DNA of 51,875 nt, taken from assembly GCA_902627635.1 (NCBI GenBank), contig CACOKA010000004.1, forward strand, positions 1 to 51,875, read 5' to 3'. The notes under the pieces were generated by a model. It was not told where the DNA came from and made no database searches. It saw nothing but the letters and a program-made list of their open reading frames with translations. Positions 1 through 51,875 of this stretch are shown piece after piece (the stretch's first letter is position 1; every line of letters starts with the position of its first letter). The DNA is from an uncultured Candidatus Actinomarina sp. Lineage in GTDB: Bacteria > Actinomycetota > Acidimicrobiia > Actinomarinales > Actinomarinaceae. A program made the translations under genes and the position numbers.

Positions 1-908
1 ATTATCAAATTATTTCAAATGATTTTATGACATATTCTTTTGTAATGCAGAAATCAATGATTGAATTAAATCAGCAACCAATTTTTGATGGTATTAAAGA
101 AATAATTCTTACCGACTCAAACCTAATAGAGGATGTATTGTCTTATTTAAATAATCTAGAGGGTAAAAAGGGCTATGCATTTGAAAATTACTGTCCATCG
201 GGCAAATCCAAAAGACAGTATTTTACAGACGAGAACGGCATGATGATTGATGCTATTAGAGAAGAAATTCAATCATGGAAAGACAAAGAACTAATCACAG
301 AAAATGAGTACTACTACCTACTTGCTTCTTTAATCAATGCAGCTGACCATATAGCAAATATGTCAGGCACTTACGGTGCATATTTAAAGATATGGCGTTC
401 AGTAGCCTTAAAGAAAATAAACTTATTGCCAATTGAAATTTATGACAATAAAAAAGAAAATAAAACCTTTCAGCAAGATGCAAACGAACTTATTACTTCT
501 ATTTCAGGAGATATTTTATATTTAGACCCTCCATACAACTCTCGTCAATATGCCCCAAATTTTCATGTTTTAGAATCAATTGCTGTTTGGGACAAGCAAG
601 AACTTAAAGGAAAAACAGGTTTAAGAAATTATGATGATCAAAAATCAATGTACTCTCAAAAATCAAATGCTCTCACTGCTTTTGAAAACTTAATCGAAAA
701 AGCCAATTTTAAGAACATTGTTTTGAGTTACAACAATGAAGGTATAATTCCACCTGAAAATATTCGAGAAACCTTATCAAAAAAAGGTGAATTAACTATT
801 TATGACACTACTTATAGACGATTTAGAACTGAACGAGATCATGAAAATAGAAAATATAAAGACGTAGGGGATAAAACTACAGAGTATTTATATATTGTTA
901 AAACCTAG
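1..908 (+). CDS. D12-class DNA N6-adenine methyltransferase, 5'-truncated by the window
   Basis: Transfers a methyl group from S-adenosylmethionine to adenine in DNA. The D12-class catalytic motif DPPYNSRQY is encoded at 525-551, followed by the family-typical FHVLES segment. The first in-window ATG is at 27, but the frame is open to the window edge and reads YQIISNDFMTYSFVMQK, which matches the 'visND...YSyv..KA' segment downstream of motif I in this class. The FxGxG motif I and the N-terminal GSK segment must therefore lie before position 1, so the gene is partial rather than starting at 27. Its stop overlaps by 4 bases the stop of a convergent second methyltransferase, which suggests a modification or restriction-modification locus. 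No endonuclease partner is visible in the window. Target sequence unknown. Confidence 0.85.
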   Translation, partial: YQIISNDFMTYSFVMQKSMIELNQQPIFDGIKEIILTDSNLIEDVLSYLNNLEGKKGYAFENYCPSGKSKRQYFTDENGMMIDAIREEIQSWKDKELITENEYYYLLASLINAADHIANMSGTYGAYLKIWRSVALKKINLLPIEIYDNKKENKTFQQDANELITSISGDILYLDPPYNSRQYAPNFHVLESIAVWDKQELKGKTGLRNYDDQKSMYSQKSNALTAFENLIEKANFKNIVLSYNNEGIIPPENIRETLSKKGELTIYDTTYRRFRTERDHENRKYKDVGDKTTEYLYIVKT

Positions 909-1780
909 ACAATAGTTTTTCTTAATATAAGTATATTTTGGTGAATCATCGAAGGAACAAATGCACTTGGATAACCATAAACATGAAGAAGTTTTGAAAC
1001 ATCATACCAAATTAGATTTGCTTTTAGAGTCCATAGGCCAGTATCCTCTAATTCTTTTGCTAATTCAGCACCTAATAGGTGATATTTACTATCCCTATAA
1101 ATATCACCAATAAAAACTCCCATATATTTATCGTCTTTTAAGACTCTGTGGGTTTTTGTAAATATTTCAACCATGTCGGCAAGCCACTCTTCTTTTGTTT
1201 GTAGTTCATCTTCATTGAATTGGCTTAATTTAGATTTTCTGGCTGTTTTGCTCCTAGTTTTCTTTAACTTATCAATATTCCAATAAGGGATATCTGTTAA
1301 AACAAAATCAAATGAATTTTTTCTAAGTTTATCCAACTCAATTTTTGAATCTCCATTTATAAATTCCTCTTCGCGCAATTTTTCTAGTTGGCAGACTTCT
1401 TTATAAATTTCAATCCATTTGTTTTCGATTTCAATTCCGACAGCTCTTCTGTTCGCAAGTGTTGCTCCAAGAAGGGTTCCTCCAACGCCACCAAAAGGAT
1501 CTAATACCTTATTATTTTTTTTTGTAAAAGTTCTTATTAAATCAGAACATAAATCTGGAGGTTTTTGTCCCCCATGCTGTGACCTTAATTTATGTTGTAA
1601 ATTTACAGGATATGGTTTGTTAATTACTGACTTTGTTGAGAATTTCCATTCAGAACCTGTTAAATTATTTAATTTATTATTAGGTGCAACTTTCCCCTTA
1701 TTTTTATTCTCTTCAGATTTAGATTTTTTAGTAATATCTTTATCACCAAATAATGTATCTTGTGTATTTTCTTTGCTCAC
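905..1780 (-). CDS. DNA methyltransferase (N4-cytosine or N6-adenine)
   Basis: A 291-residue SAM-dependent DNA methyltransferase. The SAM-binding motif I is DPFGGVGG (residues 94-101), and the catalytic motif IV is a DPPY variant, LTDIPYW (about 161-167). The order is motif I before motif IV. A lysine-rich, low-complexity stretch occupies about residues 12-36, and KPYPVNLQHKLRSQHGGQKP precedes motif I. The start is GTG at 1780. There is no Shine-Dalgarno; instead a TAAAAT hexamer lies 6 nt upstream, so the message may be leaderless. It converges on the D12 methylase with a 4-base overlap of stop codons. Whether it modifies cytosine N4 or adenine N6 cannot be told from the motif. The pair could form a two-methylase restriction-modification system with an off-window nuclease, or could be orphan methylases. 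Confidence 0.85.
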   Translation of the reverse strand: MSKENTQDTLFGDKDITKKSKSEENKNKGKVAPNNKLNNLTGSEWKFSTKSVINKPYPVNLQHKLRSQHGGQKPPDLCSDLIRTFTKKNNKVLDPFGGVGGTLLGATLANRRAVGIEIENKWIEIYKEVCQLEKLREEEFINGDSKIELDKLRKNSFDFVLTDIPYWNIDKLKKTRSKTARKSKLSQFNEDELQTKEEWLADMVEIFTKTHRVLKDDKYMGVFIGDIYRDSKYHLLGAELAKELEDTGLWTLKANLIWYDVSKLLHVYGYPSAFVPSMIHQNILILRKTIV

Positions 1781-1786
1781 AAAACT

Positions 1787-1792
1787 ATTTTA
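1787..1792 (-). promoter_or_regulatory. -10-like hexamer TAAAAT, leaderless start of methyltransferase
   Basis: On the minus strand TAAAAT is followed by 6 nt and then the GTG start at 1780. No Shine-Dalgarno is present. No convincing -35 was seen. Confidence 0.4.
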
Positions 1793-1855
1793 ACGTTTCC
1801 AGGAGACAGTTTTAAGTAAGTGTAAATTCAAATAACGTGATTTGTATTTAAATTC

Positions 1856-2362
1856 TTAAAATATTCCATCATTATTATCAAAAGGTTCATCCCACTCAAA
1901 GTCTCTAAATGCGCTAGGAAATACCATTTCATGTTCGTACCCTGATGGATTAGCAAGAACATTTATGTACATTGCAAAATTTTTACCAATGAGATCTTTT
2001 TTGAAATCTCTATAAGTCATGAATCCCAGAAAGAAAATCACTAAATAAGAGTATTCATAATTTCCTATTACATCCAAATTCGCAAGTATGACAACATACG
2101 GTAAAAATATTGATAAATATGCCATCCTTTTTCTATATACAAATGGAAATCGTATCTTTGCCAATAGATAAGTTAGTAGGGCAAAGATGGCGTGTACGCC
2201 AAGAAAGAATACAAATATAAAATAAGCATAAATATCATCTACAAAATTTGGTTGTAAAGTTGCTTTCAAAAAAGTTTGATAAAAATAAATGCCTATGCAT
2301 ATTGTATTAAAAATTAATAACTGAAAAACAATTTTTAATGACCTTATTTCGAAGTGACTCAT
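1856..2362 (-). CDS. small integral membrane protein, unknown function
   Basis: A 168-residue protein I do not recognise. Four hydrophobic segments are visible, at about residues 10-30, 45-68, 80-95 and 103-117, so it is probably a four-helix inner-membrane protein. A hydrophilic C-terminal tail of about 50 residues is acidic at the end (FEWDEPFDNNDGIF). The start ATG at 2362 is preceded on the minus strand by TAATGT and 6 nt, which fits the leaderless pattern seen elsewhere in this window. It stands alone on its strand between the methyltransferase and the divergent lipoprotein unit. No catalytic motif is visible. Confidence 0.6.
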   Translation of the reverse strand: MSHFEIRSLKIVFQLLIFNTICIGIYFYQTFLKATLQPNFVDDIYAYFIFVFFLGVHAIFALLTYLLAKIRFPFVYRKRMAYLSIFLPYVVILANLDVIGNYEYSYLVIFFLGFMTYRDFKKDLIGKNFAMYINVLANPSGYEHEMVFPSAFRDFEWDEPFDNNDGIF

Positions 2363-2368
2363 GTAAAT

Positions 2369-2374
2369 ACATTA
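2369..2374 (-). promoter_or_regulatory. -10-like hexamer TAATGT before membrane protein
   Basis: On the minus strand, TAATGT then 6 nt then ATG at 2362. It fits the TAnnnT-6-start pattern. No Shine-Dalgarno. Confidence 0.35.
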
Positions 2375-2425
2375 GAAATCACATAAGACAATTTTATTAT
2401 TCAAATAAATGTCAGACTAAAAAGC

Positions 2426-2431
2426 TAGTAT
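2426..2431 (+). promoter_or_regulatory. -10-like hexamer TAGTAT before the 48-aa gene
   Basis: TAGTAT then 6 nt (ttcatt) then GTG at 2438. This spacing is what supports the GTG as the start of the small gene and of the two-gene unit with the lipoprotein. Confidence 0.4.
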
Positions 2432-2437
2432 TTCATT

Positions 2438-2584
2438 GTGAAAAAAATTCATTTAACCATAGAAATTAGTGATGAGGTAAAAGAAGGCAGCATTGGATTC
2501 TATCCAAATTTTTGGAAAGGATACATAAGCCAAGTTCGCGGACATAAAGTTGTTGACTATATCACTGAGGGATATGAAAAGTGA
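2438..2584 (+). CDS. 48-residue hypothetical protein, coupled to the lipoprotein
   Basis: A small reading frame with a GTG start, encoding a protein that begins KKIHLTIEISDEV and ends YITEGYEK. It has no signal peptide or membrane segment and no family I recognise. Two things support it as a real gene. A TAGTAT hexamer sits 6 nt before the GTG, as at several other unit starts here. Its TGA stop overlaps the GTG start of the downstream lipoprotein (GTGA), the same translational-coupling junction used between other genes in the window. It may simply deliver ribosomes to the lipoprotein start, or may be a functional small protein. Confidence 0.55.
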   Translation: MKKIHLTIEISDEVKEGSIGFYPNFWKGYISQVRGHKVVDYITEGYEK

Positions 2585-3942
2585 AAAAATTTATTTTACT
2601 TATACTACTAATTAGCTTTTGCAGTACTGACTCTTCCCAGGTGGTTGATAATTCAATTCAGACTTCAACTACTTTGAGCACTTCTTCTACTTCAACTACT
2701 ACTAATGTCACATCGACTACTTTGCCTGAAATTTTATCGGAAAAACTTTACGCTTCAGATCTAACAATCGGTGATTGTTTTGACTATTTAGATGGTGAGG
2801 GATATTATTTCGCAGCTGATTATTACGTTACTCGCGTACCTTGTGATACATTGCATTCCTATGAAATAATTTCCATAATTAATTATTCATCCAACGATGA
2901 CACTATATTTGGTGAAGATGGTGTTCCAAATTTAGAGATCTACACTGCCTGTGAAAAAAGTTATTCTGAGATATTTAATAGAGATATAGGAGGAACTTCT
3001 ACATACATTACTTGGATTGGTGATTTAGAGAATTTTGAGGAAGATGATGATTACTTGTGTTTAGTTGCTGTATTTGATACTTTGAATGGTCCTCAACCCT
3101 TATCCACAAACTACCAGACTTACTTTAATGATAAAACTCAAAACTTTGTTTCAGTAGATGTAAATGAGTTAGTTGAGGGAGATTGTTTCTGGCAAAGAAG
3201 ACCGGATGTTGATCTTTATTTTTATACTGAGGTAGATAAAGTTCCATGTAACGAAGTACATTCTCATGAAGTTGTAAAAATCTATGAGTTACCATACGAA
3301 ATTGTTGACGAAGATGAAATGTATTATTGGACTTTCAAGACATGTTATGAATACGGAACACTTATTTATCCACTGTTTTACTTTGAAGATTTAGAAAATG
3401 ATGGGATCAGAACATTTGCACTATTCGACGAGGTTGCATTTACCACAGGTGACCAGACAACAGTCTCATGTATTTCTTATGCATACGACTCTCAAGACAG
3501 AAGTAGAGCTGAGCATAAAAATATTTCGTTTGCAGACTTATTTAGTAGTTTGTATTTAGAACCGGATGGTTTGAGTGTTCCTGAATCAGGGATAAGTCTT
3601 TCATGTCCGTACGACTATGAATTAGAAGATGATGCATACATGAGTCAATACATTATTACTTTAAAATCTTTAGATATACCCGTAAAAAAGATCGAAATAA
3701 AATATGTCGATAACGATAAAGAGTTCATCGTCGATTTAACGGATATCTATGCTTTTCATGGTTTTGATAAATTTAATACATCCGTAGCAATTTATGAGTC
3801 TTGGTATTTCTACTTTCTTTCTAATCGTGATCTTGAAGCTATAAATAATCTAAGTGATGGTACAGATTATCTTGAAAGTGTAGACCTTGTTGTGACTGAT
3901 AATGAAGATAATATTTATGAATCATCCTGCGATGATGAATAA
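2581..3942 (+). CDS. secreted lipoprotein-like protein with two Septum_form-like Cys-rich repeats
   Basis: A 453-residue exported protein. The N-terminal signal sequence (KKFILLILLISF) leads to Cys14, a possible lipidation site, although Phe at -1 is atypical of a lipobox. Residues about 20-50 are a Ser/Thr-rich linker. Two related units follow, each with the pattern GDCF...VPC....HS.E and two further Cys: C66/C88/C124/C160 and C202/C223/C255/C297. The GDC...VpC..pH.hEv signature resembles the actinobacterial septum-formation domain (Septum_form, PF13845). A C-terminal region of about 150 residues with another Cys (C342) is unassigned. The GTG start overlaps the stop of the 48-residue gene (GTGA). 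It likely sits on the outer face of the membrane; a cell-division or envelope role is inferred from family resemblance only. Confidence 0.65.
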   Translation: MKKFILLILLISFCSTDSSQVVDNSIQTSTTLSTSSTSTTTNVTSTTLPEILSEKLYASDLTIGDCFDYLDGEGYYFAADYYVTRVPCDTLHSYEIISIINYSSNDDTIFGEDGVPNLEIYTACEKSYSEIFNRDIGGTSTYITWIGDLENFEEDDDYLCLVAVFDTLNGPQPLSTNYQTYFNDKTQNFVSVDVNELVEGDCFWQRRPDVDLYFYTEVDKVPCNEVHSHEVVKIYELPYEIVDEDEMYYWTFKTCYEYGTLIYPLFYFEDLENDGIRTFALFDEVAFTTGDQTTVSCISYAYDSQDRSRAEHKNISFADLFSSLYLEPDGLSVPESGISLSCPYDYELEDDAYMSQYIITLKSLDIPVKKIEIKYVDNDKEFIVDLTDIYAFHGFDKFNTSVAIYESWYFYFLSNRDLEAINNLSDGTDYLESVDLVVTDNEDNIYESSCDDE

Positions 3943-4046
3943 AGATAGTGTTTATCTAATTTGTAATGAGTGTTCTAATTTTTTCAACAAAATCTGAATT
4001 TATGATGTATGTACTTTTATTTAATTTATGATCATCGACATAAGGG

Positions 4047-4280
4047 TTAATTACTTTCACTAGGATTCAACAAATATACGCCTTCTTTATTTATCTGTCT
4101 AATTGAACATCCTCGACCAATCGATAATCCTGTGACAAAGTCCATAACTCTCCTTTTATCTTCCTTGTTTAAAATATTTCTTATGTCTATAGCTACAAGA
4201 TTTTTTCCAACAATACTGAAGTCAACAACTGATAGTTTATCAAATGATTCTATTTCTATTCTTGCTACTTCGTCTTTCAT
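4047..4280 (-). CDS. sepF: minimal SepF-like cell division protein
   Basis: A 77-residue protein covering essentially only the SepF core (DUF552), the FtsZ-binding fold that polymerises and tethers FtsZ to the membrane. Recognisable parts are the strand F.IVGKNLVAIDI, the helix KRRVMDFVTGLSIGRG, which matches the family's 'a.RliDF.sGl.yg..G', and the final strand with GVYLLNPSE, matching 'vyLltP.dv'. The N-terminal amphipathic membrane-binding helix and linker usual in SepF (proteins of about 130-200 residues) are missing. The upstream frame stays open to a stop near 4331 but contains no ATG, GTG or TTG. The start ATG at 4280 is preceded by TATACT and 7 nt. It is isolated from any ftsZ locus here, so it may be a paralogue rather than the main SepF. 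Confidence 0.7.
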   Translation of the reverse strand: MKDEVARIEIESFDKLSVVDFSIVGKNLVAIDIRNILNKEDKRRVMDFVTGLSIGRGCSIRQINKEGVYLLNPSESN

Positions 4281-4287
4281 AATTATT

Positions 4288-4293
4288 AGTATA
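4288..4293 (-). promoter_or_regulatory. -10-like hexamer TATACT before sepF-like gene
   Basis: On the minus strand TATACT is followed by 7 nt and the ATG at 4280. It is close to the TATAAT consensus, with no Shine-Dalgarno between. Confidence 0.45.
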
Positions 4294-4363
4294 AATTTAT
4301 TTTTTGGATGTGGAATTAAGCAGTAACTTTATGGGTTTTTTCTAGTCTAAATATTAAGACCAA

Positions 4364-4383
4364 AAAAGACAGTTTTGTCTTTT
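4364..4383. repeat. perfect 8-bp inverted repeat in divergent intergenic region
   Basis: AAAAGACA and TGTCTTTT flank a GTTT loop. It lies in the 192-bp gap between the sepF-like gene (minus) and the small gene at 4473 (plus). The A and T runs would let it act as a weak terminator in either direction, but between divergent genes an operator or a 5'-leader hairpin is as likely. Confidence 0.4.
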
Positions 4384-4428
4384 ATAACTCAATCATCATA
4401 ATTTGAAAATACTTTGTATGAATTATTG

Positions 4429-4438
4429 AGTCCGGACT
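4429..4438. promoter_or_regulatory. GC-rich palindrome AGTCCGGACT, possible operator
   Basis: A perfect 10-bp palindrome 34 bp before the ATG at 4473. It stands out as GC-rich in an otherwise very AT-rich spacer. It is a plausible regulator binding site for the 4473-4890 gene pair; no regulator gene is adjacent. Confidence 0.25.
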
Positions 4439-4472
4439 TACGTAAAAATAAAAAATGTAAATAAGGAGCAAT

Positions 4473-4679
4473 ATGAAACAAAGATTGTTATGGGAAGCCG
4501 ATGTTAGTGAACTAATACAAGAGTTGCTAAAACGAAAATCTGATGATGGTGAATCATATTTTCAATTAGAAGTAACGCAATACGAAAATCAAAAACAAAA
4601 AAAGAATTTATATATAAGAATTAAAGGACTTGTTACTGGGGGTACTCATTTCGAATTCGATAATATAAATGCAGAGTAA
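4473..4679 (+). CDS. 68-residue hypothetical protein
   Basis: A small soluble, charged protein (KQRLLWEADVSELIQELLKR...), with a predicted helix at about residues 8-22 and a likely beta-rich C-terminal half (YFQLEV, LYIRIKGLV). No family recognised. A clear Shine-Dalgarno (AGGAG, 7 nt upstream) supports the start. Unlike its neighbours, it is not in the leaderless arrangement. It overlaps the next small gene by 11 bases and the two are probably co-transcribed. Confidence 0.55.
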   Translation: MKQRLLWEADVSELIQELLKRKSDDGESYFQLEVTQYENQKQKKNLYIRIKGLVTGGTHFEFDNINAE

Positions 4680-4890
4680 AATTGACATACCATTAGAAGT
4701 TATAAAAGAGCTTTGTAGACAGTCAGAAATGTGGGAAATTAATAATCCAAGAGTTATAGCAATGCTCGATAACATTTTTAAATGTATCAATGATGAAGAG
4801 AATTTAGATAAAGACAGTAAAGAAACTTTTATTAATATTGTATTTTCAAATTTGATAATTTATACAAGATATGATTTAAATAAAGTTTGA
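4669..4890 (+). CDS. 73-residue hypothetical protein
   Basis: A small protein predicted to be mostly helical (IDIPLEVIKELCRQSEMW, then PRVIAMLDNIFKCIND, then ETFINIVFSNLIIY), with no recognised family. It starts at ATG 4669, inside the end of the preceding gene with an 11-base overlap. It has no Shine-Dalgarno of its own, so translation is probably coupled. It lies 39 bp before the nuclease, which has its own promoter-like hexamer. The pairing of two tiny overlapping genes recalls a toxin-antitoxin layout, but neither protein shows a toxin or DNA-binding motif. Confidence 0.5.
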   Translation: MQSKIDIPLEVIKELCRQSEMWEINNPRVIAMLDNIFKCINDEENLDKDSKETFINIVFSNLIIYTRYDLNKV

Positions 4891-4917
4891 AATACATGCT
4901 CTAACGAAAATTTGAAT

Positions 4918-4923
4918 TATCTT
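4918..4923 (+). promoter_or_regulatory. -10-like hexamer TATCTT before the nuclease
   Basis: TATCTT then 6 nt (tagagt) then ATG at 4930. There is no Shine-Dalgarno, so the nuclease mRNA is probably leaderless. Confidence 0.4.
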
Positions 4924-4929
4924 TAGAGT

Positions 4930-6387
4930 ATGAACCAGGGAATTAAGTTCTATAAAACGTACGAAGTTAAAAAAATTTCAGATTGTCATCAATCTATTGG
5001 TCCAAAAACTCTCACACCAAATTCTCGTTTAGATCGATGGAGTGGAGTTCATAATGCTATTTCTGACTGGCTACTAAATGAAGCAAATGATGACGTTGCG
5101 GTTAAGGTTGCAGAAAAAAACTTTCAATTTTATGATCCACTACAAAGAAAAATAATGTCTGAACTTTTTGAGCGATTTAGAAGTTTGGTTCCTAAACCAT
5201 TACCTCAGGTCAATATCGATTTTTATAGACAAGAAATCATAAGAGAGTTTGATGGTGAAGATAAAGGTATGTACACATCATTTCAATATCAACTTGAGGA
5301 TGAAGACAATACTGAATATATCAAGCTCAAGGCAGGAGTATCTGATATTGAGGATATAGATAGAGCTATTGTGGCAGAAACCAAACTAGAGGGTGAAACA
5401 TTTCTAACAGCTCAGCTTATTCATGATGATTTTGATGAGATAAAAGAACCAGAAAATTCAAAAGAAATTATTGATAATTATTTCAGTATTATTCAAGAAT
5501 TTGAAACAAATAGAAAACAAGCAACTCCTGGACTTCATTGTTATATGTGTTCTAGACCATCAAGGTGTGGTCAGTACCCTGTAGTAGATGGTCAAGAAGT
5601 AAAGTCAAATAATAGAGGAATATTAATAAGTAAATCAAACTTGTTAAATCTTGAGTCATGTGAAAGGTGGACATCTTGGAGAGCTCAATATGCTATTCCA
5701 AAAGATATTGAAAACGAATCATTTGAAGCTGAATTAGGACAGAAATTTCACACATATTCACAAAAGATGTTAGAAAAAAATAAAGACATCTTTGGAGATA
5801 AAGAAGTTGAGAGACTAAAAAAAATGCTCGTTGATGAGGAAGAGAAATTTGCATCTCAGATACTTAAAAAATATGAAGAGCTTATACAGGCCTTGGATGA
5901 TGAGGTCGAAGATCAAAATGAATTAGAAATAAAATTATCAGAGTATGGTCTTGGTTTTTCAATTGTTAAAGAAGGATTGGTTTCAAATTCAAAAATGGAG
6001 TTAAGAGATGATAAAGTAGCTGTGACATTTATGGGACAGGCTGATCTTGTAGGTAGATATAAAGGTAAAGGACTTGTCATTGAACTTAAAACTGGACAAG
6101 AAAGCAAAGATGACCTCACCGAGGCAGAATTGTATGCATTGGGTGCAAAACTATTACTCAAAGAAGATGAGGTCTATGTATTTCATATTTACACCAATAA
6201 AGATGGTGGAAAATTAAAGAAAAGAAAATTTGGAGAAAGTGAGTTTGACTCAATTACTAAAAAATTTGAAGATAAGGCACAGAGAATTGCTAATTGGAAT
6301 CCAAATGACTCACTATCACCCCCATATAATACGGGAGAATGGTGCTCAAACTGTGATTATCAGACCACTTGTCCCGAATATAGATAA
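4930..6387 (+). CDS. tandem iron-sulfur PD-(D/E)XK (Cas4/RecB/AddB-like) nuclease
   Basis: A 485-residue protein that reads as two consecutive Fe-S-dependent PD-(D/E)XK nuclease domains. The C-terminal copy is clear: SKSNLLNLESCERW with C244; LGQKFH with H274; GQADLV with D372; LVIELKTG with E385 and K387; and the cluster C472-x2-C475-x5-C481. The N-terminal copy repeats the plan: C19; SGVH with H41; GVSD with D139; AETK with E150 and K152; and C204-x2-C207-x5-C213. The His-to-Asp spacing is 98 residues in both copies. One upstream Cys plus a downstream C-x2-C-x5-C is the 4Fe-4S signature of Cas4 and AddB nucleases, which degrade DNA from ends. No helicase or CRISPR genes are adjacent. A DNA repair, recombination or defence role is inference. 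Confidence 0.8.
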   Translation: MNQGIKFYKTYEVKKISDCHQSIGPKTLTPNSRLDRWSGVHNAISDWLLNEANDDVAVKVAEKNFQFYDPLQRKIMSELFERFRSLVPKPLPQVNIDFYRQEIIREFDGEDKGMYTSFQYQLEDEDNTEYIKLKAGVSDIEDIDRAIVAETKLEGETFLTAQLIHDDFDEIKEPENSKEIIDNYFSIIQEFETNRKQATPGLHCYMCSRPSRCGQYPVVDGQEVKSNNRGILISKSNLLNLESCERWTSWRAQYAIPKDIENESFEAELGQKFHTYSQKMLEKNKDIFGDKEVERLKKMLVDEEEKFASQILKKYEELIQALDDEVEDQNELEIKLSEYGLGFSIVKEGLVSNSKMELRDDKVAVTFMGQADLVGRYKGKGLVIELKTGQESKDDLTEAELYALGAKLLLKEDEVYVFHIYTNKDGGKLKKRKFGESEFDSITKKFEDKAQRIANWNPNDSLSPPYNTGEWCSNCDYQTTCPEYR

Positions 6388-6412
6388 GGTTTTAGTAAGA
6401 ACTGCATGAGAA

Positions 6413-6418
6413 TATAAT
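6413..6418 (+). promoter_or_regulatory. -10 hexamer TATAAT before aconitase
   Basis: Consensus TATAAT lies 7 nt before the ATG at 6426 and 4 nt before the ATG at 6423. Transcription starting the usual 6-8 nt downstream would begin at or beyond 6424, which favours 6426 as a leaderless start. Confidence 0.5.
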
Positions 6419-6425
6419 TAAAATG

Positions 6426-8687
6426 ATGGATTTATCAGTAACACCAGTTAGCTTAGTTTCCTCTGTTTATGAGAAATTGACTGGAAATATTAAGAAATTA
6501 AGAGAGAGAAAAAACACTCCTCTAACACTTGCTGAAAAACTAATCTTTGGTCATGCAACAGATATATCATCTATCTCACTTAACAAGGGAGAAGATTATG
6601 GTGACTTTGCTCCCGATAGAGTAGCCATGCAGGATGCAACCGCGCAGATGGCCCTTCTACAATTTATGCAGGCAGATCTTCCTGAGACAGCTGTACCAAC
6701 TACCGTACACTGCGACCATCTAATCCAGGCATATGAGGGAGCTACAAGCGACCTTCAAGTAGCGAATAAGACTCACAAAGAGGTCTTTGATTTTTTAAGA
6801 ACAGCTTCAGAAAAATATGAAATAGGTTTCTGGGGACCAGGTGCAGGAATTATTCATCAAGTTGTACTAGAACAATATGCATTTCCAGGTGGAATGATGA
6901 TAGGTACAGACAGCCATACACCAAACGCTGGAGGATTATCGATGATAGCCATAGGTGTTGGGGGAGCAGATGCGGTTGATGTTATGGCCGGGATGCCATT
7001 TAATACAAAGATACCAAGTTTAATTGGTGTAAAACTAACAGGCTCACTAAGCGGCTGGACATCTCCTAAAGATATTATTTTAAAAGTTGCTGAAATCTTG
7101 ACTGTTAAAGGTGCGACTAATGCAATCGTCGAATACTTTGGAGAGGGTACGAAAACCATATCGACTACTGGAAAAGCAACCATAACAAATATGGGTGCAG
7201 AGATTGGTGCGACATGCTCAATATTTCCATATGATGAAAAAGGAAGTGCCTACCTAAAAGCTACTGGTAGAGATGAAATAGCTCAGTTAGCAGACTCTAG
7301 AATGGATTTACTCACAGCTGATGATGAAGTATTAGAAAATCCAGAACAATTTTTCAATCAAGTTATCGAGATTAATTTAGATGAATTAGAGCCCCATATT
7401 GTCGGACCACATACACCTGATTTAGCAAGACCGATTTCTGGATTAAAAAAGGATGCAAACGACAATGAATATCCTGTTAAAATCTCAAGTGCATTAATTG
7501 GATCTTGTACAAATTCATCATATGAGGATATTGGTAGAGCTGCTTTCATCGCAAGAGAAGCTGCGAAGTATGGCCTTAAAGCAAAAGTACCTTTGATGGT
7601 TACTCCTGGGTCAGAACAAACCAGAGCAACAATAGAACGTGATGGATACTTAAAGGATTTAGAATCAATCGGAGCAACTGTTCTTGCAAATGCCTGTGGT
7701 CCTTGTATCGGTCAGTGGAAAAGAGATGATATCAAAGAAGGAGAGAGTAACTCAATAGTCTCATCGTTTAATAGAAACTTCCCTGCTAGAAATGATGGAA
7801 ATGCAGAGACATTATCATTTATTGGTTCACCTGAATCAGTTATAGGTTTAGCACTTGGCGGAACATTAGATTTCAACTTCTTGAGTGACACTTTGACTAC
7901 TCAAGATGGGGAAGAAATTTTACTCAACCCACCTTTTGCAGATGAATTACCTGATAAAGGTTTTGAAGAAACACTGGAGGGATTTATTCAACCAACACCA
8001 GGTGATGATGTTGAAGTAATAATTGATCCAGAATCAAATAGACTTCAAAAACTTACTCCGTTTCTTCCACCTAATGAAGAAGACTATGTTTCAATGAGCG
8101 TCTTAATGAAGGCAAAAGGAAAATGTACAACTGACCATATTTCTCCTGCTGGTAAATGGTTACAGTTCCGAGGTCATCTTGAAAATATTTCACAAAACTT
8201 GTTCAATGGAGTCAATAATGCATTTGCTGAAAAAGCAGGTGATGGTGTAAACATACTCACAAAGGAAGTCGATACATTGCCAAACATAGCAAAGAATTAC
8301 AGTGAGGAGAATGTTAGCTGGGTAGCTGTTGGAGATGAAAACTATGGTGAGGGCTCATCAAGAGAGCACGCAGCAATGGAGCCGAGATTTAGAGGCTGTA
8401 AGGTCGTGTTGGTAAAAAGTTTTGCACGAATACATGAAGCAAACTTAAAGAAGCAAGGTATTTTACCTCTAGTCTTTGATGACAAAAACGATTATGAAAA
8501 GATTGAACAGTTCGACAAAATGACTATCGGTAGTCTGAAAGATATTGCAGTTGACACACCCGTTGAGATTATCCTCGAAAAAGAAAATGGTGAAACAGAG
8601 ACAATCAAAGCAAATCATTCTCTATCTGAGGATCAGATTGCTTGGTTTTTTGCTGGTTCTGCATTGAATTATATCAAATCAAAATAA
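6426..8687 (+). CDS. acn: aconitate hydratase, mitochondrial-type
   Basis: Interconverts citrate and isocitrate in the TCA cycle using a 4Fe-4S cluster. Cluster ligands are in GSCTNSS (Cys361 counted from this start) and CGPC (Cys424, Cys427). The C-terminal swivel domain has GKCTTDHIS, GEGSSREHAA and SFARIHEANLKKQG. At 753 residues it matches the length and motif wording of mitochondrial-type aconitase, and is clearly shorter than the roughly 890-940-residue AcnA typical of actinobacteria. Tandem ATG codons exist at 6423 and 6426; I chose 6426 because of the TATAAT spacing. pdxH starts on the very next base after the stop, so it heads an acn-pdxH-rph-rdgB unit. Confidence 0.95.
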   Translation: MDLSVTPVSLVSSVYEKLTGNIKKLRERKNTPLTLAEKLIFGHATDISSISLNKGEDYGDFAPDRVAMQDATAQMALLQFMQADLPETAVPTTVHCDHLIQAYEGATSDLQVANKTHKEVFDFLRTASEKYEIGFWGPGAGIIHQVVLEQYAFPGGMMIGTDSHTPNAGGLSMIAIGVGGADAVDVMAGMPFNTKIPSLIGVKLTGSLSGWTSPKDIILKVAEILTVKGATNAIVEYFGEGTKTISTTGKATITNMGAEIGATCSIFPYDEKGSAYLKATGRDEIAQLADSRMDLLTADDEVLENPEQFFNQVIEINLDELEPHIVGPHTPDLARPISGLKKDANDNEYPVKISSALIGSCTNSSYEDIGRAAFIAREAAKYGLKAKVPLMVTPGSEQTRATIERDGYLKDLESIGATVLANACGPCIGQWKRDDIKEGESNSIVSSFNRNFPARNDGNAETLSFIGSPESVIGLALGGTLDFNFLSDTLTTQDGEEILLNPPFADELPDKGFEETLEGFIQPTPGDDVEVIIDPESNRLQKLTPFLPPNEEDYVSMSVLMKAKGKCTTDHISPAGKWLQFRGHLENISQNLFNGVNNAFAEKAGDGVNILTKEVDTLPNIAKNYSEENVSWVAVGDENYGEGSSREHAAMEPRFRGCKVVLVKSFARIHEANLKKQGILPLVFDDKNDYEKIEQFDKMTIGSLKDIAVDTPVEIILEKENGETETIKANHSLSEDQIAWFFAGSALNYIKSK

Positions 8688-9338
8688 ATGGATAGTATAT
8701 CTGACAAAGTAAAAAAAATTAGGGTTGAGTACGAAGACAAGCCACTAAATTTCGAAGATCTCGATACCAATCCTTTAGAGCAATTTAATGTATGGTTTCA
8801 AATCGCTATTGACGCAGAGGTTAATGAAGCAAATGCGATGGCGATATCTACTATCAGCGAAGAGGGAACACCAAGATCAAGGTATGTATTATTTAAGGAT
8901 ATTGTCGAAAACAAACTTGTTTTCTACTCAGATTACGGAAGTAGCAAGGGTCGGGAAATGCAAAACAATCCAAATATTTCCGGATTATTCTTTTGGCCTG
9001 AGTTACATCGTCAAATTCGACTTGAGGGCGTAGTTTCTAAAACATCCGATGAGGTATCTGATAACTACTTTGCTTCAAGACCGAGGGGAGCACAACTAAG
9101 TGCTATTGCATCAAGTCAAAGCATTGAAATTGAAGGAAGAGAAACGGTTGAAGACAGGATTAAAGAGTTGGAAATAGAATTTGAAGGAAAAGATATTCCA
9201 AGACCAGACAATTGGGGTGGCTATGCAATTGATATTAGTTTCTGGGAGTTTTGGCAGGGTAGAAGAAGCAGAACCCATGATCGCTTTATTTATGTTAAAA
9301 ATGATAATTCATGGGAAATAACTAGACTATCACCTTAA
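8688..9338 (+). CDS. pdxH: pyridoxine/pyridoxamine 5'-phosphate oxidase
   Basis: FMN-dependent oxidation of pyridoxine or pyridoxamine 5'-phosphate to pyridoxal 5'-phosphate, the PLP cofactor. The 216-residue length is typical. Seen are the N-terminal AMAISTISEEGTPRSRYVLFK with the substrate-binding R-x-V-L-K pattern, YSDYGSSKGRE (FMN phosphate contacts), LHRQIRLEG, SRPRGAQLSAIASSQS and the C-terminal FWQGRRSRTHDR, which carries the conserved substrate-binding R and H. It starts immediately after the aconitase stop and is therefore probably translated by coupling. Rph follows after 11 nt. Confidence 0.95.
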   Translation: MDSISDKVKKIRVEYEDKPLNFEDLDTNPLEQFNVWFQIAIDAEVNEANAMAISTISEEGTPRSRYVLFKDIVENKLVFYSDYGSSKGREMQNNPNISGLFFWPELHRQIRLEGVVSKTSDEVSDNYFASRPRGAQLSAIASSQSIEIEGRETVEDRIKELEIEFEGKDIPRPDNWGGYAIDISFWEFWQGRRSRTHDRFIYVKNDNSWEITRLSP

Positions 9339-9349
9339 GAACTAGATTT

Positions 9350-10018
9350 ATGCGAGATATAAAAGTAACCAAAGATTTTATTAATTCAGAAAACACTTCA
9401 GTGCTCTATGAGTCTGGAAACACGAAAGTTTTGATTACTGTTTCCATTGCTGATAAGGTCCCAAGATGGCTTGAAAACTCAGATAAGGGTTGGTTAACAG
9501 CAGAATACAATATGTTGCCTGGATCTTCAGATCAGAGAATATCAAGGAAATCATTCGAAGGTGGTAGATCAAAAGAAATCTCAAGATTAATAGGTAGGTC
9601 ACTTAGATCAGTTTGCGACCTAGCAATACTCAATGGTTATTTAGTAACCGTTGATTGTGATGTGCTAGATGCTGATGGAGGCACAAGAACGGCCTCAATT
9701 AATGGTGCTTGGATCGCTCTTAATGAAACATTCAATAATCTTGTTGAACAAAAGAAATTAGTACAGAATCCACTAACGAACCAGATTGCAGCTTTATCAG
9801 TAGGGATTGTCGATGGAGAATTTATTGCAGATCTGGATTATGAGAAGGATTCAAGCGCTGAAGTAGATTTAAACTTGGTTCTCAATGACAAATTCGAAAT
9901 CCTTGAAATTCAAGGCACTGCTGAACAGAAACCATTCTCAAAGGAAGACTTAGACAAGCTTTTTGAGATGACTAAAGATGAGGTAAATAAAGTTTTCGAC
10001 GTACAGAAAAATGTATGA
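9350..10018 (+). CDS. rph: ribonuclease PH
   Basis: Phosphorolytic 3'-5' exoribonuclease that trims tRNA 3' ends. Motifs: GNTKVLITVS, GWLTAEYNMLPGSS, the RLIGRSLRSVCD helix, the phosphate-site region VDCDVLDADGGTRTASINGA, and the C-terminal EIQGTAEQKPFS. At 222 residues it is slightly shorter than the usual 240, mainly because the N-terminus is trimmed (the typical MRxDGR start is reduced to MRDIKVTK) and the loop after MLPGSS is short. It overlaps rdgB by 4 bases (ATGA). 3'-end processing is relevant here because none of the tRNAs in the window encodes CCA. Confidence 0.93.
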   Translation: MRDIKVTKDFINSENTSVLYESGNTKVLITVSIADKVPRWLENSDKGWLTAEYNMLPGSSDQRISRKSFEGGRSKEISRLIGRSLRSVCDLAILNGYLVTVDCDVLDADGGTRTASINGAWIALNETFNNLVEQKKLVQNPLTNQIAALSVGIVDGEFIADLDYEKDSSAEVDLNLVLNDKFEILEIQGTAEQKPFSKEDLDKLFEMTKDEVNKVFDVQKNV

Positions 10019-10587
10019 AAATTTTATTTGCCAGTAAAAATAAAAACAAATTCGAAGAAATTAAAGAAATCTTTTCAGATTCAGATTTTGAAATTATTTT
10101 CGATGATAGTTTGGAAGATGTTGTCGAGGATAGAGATACGATCATTGGTAATGCTCAGAAAAAATCAGAAGAGATTTTTGAAAAACATAATGTCCCTGTT
10201 ATCTCAGATGACTCTGGATTATTTGTAGAGGCTCTAAATAATGAGCCTGGAGTAAAAACAGCAAGATATGCAGGTGAAACTGCAACAGCCGAAGACAATA
10301 TTCAAAAACTGCTTAATAATTTAGAAAATGAAGATAATAGAAATGCCTTTTTTCAAACAGTGTTGTATTTTTTTGATGGGAACAATCGTCTAGATACTGA
10401 GGGAATTCTATCAGGTACCATTACGACATCACCAAGAGGAGATAATGGATTTGGCTATGATCCAGTTTTTGAAGTAGATGGTAAAACTCTTGCTGAGCTA
10501 AGTTTTGAGGAGAAGACAAAGATCAGTCACAGGAAAATCGCAACAGAGAAAATGTTCACGCTATTGAGTGAGACATTTAAAGAATAA
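10015..10587 (+). CDS. rdgB: XTP/dITP diphosphatase (RdgB/HAM1)
   Basis: Hydrolyses non-canonical purine triphosphates (dITP, XTP) to monophosphates, keeping inosine and xanthine out of DNA and RNA. Family motifs are ASKNKNKFEEIKEI (residues 5-18), SDDSGLFVEALN (about 64-75), GVKTARYAGE, the GDNGFGYDPVF signature and the C-terminal KISHRKIA. The 190-residue length is standard. The start overlaps the rph stop by 4 bases (ATGA). The rph-rdgB order is a common conserved bacterial pairing. It is the last gene before the cimA attenuator region. Confidence 0.94.
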   Translation: MKILFASKNKNKFEEIKEIFSDSDFEIIFDDSLEDVVEDRDTIIGNAQKKSEEIFEKHNVPVISDDSGLFVEALNNEPGVKTARYAGETATAEDNIQKLLNNLENEDNRNAFFQTVLYFFDGNNRLDTEGILSGTITTSPRGDNGFGYDPVFEVDGKTLAELSFEEKTKISHRKIATEKMFTLLSETFKE

Positions 10588-10599
10588 ATATATTTTTTG

Positions 10600-10627
10600 T
10601 AGACAAGCAAATTATCGAAACTATTAT
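10600..10627 (+). promoter_or_regulatory. promoter of the cimA leader
   Basis: TAGACA (10600-10605; 5 of 6 match to TTGACA), a 16-bp spacer, and TATTAT (10622-10627; 5 of 6 match to TATAAT). The predicted start is at or next to the ATG at 10634, giving a leaderless transcript that begins with the leader peptide. Confidence 0.5.
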
Positions 10628-10633
10628 GAATTC

Positions 10634-10660
10634 ATGATTAATTTCATGATTATTATTTAA
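10634..10660 (+). CDS. putative isoleucine-rich leader peptide of cimA
   Basis: The 8-codon reading frame Met-Ile-Asn-Phe-Met-Ile-Ile-Ile then TAA; four of eight codons are ATT (Ile), three of them consecutive just before the stop. It begins 6 nt after a TATTAT -10 element and is followed 1 nt later by two hairpins and a T9 run before the citramalate synthase gene, whose pathway makes isoleucine. Stalling on Ile codons when Ile-tRNA is scarce is the classical attenuation signal. Caution: part of the Ile content comes from an exact direct repeat, TTCATGATTA at 10631-10640 and 10643-10652, which could instead be a paired operator. It is too short for coding statistics. Confidence 0.5.
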   Translation: MINFMIII

Positions 10661-10661
10661 G

Positions 10662-10709
10662 AACAACGAACTTATCGTTGTTACCCTTGCTTTGCAGGGG
10701 TTTTTTTTT
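10662..10709 (+). terminator. tandem hairpins with T9 tract: intrinsic terminator/attenuator before cimA
   Basis: Hairpin A has arms AACAACGA (10662-10669) and TCGTTGTT (10675-10682) with a 5-nt loop. Hairpin B has arms CCCTTGC (10684-10690) and GCAGGGG (10694-10700) with loop TTT and one G-T pair, followed by nine T (10701-10709). B plus T9 is a textbook intrinsic terminator. It ends 12 nt before the cimA ATG, leaving no room for a promoter between, so cimA expression should require read-through. I found no clear antiterminator pairing that shares strand B. Confidence 0.7.
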
Positions 10710-10721
10710 GGAAGAAGACGA

Positions 10722-12284
10722 ATGAAGATAGACATATTTGATACGACACTTAGAGATGGGTTTCAACAGGAGGGAATCTCCCCATCAGTAAAGGATAAAT
10801 TAGCTATTGCTAAGTTAATTGATGAGTTGGGTGTTGATTATATTGAAGGTGGATGGCCTGGAGCATCACCTAAGGAAAAAGAGTTTTTTGATAAAGCAAA
10901 AAAAGATTTAAAGCTTGAGAATGCAAAATTAGTTAGTTTTGGTTCTACTAGAAAATTAAATGTAAAAGTTGAAGACGATCCACAAGTACAGGCACTTATT
11001 GATTCTGAAACAGAGTATGTCTGTATTGTAGGTAAATCATCCAATCTCCACATTACAAAGGCTTTGGAGACTGATGTAGACAGTGCGATTCTAATGGCTA
11101 CAGACACCGTTAAATATCTAAAAGATAATGGACGAAAAGTATTTTTTGATGCAGAACATTTCTTTGATGGTTTGAAAGAGGATTCAGATACTACTTTGAA
11201 AATTTTAGATGCAGTAGTAAAAGAGGGCGTTGATTGTTTTATATTTTGTGACACCAACGGAGGAACACTTCCACATGAGGTCACAGATCTTTTAACTCCA
11301 ATTGTAGAAAAGTACCCCGATCAATCATTTGGCGTTCACTTTCAAAATGACAATGGATGTGCAGTTACAAACTCTTTGGCTGCAGTCAACCTTGGTGTGG
11401 AACATGTTCAAGGGACTATGAATGGTTATGGCGAGCGTACTGGTAATGCAGATCTTTGTACTCTTATTCCTAACCTCTCTTTAAAAATGGACTTTGAGAC
11501 AGTGCCTGAAGAGTCACTTGAAAAACTAACTCCTATAGCAAATCATATCGCGGAATTAGTAAATATCGCTATTGACTCAAGACATCCTTATGTTGGTTCA
11601 TCTGCCTTCACACATAAGGCAGGACTTCATGCTTCCGGTATGTCAAAAGACAATACTCTCTATGAGCACATAAATGCTAGTCAGGTAGGAAACTACACAA
11701 GAACTACTGTCTCTGAGTTAGCTGGAAGAGCAAGTGTAATTACTAAAGCAAAAGAATTTGGAATAGAACTTACAAATGATGATGCAAAAAATCTTATTGA
11801 GCAAGTACAAGATCTTGAATATCAAGGGTTTCAGTTTGAGGCTGCTGATGGTTCTTTATATTTATTAATGAAAAAGATCAAAGGAGAAGAGCCATCTTTT
11901 TTTGATTTTGAAAGCTTCAGAGTGTATTCCGAAAGAAGAAACTCTGAAAACGTTGTTTCAGAAGCTGTTTGTAAAATATCTGTAGGTGAAGAAAGATTCG
12001 TAACAACAGGAGAGGGAGTTGGTCCTGTCGATGCTTTAAATAAAGCTTTGAAATCTGCCTTGAATAAAAACTATCCGGATGTAGATAAGATTAAATTAAC
12101 TGACTATAAAGTGAGAATCATTGACTCTTCAGATGGTACTGAGGCAAAAACAAGAGTTCTCGTTGAATTTACAGATGGCGAGATAAATTGGAGCACTATT
12201 GGTGTTCACGAAAATATAATTAATGCATCATGGAATGCTCTATGTGATGGCTTTAATTATTATTTTATGGAAAGTTCATCATAA
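10722..12284 (+). CDS. cimA: (R)-citramalate synthase
   Basis: Condenses acetyl-CoA with pyruvate to citramalate, the entry to the threonine-independent isoleucine route. It is a 520-residue LeuA-like protein: the TIM-barrel start IFDTTLRDGFQQEGIS, GGWPGASPKE, FFDAEHFFDG, FCDTNGG, VHFQNDNGCAV, the metal and catalytic region GTMNGYGERTGNADL, SRHPYVGSSAFTHKAGLHASG, and a C-terminal regulatory domain (about 400-520) ending in VHENIINASWNAL. The GWPGASPK.. and DAEHFFDG wording is that of the CimA type rather than isopropylmalate synthase. The frame extends upstream to a TTG at 10692, but that lies inside the terminator hairpin, so ATG 10722 is the start. An upstream Ile-rich leader suggests control by isoleucine. 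Confidence 0.93.
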   Translation: MKIDIFDTTLRDGFQQEGISPSVKDKLAIAKLIDELGVDYIEGGWPGASPKEKEFFDKAKKDLKLENAKLVSFGSTRKLNVKVEDDPQVQALIDSETEYVCIVGKSSNLHITKALETDVDSAILMATDTVKYLKDNGRKVFFDAEHFFDGLKEDSDTTLKILDAVVKEGVDCFIFCDTNGGTLPHEVTDLLTPIVEKYPDQSFGVHFQNDNGCAVTNSLAAVNLGVEHVQGTMNGYGERTGNADLCTLIPNLSLKMDFETVPEESLEKLTPIANHIAELVNIAIDSRHPYVGSSAFTHKAGLHASGMSKDNTLYEHINASQVGNYTRTTVSELAGRASVITKAKEFGIELTNDDAKNLIEQVQDLEYQGFQFEAADGSLYLLMKKIKGEEPSFFDFESFRVYSERRNSENVVSEAVCKISVGEERFVTTGEGVGPVDALNKALKSALNKNYPDVDKIKLTDYKVRIIDSSDGTEAKTRVLVEFTDGEINWSTIGVHENIINASWNALCDGFNYYFMESSS

Positions 12285-12311
12285 AATTTTTATAATTACG
12301 TTAGGTAATTA
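12268..12311 (+). promoter_or_regulatory. acs promoter with overlapping palindromic operator
   Basis: TGGAAA (12268-12273), a 17-bp spacer and consensus TATAAT (12291-12296). The inverted repeat TAATTAC-gttag-GTAATTA (12293-12311) overlaps the -10 and the expected start site and ends 4 nt before the acs ATG at 12316. A repressor bound here would block transcription; alternatively the arms form a leader hairpin. Confidence 0.4.
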
Positions 12312-12315
12312 AAAA

Positions 12316-14262
12316 ATGTCTGAAAAAATTGAAAATTTACTTGGAGAAGATAGAACTTTTGACCCTCCATCGAGCATTGTAGAAAATGCAAACGCTACAC
12401 AAGAATGGTTTGACCTAGCCAATGAAGACAGACTTGCTTACTGGCAAAAACAAGCTCTAGAGAGAATCACCTGGTACAAAGAGCCCAAAGAGATTTTGGA
12501 CGACTCAGATGCACCTTTCTATAAATGGTTTAAGGATGGAGAACTCAACCTTTCTTATAATTGTCTTGACCGTCATTTAGAAACTGATGGAGAAAGAATT
12601 GCATTCTACTGGGAGGGAGAACCCGGAGACTCTCAAGAAATAACCTATCAAGATCTTTATGAGAGGGTCTGTAAGCTTTCAAACGGTCTCAAAGAGCTTG
12701 GTGTGAAGAAAGGTGATAGAATCGCAATTTACCTTGGTATGACGCCTGAAATTGTTATCTCCATGCTCGCCTGCGCAAGAATAGGTGCTGTACATTCTGT
12801 CGTATTCGGAGGTTTTTCCGCAGAAGCTCTCGCTGACAGAATCAATGATGCTGAAGCAAAGATTGTTATTACAGCAGATGGTGCTTGGAGAAGGGGAGAT
12901 ATAGTTCCTTTAAAACAAAATGTGGATGACTCCCTAAAGCTTACCGATCACATAGAGAGCGTAATAGTTGTAAAGCGAACTGAGAATGAAGTAACCATGG
13001 TTGATGGTAGAGATTATTGGTATAGCGAACTTGTAGATAAGCAGGAAGCCGATTGTGAACCAGAAATAATGAACGCAGAAGACATGTTATATATCCTTTA
13101 TACATCAGGTACAACAGCTAAGCCAAAAGGAATCGTCCACACACAGGCTGGATATCTTACTGGTGTTACTACAACACATTCCGCTGTATTTGATGTAAAG
13201 GAAGATGACATCTATTGGTGTGCCGCAGACTGTGGTTGGGTAACAGGTCATAGTTATATTGTGTACGGACCTTTAGCAAACAAAACAACAAGCGTTATGT
13301 ATGAAGGTGCACCAAACGCACCAGATGAGAAAAGACTTTGGAGTATCGTTGAAAAATATAAAGTAAATATATTTTACACTGCCCCAACTGCAATTAGAGC
13401 TTTCATGAAGTGGGGAGTCGAACATCCCCAAGCACATGACTTAACGTCACTCAGATTGTTGGGTACTGTTGGGGAGCCAATTAACCCAGAAGCCTGGATG
13501 TGGTACCACGAAAACATAGGAAATGAATCCTGTGCAATTGTAGATACATGGTGGCAGACAGAGACTGGTTCAATAATGATTACACCCCTGCCAGGCATTA
13601 CGAGTACAAAACCGGGGTCAGCATGTGGTCCAATGCCAGGCATAGATGCAGTTGTTGTTGATGAAAATGGAAATGAAGTTTCAAAAGGTGAAGGGGGATA
13701 TTTAGCAATAAAAACACCTTGGCCATCGATGCTTAGAACAGTGTTTGGAGATGAGAAAAGATATATTGACACCTATTGGTCAAAGTATGATGGTATGTAT
13801 TTTGCAGGAGATGGAGCAAAATATGATGATGATGGATATTTCTGGCTTCTCGGAAGAGTTGATGACGTGATGAATATATCTGGACATAGAATTTCAACTG
13901 CTGAAGTAGAAAGCGCACTTGTTGCACATGAATCGGTTGCTGAGGCAGCAGTAATAGGCAGAGCTGATGAGATTTCTGGAGAAGCTATTGCTGCATTCGT
14001 AACATTAATCGGTGGTTTTGAGGGCAATGAAGATCTTATATCCACTCTTAGACAACATGTGAGCGATAAAATTGGTCCAATTGCTAAACCTAAAAGTATT
14101 GTCATTACAAACGATCTTCCAAAAACAAGAAGCGGAAAAATTATGAGAAGATTGTTGAAAGATATTTCTGAAGAAAGAAAACTAGGAGATGTAACCACAT
14201 TGGCAAATGCGGATATAGTTTCTGAGTTACAAACAAGATCATCTGAATCAAGCGATGAATGA
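12316..14262 (+). CDS. acs: acetyl-CoA synthetase (AMP-forming)
   Basis: Converts acetate, ATP and CoA to acetyl-CoA via acetyl-AMP. The 648-residue length is standard. The P-loop-like AMP-binding motif is YTSGTTAKPKGIVHT (about residues 262-276); also seen are WWQTETGS (adenylate site), GDGAKYDDDGYFWLLGRVDD (hinge) and SGHRISTAEVESAL. The C-terminal KTRSGKIMRRLLK holds the catalytic lysine that is regulated by acetylation in this family. It is preceded by its own promoter and palindrome and overlaps the thioesterase gene by 8 bases. It supplies the acetyl-CoA used by citramalate synthase upstream and the TCA enzyme aconitase. Confidence 0.96.
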   Translation: MSEKIENLLGEDRTFDPPSSIVENANATQEWFDLANEDRLAYWQKQALERITWYKEPKEILDDSDAPFYKWFKDGELNLSYNCLDRHLETDGERIAFYWEGEPGDSQEITYQDLYERVCKLSNGLKELGVKKGDRIAIYLGMTPEIVISMLACARIGAVHSVVFGGFSAEALADRINDAEAKIVITADGAWRRGDIVPLKQNVDDSLKLTDHIESVIVVKRTENEVTMVDGRDYWYSELVDKQEADCEPEIMNAEDMLYILYTSGTTAKPKGIVHTQAGYLTGVTTTHSAVFDVKEDDIYWCAADCGWVTGHSYIVYGPLANKTTSVMYEGAPNAPDEKRLWSIVEKYKVNIFYTAPTAIRAFMKWGVEHPQAHDLTSLRLLGTVGEPINPEAWMWYHENIGNESCAIVDTWWQTETGSIMITPLPGITSTKPGSACGPMPGIDAVVVDENGNEVSKGEGGYLAIKTPWPSMLRTVFGDEKRYIDTYWSKYDGMYFAGDGAKYDDDGYFWLLGRVDDVMNISGHRISTAEVESALVAHESVAEAAVIGRADEISGEAIAAFVTLIGGFEGNEDLISTLRQHVSDKIGPIAKPKSIVITNDLPKTRSGKIMRRLLKDISEERKLGDVTTLANADIVSELQTRSSESSDE

Positions 14263-14743
14263 GAGAACACATTCCTGGGATCCACCTTTAGATATCGCAG
14301 AAAAACTTCTTAACCTAGACAAAGAAGATAGACGAAAATTATTCACTGAATTAAAACCAGATTCTTTTGGAATTGGTTCATTAATGGGTTTTAGCAAGAT
14401 TGAAATCGATGAAAAAGGGCAGGCGTCATTTTACTGCGTACCCGAAGAGTTTCATTACAACCCAATTGGTAGCGTTCATGGAGGATTAGCAGCTACACTT
14501 CTAGATTCTTGTAACAGTATTTCTGCCCAATGTAATTTAGATAAGGGTTTTATTGCATTAACAACTGATATAAAAGTAAATTATTTAAGCCAGATAAGTG
14601 CCGACACTGGTGAAATCGTAGCTCGGGGGAAGATTGATAAATTAGGAAGAAAAGTAATTTTCTTAACGGGTGAACTTCGTGATATGAATGGAAAGCTTCT
14701 AGCTACTGCTTCGTCAACTGAACTTGTTGTAGCAATCTCTTAA
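14255..14743 (+). CDS. PaaI-like hotdog-fold acyl-CoA thioesterase
   Basis: A 162-residue hotdog-fold protein of the PaaI/4HBT group, which hydrolyses acyl- or aryl-CoA thioesters. The active-site stretch is NPIGSVHGGLAATLLDSC (about residues 69-86), the HGG(M/L)..tL.D signature, followed by the long central helix and the strand LTTDIKVNYLSQI. The start ATG 14255 lies 8 bases inside the end of acs (overlapping frames ATGAATGA), so the two are co-translated. The substrate cannot be told from sequence; adjacency to acs suggests CoA recycling. Confidence 0.8.
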   Translation: MNERTHSWDPPLDIAEKLLNLDKEDRRKLFTELKPDSFGIGSLMGFSKIEIDEKGQASFYCVPEEFHYNPIGSVHGGLAATLLDSCNSISAQCNLDKGFIALTTDIKVNYLSQISADTGEIVARGKIDKLGRKVIFLTGELRDMNGKLLATASSTELVVAIS

Positions 14744-14748
14744 TTTTG

Positions 14749-14831
14749 TGCGGATGAGAGGACTCGAACCTCCACGAGCAAAGCTCACTAGATCCTAAAT
14801 CTAGCGCGTCTACCAGTTCCGCCACATCCGC
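14749..14831 (-). tRNA. tRNA-Leu(TAG)
   Basis: The minus strand folds as a cloverleaf with acceptor GCGGATG/CATCCGC, anticodon stem CTAGA/TCTAG around TTTAGGA (anticodon TAG), the long variable arm expected of class II tRNA-Leu, and T-loop TTCGAGT. The discriminator is A. The 3' CCA is not encoded. Confidence 0.95.
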
Positions 14832-14842
14832 TAAATGTCGCG

Positions 14843-14915
14843 TGGGTCGCCGGGGACTTGAACCCCGAACCTGCGGATTAAGAGTCCGTTGCTCTGCCAA
14901 TTGAGCTAGCGACCC
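14843..14915 (-). tRNA. tRNA-Lys(CTT)
   Basis: Minus strand: acceptor GGGTCGC/GCGACCC, D-arm AGCTCAATTGGCAGAGC, anticodon loop CTCTTAA (anticodon CTT) and T-loop TTCAAGT. CCA is not encoded. It is co-transcribed with tRNA-Leu, 11 bp apart, and divergent from the four plus-strand tRNAs. Confidence 0.95.
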
Positions 14916-15010
14916 TTTTTACAGATTAACTTAACTCATAATACTTAACTATAAATTTTTTGATTTATTGTTTCCATAAAAGCGTTATCATGGAACAATA
15001 ATTAGACGTG

Positions 15011-15085
15011 CGGGCTGTGGCTCAGCTTGGCTAGAGCGCCTGCTTTGGGAGCAGGAGGTCGTGAGTTCGAATCTCACCAGCCCGA
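15011..15085 (+). tRNA. tRNA-Pro(TGG)
   Basis: Acceptor CGGGCTG/CAGCCCG, anticodon stem CCTGC/GCAGG around TTTGGGA (anticodon TGG), T-loop TTCGAAT, discriminator A. First of a four-tRNA plus-strand array directly before tig. CCA is not encoded. Confidence 0.95.
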
Positions 15086-15090
15086 CTAGC

Positions 15091-15161
15091 GCGGGTGTAG
15101 CTTAATGGCAAAGCTCCAGCCTTCCAAGCTGGCTATGAGGGTTCGATTCCCTTCACCCGCT
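15091..15161 (+). tRNA. tRNA-Gly(TCC)
   Basis: Acceptor GCGGGTG/CACCCGC, anticodon stem CCAGC/GCTGG around CTTCCAA (anticodon TCC), T-loop TTCGATT. The discriminator T73 is usual for bacterial tRNA-Gly. CCA is not encoded. Confidence 0.95.
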
Positions 15162-15167
15162 CAAGAG

Positions 15168-15241
15168 GCTCTCGTAGCTCAAATGGATAGAGCAACAGAC
15201 TTCTAATCTGTAGGTTATAGGTTCGAGTCCTATCGAGAGCG
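15168..15241 (+). tRNA. tRNA-Arg(TCT)
   Basis: Acceptor GCTCTCG/CGAGAGC, anticodon stem ACAGA/TCTGT around CTTCTAA (anticodon TCT, reading AGA, a major Arg codon in these genes), T-loop TTCGAGT, discriminator G. CCA is not encoded. Confidence 0.95.
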
Positions 15242-15245
15242 CCGT

Positions 15246-15321
15246 GGTGATCGTAGCTCAGTTTGGTTAGAGCGCCTGGTTGTGGTCCAGGAGGTCGCGG
15301 GTTCGAATCCCGTCGGTCACC
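15246..15321 (+). tRNA. tRNA-His(GTG)
   Basis: Anticodon stem CCTGG/CCAGG around TTGTGGT (anticodon GTG). The acceptor GTGATCG/CGGTCAC carries an extra encoded G at -1 (15246) opposite C73 (15321), the identity feature of tRNA-His. CCA is not encoded. It lies 20 bp before the trigger factor start. Confidence 0.94.
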
Positions 15322-15331
15322 CACCTTATTT

Positions 15332-15336
15332 AGGAG
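15332..15336 (+). promoter_or_regulatory. Shine-Dalgarno AGGAG fixing the tig TTG start
   Basis: AGGAG lies 5 nt before TTG at 15342. The frame is open further upstream, but that part is tRNA-His, so this ribosome binding site decides the start. Confidence 0.7.
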
Positions 15337-15341
15337 AACAA

Positions 15342-16658
15342 TTGAAATATAAAATAAAAAATACGAGTGATTTCGAGAAAGAACTTGATCTAAAAGTAGA
15401 CAATAAAGACCTCGAAGAATACAAAGATGTGGCAATAAAGAGAATTTCTAAGAATTTAAAAATAAAAGGTTTTAGACCCGGAAAAATACCACCTAATATC
15501 GTCACAAGGGAAGTTGGTGAAGACGCCATAAACGAAGAGGCAATAGAACTGTTCTTACCAGAGAAACTGTTTTCAATCCTAAAGGATGAAGAGATAAATC
15601 CAGCAACAAGACCAGTAATTAAGAAAATTGAAAAGAAAGAAAAAAACTTTGAAATTGATGTACTGATTACTCTCTGGCCTAAATTATCTAAACTTCCAAA
15701 ACTAGAACAAGAGGTTGAAGTAGAGTCTATAAAACCAACAGAAGAAGAACTTGACGATCAGATAGATAGGGTAAGAACCCAGTTTGCGGAAGTTTCAAAA
15801 GTTGAAAGACCAGTTCAATCAGGTGATTATGCGCTAGTGAATATCTCTGCAAAAAAAAATAATAATGATCTGAAAGATTTTAACTTTCAAGATTATCTTT
15901 ACGAAGTTGGATCCAACACTTTGACTGCTCAACTTGATTCAAAATTGGAGGCAGTATCTCCTGGAGCAATCGTAAAATTTAATGAAAATCTTCCACAACT
16001 AGGGGAGGAAAATGTTGAGGTTACAGTTCTCGTAAAAGAAGTAAGAGAAAAAATTCTTCCAGACTTAACAGATGAATGGGTTTCAGAAACTACTGAGTTC
16101 GATGACATTAAAAATCTAAAAGAAGAGCTAGAGAAAAATATTGAGATGATTAAGAAAAGACAGGTAGCTTCTCAGTACCAAGCAGAATTAACAAACAAGC
16201 TCATTGAAGAAGCAAAAATTGACCTACCAGAACAGTTAGTGATTGCTGAAATGGATAGTATTCTTCAAAACTTCATTAACGAGTTGGCACAAAATAATAT
16301 AAAGTTAGAAGATTATTTTCAGGTCACTGGACTTACAGAGGAAACTTTACGTGAAGATCTAAATAAACAAGCCACAAGAAACTTAACGATGGTCGTCATA
16401 CTAGATAAGGTTATTGAGGATTTAGACATCAAGCTTGAAGATGAAGATAACGCCGTAATTGATGAACATATGAAATCACATGATAACGAAGATGACGTTG
16501 AAAACGCTACCCACAGACTTAATCTTGAGGCAGAATCCCTAAGAAATAAGGCAATGATTCATGTTTTGAAGTCAGGATCGTCAGTAGACAAAAATGGTGA
16601 AAAAGTATATCTTCAAGATGTGTACAATCAAGATACAGATACAAGAGAGGAAGAATAA
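15342..16658 (+). CDS. tig: trigger factor, ribosome-associated chaperone and peptidyl-prolyl isomerase
   Basis: Binds the ribosome exit tunnel through L23 and shields nascent chains. The 438-residue protein starts [18 protein letters not shown]. The ribosome-binding signature GFRPGKIP is at about residues 43-50, followed by a degenerate PPIase (FKBP-like) middle domain at about 150-235 and a helical C-terminal substrate-binding domain rich in acidic residues. The longest frame begins inside tRNA-His; the true start is TTG 15342, which has AGGAG 5 nt upstream. In the FKBP-like part several typical aromatic active-site residues appear replaced, so isomerase activity is uncertain. ClpP begins one base after its stop. 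Confidence 0.92.
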
Positions 16659-16659
16659 C

Positions 16660-17277
16660 ATGAAAAAAGAGCCTTCAAATTATGTTGTACCTACAGTTAT
16701 TGAGAATACAAATAGAGGCGAGAGAGCTTTCGATATTTATTCAAGGCTTTTAAAAGATAGAATTATATTTCTTGGCACTCCTATTGATGATGGAGTAGCA
16801 AATCTAATAATGGCACAGCTTTTACATTTAGAGTCAGAAGATCCAGAGAAAGATATCTACGTATATATCAACTCTCCAGGAGGATCCATTACCTCATTGT
16901 TTGCAATCTATGACACAATGAAATACATCAAGCCAGATGTTGCAACTGTTTGTATGGGACTTGCTGCTTCAGCGGGTGCTGTAATTTTAGCTGGTGGAAC
17001 CCCAGGTAAAAGATACTCACTTCCACATGCAAGAATTATGTTACATCAACCAGCTGGTGGGGCAGAAGGCACCTCAAAAGACATCGAAATCCAAGCAAAG
17101 TTGATAACAGACATGAGAAACCAAATAAATGGACTTTTGGCAGATTTTACCAAAAAAGACATTGAACAAATCGCTGTTGATACCGATAGAGATTTCTGGA
17201 TGACTGCGCAAGAAGCGTTGGAATACGGTATAGTAGATGAAGTACTAACTCAAAGGGAGTTAGCAGACAAAAAATAA
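16660..17277 (+). CDS. clpP: ATP-dependent Clp protease proteolytic subunit
   Basis: A serine protease forming a double heptameric barrel that degrades proteins fed by ClpX. Of 205 residues, catalytic Ser104 is in GLAASAGA, His129 is in MLHQP, and the Asp lies in the DTDRD segment (174-178). YINSPGGSI precedes the active site. The reading frame is open to 16594 inside tig, but ATG 16660 has GAGGAAG upstream and gives the usual N-terminus. It sits between tig and clpX as in many bacteria. Only one clpP is in this window, whereas many actinobacteria have a clpP1-clpP2 pair at this spot. Confidence 0.95.
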
Positions 17278-17292
17278 CAACAGGGTAAGGTT

Positions 17293-18561
17293 ATGGCTAA
17301 TAAAGAATCATCAACTGATCCGTTAAAGTGTAGTTTTTGTGGAAAATCACAAAAACAAGTAATTAAACTCATCGCCGGTCCAGGCGTCTATATTTGTGAC
17401 GAGTGTATTGAGCTTTGTGTCGAAATCATTGAAGAAGAAAAAGTTGAAACCCTTGAAGCTACAAGTGAGACACATTTACCTCTACCAAAAGAAATCAACC
17501 ATGCTCTAAATGAATTTGTTATTGGTCAAGCTGAAGCTAAAAAAACTTTATCTGTTGCAGTCTATAACCACTACAAGAGAATTTATAAAGATGATGATAA
17601 GAATGATGATCTTGAAATCCAAAAATCTAATGTACTGATACTTGGCCCTACCGGAAGCGGTAAGACACTTTTAGCTCAAACTTTGGCAAAGATACTTCAA
17701 GTTCCTTTTGCAATCGCAGATGCTACAACGTTGACTGAAGCTGGTTATGTTGGTGAAGATGTTGAAAACATCTTATTAACTTTGATTCAAGCTGCAGACT
17801 TCGATATTAAAAAGGCAGAAAAAGGGATAATCTACATTGATGAAATAGACAAAATTACGAGAAAATCAGATAATCCTTCAATTACAAGAGATGTGTCTGG
17901 AGAAGGCGTACAACAAGCTTTACTTAAAATTTTAGAAGGCACCACTGCACAAGTACCTCCTCAAGGGGGTAGAAAACATCCTCAACAAGAATATTTACAA
18001 ATTGATACATCAAACATCTTATTCATTGTCGGTGGAGCATTTGATGGACTTGATCAGATAATTGGAAAAAGGCTTGGAGACAACTCTATAGGATTTAACA
18101 CAAACTTGAACAATAAAGATAAGGTCAATGAAAGTACAATTTTTGATAATGTTGAGCCAAAAGATCTAAGAAGATATGGTTTGATACCAGAGTTTATTGG
18201 AAGACTTCCAGTTGTAACAAGTGTTAATGAATTAGATAAAGAAGCATTAATCAAAATACTTGTAGAACCAAAAAATGCAATTACCAAACAATTCAAAAAA
18301 ATCTTTGAGTTGGATGATGTAGACCTTACATTTACAGATGGTGCTCTTGAGGCAATGGCCGAACTTGCTCTTGAAAGAAAAACTGGAGCTAGAGGGCTGA
18401 GATCAATAATTGAAAAATTACTACTTGATGAAATGTTTGAAGCACCATCAAGAAAAGATATTGAAAAAATCATTATTGATAAGGAAAATGTTGTTGATGA
18501 CATTCAACCAAAGATGGTTCTAAAACAAAGCAAAGACAAAAAAGACTCTAAACCAGCCTGA
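17293..18561 (+). CDS. clpX: ATP-dependent Clp protease ATP-binding subunit ClpX
   Basis: An AAA+ unfoldase that recognises tagged substrates and threads them into ClpP. 422 residues: an N-terminal zinc finger with Cys13, Cys16, Cys35 and Cys38; Walker A GPTGSGKT (118-125); Walker B IIYIDEID; the substrate-gripping pore motif region EAGYVGED; the sensor segment in FIGRLPV; and a C-terminal small domain with [10 protein letters not shown]. It lies 15 bp after clpP and 4 bp before valS in the tig-clpP-clpX-valS-folC-ndk transcription unit. Confidence 0.97.
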
Positions 18562-18565
18562 GTCT

Positions 18566-21163
18566 ATGCTTGAAGATTCATATGAGCCATTAAGTATTGA
18601 GCAAAAATGGCAATCAGAGTGGGAATTAAAAAATCAATTCAAACCAGTTGAATCTGATAAACAATTTTCGATTGTAATACCACCTCCAAATGTAACTGGC
18701 TCATTGCATATGGGCCATGCGTTAGAACATTCAATAATTGATGTGATTGTACGTATAAAAAGACTTCAGGGATTTGAAACATTGTGGGTTCCAGGAACTG
18801 ATCATGCAGGAATCATTACACAACTACTTGTCGAAAATGAATTATCTGAAAAAGGTCTTTCAAAAGAGGATGTTGGTCGTGAGAATTTCATTTCAAAAGT
18901 ATGGGAGTGGAAAGAAAAATCAGGTGAAAACATATCAGGACAGATGAAGAAACTAGGTATGAGTTGTGATTGGTCAAGGGAGAGATTCACAATGGATGAA
19001 GGGTTATCAGCAGCTGTTAGACAAGTTTTTGTAACCCTCTATGACTCTGGTTTTATTTATAAAGGTTCAAGAATGGTTAATTGGGATACAAAACTAATGT
19101 CTGCAGTCTCAGACCTTGAGGTCAATCTTGAGGAACAAACTGGCAAACTCTGGAGTGTTAAATATAAATGCGGTGATGAATTTATCACAATCGCTACTAC
19201 TAGACCAGAGACTATTCTTGCTGATACGGCTGTTGCAGTTAACCCTGATGATGAAAGATATAAGAGCTTTATAGGAAAAACAGCAATTATCCCAATCGTA
19301 AATAGAGAGGTTCCGATAATCGCTGATGAGTATGTAGACACAGAATTTGGTTCTGGATGTGTAAAGATAACACCTGCACATGATTTTAATGATTATGAGA
19401 TCGGCTTGAAACATAATCTAGAAGTCATATCTTGCATGAAGTTAGATGGAACAATGTCTGATGATGATTTTATGCCAGAAAATTATAAAAATTTAGATAG
19501 ATTTGAAGCAAGAGACCAGATAGTGAATGAGTTATCTCAATTAGGCTTCCTTGTCTCCGCTGATGATCACGTAATCCAATTACCAAAAGGAGATAGATCA
19601 AAAAGCATACTTGAACCAATGATCACAGATCAATGGTTTGTAAAGACAAAAGAGTTGGCTGATAGAGGTATCACTGAAGTTGAGAATGAAAATATGAAGT
19701 TTATTCCAAAAAATTGGGAGAAAACTTATTTTGAGTGGATGTACAACATACAAGATTGGTGTATTTCTAGACAAATTTGGTGGGGTCATCAGATTCCGGC
19801 ATGGTATGACGAGGATGGAAACATCTATGTAGCTACGACTGAATCAGAGGTTAGAGAAAAATATAAACTCTCAGATGACTTGAAACTATCCCAAGATAAA
19901 GATGTTTTGGATACTTGGTTTTCATCAGCATTATGGCCATTCTCCACTCTAGGTTGGCCTAAGGAAAGTACGGATTTAAAGAAATACTATCCAACCTCAT
20001 TATTGGTAACAGGTTTTGACATAATCTTTTTCTGGGTAGCCAGAATGATAATGATGGGCTTGAATTTTAATGACGATGTCCCGTTCAAGGATATATTGAT
20101 TCATGGGCTGGTAAGAGATTCTAAAGGTAGAAAAATGTCAAAGAGTTTAAAAAATACAATTGATCCATTGGAGCTATCTGAAAAACATGGTGCAGATGCA
20201 TTACGCTTCTCATTAATAGAGAAAGCAGCTCCAGGACAAGATGTTCCTTTTGATGAAGAGTGGACAATTGCTGCAAAGAAATTTGGAAATAAACTATGGA
20301 ATGCTGCAAAGTTTGTCCACTTGTACTCCCCAGAAGAAAAAAGAATTGATGAAATTAAAGAAATAACTTGTCCCGAAAACGTATGGATTGTCTCTAGATT
20401 TGATGAAGTCCTAGCTGAATTTAATGAATTATTTGAAAAATATAAAATTTCAGATGCATATAAGCTAATTTACAATTTTGTCTGGTCAGATTTGTTTGAT
20501 TGGTATTTTGAGTTTTCCAAAAACCTAATTGATGATGAGAAAACAAAAGATGAGACTATGTTTGTACTTAGAAGTACATTTTTAAAAAGCATAAAAATAT
20601 TGAATCCTGCAATGCCTCACATAACTGAAGAAATTTGGTCAACCTTTGAAGACGATCTTTTAATAAACAACATTTGGCCTGAAGTTGAAGGCAAAGAGTT
20701 GAACCCCGAGGCTAACGACGTCGAAAATTTGAAAGAAGTTATTTCTCAAATAAGAAATTTCAAAGCTACCTATCAATTAAAAAATAAAGAAATATTAAAA
20801 CTTAATTCAAGTAAAGATGTAGGTCCTTGGTTTACAAAACAGCTAAAAAACATTGGCAATGTAGAATTAAATCTTAATTCACCAGAGGATAAAGATAAAA
20901 AACAAGTAGTTTTTCAATCAGGAAACTATGAATTTTATCTTTTAGCCGAAGACTATATCGATATTGATGTAGAAATTAAAAAGCTAGACAAGAAAATTGA
21001 AGATCTCTCTAAAACACTAGCTGTCTCTAGATCGAGATTAGAAAATGATAAATTTATTAAAAATGCAAAAGAAGAATTAATTGAAAAAGAAAAACAAAAT
21101 GTTATTGAAGTTGAAAACGAGATAGAGCTACTAAAACAGACACGGGATCAATTCAGTGTCTGA
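18566..21163 (+). CDS. valS: valine-tRNA ligase
   Basis: A class I aminoacyl-tRNA synthetase charging tRNA-Val. 865 residues. The HIGH-type motif HMGH is at 48-51 (in PPPNVTGSLHMGH) and KMSKS is at 523-527. The CP1 editing domain carries TTRPETILADTAVAV and GSGCVKITPAHD. The WIVSRFDEVLAEF segment opens the anticodon-binding domain. The C-terminal 70 residues form the predicted Val-arm coiled coil (IDVEIKKLDKKIEDLSKTL). It overlaps folC by 8 bases. The position between clpX and folC is typical of actinobacteria. Confidence 0.97.
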   Translation: MLEDSYEPLSIEQKWQSEWELKNQFKPVESDKQFSIVIPPPNVTGSLHMGHALEHSIIDVIVRIKRLQGFETLWVPGTDHAGIITQLLVENELSEKGLSKEDVGRENFISKVWEWKEKSGENISGQMKKLGMSCDWSRERFTMDEGLSAAVRQVFVTLYDSGFIYKGSRMVNWDTKLMSAVSDLEVNLEEQTGKLWSVKYKCGDEFITIATTRPETILADTAVAVNPDDERYKSFIGKTAIIPIVNREVPIIADEYVDTEFGSGCVKITPAHDFNDYEIGLKHNLEVISCMKLDGTMSDDDFMPENYKNLDRFEARDQIVNELSQLGFLVSADDHVIQLPKGDRSKSILEPMITDQWFVKTKELADRGITEVENENMKFIPKNWEKTYFEWMYNIQDWCISRQIWWGHQIPAWYDEDGNIYVATTESEVREKYKLSDDLKLSQDKDVLDTWFSSALWPFSTLGWPKESTDLKKYYPTSLLVTGFDIIFFWVARMIMMGLNFNDDVPFKDILIHGLVRDSKGRKMSKSLKNTIDPLELSEKHGADALRFSLIEKAAPGQDVPFDEEWTIAAKKFGNKLWNAAKFVHLYSPEEKRIDEIKEITCPENVWIVSRFDEVLAEFNELFEKYKISDAYKLIYNFVWSDLFDWYFEFSKNLIDDEKTKDETMFVLRSTFLKSIKILNPAMPHITEEIWSTFEDDLLINNIWPEVEGKELNPEANDVENLKEVISQIRNFKATYQLKNKEILKLNSSKDVGPWFTKQLKNIGNVELNLNSPEDKDKKQVVFQSGNYEFYLLAEDYIDIDVEIKKLDKKIEDLSKTLAVSRSRLENDKFIKNAKEELIEKEKQNVIEVENEIELLKQTRDQFSV

Positions 21164-22310
21164 TGAATTCAAGATATATCTAAATTCAAAAATTGGAAAA
21201 AGAAATAAAAATTTAGAAGTCCTAGCTTCTTTTTTCGAAAGTAACGAACTTGAAATTTTAAAGGAAAAGTCAATATCTATTGTTGGTACTAATGGCAAAA
21301 CATCCTCTGCATTTTATTTAAATGAAATTTTCACAAAGAATGACATCTCATCTGTTTTATTTACTTCTCCTCATTTGGTTGACGTAAATGAGCGAATAAA
21401 GATAAACAATGAAGTAATTTCAGATGAAGAGATTTCATTCTACATGGATGATTTAAAACAATTTGAATCTAAAAATAACATTGAACTTGCATATTTCGAG
21501 ATACTTTTTCTTACAAGTTGTAAATTATTTTTAGAAAGTAAAGCTGATTATTTTATTGTGGAGGCAGGTATTGGTGGATTATATGACACTACATCGATAT
21601 TAAATGTAGATACAGTCTGTATTACTAACGTTAATTATGATCATATGGATTTGTTAGGTGATTCGTTAGAAGAGATTTTCCATCAAAAAATCCAAATATC
21701 AGATAATCCAAAACGTATTATTTTTGGTGATCCTAATTTATATAAAGTTCATAAAACTTATGTGCATGATAAGTTTGATTTAACTGATAAAGATATATAT
21801 TTGAATGATTTAGAAAGTCAAAACAGGATGAATCTTAATTTTGGAACAGCATTAAAAATATTTGAATCAATCATTACCAATTTTCATGAAGACAAAACCA
21901 GTACTGTAGAAAGCTATCCCAAAGTTCCAGGGAGGTTTGAAGAAGTTTCAGAAAATCCTATAAAAATTATTGATGGAGCCCATAATGCTTCAAGCTTTGA
22001 GACACTTGTTAGTTTTATAGAGGAGAACCACTCAACACGTGATTTTGATATATACATTGGAATGAAAAAGGGAAAAAATATTATTGAATTTATGAATAAA
22101 ATTTTTACAAAAAATTTTAATCAAATTTATCTTATTGAAAATGATTCATTCTTTGAACAAACTAAAACATCAGATTTTGAGAATTATTTTAATGCAAATG
22201 GACTTACCTATAAGGTAGCAACTATCGGTGATTTTTATACATCAAAGAACCCATCTATATTGACGGGAAGTTTATATTTAGTTGGTAAATATAAAAAGGA
22301 ATATTCATGA
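21156..22310 (+). CDS. folC: bifunctional folylpolyglutamate/dihydrofolate synthase
   Basis: A Mur-ligase-family enzyme that adds glutamate to (tetrahydro)folate and, in the bifunctional form, to dihydropteroate. 384 residues, shorter than the usual 420-450. The P-loop GTNGKTS is at 44-50, SPHLVDVNERIKIN binds folate, EAGIGGLYDTT and TNVNYDHMDLLG are conserved Mur-fold motifs, and PGRFEEV and DGAHNASS lie in the C-terminal domain. It starts 8 bases inside valS and overlaps ndk by 4 (ATGA). Confidence 0.92.
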   Translation: MSDEFKIYLNSKIGKRNKNLEVLASFFESNELEILKEKSISIVGTNGKTSSAFYLNEIFTKNDISSVLFTSPHLVDVNERIKINNEVISDEEISFYMDDLKQFESKNNIELAYFEILFLTSCKLFLESKADYFIVEAGIGGLYDTTSILNVDTVCITNVNYDHMDLLGDSLEEIFHQKIQISDNPKRIIFGDPNLYKVHKTYVHDKFDLTDKDIYLNDLESQNRMNLNFGTALKIFESIITNFHEDKTSTVESYPKVPGRFEEVSENPIKIIDGAHNASSFETLVSFIEENHSTRDFDIYIGMKKGKNIIEFMNKIFTKNFNQIYLIENDSFFEQTKTSDFENYFNANGLTYKVATIGDFYTSKNPSILTGSLYLVGKYKKEYS

Positions 22311-22705
22311 AAACTTTCTTTATGGTAAAACCAGATGGTGTAAAAAGAAATATTGTTGGACAAGTAATTGACCGCGTTGAGCAAGAGGGATTTAAAATAA
22401 CAAAAATGAAAATGATGATTATAACTACAGAGCTTGCAGAGCAACACTATGGTGAACACAAAGATAAACCATTCTTCCAAGATTTAGTTTCCTTCATAAC
22501 AAGTGGCCCAGTTGTAGCCATGGAAGTTGAAGGAGAAAATGCTGTAAGTGAAGTTAGAAGAATAATGGGTGCCACAAATCCTGCTGACGCAGACCCTGGC
22601 ACAATAAGAGCAGATTTTGCAACCAAACTAGAAGAAAATGTAGTGCATGGTTCTGATTCAGAAGAGAGTGCTGAGAGAGAATTAGGTCTTTTCTTTAACA
22701 ATTAA
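22307..22705 (+). CDS. ndk: nucleoside diphosphate kinase
   Basis: Transfers the terminal phosphate from ATP to nucleoside diphosphates through a phosphohistidine. 132 residues. The start is TFFMVKPDGVKRN, the nucleotide-binding segment is GATNPADADPGTIRADF, and the active-site histidine is in NVVHGSDS (about residue 112), followed by AERELGLFF. The length and motif spacing are standard. It is the last gene of the tig-ndk unit; a 44-bp gap with no recognisable terminator precedes mreB. Confidence 0.96.
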   Translation: MKTFFMVKPDGVKRNIVGQVIDRVEQEGFKITKMKMMIITTELAEQHYGEHKDKPFFQDLVSFITSGPVVAMEVEGENAVSEVRRIMGATNPADADPGTIRADFATKLEENVVHGSDSEESAERELGLFFNN

Positions 22706-22749
22706 ATTTCTATTTAATTTGATTATTCAGTCTATTAATCTAGATATAC

Positions 22750-23793
22750 ATGGCTGGAATTAATTTAAGAAGATCGCTTTTTGGTGGCAACGACATCGCT
22801 ATTGATTTAGGAACTGCCAACACTCTGATATATGTCAAAGGCGTTGGAGTGATGGTTGATGAACCTACGTTGATAGCTGTAAATAAAGAGGATGGCTCAA
22901 TCCTTACTGTTGGGGAAGAGGCAAAAAACTTAGTAGGTCGCGTCCCCGATTCAATAAAATTAATTAAACCTCTAAGAGATGGAGTGATTTCAGAAATCGA
23001 AATGGCCGAAGAACTTGTAAAAACCTTACTAACAAGAGCAATAGGAAGGTCCTATTCAAGACCAAGAATTGTTATGTGTGTTCCAAATGGTGTTACCAGC
23101 GTAGAACAAAGATCCATAGAGACTGCTGCTCACGCTACAGGTGCATCTGAAGTTTATACCGTTGAAGAGCCAATGGCAGCTGCAATTGGTGCAGGTCTAC
23201 AAATTTATGAACCTTTTGGAAATATGGTCATTGACATTGGGGGAGGAACAACAGAAATTGCTGTTATTTCAATGGGAGACATAGTAAATGCAAACTCTGT
23301 AAGAGTTGGTGGAGAGGATATGACGGATAGATTAATTGAGTGGTTAAGAACAGAACATTCTATGTTGGTGGATGAAGGAATTGCTGAATCACTCAAGCAT
23401 GCAATCGGATCTGCTTATCAATACGACAAAGAACCACAAGTTACAGTAACGGGTCGAGATATTGTAAAAGGTGTCCCAAAACAAGTTTTACTAGAGGCCT
23501 CAGATGTTAGAAATGCACTGAGTCCAGTGGTACAAGATATTATTGAGGCAGTAAGAATGTCTCTTTCCCAAACTCCACCTGCGCTAGTTTCGGATATAGA
23601 TAAATACGGTGCATGGTTAACTGGTGGCGGCTCTCTGTTAAAGCAATTGGATAGGAAGATAGCAGAAGAACTTGGTATTCCAATCAATATGACAGAAGAT
23701 CCTTTAAGTACAGTTGTTGTAGGTTCAGGCATATGTTTAGAGAGATTTGATGACTACAAATCTGTACTCAAATCATCTCCAAAACCTAACTAA
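22750..23793 (+). CDS. mreB: rod shape-determining protein MreB
   Basis: A bacterial actin that forms membrane-associated filaments directing lateral cell-wall synthesis. 347 residues with the actin-fold phosphate-1 motif AIDLGTANTLIYVKG, phosphate-2 motif VIDIGGGTTEIAVIS and adenosine motif LTGGGSLLKQLD. It heads the mreB-mreC-mreD-mrdA-rodA operon. A TAnnnT hexamer (TAATCT, 22736-22741) lies 8 nt before the ATG, slightly longer than the 6-7 nt spacing at other leaderless-type starts, so the promoter is uncertain. Confidence 0.97.
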   Translation: MAGINLRRSLFGGNDIAIDLGTANTLIYVKGVGVMVDEPTLIAVNKEDGSILTVGEEAKNLVGRVPDSIKLIKPLRDGVISEIEMAEELVKTLLTRAIGRSYSRPRIVMCVPNGVTSVEQRSIETAAHATGASEVYTVEEPMAAAIGAGLQIYEPFGNMVIDIGGGTTEIAVISMGDIVNANSVRVGGEDMTDRLIEWLRTEHSMLVDEGIAESLKHAIGSAYQYDKEPQVTVTGRDIVKGVPKQVLLEASDVRNALSPVVQDIIEAVRMSLSQTPPALVSDIDKYGAWLTGGGSLLKQLDRKIAEELGIPINMTEDPLSTVVVGSGICLERFDDYKSVLKSSPKPN

Positions 23794-23795
23794 AT

Positions 23796-24599
23796 ATGAA
23801 AGATGGAAATCTAAGAGTAAGAAACTACATTATTTACATTATTTTTATATTGTTTTCTTTTTCTATAATGGTTTTAGACTTTTTTTCAAACCAAGAAATA
23901 TCATCAAATATTTCAAAAAGAATGAATTTTTTGATTCCTTCAAACGTAAATTTTCCAGATTATTTGGAATTTTTTGATACTGAATTGTTCCAAACAAGAA
24001 ATAATTTGATAAATGAAAACATACGTCTTAAGAATGAAGTTTTAGAATTAAGAAAATTAAAAATAGAAAACGACCTCTTGAAAGAGGAACTAGATGCTAA
24101 TAAAAATCTTATCGAAACTGTTGATTCCGCAAATTATTTTTATATAAAAACTACAGCATTCATTAGAAATAATGAAAATAAATATCTTGTATCAGGAGGT
24201 TATGATAAAAATTTTGAAAAGAACGACATTGTTATCAATAAAGAGGGCTTTGTAGTCGGATTCGTAGATAAAATTTTCCAAAATCACTCTGAAATTATTT
24301 TTTTAGACGATGTCGATTTTTCAATGCCAGGTTTAGATAGATTTGGAAATGAATATTTAATACAAAGCAATGGAAGTCAATTGTCGGTATATACAACATC
24401 AGTAAATGAATTAACCGCAAATATTGACTTCATATTTACGGCTTCTATATTTGATCAGCCAGGAAGATTCCCCATTGTATCTTTATCAGATGCAAAAATC
24501 AGAGTTGATGACAATAAAATATCTTCAAATATAGATATAGAAGAAATAAGTTTTTCCTTTACCGATATTTACATAGTTAAGACAAATGATTTACCTTAG
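23796..24599 (+). CDS. mreC: rod shape-determining protein MreC
   Basis: A bitopic membrane protein linking MreB to the periplasmic elongation machinery. 267 residues: a short cytoplasmic start, one membrane helix at about residues 11-29 (IIYIIFILFSFSIMVLDFF), a coiled coil at about 66-100 (ENIRLKNEVLELRKLKIEN) and a beta-rich C-terminal domain including VSGGYDKNFEKNDIVINKEG, which matches the family's 'd.G..dGv..g..V....GlvG' pattern. It starts 3 bp after the mreB stop and overlaps mreD by 14 bases. Confidence 0.88.
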   Translation: MKDGNLRVRNYIIYIIFILFSFSIMVLDFFSNQEISSNISKRMNFLIPSNVNFPDYLEFFDTELFQTRNNLINENIRLKNEVLELRKLKIENDLLKEELDANKNLIETVDSANYFYIKTTAFIRNNENKYLVSGGYDKNFEKNDIVINKEGFVVGFVDKIFQNHSEIIFLDDVDFSMPGLDRFGNEYLIQSNGSQLSVYTTSVNELTANIDFIFTASIFDQPGRFPIVSLSDAKIRVDDNKISSNIDIEEISFSFTDIYIVKTNDLP

Positions 24600-25056
24600 A
24601 AATCTCTTATCAATAATTGCTTTTGTTTTTTTGTTGTTCGTTGAGTTAATAATTAATACAATTTTAACTTTTGAATATTTCTTAATAATGCCATTTTTTA
24701 TTGTGATGTTTCTAATTTCCACTCGAAGATTTTCTAATTTTTATATATCTGTATTTTTGGTTGCTGGTATTTATTACGACGCATTATATTCTTCAAATAT
24801 TCTAGGATTTTCAAGTGCTAAATTTTTAATAACAATTATTTTGATGAACTATATAATTGCAAATCAGCAAAATAATATATATTTGGACCTTGCTACATTC
24901 ACGGTAGGAGTCTTTATTTATAAATTTACATATTCATTGGAATATCTCAATCCTGAGTTTTTATATCAAATATTAATTTCATCTTTAGTCAATTACTTTT
25001 TATTTAGAATTTTGAACATTACCATAGGTAAAAATGTTCTTAAACAAAAGATATAA
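24586..25056 (+). CDS. mreD: rod shape-determining protein MreD
   Basis: A 156-residue, very hydrophobic protein with about five membrane segments, starting in the last codons of mreC and ending 23 bases inside mrdA. Sequence conservation of MreD is low. The call rests on hydrophobicity, size and its position between mreC and the PBP2 gene. The conserved acidic YYDAL..S segment (about residues 63-69) resembles the 'G...D' region of the family. Confidence 0.8.
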   Translation: MIYLRNLLSIIAFVFLLFVELIINTILTFEYFLIMPFFIVMFLISTRRFSNFYISVFLVAGIYYDALYSSNILGFSSAKFLITIILMNYIIANQQNNIYLDLATFTVGVFIYKFTYSLEYLNPEFLYQILISSLVNYFLFRILNITIGKNVLKQKI

Positions 25057-26872
25057 TCTCTTTGCACTATTTTTAATTGGTTTCTTTATATATATAGTTT
25101 CTTTTCTTTTTGATTTACAAGTTTTATCAAGGGATACGGCATTAAGTGCAATAGACAACCAAACTACTGATACATTTTATTTAACGCCACCAAGAGGAGA
25201 TATTTTTGATGACCAAAATGAAAGATTAGCAACTTCGATAATGGAACCTCATCTTTTTCTAAACTTAAGGAAAATTGATGACAATAATATCGAGATTTAC
25301 GAACAATTCATAAAATATAATTTTCCTGATTTAGATCAAGATGATTTTAATAAACTATTTATAAATAAGAACAATATAGAAATTGTTGGAAATATATCTA
25401 TCTTTTCTGCACTTGAGCGACAGAAACTGTTAGAGTTAGACGCATTTGAAATCTTTGATTTTCCAATCAGGAAATATAATTATGACAATTTAACATCTCA
25501 CGTCATCGGATATGTTGGAAAGCCTACTTCAGATGATTTTGAAGAATTTCCACATACCAAAAATACATTACAAGTTGGTAAAAACGGTCTTGAGAAATAT
25601 TATGAAAATACATTAACCGGTGTTCCAGGTGAAATAATTTTTAAGGGAAGTGAAATAATAGAGTTCACACCTCCCCAAAAAGGTAATGATATATCCATAT
25701 CATTAGATATTGAAACCCAAAAGATCGTAAAAGAATCTCTTTTACAAGGCATAGAACTCGCAAATGAAAATGAAAACACAAAGGATGAAGTAATTAGAAG
25801 TGCATCAATTGTTATTGATGTAAATACAGGTGCAATAGTTTCCATGGTTTCTCTACCAGATTTCAATCCAAATCAGTTCATTGATGGAATTTCAAATCAG
25901 GATTTCGAACAACTTAATCGTGAACAAGCATTTAATAATTTTGCTATTCAGGGACTCTATCCACCAGGCTCTGTATTTAAAGTTGTATCTTACTGGCTAG
26001 CAGAAAATGAAGGTCTTTTTCCAGAAGGCTTAAATTCAAGAAGAGGGAGAGTCGATTGTAAAGGAAGTTTATCATTTGGATTTGATGATGGTTCTCAGCA
26101 AGTGTATCAAGACTGGAAAGAAGACGGTCATGGAAGAGTAAATTTAAGTTCAGCGATGCAACAATCATGTAATGTATACTTTTGGGACATAGCGCTAAAT
26201 ATCTGGAGAACTTATGAAGGTACACAAAATGAATCCATCTTACAAAATTATGCAAAAGATTTAGGTTTTGGTGAACTCACAAATATAGATCTTCCGTTTG
26301 AAAGAAATGGAATAATACCTGATAGAGAAGTTTTTGAAGAATGGACAGTCTCACGACCTGATTTAGTTAGACCAGAGGGGTGGTTGGGTGGTGACCTTAT
26401 GAACTTAATTATTGGTCAGGGTGCAATAACTGTAACACCTATTCAAGTAGCAAATGCCTATAAAACATTACTTACCTCAACTTCATCTAGTCCTTATCTC
26501 AATCTTGAAGCTTCTGATAACTTTAAATTAAGAAAATACAATGTATCTGACGAATTTATTGATTTTTTAAAAAATGATTTAAATTTGGTAACTAACAAAA
26601 ACGGAACGGCATATGCAGCATTTGAAGTAATGGGCAGAAAAGCAAATGATGTTGGCGGAAAGACAGGCACTGCCCAAAATCCAGGAGAAAAAAATAATAC
26701 TTCATGGTTTGTTGGTATTGACTCTGTTAGCAATCCTCAACATGTTATTGTCACCGTAGTAGAAGAGGGGGGTTCGGGAAGTGCAATCGCAGCACCAATT
26801 AGTAGAAGAATAATTCAACATTTAATTGGCAGCGAACTAACTCCTGTAAGATATGGAGAGATTACCGAATGA
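25034..26872 (+). CDS. mrdA: penicillin-binding protein 2, elongasome transpeptidase
   Basis: A class B PBP that cross-links peptidoglycan during elongation. 612 residues: one N-terminal membrane anchor (about 8-27), a dimerisation/pedestal domain with PPRGDIFD, and a transpeptidase domain with SxxK at Ser313 (PPGSVFK), the SxN motif SCN (about 378-380) and KTG at 543-545 (GGKTGTAQ). The 'YPPGSVFK' and 'GQG.I.vTPiQ' wording is typical of PBP2. It overlaps mreD by 23 bases and rodA by 4 (ATGA); RodA is its cognate glycosyltransferase. Confidence 0.95.
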   Translation: MFLNKRYNLFALFLIGFFIYIVSFLFDLQVLSRDTALSAIDNQTTDTFYLTPPRGDIFDDQNERLATSIMEPHLFLNLRKIDDNNIEIYEQFIKYNFPDLDQDDFNKLFINKNNIEIVGNISIFSALERQKLLELDAFEIFDFPIRKYNYDNLTSHVIGYVGKPTSDDFEEFPHTKNTLQVGKNGLEKYYENTLTGVPGEIIFKGSEIIEFTPPQKGNDISISLDIETQKIVKESLLQGIELANENENTKDEVIRSASIVIDVNTGAIVSMVSLPDFNPNQFIDGISNQDFEQLNREQAFNNFAIQGLYPPGSVFKVVSYWLAENEGLFPEGLNSRRGRVDCKGSLSFGFDDGSQQVYQDWKEDGHGRVNLSSAMQQSCNVYFWDIALNIWRTYEGTQNESILQNYAKDLGFGELTNIDLPFERNGIIPDREVFEEWTVSRPDLVRPEGWLGGDLMNLIIGQGAITVTPIQVANAYKTLLTSTSSSPYLNLEASDNFKLRKYNVSDEFIDFLKNDLNLVTNKNGTAYAAFEVMGRKANDVGGKTGTAQNPGEKNNTSWFVGIDSVSNPQHVIVTVVEEGGSGSAIAAPISRRIIQHLIGSELTPVRYGEITE

Positions 26873-27969
26873 ATACAAGAAAAATTACGCTTTTAGGTCC
26901 TCAGGGAACAAACATTTTCATTTTATTGATATTCCTTTTTTTTATTTTTATATCATGGTTTACTCTTTTTACACTTACAGATTTTCAAGGACTTGAATTT
27001 AATGTAGATAATATATTGACTCGCCAAGTAGTTTTTTCAGTAGCCTCAATTGTTGTATTTTTTCTTCTTACATATTTATCGATAGATAATCTACAAAATT
27101 ATGCAAATATTTTATTCTTTATAGCTGTAGGTTTGTTAGGTTCTTTGTATTTCACGCAACCTAGATTAGGAGTACGTAGATGGTTTGACCTTGGGCCCAT
27201 TGACATACAACCATCTGAATTTGCAAAAGTAATCATTGTTGTTTTTGTCGCTAACTATCTTTCAAAAAATTTAAATAAAGGAATTTTGATAGTTCTAATA
27301 TTTGGAACAGTACTACTTATTAACTTTCAACCAGATTTAGGAACTGCTTTAATTATTTCTTTTGTCTTTTTATCAATGTTGCTTCTATCAAATATAAAGT
27401 TACGATATATATCACTACTTTTGTTGATGGGAATATCTTTATTCTTTATATTTTTAGAAATTGGTTCAAGAATTGATAACGTAAACATTGTCACTCAGTA
27501 CCAAATCAGCCGTTTGAATGAGTTCTTTTCAGCTGATCTTGATTTCTCTCAATCTCAAAGTCGTTTATTAATTTCTAGTGGTGGATTATTTGGACAATAT
27601 TTTGCATCCGAAAATATTGATAAAGTATTTGTTCCAGTTGAGACAACAGATTTTATCTTTGCAGCATACGCGTACAATTTTGGTTTTTTTGGAATTCTAT
27701 TCTTACTTGCTCTCTGGGGTTTATTATTCAGTAGACTCAGAAGAATCCTGACAGTCTCTGATTCAGATTTTGATAAGTTTGTAATTGCTGGCTTTATTGC
27801 ACTACTGTCTTTTCAAATAATTATAAACATATCAACTGTGGTTGGTTTAATCCCTGTTACAGGATTGCCCTTCCCTCTGTTAAGCCTGGGAGGATCATCT
27901 ATGGTTTCAATAGCTATAATTTTTGGGATTACGAATAGAATATTTATAGAAAATAACATCACAATTTAA
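26869..27969 (+). CDS. rodA: rod shape-determining protein RodA, SEDS peptidoglycan glycosyltransferase
   Basis: A SEDS-family polytopic protein that polymerises lipid II glycan strands with PBP2. 366 residues with about ten hydrophobic segments; GVRRWFDLGPIDIQPSEFAK is the conserved segment after the fourth helix, with QPDLGTALI following it, and IPVTGLPFPLLSLGGSS is the SEDS C-terminal signature. It overlaps mrdA by 4 bases. It is RodA rather than FtsW on the basis of the mre operon context. Confidence 0.95.
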   Translation: MNTRKITLLGPQGTNIFILLIFLFFIFISWFTLFTLTDFQGLEFNVDNILTRQVVFSVASIVVFFLLTYLSIDNLQNYANILFFIAVGLLGSLYFTQPRLGVRRWFDLGPIDIQPSEFAKVIIVVFVANYLSKNLNKGILIVLIFGTVLLINFQPDLGTALIISFVFLSMLLLSNIKLRYISLLLLMGISLFFIFLEIGSRIDNVNIVTQYQISRLNEFFSADLDFSQSQSRLLISSGGLFGQYFASENIDKVFVPVETTDFIFAAYAYNFGFFGILFLLALWGLLFSRLRRILTVSDSDFDKFVIAGFIALLSFQIIINISTVVGLIPVTGLPFPLLSLGGSSMVSIAIIFGITNRIFIENNITI

Positions 27970-28031
27970 TATTTAAAGCGTATTATTCTCTGACTATGAA
28001 GTTTTTTAATATATTTTCACATCATAATTAT

Positions 28032-28037
28032 GGAGGT
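28032..28037 (+). promoter_or_regulatory. Shine-Dalgarno GGAGGT fixing the RNase E/G start
   Basis: GGAGGT lies 4 nt before ATG 28042. An in-frame ATG at 28030 overlaps this ribosome binding site and would place it inside the gene, so 28042 is preferred. Confidence 0.65.
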
Positions 28038-28041
28038 TTTA

Positions 28042-29511
28042 ATGTTTGGTATTTTCAAAAAATCGAAGGTAGTACGAAAGAGCGAAGATAAGTTTAGTAA
28101 TACCGAGACTAAATGGTATAACGGACAAAAAGTAAAAATTAAATCTGGTACTTCAAAGTCCAGAAATAAAAGAGAAGATTACAGAAAATCTAATCGTCAA
28201 ACTTGGTTTAGGGAGACTCCTTTACCAGTCCCTTTTGTCGATAAAAAACAAATGCTAATAAGTTTCAAAGGCGGTTCTTCTAAGATTGCTATTTTGGAAG
28301 GTGCAACATTAGTTGAATATTATACAGCCGAGGCTAAGTCAAAATCTTTAGTAGGGAATATTTATCTCGGAAAGGTTAAAAATATACTTCCCGGGATGGA
28401 GGCTGCATTTGTATCTATTGGTGAAGAGAAAAATGGTGTATTATATGTTGCAGATGTATCTAACTCTAAGCGTAATTCAAAAATAGAAAATCTTTTAAAG
28501 CAAGAACAAGAAATTTTAGTTCAAGTTGTAAAAGATGCAATGGGTGAAAAAGGTGCAAGATTAACGGGACAAATTTCATTTCCTGGTAGATACTTAGTTT
28601 TAATTCCTAATTCAAACACAAAAGGTATATCAAGAAGATTGCCGGATGAGGAACGCAATAGATTGGATAAAATAATACGAAAAATCAAGCCAGAAGGGTT
28701 TGGAGTAATTGTTAGGACTGCTGCGGAGGGAGTAAGTGAAGAATCACTTAAGAACGATATAGATAAATTAATCAGTGAATGGGAAAAGACTTCTTCAAAA
28801 GACTCTGGTAGTTCTCCAGTTTTAATCCATGAAGAACCAGATATATCGATAAAAGTTATAAGAGAACATTTGAGCTCAAACTTCAAAAAATTATTGATTG
28901 AAAATAATGAAAAATTTGAAGACATAAAGAGCTATATTTCAGATACTTCACCTGAGCTAAATGAAATAGTTGAGAAATACTCTGATGATCTTGATCTTTT
29001 TGAAAGATATCATATCGAAGATCAAATAAAGAAAGCCCTGGATAGGAAAGTATGGCTTCCATCTGGCGGTCATTTAATTATTGATAGAACAGAGGCATTA
29101 ACAGTTATTGATGTAAATACAGGAAAGTTTGTTGGTAAAGACAGTCTTGAGGAAACTGTTTTTGAAAATAACCTTGAAGCAGCTGAAGAGATTGCAAGAC
29201 AGTTAAGACTCAGAGATATTGGTGGAATAATTGTTATTGATTTTATTGATATGGAAACACAGAAGAGACAACAAGAACTGCTCAGTAAGTTTAAACAGGA
29301 ACTAGCTAAGGATAAAACTAGAACTCAAGTATTTGATATATCAAGATTAGGTTTAGTTGAAATGACTAGAAAAAATGTTTCAGCAGGACTTATTGAAAGC
29401 TTTTCTGATGAATGTGAAGAATGTAATGGTAGAGGGCTAATCATTGGTGACATATTTTCCAATAATTCAGTTGATACTGATTTACTTGAATCTGAAGCCG
29501 TAGTAGAGTAA
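28042..29511 (+). CDS. rne: ribonuclease E/G family endoribonuclease
   Basis: A single-strand endoribonuclease for mRNA decay and rRNA/tRNA maturation. 489 residues: a basic N-terminal extension of about 60 residues, an S1 domain (NIYLGKVKNILPGMEAAFVS), the 5'-sensor region around GARLTGQISFPGRYLVL, a DNase I-like catalytic part with the metal-binding VIDVNTGKF and IVIDFIDME, and the zinc-link Cys pair in CEECNGRG. Only the catalytic half is present; there are no long degradosome scaffold arms, so it is closer in size to RNase G. The rne-rplU-rpmA-obgE order is typical of actinobacteria. Confidence 0.93.
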   Translation: MFGIFKKSKVVRKSEDKFSNTETKWYNGQKVKIKSGTSKSRNKREDYRKSNRQTWFRETPLPVPFVDKKQMLISFKGGSSKIAILEGATLVEYYTAEAKSKSLVGNIYLGKVKNILPGMEAAFVSIGEEKNGVLYVADVSNSKRNSKIENLLKQEQEILVQVVKDAMGEKGARLTGQISFPGRYLVLIPNSNTKGISRRLPDEERNRLDKIIRKIKPEGFGVIVRTAAEGVSEESLKNDIDKLISEWEKTSSKDSGSSPVLIHEEPDISIKVIREHLSSNFKKLLIENNEKFEDIKSYISDTSPELNEIVEKYSDDLDLFERYHIEDQIKKALDRKVWLPSGGHLIIDRTEALTVIDVNTGKFVGKDSLEETVFENNLEAAEEIARQLRLRDIGGIIVIDFIDMETQKRQQELLSKFKQELAKDKTRTQVFDISRLGLVEMTRKNVSAGLIESFSDECEECNGRGLIIGDIFSNNSVDTDLLESEAVVE

Positions 29512-29518
29512 TTGAGTC

Positions 29519-29845
29519 ATGAGTAAATATGCAGTTGTAAAAATAGGATCTTCTCAAGAGAAGGTAAGTGTTGGTGATATTTTAACTGTGCCAGCTAACT
29601 TTAAAATAGAATCAAAAACACCAATATTAATGAGTGCTAGAAAAGGCTCATTGATAACAGACGAAAAAAAACTTTCAAAGTATTCTGTTAATTTTGAACT
29701 TTTGGATGAAAAAAAGTCTAAGAAACTAAATATCTTTACCTATAAAAACAAATCTGGAATAAGAAGAAAATTAGGATATCGTGAAGATATAAAAATTGTA
29801 AAAGTAAAATCAATCTCAACCGGTAAAGGTGAGGAAGAAGAATAA
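29519..29845 (+). CDS. rplU: 50S ribosomal protein L21
   Basis: A large-subunit ribosomal protein. 108 residues beginning KYAVVKIGSSQEKVSVGD (family 'yAvi..GGkQykV..Gd'), with the C-terminal RNA-binding motif KNKSGIRRKLGYRED matching 'rrkkn..rk.GhRq..t'. The family's GGKQ is replaced by GSSQ. It lies directly between rne and rpmA; rpmA starts on the next base after its stop. Confidence 0.92.
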   Translation: MSKYAVVKIGSSQEKVSVGDILTVPANFKIESKTPILMSARKGSLITDEKKLSKYSVNFELLDEKKSKKLNIFTYKNKSGIRRKLGYREDIKIVKVKSISTGKGEEEE

Positions 29846-30094
29846 ATGTCAAAAACAAAAGCAGGTGGTTCAACTAGGAACGGAAGAGATTCAGAGTCTA
29901 AACGACTTGGTACAAAAGTTTTTGATGGCCAAAAAATCTCTGCCGGTTCAATAGTTGTTAGGCAAAGAGGAACAAAAATTCATCCAGGAAATAATGTGCA
30001 AAAAGGTGGAGATGATACTCTTTATGCCAAAGTAAATGGAACCGTAAAATATTCAACCCGAAACGGAAGAAAACTAGTAAATATAATCCCGTAA
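29846..30094 (+). CDS. rpmA: 50S ribosomal protein L27
   Basis: A large-subunit protein near the peptidyl-transferase centre. 82 residues, starting [21 protein letters not shown], the nearly invariant '[14 protein letters not shown]..KrLG' N-terminus, with [14 protein letters not shown] and [11 protein letters not shown]. The usual second residues (AHKK) are changed to SKTK. No N-terminal cleavage extension of the Firmicutes type is present. Confidence 0.97.
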
Positions 30095-30098
30095 TGTC

Positions 30099-31292
30099 AT
30101 GTTTGTTGACACAATTCAAATTAATCTGTTATCAGGTAGCGGTGGTTCAGGCTCTGTAAGTTTCAGTTCTAAAAGTAGTAAAACCTCTCCAAATGGTGCA
30201 AACGGTGGTAACGGTGGATCAATAATTTTTGTTTCTGATTCTGGTGTATTTGATTATTCAAACTTGAAGTCAAAAGGATCATTTAAAGCAGAAAACGGGG
30301 GAGATGCATCAAAAAATTTACAAAATGGTTCCAACGGAAAAGATATGTATTTAAAAATACCTATTGGGACATCTATTATTTCGGATGGTGAGTTGTTAGC
30401 TGAAATAATTGATGAAAATGTTGAATACAAGATATGTCAAGGTGGATTGGGTGGTAGAGGCAATAGAGATTTAATATCAAAAAGAAATCCAAACCCAGAA
30501 ATTTGTGAATCCGGTGAAAAAAGAAGAAAAATTACTTTAGATCTCGAGCTAAGTCTTTTAACTGATGTAGCTTTAATTGGACTACCAAATGCTGGAAAGA
30601 GTTCATTAATCCAGACAATAACAAATTCAAATTCCAAAATCGACAGCTATCCATTCACAACAGTTAGTCCAAGTCTTGGAGTATATGAGAATAATAAAGA
30701 AATAGTTACAATTTGTGACCTACCTGGTCTAATTGAGGGAGCAGCTGAGGGAACAGGTTTAGGTAAATCAGTACTTAGACATTTAAAAAATACAAAATTC
30801 ATTATTTTTCTACTAGATCCAGATAATTCCGAATACAACATCGAAGAACAAATTAACCTATTAGAAAACGAAATTGAGACATATAATCCAGAATTCAAAA
30901 ATATTAAAAATTTAAAAGTAGTCAATAAATCAGATTTAGATAAGACTGAAAAAAACTATTTAAACATTTCTACTGTTACTGAAGAAGGAATAAGCGAATT
31001 ACTTCAACAATTGGATGAAATATCATTCAGAAAGCTTAACAGGGTAAACAAAAGTTATGAGAAGATTTTTGTTGAAGCCGATGAATTCGACATTGAAGCA
31101 TATGAAGATCTTTGGAAAATTAGAGGAAGAAAAGCAGAAAAAATTACTAATCTCAAGGGAAATTCTCATGAAATATTAAATGAGATTTCATACCGATTTG
31201 AAAAGTCTTCTATATCTCAAGAATTAATAAATCAAGGAATTAAGAAAGGGGATATAGTAGATTTAAACGGACACGAATTTTCTTATGAGTAA
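30099..31292 (+). CDS. obgE: Obg-family GTPase (ribosome assembly, stress control)
   Basis: A GTPase acting in 50S assembly and cell-cycle/stress control. 397 residues: a glycine-rich Obg fold (SGSGGSGSVSFSS, GANGGNGGSIIFV, GGLGGRGN) at 1-155, a G domain with P-loop GLPNAGKSS, the switch region with DLPGLIEGA and NKSD, and a C-terminal OCT domain (about 320-397) that distinguishes the Gram-positive/actinobacterial form. It overlaps proB by 8 bases. Confidence 0.95.
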   Translation: MFVDTIQINLLSGSGGSGSVSFSSKSSKTSPNGANGGNGGSIIFVSDSGVFDYSNLKSKGSFKAENGGDASKNLQNGSNGKDMYLKIPIGTSIISDGELLAEIIDENVEYKICQGGLGGRGNRDLISKRNPNPEICESGEKRRKITLDLELSLLTDVALIGLPNAGKSSLIQTITNSNSKIDSYPFTTVSPSLGVYENNKEIVTICDLPGLIEGAAEGTGLGKSVLRHLKNTKFIIFLLDPDNSEYNIEEQINLLENEIETYNPEFKNIKNLKVVNKSDLDKTEKNYLNISTVTEEGISELLQQLDEISFRKLNRVNKSYEKIFVEADEFDIEAYEDLWKIRGRKAEKITNLKGNSHEILNEISYRFEKSSISQELINQGIKKGDIVDLNGHEFSYE

Positions 31293-32343
31293 TAAAACTA
31301 TAGTTATAAAAATTGGCACAAACACCTTGTTTGAAGAAGACGTTCTTCGAGATGATGTACTTGATGCACTGGCTGTTTCAATAAATGCATTGAGAAAAGA
31401 AGGTATCAATTTTGCTATTGTCACATCAGGTGCAGTACAGTCTGGTGCAAATGAGTTAAATCTATCAGAACGACCAAAAAACCTCAAAGAGTTACAGGTA
31501 GCATCTGCAGTTGGTCAAGTCAGTCTTATTAATAAATACAAGGAAATATTTAATTCTCATCAATTAAATATTGCTCAGGTTCTTATCTCAAAAAATGTAC
31601 TGGAAGACAGAAACCAGTTCATTAACACTACAGAGGCTTTGAATGGTCTCATATCAAAGAATATTATTCCAGTGATTAATGAAAATGATGTAGTTGCAAC
31701 GGAAGAGTTAAAATTTGGAGATAACGATAGGCTTTCAGCGATTGTATCAATTTTACTTAAAGCTGACAAATTGGTAGTAATTACAGATAAAGAAGGCTTA
31801 TTTGATTCTGATCCTGAAAAGATTGAGGAAGCAAAAAAAATAGAAAATATAGAATACAATTCTGAGGAATTAAATGATCTTATTCCTAAATCCTCATCTG
31901 GAAAAGGTATGGGCGGCTTTTCAACAAAAATTATGGCGGCACAGATGGCAGGTTTTTCTGGAATCGAAACACAGATTATTTCATGGTCTCCGAATTGTAT
32001 TAATGAGGTTATAAAAGATTCAAAAATTGGCACAATCATTAAGCCATCAAATAAAAATATTAAATTAAGAAAACTTTGGATTGCCTTTGGTATGACAATT
32101 GATGGCGAGATTGTAATAGATGATGGTGCTATTGAAGCACTTAAAGCTGATGCATCACTTCTTTCAAAAGGTGTAATAAATGTAAATAAAAGTTTTGATG
32201 AAAACTCTGGTGTTGAAGTGAAAAGTTCAGAAAATGAATTAATTGCGAGGGGAGTGGTCAATTTTTCAAGTAAAGAAATTCAAGAATTAAAAGAGACTGA
32301 AAATACTGTAGTAATTCACAAAGATAATCTATTAATTCTTTAA
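31285..32343 (+). CDS. proB: glutamate 5-kinase
   Basis: The first step of proline synthesis: ATP-dependent phosphorylation of glutamate. 352 residues: an amino-acid kinase domain with IVIKIGTNTLF, VTSGAVQSGANEL, NENDVVATEELKFGDND and KGMGGFSTKIMAA, then a C-terminal PUA domain (about 265-352) that includes GVINVNKSFDENSGVEV. It begins inside obgE. proA follows after 39 bp but has its own promoter-like hexamer. Confidence 0.95.
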   Translation: MSNKTIVIKIGTNTLFEEDVLRDDVLDALAVSINALRKEGINFAIVTSGAVQSGANELNLSERPKNLKELQVASAVGQVSLINKYKEIFNSHQLNIAQVLISKNVLEDRNQFINTTEALNGLISKNIIPVINENDVVATEELKFGDNDRLSAIVSILLKADKLVVITDKEGLFDSDPEKIEEAKKIENIEYNSEELNDLIPKSSSGKGMGGFSTKIMAAQMAGFSGIETQIISWSPNCINEVIKDSKIGTIIKPSNKNIKLRKLWIAFGMTIDGEIVIDDGAIEALKADASLLSKGVINVNKSFDENSGVEVKSSENELIARGVVNFSSKEIQELKETENTVVIHKDNLLIL

Positions 32344-32370
32344 AAAATTTTACTTTCCATCAAATCAAAT

Positions 32371-32376
32371 TATTCT
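32371..32376 (+). promoter_or_regulatory. -10-like hexamer TATTCT before proA
   Basis: TATTCT then 6 nt (tgtaat) then the GTG start at 32383; no Shine-Dalgarno. It supports an independent leaderless transcript and the GTG choice. Confidence 0.45.
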
Positions 32377-32382
32377 TGTAAT

Positions 32383-33624
32383 GTGCTTAAAGAAATAGGT
32401 AAAAAAGCTCTTCTGGCAGCTGAAGAGCTAAAAACAATCGATACAGATACTAAAAATCAAGTTTTAAATGATATGGCGTTAGAGCTAGTCAAAGATGCTG
32501 ACGAAATGATTGAGGCAAATAAAATTGATCTAGAAAATGCCAAACAATTAAAATTAACCGCTGCTTTAACCGATAGATTAACTTTAAATAAAGAAAGAAT
32601 TCAAGGTATGTCAGATGGATTAAAAAAGATAATACCTCTTGAAGATCCAGTTGGTAAGGTAACAAAATCTTGGACATCTGATGATGGATTGAACATAAAC
32701 AAAGTACGCTCACCTTTTGGAGTAATAGGGATTATCTATGAAGCAAGACCAAATGTAACAAGTGATGTCTCAGGTCTATGTTTAAAATCAGGAAATGCAT
32801 CTATCCTTCGTGGCTCAAGTTATTGTTTGGATTCAAATCTAAAAATATTAAATACGTTACAAAAAGCTTTAGAAAAAAATAATTTGTCCAAGAATTGCAT
32901 ACAGCTTATAGAGAGCAAAGACAGAGAAGATACAATCGAATTTATGAATATGACTGAGTACATTGATTTAATTGTTCCACGAGGCGGTAGAGGATTAATT
33001 GATACATTAGTAAATAACTCAAAAGTTCCATTTATTTTAGATGGTGATGGAAACGTACATCTTTATATACATGAAGATGCAAAAGAAGAGTATATGGTTC
33101 CTATAGTTATCAATTCAAAGGTCCAAAGACCAGGAGTTTGTAATGCTTTAGAGACTTTAATATTGCATAAGGATGTTTATAACAAAAATGGAGAAGAGAT
33201 TATAAGTGCCCTTAAAAAGAATTCGGTTGAAGTTTTTATCGATGAAAAAGCCAGTAATGATTTTCCAGATTTAGAAATTGCTAATGATGAGCATTATTCT
33301 ACTGAATTTTTGGATCTCAAAATAGCAATAAAAATAGTTGAAAATGAAGATGAGGCAATAAAGCATGTCAATAAATTTTCTTCTGGCCATACAGAGGGGG
33401 TTCTTACTGAATCAGAAAAAATAGCCGAAAAATTTTCAAGCTCAATTGATTCTTCTGTGATATTTATAAATGCCTCAACAAGATTTACAGATGGAGAAAT
33501 GTTTGGTTTTGGAGCTGAGATAGGAATAAGTACTCAAAAATTACATGTAAGAGGACCTATGGGCTTAGAAGCATTAACAACAGAAAGATATGTAATTAAT
33601 GGAAAAGGAACTGTCAGAGGATGA
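32383..33624 (+). CDS. proA: glutamate-5-semialdehyde dehydrogenase (gamma-glutamyl phosphate reductase)
   Basis: NADPH-dependent reduction of glutamyl 5-phosphate, the second step of proline synthesis. 413 residues of the aldehyde dehydrogenase fold; GVIGIIYEARPNVTSDVSGL and LKSGNASILRGSS bind the cofactor, catalytic Cys is in VQRPGVCNALETL, and the C-terminal FGFGAEIGISTQKLHVRGPMG is diagnostic. The start is GTG 32383; an ATG two bases earlier is out of frame and soon hits a stop. It overlaps the MoxR gene by 4 bases (ATGA). Confidence 0.96.
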   Translation: MLKEIGKKALLAAEELKTIDTDTKNQVLNDMALELVKDADEMIEANKIDLENAKQLKLTAALTDRLTLNKERIQGMSDGLKKIIPLEDPVGKVTKSWTSDDGLNINKVRSPFGVIGIIYEARPNVTSDVSGLCLKSGNASILRGSSYCLDSNLKILNTLQKALEKNNLSKNCIQLIESKDREDTIEFMNMTEYIDLIVPRGGRGLIDTLVNNSKVPFILDGDGNVHLYIHEDAKEEYMVPIVINSKVQRPGVCNALETLILHKDVYNKNGEEIISALKKNSVEVFIDEKASNDFPDLEIANDEHYSTEFLDLKIAIKIVENEDEAIKHVNKFSSGHTEGVLTESEKIAEKFSSSIDSSVIFINASTRFTDGEMFGFGAEIGISTQKLHVRGPMGLEALTTERYVINGKGTVRG

Positions 33625-34451
33625 ATAAAGAGGTAAACATTAAAGATTTGGAAAGTGTAAGTTACTTTTCAAATGAAGATCTCGTAGATGTCGTTAACGC
33701 AGCAATATTTCTTAAAAAGCCATTATTGATTGAAGGTCCTGCTGGAACTGGTAAAACATTTTTGGCGAAAGCAATTTCATCACTTTTCAATCTAGAGTTG
33801 ATAAGACTCCAGTGTCATGAAGGAATTGACGAAGATAAGGCAGTTTATGAATGGAATTATAAAAAGCAACTTTTAAGTATTCAACAAGATAAAAATGCAG
33901 AAAATCTTTTCGATGAAAAATATCTCATTAAGCGACCTATTCTCAATGCTTTAACTTCTGAAAAAGATAGTCTGTTTCTGATTGATGAAATAGATAGATC
34001 AGATGAAGAATTTGAAGCATTATTACTTGAAATTCTTGCAGAAAATCAAGTAACTATACCTGAGTTTGGGACAATTAATGGAAAAGATAATAGAATTACC
34101 ATTCTCACTTCCAATGGAACAAGAGAGCTATCAGACGCCCTGAAGAGAAGATGTATTTATTTCTATCTTGATTTCCCTTCAATTGATGTTGAATCTAAAG
34201 TTTTTATGAACAGTATCGAAGAAATATCAGAAGCTCAGGCAAAAAGCTATGCTTCTTTTATATCTTTTGTAAGGAAACTCAACTTAAACAAAATCCCATC
34301 ATTAATCGAGTCTGTAGAGTGGGTAAAATATAACTTTTTAAATAAAAACAAGTCCACAATAGATAACTTAGGTGTACTTTTAAAGGATAAGTCTGATCAA
34401 GAGAAGTACAAAGAACAAATTGAAAATGCAAATGAGCTCATTCAAGAATGA
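33621..34451 (+). CDS. MoxR-type AAA+ ATPase
   Basis: A 276-residue AAA+ ATPase of the MoxR/CoxD group, chaperones that work with VWA-domain partners to mature or insert cofactors into enzymes. Walker A GPAGTGKT is at 39-46, Walker B SLFLIDEIDRSD at about 114-125, followed by EFEALLLEILAE, and sensor 1 is TSNGTREL. It starts 4 bases inside proA and overlaps the VWA gene by 32 bases, so the pair is translated together. No carbon monoxide dehydrogenase or other obvious client gene is in the window. Confidence 0.88.
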   Translation: MNKEVNIKDLESVSYFSNEDLVDVVNAAIFLKKPLLIEGPAGTGKTFLAKAISSLFNLELIRLQCHEGIDEDKAVYEWNYKKQLLSIQQDKNAENLFDEKYLIKRPILNALTSEKDSLFLIDEIDRSDEEFEALLLEILAENQVTIPEFGTINGKDNRITILTSNGTRELSDALKRRCIYFYLDFPSIDVESKVFMNSIEEISEAQAKSYASFISFVRKLNLNKIPSLIESVEWVKYNFLNKNKSTIDNLGVLLKDKSDQEKYKEQIENANELIQE

Positions 34452-35793
34452 AATAGTTTCTTTTTCACAGTTTTGTAAAGAACAACAATTTTTTATATCT
34501 ATTGATAAACTCCAAACTTATTTTGGATACATAGAATCAAAAAAAATCCAATCCTTTGAAGAAAAGATTAGGTATCTCTTTTTCCTGATTCCAAAAGACA
34601 AAGATGAAAAAGACAAACTTAAACATTTAATCTCGGAATATTTCAATTTTAAATTTGAAGAAAGTACATCCTTCGAATTTAATTTTTTTGATGAATATGA
34701 TCTCAATGAAAATTTTCAAGATGTTCTCATCAACAACGAGACTAGAGACATTGACTTTTCTAAAATTGCAATAGAAATAATGCAAGATTTTGAAAATCTT
34801 GACTTTTCTAGACCCGTTTCAAATGCTTATTGGCTAAATCAGTTAAAGAAAACAAAAGCCTATGAAGATATATTGAGTCTTTTTGATGTTCAATTTGAGG
34901 ATTCTTTCAAGAATATAATTAATAATTTAAATAGAGAAAACTTCTCGAACTTTCTCGATTTAAAGTTGTTAGAGCTGTTAAAAGAAGAGAGAAATAAAAC
35001 AAGAGATGCGTATCAACCTTCTGAATTAGACACTAAAGATCAATTAAATGAGTTAGATTATCTTTATACAAATAGTGAAGAAAGAAAAAAACTACTTGAA
35101 CAAACGTATGCACTTGGAAACAAGCTAGCTATAAAATTTAAAAAGCAGATAAAATTCTCAAACAAAGGAAATCTTAACTTAAGAAAAACTATAAGAAAGT
35201 CGATTCAGTCTGGTGGAGTCCTCCAAAATATTATTTATAAACCCAAGAATAAGAAAAAACCAAAGCTTGTAATTTTATGTGATATCAGCGGATCTATGGC
35301 ACTATATTCTCTTTTTGGTCTTACATTACTTTATGGAATGGTAAGCAGATTCAATTCAATAAAGTCTTTTGTTTTCATTGATGGAATTACTGAAGTAACA
35401 AAAGATATCAAAAAGCTAAAAAAAACCGAGATAGAATCATTCTTAAAGAATTGGAATAACTTTGTAAAACAAGATGGTCATTCTGACTATTCAAGAACTT
35501 TTGAAGAACTAGTTGATGAGGTAAAGAAAACTAATGCAAACTATAAATGTCTGATAGTCATTGGAGATGCCAGAAATAATTATCGTGATATAGACGAAGA
35601 ACTTGTAAACGAGGTTGGTAAATCTTTCAAAAATATTTATTGGTTGAATCCTGAAAGACTAAAGTATTGGAACACGGGTGATAGTTTAATTAGAAAATTT
35701 GATAGAGTTACGAACAATATATCTGAAGTTAGAAACTATAACCAAATGAAAGCCTTTGTTAACTCAATTGATTTTAAAAGAGATCTCAAGTGA
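34420..35793 (+). CDS. VWA-domain (CoxE-like) protein, partner of MoxR ATPase
   Basis: A 457-residue protein with a helical N-terminal part (about 1-270) and a C-terminal von Willebrand A domain with MIDAS motif DISGSM (Asp288, Ser290, Ser292), the pattern of CoxE/DUF VWA partners of MoxR ATPases. Three in-frame ATG codons (34420, 34426, 34432) are possible starts and nothing in the sequence decides between them. It overlaps moxR and ends 4 bases into nadD (GTGA). It probably forms a metal-dependent adaptor for the ATPase; the client is unknown. Confidence 0.82.
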   Translation: MKMQMSSFKNEIVSFSQFCKEQQFFISIDKLQTYFGYIESKKIQSFEEKIRYLFFLIPKDKDEKDKLKHLISEYFNFKFEESTSFEFNFFDEYDLNENFQDVLINNETRDIDFSKIAIEIMQDFENLDFSRPVSNAYWLNQLKKTKAYEDILSLFDVQFEDSFKNIINNLNRENFSNFLDLKLLELLKEERNKTRDAYQPSELDTKDQLNELDYLYTNSEERKKLLEQTYALGNKLAIKFKKQIKFSNKGNLNLRKTIRKSIQSGGVLQNIIYKPKNKKKPKLVILCDISGSMALYSLFGLTLLYGMVSRFNSIKSFVFIDGITEVTKDIKKLKKTEIESFLKNWNNFVKQDGHSDYSRTFEELVDEVKKTNANYKCLIVIGDARNNYRDIDEELVNEVGKSFKNIYWLNPERLKYWNTGDSLIRKFDRVTNNISEVRNYNQMKAFVNSIDFKRDLK

Positions 35794-36356
35794 ATAAGAT
35801 TGGTGTACTGGGTGGAACCTTTGATCCTCCTCATGATGCCCATTTAGAAATAGCTAGAAGGTCAATATCTCAATTTGGTTTGAACAAGGTAATTTTTATT
35901 CCTTCAGGAAATCCATGGCAAAAAAAAGATTCTACATCATTTCTTCATAGGTTTGAAATGACAAAAATATTAATCAATGAATCTGAATTTTTTGAAATTA
36001 GCGATATAGAAAAATCTGAAGAAAATCCTTCTTACACATACGAAACTTTACTTCGACTAGACCACCCAAAGGAAGATTTGTATTTTATCTTAGGTTCTGA
36101 TACGGCAATGAATATAAAAACTTGGAAAAACCACAGTAAATTATCTGAGCTTACAAACTTTTTAATTGCCCTAAGAAGGGAAGACAGTAATAAAACCTTA
36201 GAAGAGTACTTTCCATTTGAATATTCACTTATTGATGGTGAAAAAGTTGACTTAAGTTCAAGCACTATAAGAAATAAGCTAAAAAGAAATGAGATAAATA
36301 ATGACGATTTATCAAAAGAGGTTTTGAATTATATTAAAGATAACAATCTTTATTGA
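35790..36356 (+). CDS. nadD: nicotinate-nucleotide adenylyltransferase
   Basis: Transfers AMP to nicotinate mononucleotide in NAD synthesis. 188 residues with the nucleotidyltransferase start IGVLGGTFDPPHDAHLEIA (T/HxGH variant DAH), FIPSGNPWQKK, FILGSDTAMNIKTW and the C-terminal LSSSTIRNKL (ISSTxIR motif). The GTG start overlaps the VWA stop (GTGA). Its 3' end overlaps the antisense channel gene by 7 bases. Confidence 0.95.
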   Translation: MNKIGVLGGTFDPPHDAHLEIARRSISQFGLNKVIFIPSGNPWQKKDSTSFLHRFEMTKILINESEFFEISDIEKSEENPSYTYETLLRLDHPKEDLYFILGSDTAMNIKTWKNHSKLSELTNFLIALRREDSNKTLEEYFPFEYSLIDGEKVDLSSSTIRNKLKRNEINNDDLSKEVLNYIKDNNLY

Positions 36357-36760
36357 AGTTTTTTCTTTATATCATCCAATTCAAGTTGCATTTCATCAAG
36401 TTTTTCCAGAACATCATCATTCGTATGATGATCAACAAAATTTTGAATAAACTTAGCAGAAACGATTGCTGTTATCGTAGCAATTAACCCTAATCCAAGC
36501 AACATAAGAGAACTTGCTACAACTCTTCCTAGAGTTGTTACAGGTGTGATATCTCCATAGCCAACAGTTGTAATAGTTACAAGAGCCCACCATATACCAT
36601 CACCTAAGTTTTTTACCCCAGGTTCTGAAACATAAAAAAGATAGCCAAATAGGAAAATAAAAAATATTAATGCAGCAAGTATGGTTCTCAATCGCCTGCT
36701 GTTAAAAAGTGTCTCTAATAAGCCAAAAAGGTTTTTAATTCTTGTCAACTCTCTCCTCAC
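36350..36760 (-). CDS. small two-helix potassium channel
   Basis: A 136-residue KcsA/Kch-like channel: helix 1 at about 24-44, pore loop WWALVTITTVGYGD with selectivity filter TVGYGD (65-70), helix 2 at about 76-105, and a C-terminal coiled coil (DVLEKLDEMQLELDDIKKKLQ) likely to tetramerise. The GTG at 36760 is the longest start; a TTG at 36748 preceded by AGGAG is an alternative that removes four residues. There is no RCK regulatory domain. It sits antisense between nadD and rsfS, which are normally adjacent, so it is probably a later insertion. Confidence 0.88.
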   Translation of the reverse strand: MRRELTRIKNLFGLLETLFNSRRLRTILAALIFFIFLFGYLFYVSEPGVKNLGDGIWWALVTITTVGYGDITPVTTLGRVVASSLMLLGLGLIATITAIVSAKFIQNFVDHHTNDDVLEKLDEMQLELDDIKKKLQ

Positions 36761-36774
36761 TATTAAGAATAGTG
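36758..36774. promoter_or_regulatory. inverted repeat at the channel start, possible operator
   Basis: CACTATT-aag-AATAGTG, a perfect 7-bp inverted repeat covering the channel GTG start and a minus-strand TATTCT hexamer (36766-36771). It could be an operator between the divergent channel and rsfS genes. Confidence 0.3.
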
Positions 36775-36806
36775 TCTTTATTTTTTACATGGTAACATAT
36801 TTATAA

Positions 36807-37163
36807 GTGACTGAAAGAAAAACAGAATTTACAAACAATTTTTTCTTTGATAACGTCATAGATATTTTACTCACTCAAAAATGCACAAACATAAAAGCAT
36901 TTAAGGTAGAAAAAAATAGTTTTTTTGATGTGGTGATAATGTGTAATGTTACATCCAATACTCAAATGGTATCGTCTGTTAAAAAATTAAAAAATCTTGT
37001 GAAATCAAAAAATAAAAACTTTTTCTCTGAGGGTATTGATTCGTCTTGGGCATTAGTTGAGTTCGAAGGTGTCGGAATACACTTTTTCACAGAGGAAGCA
37101 AGAGAATATTACAATCTAGAGGATTTATTTTTTGATAGTAATCTAATGCTTCAATACGGGTAA
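36807..37163 (+). CDS. rsfS: ribosomal silencing factor RsfS (YbeB/Iojap)
   Basis: Binds ribosomal protein L14 and blocks subunit joining when nutrients are short. 118 residues: FFFDNVIDILLTQKCTNIKAF corresponds to the family's start, SWALVEFEGVGIHFFTEEAREYYNLEDLF is the C-terminal signature ('sgW.liD.gdvvvHif..e.R.fY.Le.lw'). The GTG start at 36807 is preceded by TAACAT 8 nt upstream and no Shine-Dalgarno. It follows nadD as usual, apart from the intervening channel gene. Confidence 0.88.
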   Translation: MTERKTEFTNNFFFDNVIDILLTQKCTNIKAFKVEKNSFFDVVIMCNVTSNTQMVSSVKKLKNLVKSKNKNFFSEGIDSSWALVEFEGVGIHFFTEEAREYYNLEDLFFDSNLMLQYG

Positions 37164-37176
37164 CCTTAATTGTATT

Positions 37177-37249
37177 GGGGCTGTAGCTCAGTTGGCAGAG
37201 CACGTGCATGGCATGCACGGGGTCAGGGGTTCAAATCCCCTCAGCTCCA
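37177..37249 (+). tRNA. tRNA-Ala(GGC)
   Basis: Acceptor GGGGCTG/CAGCTCC, D-arm AGCTCAGTTGGCAGAGC, anticodon stem CGTGC/GCACG around ATGGCAT (anticodon GGC), T-loop TTCAAAT, discriminator A. The acceptor G3 is followed by the usual GC-rich pairs. CCA is not encoded. The flippase gene starts 10 bp later. Confidence 0.95.
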
Positions 37250-37258
37250 CAAACAAAT

Positions 37259-38509
37259 ATGAACTTAAAATATATAAGAGAAATATTTAATCAAACAAAA
37301 GATTTGATTGGTTCACAATCTGCCATTGCAATAATCTCTGTAATCCAAGTGTCGTTTGTTGTTAACCAACTCGGACCTGCCAAATATGGTGCAGTAGTAC
37401 TCTTAATTGCAATACCAAGTCTTATCTTTCGTGCTTCACATGCAAGAAATAGTGATGTAAATCTTCTAGTTCTAAAGGATGGAAAAAACTTTTATTTTGA
37501 ATCTATCTTTTTCAACTTCATAACTGGAATTGGTAGTTTTTTACTTTGTATTGTAATTTTTACAAATCCAATAATTATTAATTCATCTTTGGGTGATTAT
37601 TTTGGTATTGAAACATTATCAAATGTTCTATTAATTTATTTACTTACAAGAATTATTCAGACTTTTTCAGAAACAAGTAAATCTATACTGATTTTTCATA
37701 ATGAATTAAGAAGATACTCAATACTTGAAATTAGCAGTGTAGTAGTTAGGTTTATTGCATTAGTATTTTTACTTTTAAATGATCCAAGTGTAGAAAACTA
37801 TCTAATTGCACAATCAATCTATGGAATTACCTTTGGACTTTTTGGTTTATATCTCTCTAATAAATATCGTGATTCTTCAGATTTCAAGATTCGACATTTC
37901 AAAGCATATTCAAAAGCCATCAGATCTTCTTATGGAAAAATTAGATATGACCAAATTATTGGTCTCATACCACAACATTTGGACGTAATTTTACTAGCTA
38001 TTGTCGTTGATATACAGACTGTTGGAATCTATCAATTTGCTAAAAGGTTAGTTGAACCTATAAATTATCTTGTTGTTACATTTAATCCTTGGTTACAAAA
38101 CAAACTAAAGTCTGAGGACAAAGATTTCAATATAACTTCTTTCTTTACGCAAATTTTGTTACCAATTTCAATATTGTTATTTGGAATTTATTTCATTTTT
38201 GGACGAAATCTTATTTTATTTATTGGTAATGAGGATTTTATTAATTCATTTGAGCCAATGATGGTGTTGTTGATAGGATTCACTACTTATTTGTTAAGTT
38301 TCTGGATAAGACAGTATCTATTATTTGCTGATTTAATCGAGTTTCATGCTTTTGGACGAATTATTTACTCTTTTGTATTTCTCGTTTTAGCAGTCTTATT
38401 ATCTGATTCTTTTTCCTCTCTAGGAGTCGCTATTGCTTTAAGCTCTGCAATGGTTTTACAAAAATTTTTTGAATACAGCATATATTTGATAAAAATAAAA
38501 TCAAATTGA
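37259..38509 (+). CDS. polysaccharide flippase-like membrane protein (Wzx/MATE-like)
   Basis: A 416-residue polytopic protein with about 12 hydrophobic segments and the N-terminal pattern QTKDLIGSQSAIAIIS...FVVNQLGPAKYGAVVLL, which matches the 'lgp..yG.y.l' region of oligosaccharide flippases that move undecaprenyl-linked glycans across the membrane. A longer frame begins inside tRNA-Ala at 37208; ATG 37259 after the tRNA is the start. It lies next to a polymerase/ligase-like gene and a GT4 glycosyltransferase. Confidence 0.75.
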   Translation: MNLKYIREIFNQTKDLIGSQSAIAIISVIQVSFVVNQLGPAKYGAVVLLIAIPSLIFRASHARNSDVNLLVLKDGKNFYFESIFFNFITGIGSFLLCIVIFTNPIIINSSLGDYFGIETLSNVLLIYLLTRIIQTFSETSKSILIFHNELRRYSILEISSVVVRFIALVFLLLNDPSVENYLIAQSIYGITFGLFGLYLSNKYRDSSDFKIRHFKAYSKAIRSSYGKIRYDQIIGLIPQHLDVILLAIVVDIQTVGIYQFAKRLVEPINYLVVTFNPWLQNKLKSEDKDFNITSFFTQILLPISILLFGIYFIFGRNLILFIGNEDFINSFEPMMVLLIGFTTYLLSFWIRQYLLFADLIEFHAFGRIIYSFVFLVLAVLLSDSFSSLGVAIALSSAMVLQKFFEYSIYLIKIKSN

Positions 38510-38523
38510 ATAAATCTCAACAT

Positions 38524-38529
38524 TAACAT
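38524..38529 (+). promoter_or_regulatory. -10-like hexamer TAACAT before the polymerase-like gene
   Basis: TAACAT lies 4 nt before ATG 38534 and 7 nt before ATG 38537. By the spacing used elsewhere in the window it favours 38537 as a leaderless start. Confidence 0.35.
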
Positions 38530-38536
38530 AAGAATG

Positions 38537-39919
38537 ATGCAGATAAATAAACAATCAAACCAAAACACTTACGAAATTATGTTTTTAATGGTTTCTGTTT
38601 TGCTCGTTTTTTTGGATGCTTATCAAATTTTTGGCATACCAATTCCATGGTTAGGTATGACCCTATTGTTTTTGTTTGCTTTAACTAAATACAAATTATT
38701 CTATGACTCAAAAAATCTTGTAATTGTTTCAATATTGATTGCAATCGTCATGATTCCACAGATAATATATATTTTCTTCAATGAAGTTTCGCAAGGAGAA
38801 ATACAATACCTCTTTTTACGATTACTTAACATATTCTCATTTGTTATAGTTCTTTTATGTTCATTGACTTACTTTAGAAATGAAAAAATAATGTCCTTTT
38901 TTGACACTTGGAAATATTTAATTGGAGTAATGTCAGCTTTGACAATCTATATATTTATCGCCCAAATCTATGACTTAAGTGAATTTACAAGAAATAGATC
39001 AAACACTAATCTTTTTGGAGACTCCGACCAATCTACTTTTTGGTTATCAGAACCACACAGAGCAATGGGTACATTTAGAGAGCCAGTTTTATTAATATCT
39101 TTTTTAATGCCACTCGTTGTTTTGTATCTTTACAAATATAAAAGTAGTAATTATTTGTTATCCATAATTTCTGGAATTGCATTAGGTTTATCAAGAAGTA
39201 ATTATTTGCGCCTATTTTGTATAATTTTTCTTACGTTCGTCTTATTTAATTATCTAAAAACAAAAGAGTTAAATAAATCGCTTTTATTGTTTTTGGTTAT
39301 TTCACTTGTGATGTCTAATTTTGGAGTTTTTGAATGTAATTTAAATTCAGATAGTAGGCAATGTATTGAATATGAAGAAGATGTTCAAAAAATGAATGCT
39401 TCTGGTGAAATAAAAATTGATGTAAATTCAGACACTGAAGAATTGGGCCTGGGTAATGACAGATTAAATGTATTGAATTTTTTTATTAACTCATTGAGAG
39501 ATATTACACCTAAAAGCATTATCAATATAAACTCTGATTATCAAGATTATTCTTCAGTAAGAGTTAATGAAGAAATGTATTTTACGAATAGGACATTACC
39601 TAAATATCTTCTCCAAAGATATAGCACCCAAAATTTTGGTACTGGTAATTATTCACTAGTTAAATATGATCTAAATGTTCAAAATTTGTTTGTGTTTTAT
39701 ACTCAAGCTTTCGGAATTATTTTTCCTCTTATACTGTTTTTAATATTCCTGAACATTGTTGTTCAAAAAAAAGAGTTACTTAAATTGTTTTTCTTTTGCA
39801 GTTTTATTTTATTTTTCTTTGTTAGTCCAGTTGAAGAAGTCAATGCATTCTATGGCTTAATCATTGGTGCAGCGTATAATTTGATTTTTATGAAAGATGA
39901 TATAAATGCAAATACATAA
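38537..39919 (+). CDS. O-antigen polymerase/ligase-like membrane protein
   Basis: A 460-residue polytopic protein with about ten hydrophobic segments (regularly spaced from residue 12 to about 245, then about 370-440) and one large hydrophilic loop at about 265-365. This is the layout of Wzy/WaaL-type glycan polymerases and ligases, which have a large extracytoplasmic loop. Sequence identity in this family is low, so the call rests on topology and on its place between a flippase and a glycosyltransferase. Tandem ATG codons at 38534/38537; the second fits the -10 spacing. It overlaps serC by 14 bases. Confidence 0.6.
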   Translation: MQINKQSNQNTYEIMFLMVSVLLVFLDAYQIFGIPIPWLGMTLLFLFALTKYKLFYDSKNLVIVSILIAIVMIPQIIYIFFNEVSQGEIQYLFLRLLNIFSFVIVLLCSLTYFRNEKIMSFFDTWKYLIGVMSALTIYIFIAQIYDLSEFTRNRSNTNLFGDSDQSTFWLSEPHRAMGTFREPVLLISFLMPLVVLYLYKYKSSNYLLSIISGIALGLSRSNYLRLFCIIFLTFVLFNYLKTKELNKSLLLFLVISLVMSNFGVFECNLNSDSRQCIEYEEDVQKMNASGEIKIDVNSDTEELGLGNDRLNVLNFFINSLRDITPKSIININSDYQDYSSVRVNEEMYFTNRTLPKYLLQRYSTQNFGTGNYSLVKYDLNVQNLFVFYTQAFGIIFPLILFLIFLNIVVQKKELLKLFFFCSFILFFFVSPVEEVNAFYGLIIGAAYNLIFMKDDINANT

Positions 39920-40976
39920 TTTTTCACCGGGTCCAGCAAGATTAGATCCCTCTATTATCAGCAAGTCCCAAGAGGCAATAGCTAATTATCAAAAAACTGG
40001 TTTGTCAATTCTAGAGATTGGACACAGAACTAAAGATTTTGAAACATTAATAAACGCTCTTCAAGAGAATATGATAAATATTTTTAATATTCCATCTAAT
40101 TATTTCACTCTTCTATTGCAAGGGGGAGCAACATATCAGAATACCTTTATCGCTAATAACTTTGATAAAGAAAATAAACTTTTAGGATGTCTAGTCACAG
40201 GAACATGGGGGAGGTATTCAGTTGAAGATTTCTCAAAAATAAGAGATACGAAATTAATTGAAGTAAGCGATAATGAAATTGAAAATTATATTCAAACACC
40301 CTGGGACCTCGAAGGTGTTGATTATTTGCACCTAACTTCAAACGAGACAATAAATGGTGTCCAATTAAGGGAATTCAATAAAATTGAACATGATTCATTA
40401 CTTGTTGATATGTCCTCAGATATTGGTTCTTATAGTTTTGAATGGGACAATTTAGCTTATGTTTATGCAGGAGCTCAAAAAAATATGGGCATTCCAGGAG
40501 TCTCAATATGTATTGGAGATGAAAAATATTTAAATTCAGAAGATAATTCTAGATACCTAAACCTTGGACAATTGGTGGAAAAGAATTCTTTGTTGAACAC
40601 ACCTCCTACTTTTTCGATATACGTCCTAAAGCTGGTAACCGATTGGATGATTGCAATGGGAGGTATAAACCATTTTGAAGATAAATCAATTAGACAATCA
40701 TCAAGACTATATGAACAATTAGAGAGTTATGGTGATTTTGTAATAATACCTGTCAGTGACTATTCAAAAAGTAGATCCAATATAATTTTTAAATTCAAAA
40801 ATGAGGATTTGGAAAAGAAATTTCTTATTGAAGCAACTGAAAAAGGAATACTTGGTCTGAATGGACATAGAAGCCAGGGGGGAATAAGAATTAGTCTTTA
40901 CAATTCAATTACAGACGAGATGGTTGACTACTTGTCAGAATATATTGACAAATTTTTTGCAGATAATGGAAAATAA
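39906..40976 (+). CDS. serC: phosphoserine aminotransferase
   Basis: A PLP enzyme converting 3-phosphohydroxypyruvate to phosphoserine (serine synthesis). 356 residues: NFSPGPARLDPSII at the start, LEIGHRTKDFE, LQGGATYQNTF (phosphate/PLP contacts), TSNETINGVQ, DMSSDIGS, and PLP lysine Lys192 in YAGAQKNMG. The wording is close to the E. coli/Bacteroidetes SerC type. It starts inside the membrane-protein gene and overlaps the next gene by 11 bases. serA and serB are not in the window. Confidence 0.95.
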   Translation: MQIHNFSPGPARLDPSIISKSQEAIANYQKTGLSILEIGHRTKDFETLINALQENMINIFNIPSNYFTLLLQGGATYQNTFIANNFDKENKLLGCLVTGTWGRYSVEDFSKIRDTKLIEVSDNEIENYIQTPWDLEGVDYLHLTSNETINGVQLREFNKIEHDSLLVDMSSDIGSYSFEWDNLAYVYAGAQKNMGIPGVSICIGDEKYLNSEDNSRYLNLGQLVEKNSLLNTPPTFSIYVLKLVTDWMIAMGGINHFEDKSIRQSSRLYEQLESYGDFVIIPVSDYSKSRSNIIFKFKNEDLEKKFLIEATEKGILGLNGHRSQGGIRISLYNSITDEMVDYLSEYIDKFFADNGK

Positions 40977-41613
40977 TAACTTCACAGTTTATCAATTTGA
41001 AAACTACGACGTTGAGGGTCTTAAACTTGAAATTAATTTTTCAAATACTGACTTTATCGAGATAAAGACCCATGAAGAAATAAATTCCCCAATTGAAAAA
41101 ATGGAAGAATCTTTTGAACCACTTTTATTTGGAATTGATATGAATATAGCAAATATCAAAAATATAAATGATTTAAAAGGAAAGAAAATGATTCTGTTAG
41201 ATGGACATCATCGATATGAATACTTGAAAAGAAATGATATTGACAAATCAATTGAATTAGTACTTATTTCAATTGATGATGTAGAAATTCTTTCTTACCC
41301 ATCACGTTTAATAATTAGAAAAAAAGAATTTGAGGAAATTCTTGAAAATTATAATTTTTCAAACAATGTCTCTTCAAAATTCTTTGTTTCAGTAGATGAT
41401 GTTAAGTTCTTCAATGAGGAAATTTTGGACATTTATCAACTTTATGAATTTAAAAATTTCTGTTACGTTAACGAGTATATAAGCTCAGCGGTGGATGAAT
41501 ATAAAACTAATGATGAAATAATTGTAAATTTTACCCCCATAAAAGTATCTGAAATTGTAGAAAACGACTCTCTGTTTCCTCCAAAATCTACATGGATAAC
41601 TCCAAGATTATGA
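40966..41613 (+). CDS. short DUF1015-like protein
   Basis: A 215-residue protein with two signatures of the DUF1015 family (about 400 residues): LLDGHHRYEYLK (about residues 80-90) and the C-terminal [12 protein letters not shown], matching 'mPeKsTyFtPK'. It is about half the usual length, with the middle portion condensed. DUF1015 genes commonly sit beside serC or serA, as here. The function is unproven; a role in serine metabolism is inferred from context. ATG 40966 is preferred over an in-frame ATG at 40924 that lies deeper inside serC. It overlaps the glycosyltransferase by 4 bases (ATGA). Confidence 0.7.
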   Translation: MENNNFTVYQFENYDVEGLKLEINFSNTDFIEIKTHEEINSPIEKMEESFEPLLFGIDMNIANIKNINDLKGKKMILLDGHHRYEYLKRNDIDKSIELVLISIDDVEILSYPSRLIIRKKEFEEILENYNFSNNVSSKFFVSVDDVKFFNEEILDIYQLYEFKNFCYVNEYISSAVDEYKTNDEIIVNFTPIKVSEIVENDSLFPPKSTWITPRL

Positions 41614-42716
41614 AAATTTGTCATGTTATCAATTCTTTAAATAGGGGAGGTGCTGAATCGCATTTGTTAGACCTAATCAATGCACAGCTAAATGATGGGA
41701 TGGATGTCCATGTAACTGTTATTGGCGAAGATAGCACTGAATCATATTCAATAGAAAGCGAACTACTTAAAAATGGCATAAACATTACAAGATTTAATGG
41801 CCCAAGAATGTTTAATTTATTTTCATATTTTTCTATGTATTCAAAATTCAAAAATGAAAAATTTGATATTATTCATTCACATCAACCTCGTAGCGATTAT
41901 ATGGTCTACAGAACAAAAAAATATTTATCAAAAAAAATTAAATGGATTGTAAGTGTTCATGGAAAATATGATACGTATTTAGAAAAAGGTAGTTTAAGTA
42001 ATAACCTAAGAAAATACTTTATGAAGAGACTCTCTAAACATTGGCAATCTGCTTTTTCAATAATCGCGATTTCTGAGGAAGTAAAAAGTTGGATTGAAAA
42101 TCTTAATCATGAATTGAATGTTGTGGTCATACCTTACTGGATAGATATCAAAAATTCTGAAACCATTGAAAAAAAAGATAGAGTAACCCTTGGATTTCTT
42201 GGAAGACTGAATGTAAATAAAGGGATAGAAGACTTAATTGATGCACTTAATTCAGACGAGCTTAAATCACTTGATTTTAAATTAATGATTGCTGGAAGTG
42301 GGACCGATGAGTATTTAGAAAAATTAAGAAATATGATTGAAAAAGACAATATTAAAAACGTAAATTTTCTTGGATATATAGAAAATAGAGATGAATTTTT
42401 TAATAATATAGACATTTTTGTATTTCCATCATTTTCAGAGGGTTTAGGTTTGGTATTACTCGAAGCTATGAGTTTCTCAAAGATTTGCATAACGAGAAAT
42501 ATTTTGCCAATGACAAATTATATTGACGAAGACTCAGGTTATTTATTTGATGATGTGAATGGATTATCGCATTCAATAGCATCATCTATTCAAGATTTAG
42601 AAAACAATATTGAATTAATACAGAAAAAATTGTTTAATATTGAAAAGAAATTAGAAAAATCAAGAAAGGAAAATATATTTCCAGAGTTAGTAAAAGTATA
42701 TGAACAGTCAATTTGA
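41610..42716 (+). CDS. GT4-family glycosyltransferase
   Basis: A GT-B-fold sugar transferase of 368 residues. The N-terminal [21 protein letters not shown] is the acceptor-side start typical of GT4; HSHQPRSDY follows. The donor-binding C-terminal half has [32 protein letters not shown] and the nucleotide-sugar motif [21 protein letters not shown] 41610 overlaps the previous stop (ATGA); a longer frame from 41592 is possible but unneeded. It probably adds a sugar to the envelope glycan handled by the neighbouring flippase and polymerase. It overlaps leuS by 17 bases. Confidence 0.88.
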
Positions 42717-45138
42717 ATATAAAAAAATAGAAAAGAAATGGCAGGATCACTGGGAAAATAGTGAAACTGTTAAGTGTGATTTAAAATCTAACAAACCAAA
42801 ATTTTACAACCTTTGTATGTACCCATATCCCTCTGGAGATCTGCATATGGGACATATAAGGAACTACACGATCGGTGATGTTATTACTAGATATAAACAA
42901 ATGAATGGCTTCAATGTTTTATCTCCTATGGGCTGGGACTCATTTGGCCTTCCTGCCGAAAATGCAGCAATTAAAACTGGTATTCATCCAAGAGAATTTA
43001 CGGAAGAAAGAATTGCTAATATGAAATCTCAAATTATCAGATTAGGTTCTTTATATGATTGGGATAGGGAAGTTGCAGCCCACTCTGTTGATTATTACAA
43101 ATGGACTCAATATCTATTTATAAAGTTGTTTGAAAATGATTTGGCTTACAAGGAGGACGCACCAGTAAATTGGTGTAATTCATGCAGAACAGTTCTAGCT
43201 AATGAACAAGTTATAGAAGGCTCTTGTGAGAGATGTGATACAGCTGTAGAGCCAAAAAATTTAAACCAATGGTTTCTAAAGATATCCGAATATTCTGAAG
43301 AACTATTACAAGGCCTTGATGAGATTGGTGATTGGCCAGAAAACGTGAAGACGATGCAAAGAAACTGGATTGGAAAATCTGAAGGTTCTCAATTTGAATT
43401 AAACATAATTGGAACAGACCTTACTTTTGATGTTTTCACAACAAGACCTGATACATTGTTTGGAATGACTTTTGCTGTCATATCTCCAGAGCACGAATTA
43501 ATCAATCAAATTATGGAGCAATCTGATAAAAAAGATGAGATACAAAATTATTTAGACTCAATTGTAAATAAGTCGGAATTCGAAAGAATGTCTATTACAA
43601 AAGAAAAAACCGGAGTAGATACCACTTTGAAAGTTATGAATCCAATCACGAATGAGGAAGTACCTTTATGGATAGCTGACTATGTTCTTGTGAATTATGG
43701 AACTGGTGCGATTATGGCAGTTCCAGCTCACGATGAAAGAGATTATGAATTCGCAAAAAAATATGATATTGAAATTAGACAGGTAATTATAGACAAAGAA
43801 AAAACAATAAATGTAGACAATGAAGCCTTTACAGGTAATGGAGTCCTTATCAATTCTGGAGAGTTCAATGACTTAGGCTCTCACGAAGAAGCAAGTAAAA
43901 AGATAAATGACTTTTTAGTAAAAAATAAGATTGGTGATGAAAAAACAACATATCGTTTGAGAGATTGGTTAATCAGTAGACAGAGGTATTGGGGTTGTCC
44001 AATTCCATTAATCAATTGTGAAGACTGTGGATTATTACCAGAAAAATATGAAAATTTACCAGTATTACTTCCAGAAATTAAAGATTATATAAATACAGAT
44101 GGATCTCCTTTGTCCAAGAGCAAAGAATTTGTTGAAACTGATTGTCCGAAATGTTCTAAGAAAGCTTTACGTGAAACTGACACCATGGATACTTTTGTAG
44201 ATTCATCCTGGTATTACATGAGATTCTTAGACCCAAAGAACGATAATGTACCTTTCGAATCTGATTTTATAAATGAATGGTTACCGGTTGATCAATATAT
44301 AGGTGGTGTCGAACATGCTATTCTTCACCTTCTTTATTCAAGGTTTTTTGTAAGAGCCTTGAGGGATCTTGGTTTTATGAAAATTGATGAACCATTTCAT
44401 AATCTTTTCTCTCAGGGGATGATTAACTTTGGTGGGGCAAAGATGTCAAAATCAAAAGGAAATATTGTTGATCCAGAATCATATTTTGCAACTCATGGGG
44501 CTGACGCATTAAGATTGTATATTCTTTTTATGGCACCTCCTAGCGATGGGGTTGAATGGAATGATGGTGGTATAGAAGGAACTAAGAGATTCTTAAATAA
44601 GTTCTGGGATAATATGGTCAAAATTATTGATCAAAAAGATACCTCTGATACTTTTAGTTCAAAAGATGAAGAAATTGAGAGAAAAATTAATCAAACAATA
44701 AAATCTATTACTCAACATCTTGAGAAATTTGAGTTTAATACAGCGGTATCTGATCTTATGAAATTAAACAATGACTTAAGTGATTATTTAAAGGAAGATA
44801 ATACGATTCAGATAGATCTAAAAGATTCAATTTTACGAAATATATTAATCCTTTTATATCCAATGTCCCCACATATTGCTTCGGAAATATTCCAAGATTA
44901 TTTTGATAGTGATATAAGCCAGGAGAAATGGCCAACCTTTGATGAAACAAAACTTGAGAATCCTGTTTATGAACTCGTGATTCAAATAAATGGAAAGAAG
45001 AGGCACGCATTAATCGTTAACACAGGAATTGAAGAAGATGAAGTTAAAGAAATTTGTACTACTAATTTTGATATTGATTTTTCAAATGCCAAAAAAGTAA
45101 TATTTATTAAAGATAAATTAATTAATATAGTTCAATAA
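42700..45138 (+). CDS. leuS: leucine-tRNA ligase
   Basis: A class I aminoacyl-tRNA synthetase for leucine. 812 residues: HIGH-type motif HMGH at 49-52 ([12 protein letters not shown]), [14 protein letters not shown], a zinc-ribbon CNSC...CERC, the CP1 editing domain with TTRPDTLFG and [20 protein letters not shown] and KMSKS at 581-585. The start ATG 42700 lies inside the glycosyltransferase gene. In actinobacteria leuS, holA, rpsT and lepA are close neighbours, as here. Confidence 0.97.
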
Positions 45139-45816
45139 GTGACAAAATTAATAATTACAGAAAACTTAATTTCAGATATCAACCAAATAAAATCTGAAAT
45201 AAATATCGATGAAAGTATTGTATCAATTTCTCAAGAAGAATTTAGCGCTAACAATACTGCAGCATTATTCCAAAGTGATAATTTCCAATTTGTATCAGAT
45301 AGTTTCGTAACATACAGTGATTTAAAAAAAATAAATTATGATTTTAATGAGAAGTATATTTTTCAAGTTAAAAAAAATAATTTAAAAACATTCTCAGCTG
45401 TTGCTCAATTAATTGAAACACATTATCCAGAAAACACAAAAAGTACTGAGATTTACCCTTGGGACTTGGTAAATATTATTTTTTCAAAGCAAAAAAAATT
45501 AACAAATGAAATTATTGATAAATTCTGTAATGACGAGACAGTATTTAGACAATTCTTGTCGTACTTTAACAAAGAGCTTCAAAGATTGTTATTAATTTAT
45601 AAATACGATGAAAAAAAAGTCGCAGAAGTACTTTCTGAAAAAGTAGATTACAAGTATGAGCTTGCTCAAAAAAGAAGAGACAAGTTAAATGTTATAGATT
45701 TAGAAAATTCTTTAAGTATGATTTATAAGATCGAAAAATTAAATACTAATTCTTCATTTAATCAAGAAAATGCGAAACGCTTTGTGGTTTCTATAAAAAA
45801 TCTATTACAGTTTTGA
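45139..45816 (+). CDS. holA: probable short DNA polymerase III delta subunit
   Basis: A 225-residue protein starting at GTG immediately after leuS. The call rests on context (leuS-holA-convergent rpsT-lepA) and a helical C-terminal domain with DKLNVIDLENSLSMIYKIEKLN...NAKRFVVSIKNLL, which resembles the HolA clamp-loader collar domain ('...eL..al..l...D...K...LE.li..l'). HolA is normally about 320-340 residues; here the N-terminal AAA+ portion is strongly reduced, and delta proteins need no ATPase motif. The alternative is an unrelated lineage-specific protein. Its 3' end overlaps rpsT by 12 bases. Confidence 0.55.
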   Translation: MTKLIITENLISDINQIKSEINIDESIVSISQEEFSANNTAALFQSDNFQFVSDSFVTYSDLKKINYDFNEKYIFQVKKNNLKTFSAVAQLIETHYPENTKSTEIYPWDLVNIIFSKQKKLTNEIIDKFCNDETVFRQFLSYFNKELQRLLLIYKYDEKKVAEVLSEKVDYKYELAQKRRDKLNVIDLENSLSMIYKIEKLNTNSSFNQENAKRFVVSIKNLLQF

Positions 45817-46041
45817 AATTCGGGATTTATTTCTATCTCTATAATTTTTAGTTATAATTCCATTGGAATAAGCTCTATCTAAATTTTTGATTACAGTATC
45901 TTTCTGTTCTTTTTCAACATCACCTTCTGAATTCAATATAGCTTTAATTAATGATCTCAGAGCTGTTTTTTTGTCCTTATTTCTAAGATTTTTCTTCTCG
46001 TCTTGTCTTATTCTCTTTTTTTGGGATTTAATATTTGCCAT
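45805..46041 (-). CDS. rpsT: 30S ribosomal protein S20
   Basis: A small-subunit protein that binds 16S rRNA. 78 residues: ANIKSQKKRIRQDEKKNLRNKDKKTALRS... is the family's basic N-terminus ('mAniKSakKRi.q..krr..N...ks..rt'), with the C-terminal helix containing NLDRAYSNGIITKN. On the minus strand, with AGAGGT shortly before the ATG. It converges on holA and diverges from lepA, as in other actinobacteria. Confidence 0.93.
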   Translation of the reverse strand: MANIKSQKKRIRQDEKKNLRNKDKKTALRSLIKAILNSEGDVEKEQKDTVIKNLDRAYSNGIITKNYRDRNKSRISKL

Positions 46042-46067
46042 CTAAAACCTCTTGGTATATAAGATAA

Positions 46068-46073
46068 TAACTT
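46068..46073 (+). promoter_or_regulatory. -10-like hexamer TAACTT before lepA
   Basis: TAACTT then 7 nt (attaaag) then the ATG at 46081, inside the 39-bp gap to divergent rpsT. No Shine-Dalgarno for lepA. Confidence 0.35.
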
Positions 46074-46080
46074 ATTAAAG

Positions 46081-47859
46081 ATGTTAACAAATAAAAATAT
46101 AAGAAATATTTCGATTATTGCACATGTTGATCATGGTAAATCTACTTTAGCTGACAGACTTATCGAATTATCTGGATTAATTACTCCTGGTGATCATAAT
46201 GACCAAATTCTGGACAACATGGAACTTGAGCGAGAAAGAGGTATTACCATTAAATCTCAACCGATCAGATTAATCTTTGATGATTTAGTTATAAACTTAA
46301 TTGATACACCCGGACACGTAGATTTTTCTTATGAAGTTTCCAGAGCTTTAATTGCTTGTGACGGAGCATTATTACTTGTAGATGGAACAAAAGGTGTACA
46401 AGCTCAGACTTTTGCACATTCCTATGCAGCTATTGAAGCCGGATTAGATATTATTCCTGTTATCAACAAAATAGATTCTGTTGATGCTGATATATCAAAT
46501 GTATCTCAACAAATACACAATCTAATTGGTTCTAAGGATGAAGAAATTTTTAATATTTCTGCAAAAACTGGAGATGGAGTTCAAGAACTTATATCAGAAA
46601 TTCCAAATTTAATAACTGCTCCAATTGAAAAATCCGATAAGGTAAATGCACTAATTTTTGATTCATACTTTGATTCTTACAAAGGAGTTGTAGCTTCAGT
46701 AAGGGTATTTGGTGGCGAGATTAAAAAAGATATGAATTTAAAGCTTGTTAATTCAGGATTTAAATTTGACGCAAATGATATCGGATATTTTGATTTGAAC
46801 TTACAGAAATCTGATAGTTTAAACTTTGGCGAAGTTGGTTACATCGTTACTGGTGCTAAAGATTTATCTCAAATAAGAGTTGGAGACACTTTAGTCACTG
46901 CAGAAGATGAGAAGCCAATAATATTGTCAGAATATGAAGAATCTCAACCTACAGTTTTTTCGAGTATATTTCCTTCAGACTCTGATGATTTTACAAAACT
47001 AAGGGAATCGTTGGATAAATATGTATTAAATGATGCAAGCTTTGTTTTTGAACCAGAAACCTCTTCTGCCTTCGGATTTGGATTTAGATGTGGATTTTTG
47101 GGCCTTTTGCATTTAGAGATTGTTATTGAACGATTAGAGAGAGAATTCGATCTATCTCTGATTGTGACCCCTCCATCAGTAGAGTTTAAGCTTATAAGGA
47201 ATAACGACGAAGAAAGGGTAATAAGAAACCCATCTATTCTTGATGAATATACTGATATAAAAAAATTACAAGAGAGAATTTGTGAAGTAGATTTATTATT
47301 TCCAAAAGAGTATCTTGGTGCAATTTTGACGCTCTTAAATGATAAAAGAGGCATACAGGAAGATCTGACTTACCTAAGTACGACAATGGTCAAGCTTAAA
47401 TATAAGCTACCTCTGCTAGAACTAGTCTCAGGATTTTATGATTCACTTAAATCTATCTCACAGGGTTTTGCATCAATTGACTATAAAATTTTAGGATTTG
47501 AAGACGGAAGTTTGGTCAAACTAGATATTCTTGTTAATGGTATGGTGGTAGATTCATTTAGTTCGATTCTTTCAAAAGATAGTGCAGAATATGTTGGGAG
47601 AAATAGGGTAAAAAAATTAGCTGATCTAATCCCACGTCAACAATTTGATATACCAATTCAAGCTGCGATAGGTTCAAGAATTATATCTAGAGAAACTGTA
47701 AAAGCCCTTCGAAAGGATGTCACTGCAAAACTTTATGGAGGTGATGTTACTAGAAAGAGAAAACTTTTAGAGAAGCAAAAAGAAGGTAAGAAAAAGATGA
47801 GAAGTATTGGAAGGGTAGAAGTACCCAAAGAAGCTTTTAAAGAGTTTTTAAAACAATAG
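46081..47859 (+). CDS. lepA: elongation factor 4 (LepA)
   Basis: A translational GTPase that back-translocates or helps stalled ribosomes. 592 residues: P-loop IAHVDHGKSTLADRL (about residues 13-27), switch I RERGITIKSQ, DTPGHVDF, NKIDS, then LepA-specific C-terminal domains ending in a lysine-rich KEGKKKMRSIGRVEVPKEAF. Starts the lepA-rsmE-HIT-phoH-pgpH unit; rsmE begins one base after the stop. Confidence 0.97.
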   Translation: MLTNKNIRNISIIAHVDHGKSTLADRLIELSGLITPGDHNDQILDNMELERERGITIKSQPIRLIFDDLVINLIDTPGHVDFSYEVSRALIACDGALLLVDGTKGVQAQTFAHSYAAIEAGLDIIPVINKIDSVDADISNVSQQIHNLIGSKDEEIFNISAKTGDGVQELISEIPNLITAPIEKSDKVNALIFDSYFDSYKGVVASVRVFGGEIKKDMNLKLVNSGFKFDANDIGYFDLNLQKSDSLNFGEVGYIVTGAKDLSQIRVGDTLVTAEDEKPIILSEYEESQPTVFSSIFPSDSDDFTKLRESLDKYVLNDASFVFEPETSSAFGFGFRCGFLGLLHLEIVIERLEREFDLSLIVTPPSVEFKLIRNNDEERVIRNPSILDEYTDIKKLQERICEVDLLFPKEYLGAILTLLNDKRGIQEDLTYLSTTMVKLKYKLPLLELVSGFYDSLKSISQGFASIDYKILGFEDGSLVKLDILVNGMVVDSFSSILSKDSAEYVGRNRVKKLADLIPRQQFDIPIQAAIGSRIISRETVKALRKDVTAKLYGGDVTRKRKLLEKQKEGKKKMRSIGRVEVPKEAFKEFLKQ

Positions 47860-47860
47860 T

Positions 47861-48493
47861 ATGCATACCCCTACAGTTTTTGATTCAAAAATATTAGATA
47901 CTTTCAAAGAGTTGCAACTTTCTGATGAAAAATTACATCATTTAAAAAATGTTTTAAGGATTAAAGATATGGATGAAATAAAGATATCAAATGGGAAAGG
48001 AAAGCTTTATTTTGGATACTTAGATGGAAATGTTGTTTCATTAAAATCTAATCAAGAATTTGAAAGAAAAAATGATATTAATATATTTATTTCTTTTATA
48101 CAAGATAAAGATAGGCTTCGTTTTATTGTTGAGAAATTAACGGAGTTATCTGTAAGTTCAATTAGTTTTGGCCCTACAGATCATTCACAAAAAATAAAAG
48201 TTGATTTAGACAAGCTTAATATGTGGTCTATCTCAGCCGTAGAGCAATCAGGAAACGCATTTAAACCAGATATATATATTTCAAATAATTTGGATTTTGA
48301 AAAATATAATCATGGCCTAGATATTACTGGTAAACATATTATGGAGAACAACAGTATGAAAAACATAGCTATTGGCCCCGAAGGTGGCTGGTCAAATATT
48401 GAGAAAGATAAATTTAAATACCTCTCAAATATTGGTGATTTTACCTTAAGAACAGAGACAGCCTCAATACTTGGTGTATCCTTATTGATGTAA
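47861..48493 (+). CDS. rsmE: 16S rRNA m3U1498 methyltransferase
   Basis: A SPOUT-class methyltransferase modifying U1498 of 16S rRNA. 210 residues, shorter than the usual 240-250: an N-terminal PUA-like domain (HLKNVLRIKDMDEIKISNGKGK), KLTELSVSSISFGPTDHS, SAVEQSGNAFKPDI and the trefoil-knot SAM site AIGPEGGWSNIEKDKF ending LRTETASILGVSLLM. The chain stops right after the knot's last helix. It lies in the lepA-rsmE-HIT-phoH order. Confidence 0.9.
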   Translation: MHTPTVFDSKILDTFKELQLSDEKLHHLKNVLRIKDMDEIKISNGKGKLYFGYLDGNVVSLKSNQEFERKNDINIFISFIQDKDRLRFIVEKLTELSVSSISFGPTDHSQKIKVDLDKLNMWSISAVEQSGNAFKPDIYISNNLDFEKYNHGLDITGKHIMENNSMKNIAIGPEGGWSNIEKDKFKYLSNIGDFTLRTETASILGVSLLM

Positions 48494-48501
48494 AATATAA
48501 T

Positions 48502-48843
48502 ATGGAAGAAAAATCAGTATTTGAGATGATTCTAGATAAAGAAATAGAATCAGAAATAATTTACGAAGATGACGATATATTTTCAATTAAAGATATAAAT
48601 CCTGTTGCTAGAATTCATCTACTAATAATTCCTAAAAAAAGAATAAATACAATAAATAATTTATCTGATGAGGACACATTGTTGGTCGGAAAGATGGTAC
48701 AAGTAGCTAAAGATTTAGCAAAAAAATATGAAATAGATGAGAGTGGTTATAGATTAATATTTAACACTAATGATGATGGTGGACAGACTGTTTATCATAT
48801 ACATCTCCATTTAATTGGAGGAGAAAAATTGAAAGCATTCTAA
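48502..48843 (+). CDS. HIT-family purine nucleotide-binding hydrolase
   Basis: A 113-residue histidine-triad protein. The catalytic triad HIHLH is in TVYHIHLHLIGGE near the C-terminus, and the N-terminal IIYEDDDIFSIKDINPVARIHLLIIPKK is typical of the HINT branch, which hydrolyses AMP-linked phosphoramidates. It overlaps phoH by 1 base. The physiological substrate is not defined by sequence. Confidence 0.93.
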   Translation: MEEKSVFEMILDKEIESEIIYEDDDIFSIKDINPVARIHLLIIPKKRINTINNLSDEDTLLVGKMVQVAKDLAKKYEIDESGYRLIFNTNDDGGQTVYHIHLHLIGGEKLKAF

Positions 48844-49775
48844 TGGTTGTTGAAAAAGTCATTCCCAATAATATTGAATTAATTAATTTGTTTGGAATTA
48901 ATGACAATAATTTAAAATATATAAAAAAAATTTTTCCAGCATTAAAAATCAATGCAAGAGGCAACATTCTTTATATAGAGGGAAACAAGGATAGAATAGA
49001 GAAACTAGTTAGCTTAATCGATGAAATGGTTGCTCTTAATAAAAATAATCAGACTGTCGACATTCCTGATATTGAACTTTTAATGAATATGAATGGAACA
49101 CTAAATGGTAATGGCAAAAAATTAAGCACAATAAGCATTACAAATAATAAGTCCATAAAAGTTAAAAATGTAAGTCAATATAAATATATAGAAACAATTA
49201 TGAATTCAACTGTCACATTTGGAGTTGGGCCTGCTGGAACAGGAAAAACCTTTTTAGCAGTTGCTAGTGCAGTAAAAATGTACTCTGAAGATCAGATAAA
49301 GAAAATTGTTCTTACTAGGCCAGCAGTAGAAGCTGGAGAAAAATTAGGATTTCTTCCTGGTGACTTATCTCAAAAAATCGATCCATATTTGGTCCCATTA
49401 TTTGATTCATTAGAGTACTTCTTTGGTAACGAGAACTTAGAGTATTTAATCGAAAAAAGAAATATTGAAATCGTTCCACTCGCTTACATGAGAGGTAGAA
49501 CTTTAAACAACGCATGTATTATTCTTGATGAAGCACAGAATGCCACCTCAGGACAGATAAAAATGTTTCTAACAAGATTAGGTGAAAATTCTAAAGTAAT
49601 TATTACTGGTGATGAATCGCAGATAGATCTTTACAATACAGATAACTCTGGTCTAAAAAGAACAAGAAAAGCACTTTCTAATATTGATGAAATATCTGTC
49701 ATGGAATTTGATAATGCTGATATTGTGAGAAATCCTATTGTTTCAAAAATATTAGAAGTATTTCCAAAGAAATAA
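48843..49775 (+). CDS. phoH: PhoH-family ATPase
   Basis: A 310-residue PhoH-like P-loop ATPase, probably RNA-related. A small KH-like N-terminal domain (about 1-70) is followed by TFGVGPAGTGKTFLA with Walker A at 129-136, LTRPAVEAGEKLGFLPGDL, the Walker B CIILDEAQNA and TGDESQIDL. It normally precedes ybeY; here it is followed directly by the HD-domain protein with a 1-base overlap, so ybeY, if present, lies beyond the window. Confidence 0.92.
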   Translation: MVVEKVIPNNIELINLFGINDNNLKYIKKIFPALKINARGNILYIEGNKDRIEKLVSLIDEMVALNKNNQTVDIPDIELLMNMNGTLNGNGKKLSTISITNNKSIKVKNVSQYKYIETIMNSTVTFGVGPAGTGKTFLAVASAVKMYSEDQIKKIVLTRPAVEAGEKLGFLPGDLSQKIDPYLVPLFDSLEYFFGNENLEYLIEKRNIEIVPLAYMRGRTLNNACIILDEAQNATSGQIKMFLTRLGENSKVIITGDESQIDLYNTDNSGLKRTRKALSNIDEISVMEFDNADIVRNPIVSKILEVFPKK

Positions 49776-51875
49776 TGAGAAATTACTTTTCTTTTGGTAT
49801 AAAGCTTTTATATATTGCAATTTTTGGTGGTTTAGTTTGGTTTATTTCATTCTCAATATTTCCTGAAAATCAAGTAATAAAAATTAGTATTGGTGAAGAA
49901 TCACCATCTACATTCGTAGCTCCAAAATACATAGAAATTGTGGACGATGAACAAACTAATGAAAATATCGCCAAAGCCGTTGATTCAGTTAATCCAATAT
50001 ATTCAATAAATTCAGATCTTAATCAGACTGTTTTAAATGGTATTACAAGTATGTTTTTGACCGTCATTGAGGCAAGAACAGAAGAAGTTTTAGTATCTAG
50101 TGACCAAGATGCAGTTGGTGAGAGTTCAGAACCAGAAGTTGAGATTGTTGAATTAAATAAAATCCAACAAATAGAAAAAATTGCAAGTTCATTATCGTTC
50201 TCAACAATTTCAACAGCGAATATTGAAGTGCTTGTTGAAATATCAAATTATGATTTATTAAACAAAACAGGATATCTTTCTCAATTAGAACTTGAGGCAA
50301 AGAGCTTAGCAAGTGAAATTCTTCAAGTTGGGATCAACAATGATAATTTAAACCAAACAAGACAAAATCTTGTATCAAATCCTCCATATTTAGATCTATC
50401 AAGTGAGTTGTTCGCATTAGTCCCAGAAAGTAGATTAAGATCTTCTGTTGCAGAATTAATAGCAGAAAATTTAATAGTTAATCAAAAACTTGAACAAGAA
50501 CTATGGGATGAGCAAAAACAAAAAGTTGCAGATTCAATCGACCCTGTAATAGTCAAATTTTTTGAAGAAGATATAGTTGTTAGTGAGGGTGAAAAAATTA
50601 ACCCTGTTCAATACAACGCATTAGATAATTTTGGATATTTATCAGGAGAGTCAAGAAGTATACAAACTGCTGCAATTCCAATAATCTTTTCAGTCTTTGT
50701 TTTAATTTATTTCTTATTATGGAGATTTAAGGATTCTATGTGGAACAATAACAATGAATTTTTATTGTTATTAACACTAATACTTATTTCATCAATATTT
50801 CTTAGAGGTATTTCATATTTTTCTCAAAGTTTAGATTTAAATTATTTGAAATATGCTGTTCCAATTTCTTTTGTAGGTGTAGTTTCGGCTGTTTTACTAA
50901 ATCTAAGAGCAACACTTATTTTGTCGCTTTCAAGTTCGTTGTTAGCTCTTGCTGGTGGTGGAAATATAGGTCTTGTTGCCATGGGAGCCGTACTTACAGT
51001 TGTACCTTCAATATTTCTCTCAGAGGATATAGACAGAATTACTTTGAGGCAAAGAATAATTTACATTACTTTATCTCAACCAGTAGTTGCTTTTGGAATA
51101 TTCTTTTTCCTAAGAGAAGACTTCAGTTTTGTTGAAATTTTTGTATCTTCTTTACTTGGAGGATTAGTCGGTAATTTAGCAGCATTTTCACTCATTAATT
51201 ATATTGAATTGGCATTTAGATTAACTACAAATTTTAGGCTTTCAGAAATTGCAGATAGAAACCATCCAGGACTTAGATATTTAGAAGAAAAAGCTTTAGG
51301 GACATTCAATCACTCCCTTGTCGTTGGAACACTTGGGGATAGGGCAGCAAATCTCATAGGCGCAAATTCACAACTAGTAAGAGCTATGGCCTACTTTCAC
51401 GATTTAGGAAAAACTGAAAACCCCTCAATGTTTGTAGAAAATCAGTTTGGATCAAGTAACCCACATGATAATTTATCTTCAAATGAATCAGTAGAAATTA
51501 TCAGATCACACGTGACAGATGGTGTGAAATTAGCCAAAAAATTCAAAATCCCTGAAGCAGTTTACAGAGGGATAATTGAACATCACGGTGATTCAGTGAT
51601 GAGGTATTTTTATGAAAAAGAAAAACTTACAAACCCAGAAGTCACAAAAGATGATTTTAGACACCTTGGAGAGAAGCCGAGTTCAAAAGAAACTGTTATT
51701 TTAATGTTTGCAGACGCACTGGAGGCAGCATGTAGAGCAAGATTTCAATACGAAGATGCGGATGAAGAAAAAATATCTAATTTAGTCAATGAAATTTTTG
51801 AAGAAAAGATTAATGATGGTCAATTACTTAACGCACCTATAACTTTTCAAGATCTTGAAAGAATTAAACAATCAT
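49775..51875 (+). CDS. pgpH: PgpH-like membrane HD phosphohydrolase (c-di-AMP phosphodiesterase family), 3'-truncated by the window
   Basis: An open frame from ATG 49775 to the window edge (700 codons) with no stop, so the C-terminus is missing. One membrane helix (about 9-29), a long extracytoplasmic region (about 30-300, 7TMR-HDED type), then about seven membrane helices (305-480), then a cytoplasmic HD domain: LGTFNHSLVVGTLGDRAA, AYFHDLGKT with the HD pair at 542-543, GIIEHHGDS and FADALEAACRAR. This layout is that of PgpH, which hydrolyses the second messenger c-di-AMP. It follows phoH with a 1-base overlap, the usual place for this family. Confidence 0.9.
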   Translation, partial: MRNYFSFGIKLLYIAIFGGLVWFISFSIFPENQVIKISIGEESPSTFVAPKYIEIVDDEQTNENIAKAVDSVNPIYSINSDLNQTVLNGITSMFLTVIEARTEEVLVSSDQDAVGESSEPEVEIVELNKIQQIEKIASSLSFSTISTANIEVLVEISNYDLLNKTGYLSQLELEAKSLASEILQVGINNDNLNQTRQNLVSNPPYLDLSSELFALVPESRLRSSVAELIAENLIVNQKLEQELWDEQKQKVADSIDPVIVKFFEEDIVVSEGEKINPVQYNALDNFGYLSGESRSIQTAAIPIIFSVFVLIYFLLWRFKDSMWNNNNEFLLLLTLILISSIFLRGISYFSQSLDLNYLKYAVPISFVGVVSAVLLNLRATLILSLSSSLLALAGGGNIGLVAMGAVLTVVPSIFLSEDIDRITLRQRIIYITLSQPVVAFGIFFFLREDFSFVEIFVSSLLGGLVGNLAAFSLINYIELAFRLTTNFRLSEIADRNHPGLRYLEEKALGTFNHSLVVGTLGDRAANLIGANSQLVRAMAYFHDLGKTENPSMFVENQFGSSNPHDNLSSNESVEIIRSHVTDGVKLAKKFKIPEAVYRGIIEHHGDSVMRYFYEKEKLTNPEVTKDDFRHLGEKPSSKETVILMFADALEAACRARFQYEDADEEKISNLVNEIFEEKINDGQLLNAPITFQDLERIKQS

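Follow-up and report, generated by a model that had tools for sequence, protein, structure and literature searches.

Does the short spacer between rdgB and cimA in Candidatus Actinomarina (Acidimicrobiia) hold an attenuator that responds to isoleucine, and if so, by what means would translation of a leader peptide reach the terminator? The window (the whole stretch of 51,875 nucleotides that was analysed) is contig G000:C4 of a single-cell-type genome of 0.81 Mb that is 77% complete. The genes around the spacer run in the order aconitase, a pyridoxamine-oxidase-like gene (assigned by eye only), RNase PH, rdgB, the leader, cimA and acetyl-CoA ligase; a cluster of six tRNA genes, two on the minus strand and four on the plus strand, lies at 14749-15321. 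The cimA product scores 639 bits against TIGR00977 (cut-off 450), which bears out its earlier naming as citramalate synthase, the enzyme that opens the threonine-independent route to isoleucine. A search for the regulatory domain of threonine dehydratase (PF00585) returned no match in 39 Actinomarina genomes, with control genomes matching and with the limit that a dehydratase lacking this domain would escape it; cimA may therefore be the main entry and control point for isoleucine.

Table 1. Features of the cimA leader unit and the gene downstream of it (positions in the window).
Feature	Position	Strand	Details
-35 element TAGACA	10600..10605	+	AGACA unchanged in all 19 aligned loci of the genus
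-10 element TATTAT	10622..10627	+	16-nt spacer from the -35 element; transcription start predicted at 10634
Leader ORF MINFMIII-stop, predicted leaderless	10634..10660	+	Ile at codons 2, 6, 7 and 8; stop TAA at 10658-10660
Hairpin P1 (AACAACGA / TCGTTGTT, loop ACTTA)	10662..10682	+	Perfect 8 bp; arms 10662-10669 / 10675-10682; base 1 nt past the stop; proposed to act as an antiterminator by contact
Terminator hairpin T (ACCCTTGC / GCAGGGGT)	10683..10701	+	8 bp; arms 10683-10690 / 10694-10701; no linker to P1
Nine-T run	10701..10709	+	Final part of the intrinsic terminator; nine T in all 19 rows of the genus cimA alignment
cimA, citramalate synthase	10722..12284	+	Regulated gene; TIGR00977, E = 4.8e-192

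The preliminary description of this DNA had listed a promoter, an eight-codon isoleucine frame at the predicted transcription start, two hairpins, nine T and the cimA start codon, and we found every one of them in place (Table 1). The leader ATG begins 7 nt after the -10 element, with 6 nt intervening, and coincides with the predicted +1. This spacing is mostly 6-11 nt in the relatives (sister lineages have TAATAT as their -10 element), implying a 5' untranslated region of 0 to about 5 nt, and the leader transcript is thus predicted from its sequence to begin leaderless. Between the leader ORF and cimA lies an intrinsic terminator, as in ribosome-mediated amino-acid attenuators, and its T run ends 12 nt before the cimA ATG. 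The region from 10628 to 10724 folds with an energy of -27 kcal/mol (z = -5.15), a value reached by none of 200 shuffled sequences. The 10-nt direct repeat TTCATGATTA, which had been said to overlap the isoleucine run, is also present (copies at 10631-10640 and 10643-10652). Sister species lack it and carry ATA (Ile) instead of ATG as codon 5, and as a non-conserved feature it was rejected as a structural element.

To see which of these features are maintained, we compared the cimA loci of the genus. The complete unit, consisting of promoter, isoleucine leader, P1, T, nine T and cimA, is kept in all 22 full-length loci. The leader peptides themselves vary (MINFMIII in the window, and MINFIIII, MINFIIIT, MNIIIII, MNIIIIN, MKKIIIII and MKKIIIIV elsewhere), and only the isoleucine run and the stop are constant among them. 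In the 19-row genus alignment, 99.3% of the cells in P1 and T are paired, falling to 33-56% when the structure is slid by one to three columns. One P1 pair shows a double compensatory change, with A-U replaced by U-A or U-G in 10 rows out of 19, and the remaining variation in both stems is mostly one-sided (A-U to G-U). A comparative alignment had been proposed earlier as the check on the isoleucine codons and stems, and it finds the isoleucine run, the position of the stop, P1, T and the nine T conserved throughout the genus.

This conservation does not depend on the neighbouring gene. The gene upstream is rdgB in the close relatives of the window, and among the loci read it is a different one in L005, L009 and L013-L022, where its 3' end holds the -35 element with the AGACA motif still intact. 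As the upstream gene differs while the unit stays, the leader unit travels independently of synteny. For the same reason the hairpins were ruled out as the terminator of the upstream gene, which changes between sister species while the unit persists. The alternative upstream frame is membrane-protein-like and often ends in FVRQ....

The layout of leader, P1 and T extends well beyond the genus, recurring before cimA in about 17-19 further Acidimicrobiia-type loci without sequence similarity, which agrees with the earlier expectation that related genomes would carry an isoleucine-rich frame and hairpins. The cimA genes of these GC-rich Acidimicrobiia are about 50-56% identical, and their leaders (for example MTTNPTWTIIIIE, MRPYDLGIIIR, MSANATFIIID and MKATSTAIIIID) stop one to two codons past the isoleucine run; a GC-rich P1 and a terminator come next in every case. 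Under a fixed rule, an isoleucine-run leader was found in 41 of 103 cimA upstream regions, compared with 0.72 in shuffled sets and none on the opposite strand; at these loci a short ORF rich in codons for the pathway product precedes the biosynthetic gene, as is usual for attenuators. Most of the other cimA loci sampled from the class have no recognisable isoleucine-run leader. Among 36 non-redundant isoleucine leaders, 34 have P1 (counted when at least 8 bp form at the stop) together with T within 4 nt, whereas shuffling only the DNA after the stop gave this combination in 0.1 leaders on average and in 2 at most. In all 34, the base of P1 lies from -1 to +2 nt relative to the stop and the linker from P1 to T is 0-4 nt long; the first isoleucine codon of the run stands 13-20 nt from P1. 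Two more loci (L048, L055) have the layout with a weaker isoleucine content.

A blind search of 296 genomes of the class with the pattern CATACT-N4..12-ATG-N6..36-ATH-ATH-ATH-NNN-TAG matched 26 sites. At 24 of these cimA comes immediately afterwards, starting about 75-135 nt downstream; the reversed pattern had no match in the same genomes. The shuffles, the strand control and the blind pattern search rule out a chance origin of the isoleucine frame. Taken together, conservation in the genus, recurrence across the class and the placing of the blind matches make it very probable, on comparative sequence evidence, that the unit before cimA is an isoleucine-responsive leader-peptide transcription attenuator. 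Covariance models of the Rfam leader families gave no match in the window or in the loci of 15 relatives. A SAM riboswitch (RF00162) lies near cimA in one Acidimicrobiia MAG (L049:1076-1160).

The layout is used at two amino-acid operons in the genus. We scanned the whole genome of a sister (G006, whose cimA is 99% identical) for a repetitive-codon leader with P1 at its stop and T abutting it, and only two sites had the full layout, one before cimA and the other before ilvB-ilvN-ilvC. The same geometry stands before ilvB in all 30 genus loci examined (L195-L224), including the copy in the window's own genome (L199, G000:C13, upstream of 15713). The ilvB leader is 15-16 codons long and rich in leucine and valine rather than isoleucine (MKKSVNLISLLVLVLM, or relatives such as MKNLAVFISVLVLLLI), and a TATAGT -10 element lies close to its ATG. 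Its TAG stop is followed directly by CGCTC(A)...GAGCG, then directly by CCTCCC...GGGAGG and a T run, so that both the gap from stop to P1 and the linker from P1 to T are 0 nt. The P1 and T of this unit are unrelated in sequence to those of cimA, the geometry alone being common to the two. In the ilvB leaders of the lineage closest to the window (L195-L199), the palindrome TACTAGTA occurs both in the leucine/valine codons and in the loop of P1, and leader and loop could therefore pair in that lineage only.

How the position of a ribosome on the leader might act on T was explored by calculating pairing probabilities for 39 leaders, with a ribosome footprint of the A-site plus 12 nt, for a ribosome at the first isoleucine codon of the run, for one at the stop and for the free transcript. 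The mean probability of P1 was 0.94, 0.00 and 0.94 in these three states, and that of T was 0.98, 0.96 and 0.98. On thermodynamics alone, T is present whichever state the ribosome is in, and folding energies therefore do not reveal the switch. No segment upstream paired into T in any of the 39 leaders, even with the pairs of T itself forbidden, and the strand shared by antiterminator and terminator in the classical trp-type attenuator was lacking in each of them. According to this model, ribosome position sets P1 cleanly, and base-pair competition between P1 and T is not conserved. The absence of such a shared strand, already remarked on for the window alone, thus holds across the relatives. 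Of the isoleucine leader-peptide attenuator originally suggested for cimA, the attenuator itself stands on its conservation and recurrence, and the classical trp-type switch does not. The evidence supports an attenuator of unusual mechanism, in which the usual overlapping antiterminator hairpin is absent.

On balance we consider a ribosome-mediated isoleucine attenuator of cimA with a step of steric contact to be the best explanation of the whole. Transcription would start at the leader ATG or within a few nucleotides of it, and a ribosome would load on the leaderless end. With ample Ile-tRNA, the ribosome would reach the stop, its front edge covering the 5' arm of P1; with P1 melted, T would form in the exit channel of RNA polymerase and transcription would end before cimA. 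Under a shortage of Ile-tRNA, the ribosome would instead stall on the isoleucine codons, and the 13-20 nt that separate the first of these from P1 are about the reach of its front edge. The front edge would then lie at the base of P1 or just short of it, so that P1 would be expected to stay folded. T must presumably close deep in the exit channel, with the RNA on its 5' side running along the channel; a folded P1 would obstruct this, blocking closure of the lower part of T and allowing read-through into cimA. Because P1 ends only 0-4 nt before T, the block is proposed to operate by contact and not by competing pairs. Blocking the exit channel does prevent terminator hairpins in the case of phage P7 (PMC6624301). 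A hairpin adjoining a terminator has also been described as aiding termination (PMC8355165), which counts against this reading, and no precedent for contact antitermination by a neighbouring RNA hairpin was found in the open-licence literature. We regard the case for P1 as a contact antiterminator acting on T as about evenly balanced. More tentatively still, the cimA (Ile) and ilvB (Leu/Val) units could represent an attenuator class, kept across Acidimicrobiia, that has no nucleotides common to antiterminator and terminator and in which P1, placed at the stop, acts on T by steric contact.

The main rival to contact is a short-overlap antiterminator such as that of Corynebacterium ilvBNC, in which P1 would run on through nucleotides of the stop codon (UAAGG with CCUU, for example), reach the 5' arm of T and compete with T by a few base pairs. 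Transcripts truncated before the 3' arm of T give this idea some footing: in 19 of the 39 leaders, one or more nucleotides of the 5' arm of T are then paired, and four (L007, L011, L015 and L061, three of them Actinomarina) capture 5 nt, so that a partial overlap may operate in these four. Pairing is possible in the ilvB leaders between the G of the TAG stop and T's first C, and the C. glutamicum antiterminator and terminator have a basal trinucleotide in common (PMC11857589). Yet the other 20 truncated leaders, including that of the window, pair no nucleotide of this arm, and some of the pairs in the 19 are not extensions of P1. The capture is moreover weak and gone once T is complete, no leader pairs into T even with T forbidden, and a linker of 1-4 nt separates the two stems in most of the GC-rich relatives. 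We therefore think a short overlap unlikely as the general mechanism, and the contact and overlap variants may form a continuum with overlaps from 0 to a few nucleotides.

Two further explanations leave P1 without a switching role. It might do no more than hold polymerase in a pause until the ribosome has caught up, with the real switch elsewhere (NusA/NusG, Rho or a protein on T). In favour of this, the promoter and the leader lie close together, and the trp-type scheme includes a hairpin downstream of the leader at which polymerase pauses. Hairpin H1 of C. glutamicum has been proposed to create such a pause (PMC11857589). A pure pause hairpin, however, needs neither a place at the stop nor a position abutting T, yet both hold in all 34 relatives, and we consider this explanation improbable. 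Finally, it is scarcely credible that the two hairpins make up a single composite terminator without regulation, shielding cimA for instance from transcription that enters from upstream, and that the isoleucine frame is incidental. Hairpin clusters are indeed common at terminators (PMC8355165), but the isoleucine run alone stays while the rest of the peptide turns over, the promoter lies upstream of T with no room for another before cimA, and the ilvB unit has leucine and valine in place of isoleucine.

Set beside known attenuators, the cimA unit combines familiar parts in a different arrangement. The E. coli trp, his and ilv leaders encode a peptide rich in the end product, with a terminator between it and the first structural gene, and use a 2:3 antiterminator whose strand 3 is common to the 3:4 terminator. 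The cimA unit has the same end-product-rich leader and terminator, and differs in that the shared-strand antiterminator was looked for and is absent. Canestrari and colleagues reportedly described, in 2020, leaderless poly-cysteine uORF attenuators of mycobacteria. There too, a short leaderless ORF controls a biosynthetic operon and has consecutive codons for the regulatory amino acid close to its stop. They are described, however, as attenuating translation and as having no obvious terminator (PMC13236596; PMC1262725), whereas the cimA unit has a strong intrinsic one.

Closer still is the ilvBNC attenuator of C. glutamicum (ilvB-II motif), also an actinobacterial branched-chain attenuator, whose leader peptide starts 1 nt from the transcript end and whose antiterminator hairpin, disturbed by the moving ribosome, lies just before an intrinsic terminator (PMC11857589, PMC10272879). 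That antiterminator, however, overlaps the leader codons and has a trinucleotide in common with the terminator, and the leader itself holds a third hairpin, H1 (PMC11857589, PMC10272879). In the cimA unit, P1 lies wholly past the sense codons and has no strand in common with T; the leader is specific for isoleucine and the regulated gene a different one. The ilvB1NC leader of M. tuberculosis similarly joins a uORF with branched-chain amino-acid codons to a Rho-independent terminator, and a ribosome masking about 26 nt at the stop has been proposed to prevent its antiterminator; it differs in its mutually exclusive terminator and antiterminator folds and its leader region of 166 nt, is not leaderless and does not concern cimA (PMC13236596).

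The cases given in the accessible part of an actinobacterial survey from 2005 concern trp, ilvB, cys and leuA, with none for cimA (PMC1262725), and no isoleucine-specific leader-peptide attenuator for cimA was found in the open-licence literature or in Rfam. The unit indicates that RNA-level control by amino acids survives in a very small, streamlined marine genome. Because P1 and T do not overlap, it also offers a clean, small system for testing whether contact with an adjacent hairpin can block a terminator; in attenuators whose stems overlap, this effect cannot be separated out. Isoleucine leaders ending in ...IIIRPLP-stop also occur upstream of cimA in two Nitriliruptorales / Nitriliruptoraceae MAGs (L101, L106). 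In L101, GGGAGCGG further downstream is able to pair with the leader's proline and leucine codons, giving a different layout with overlap into the leader.
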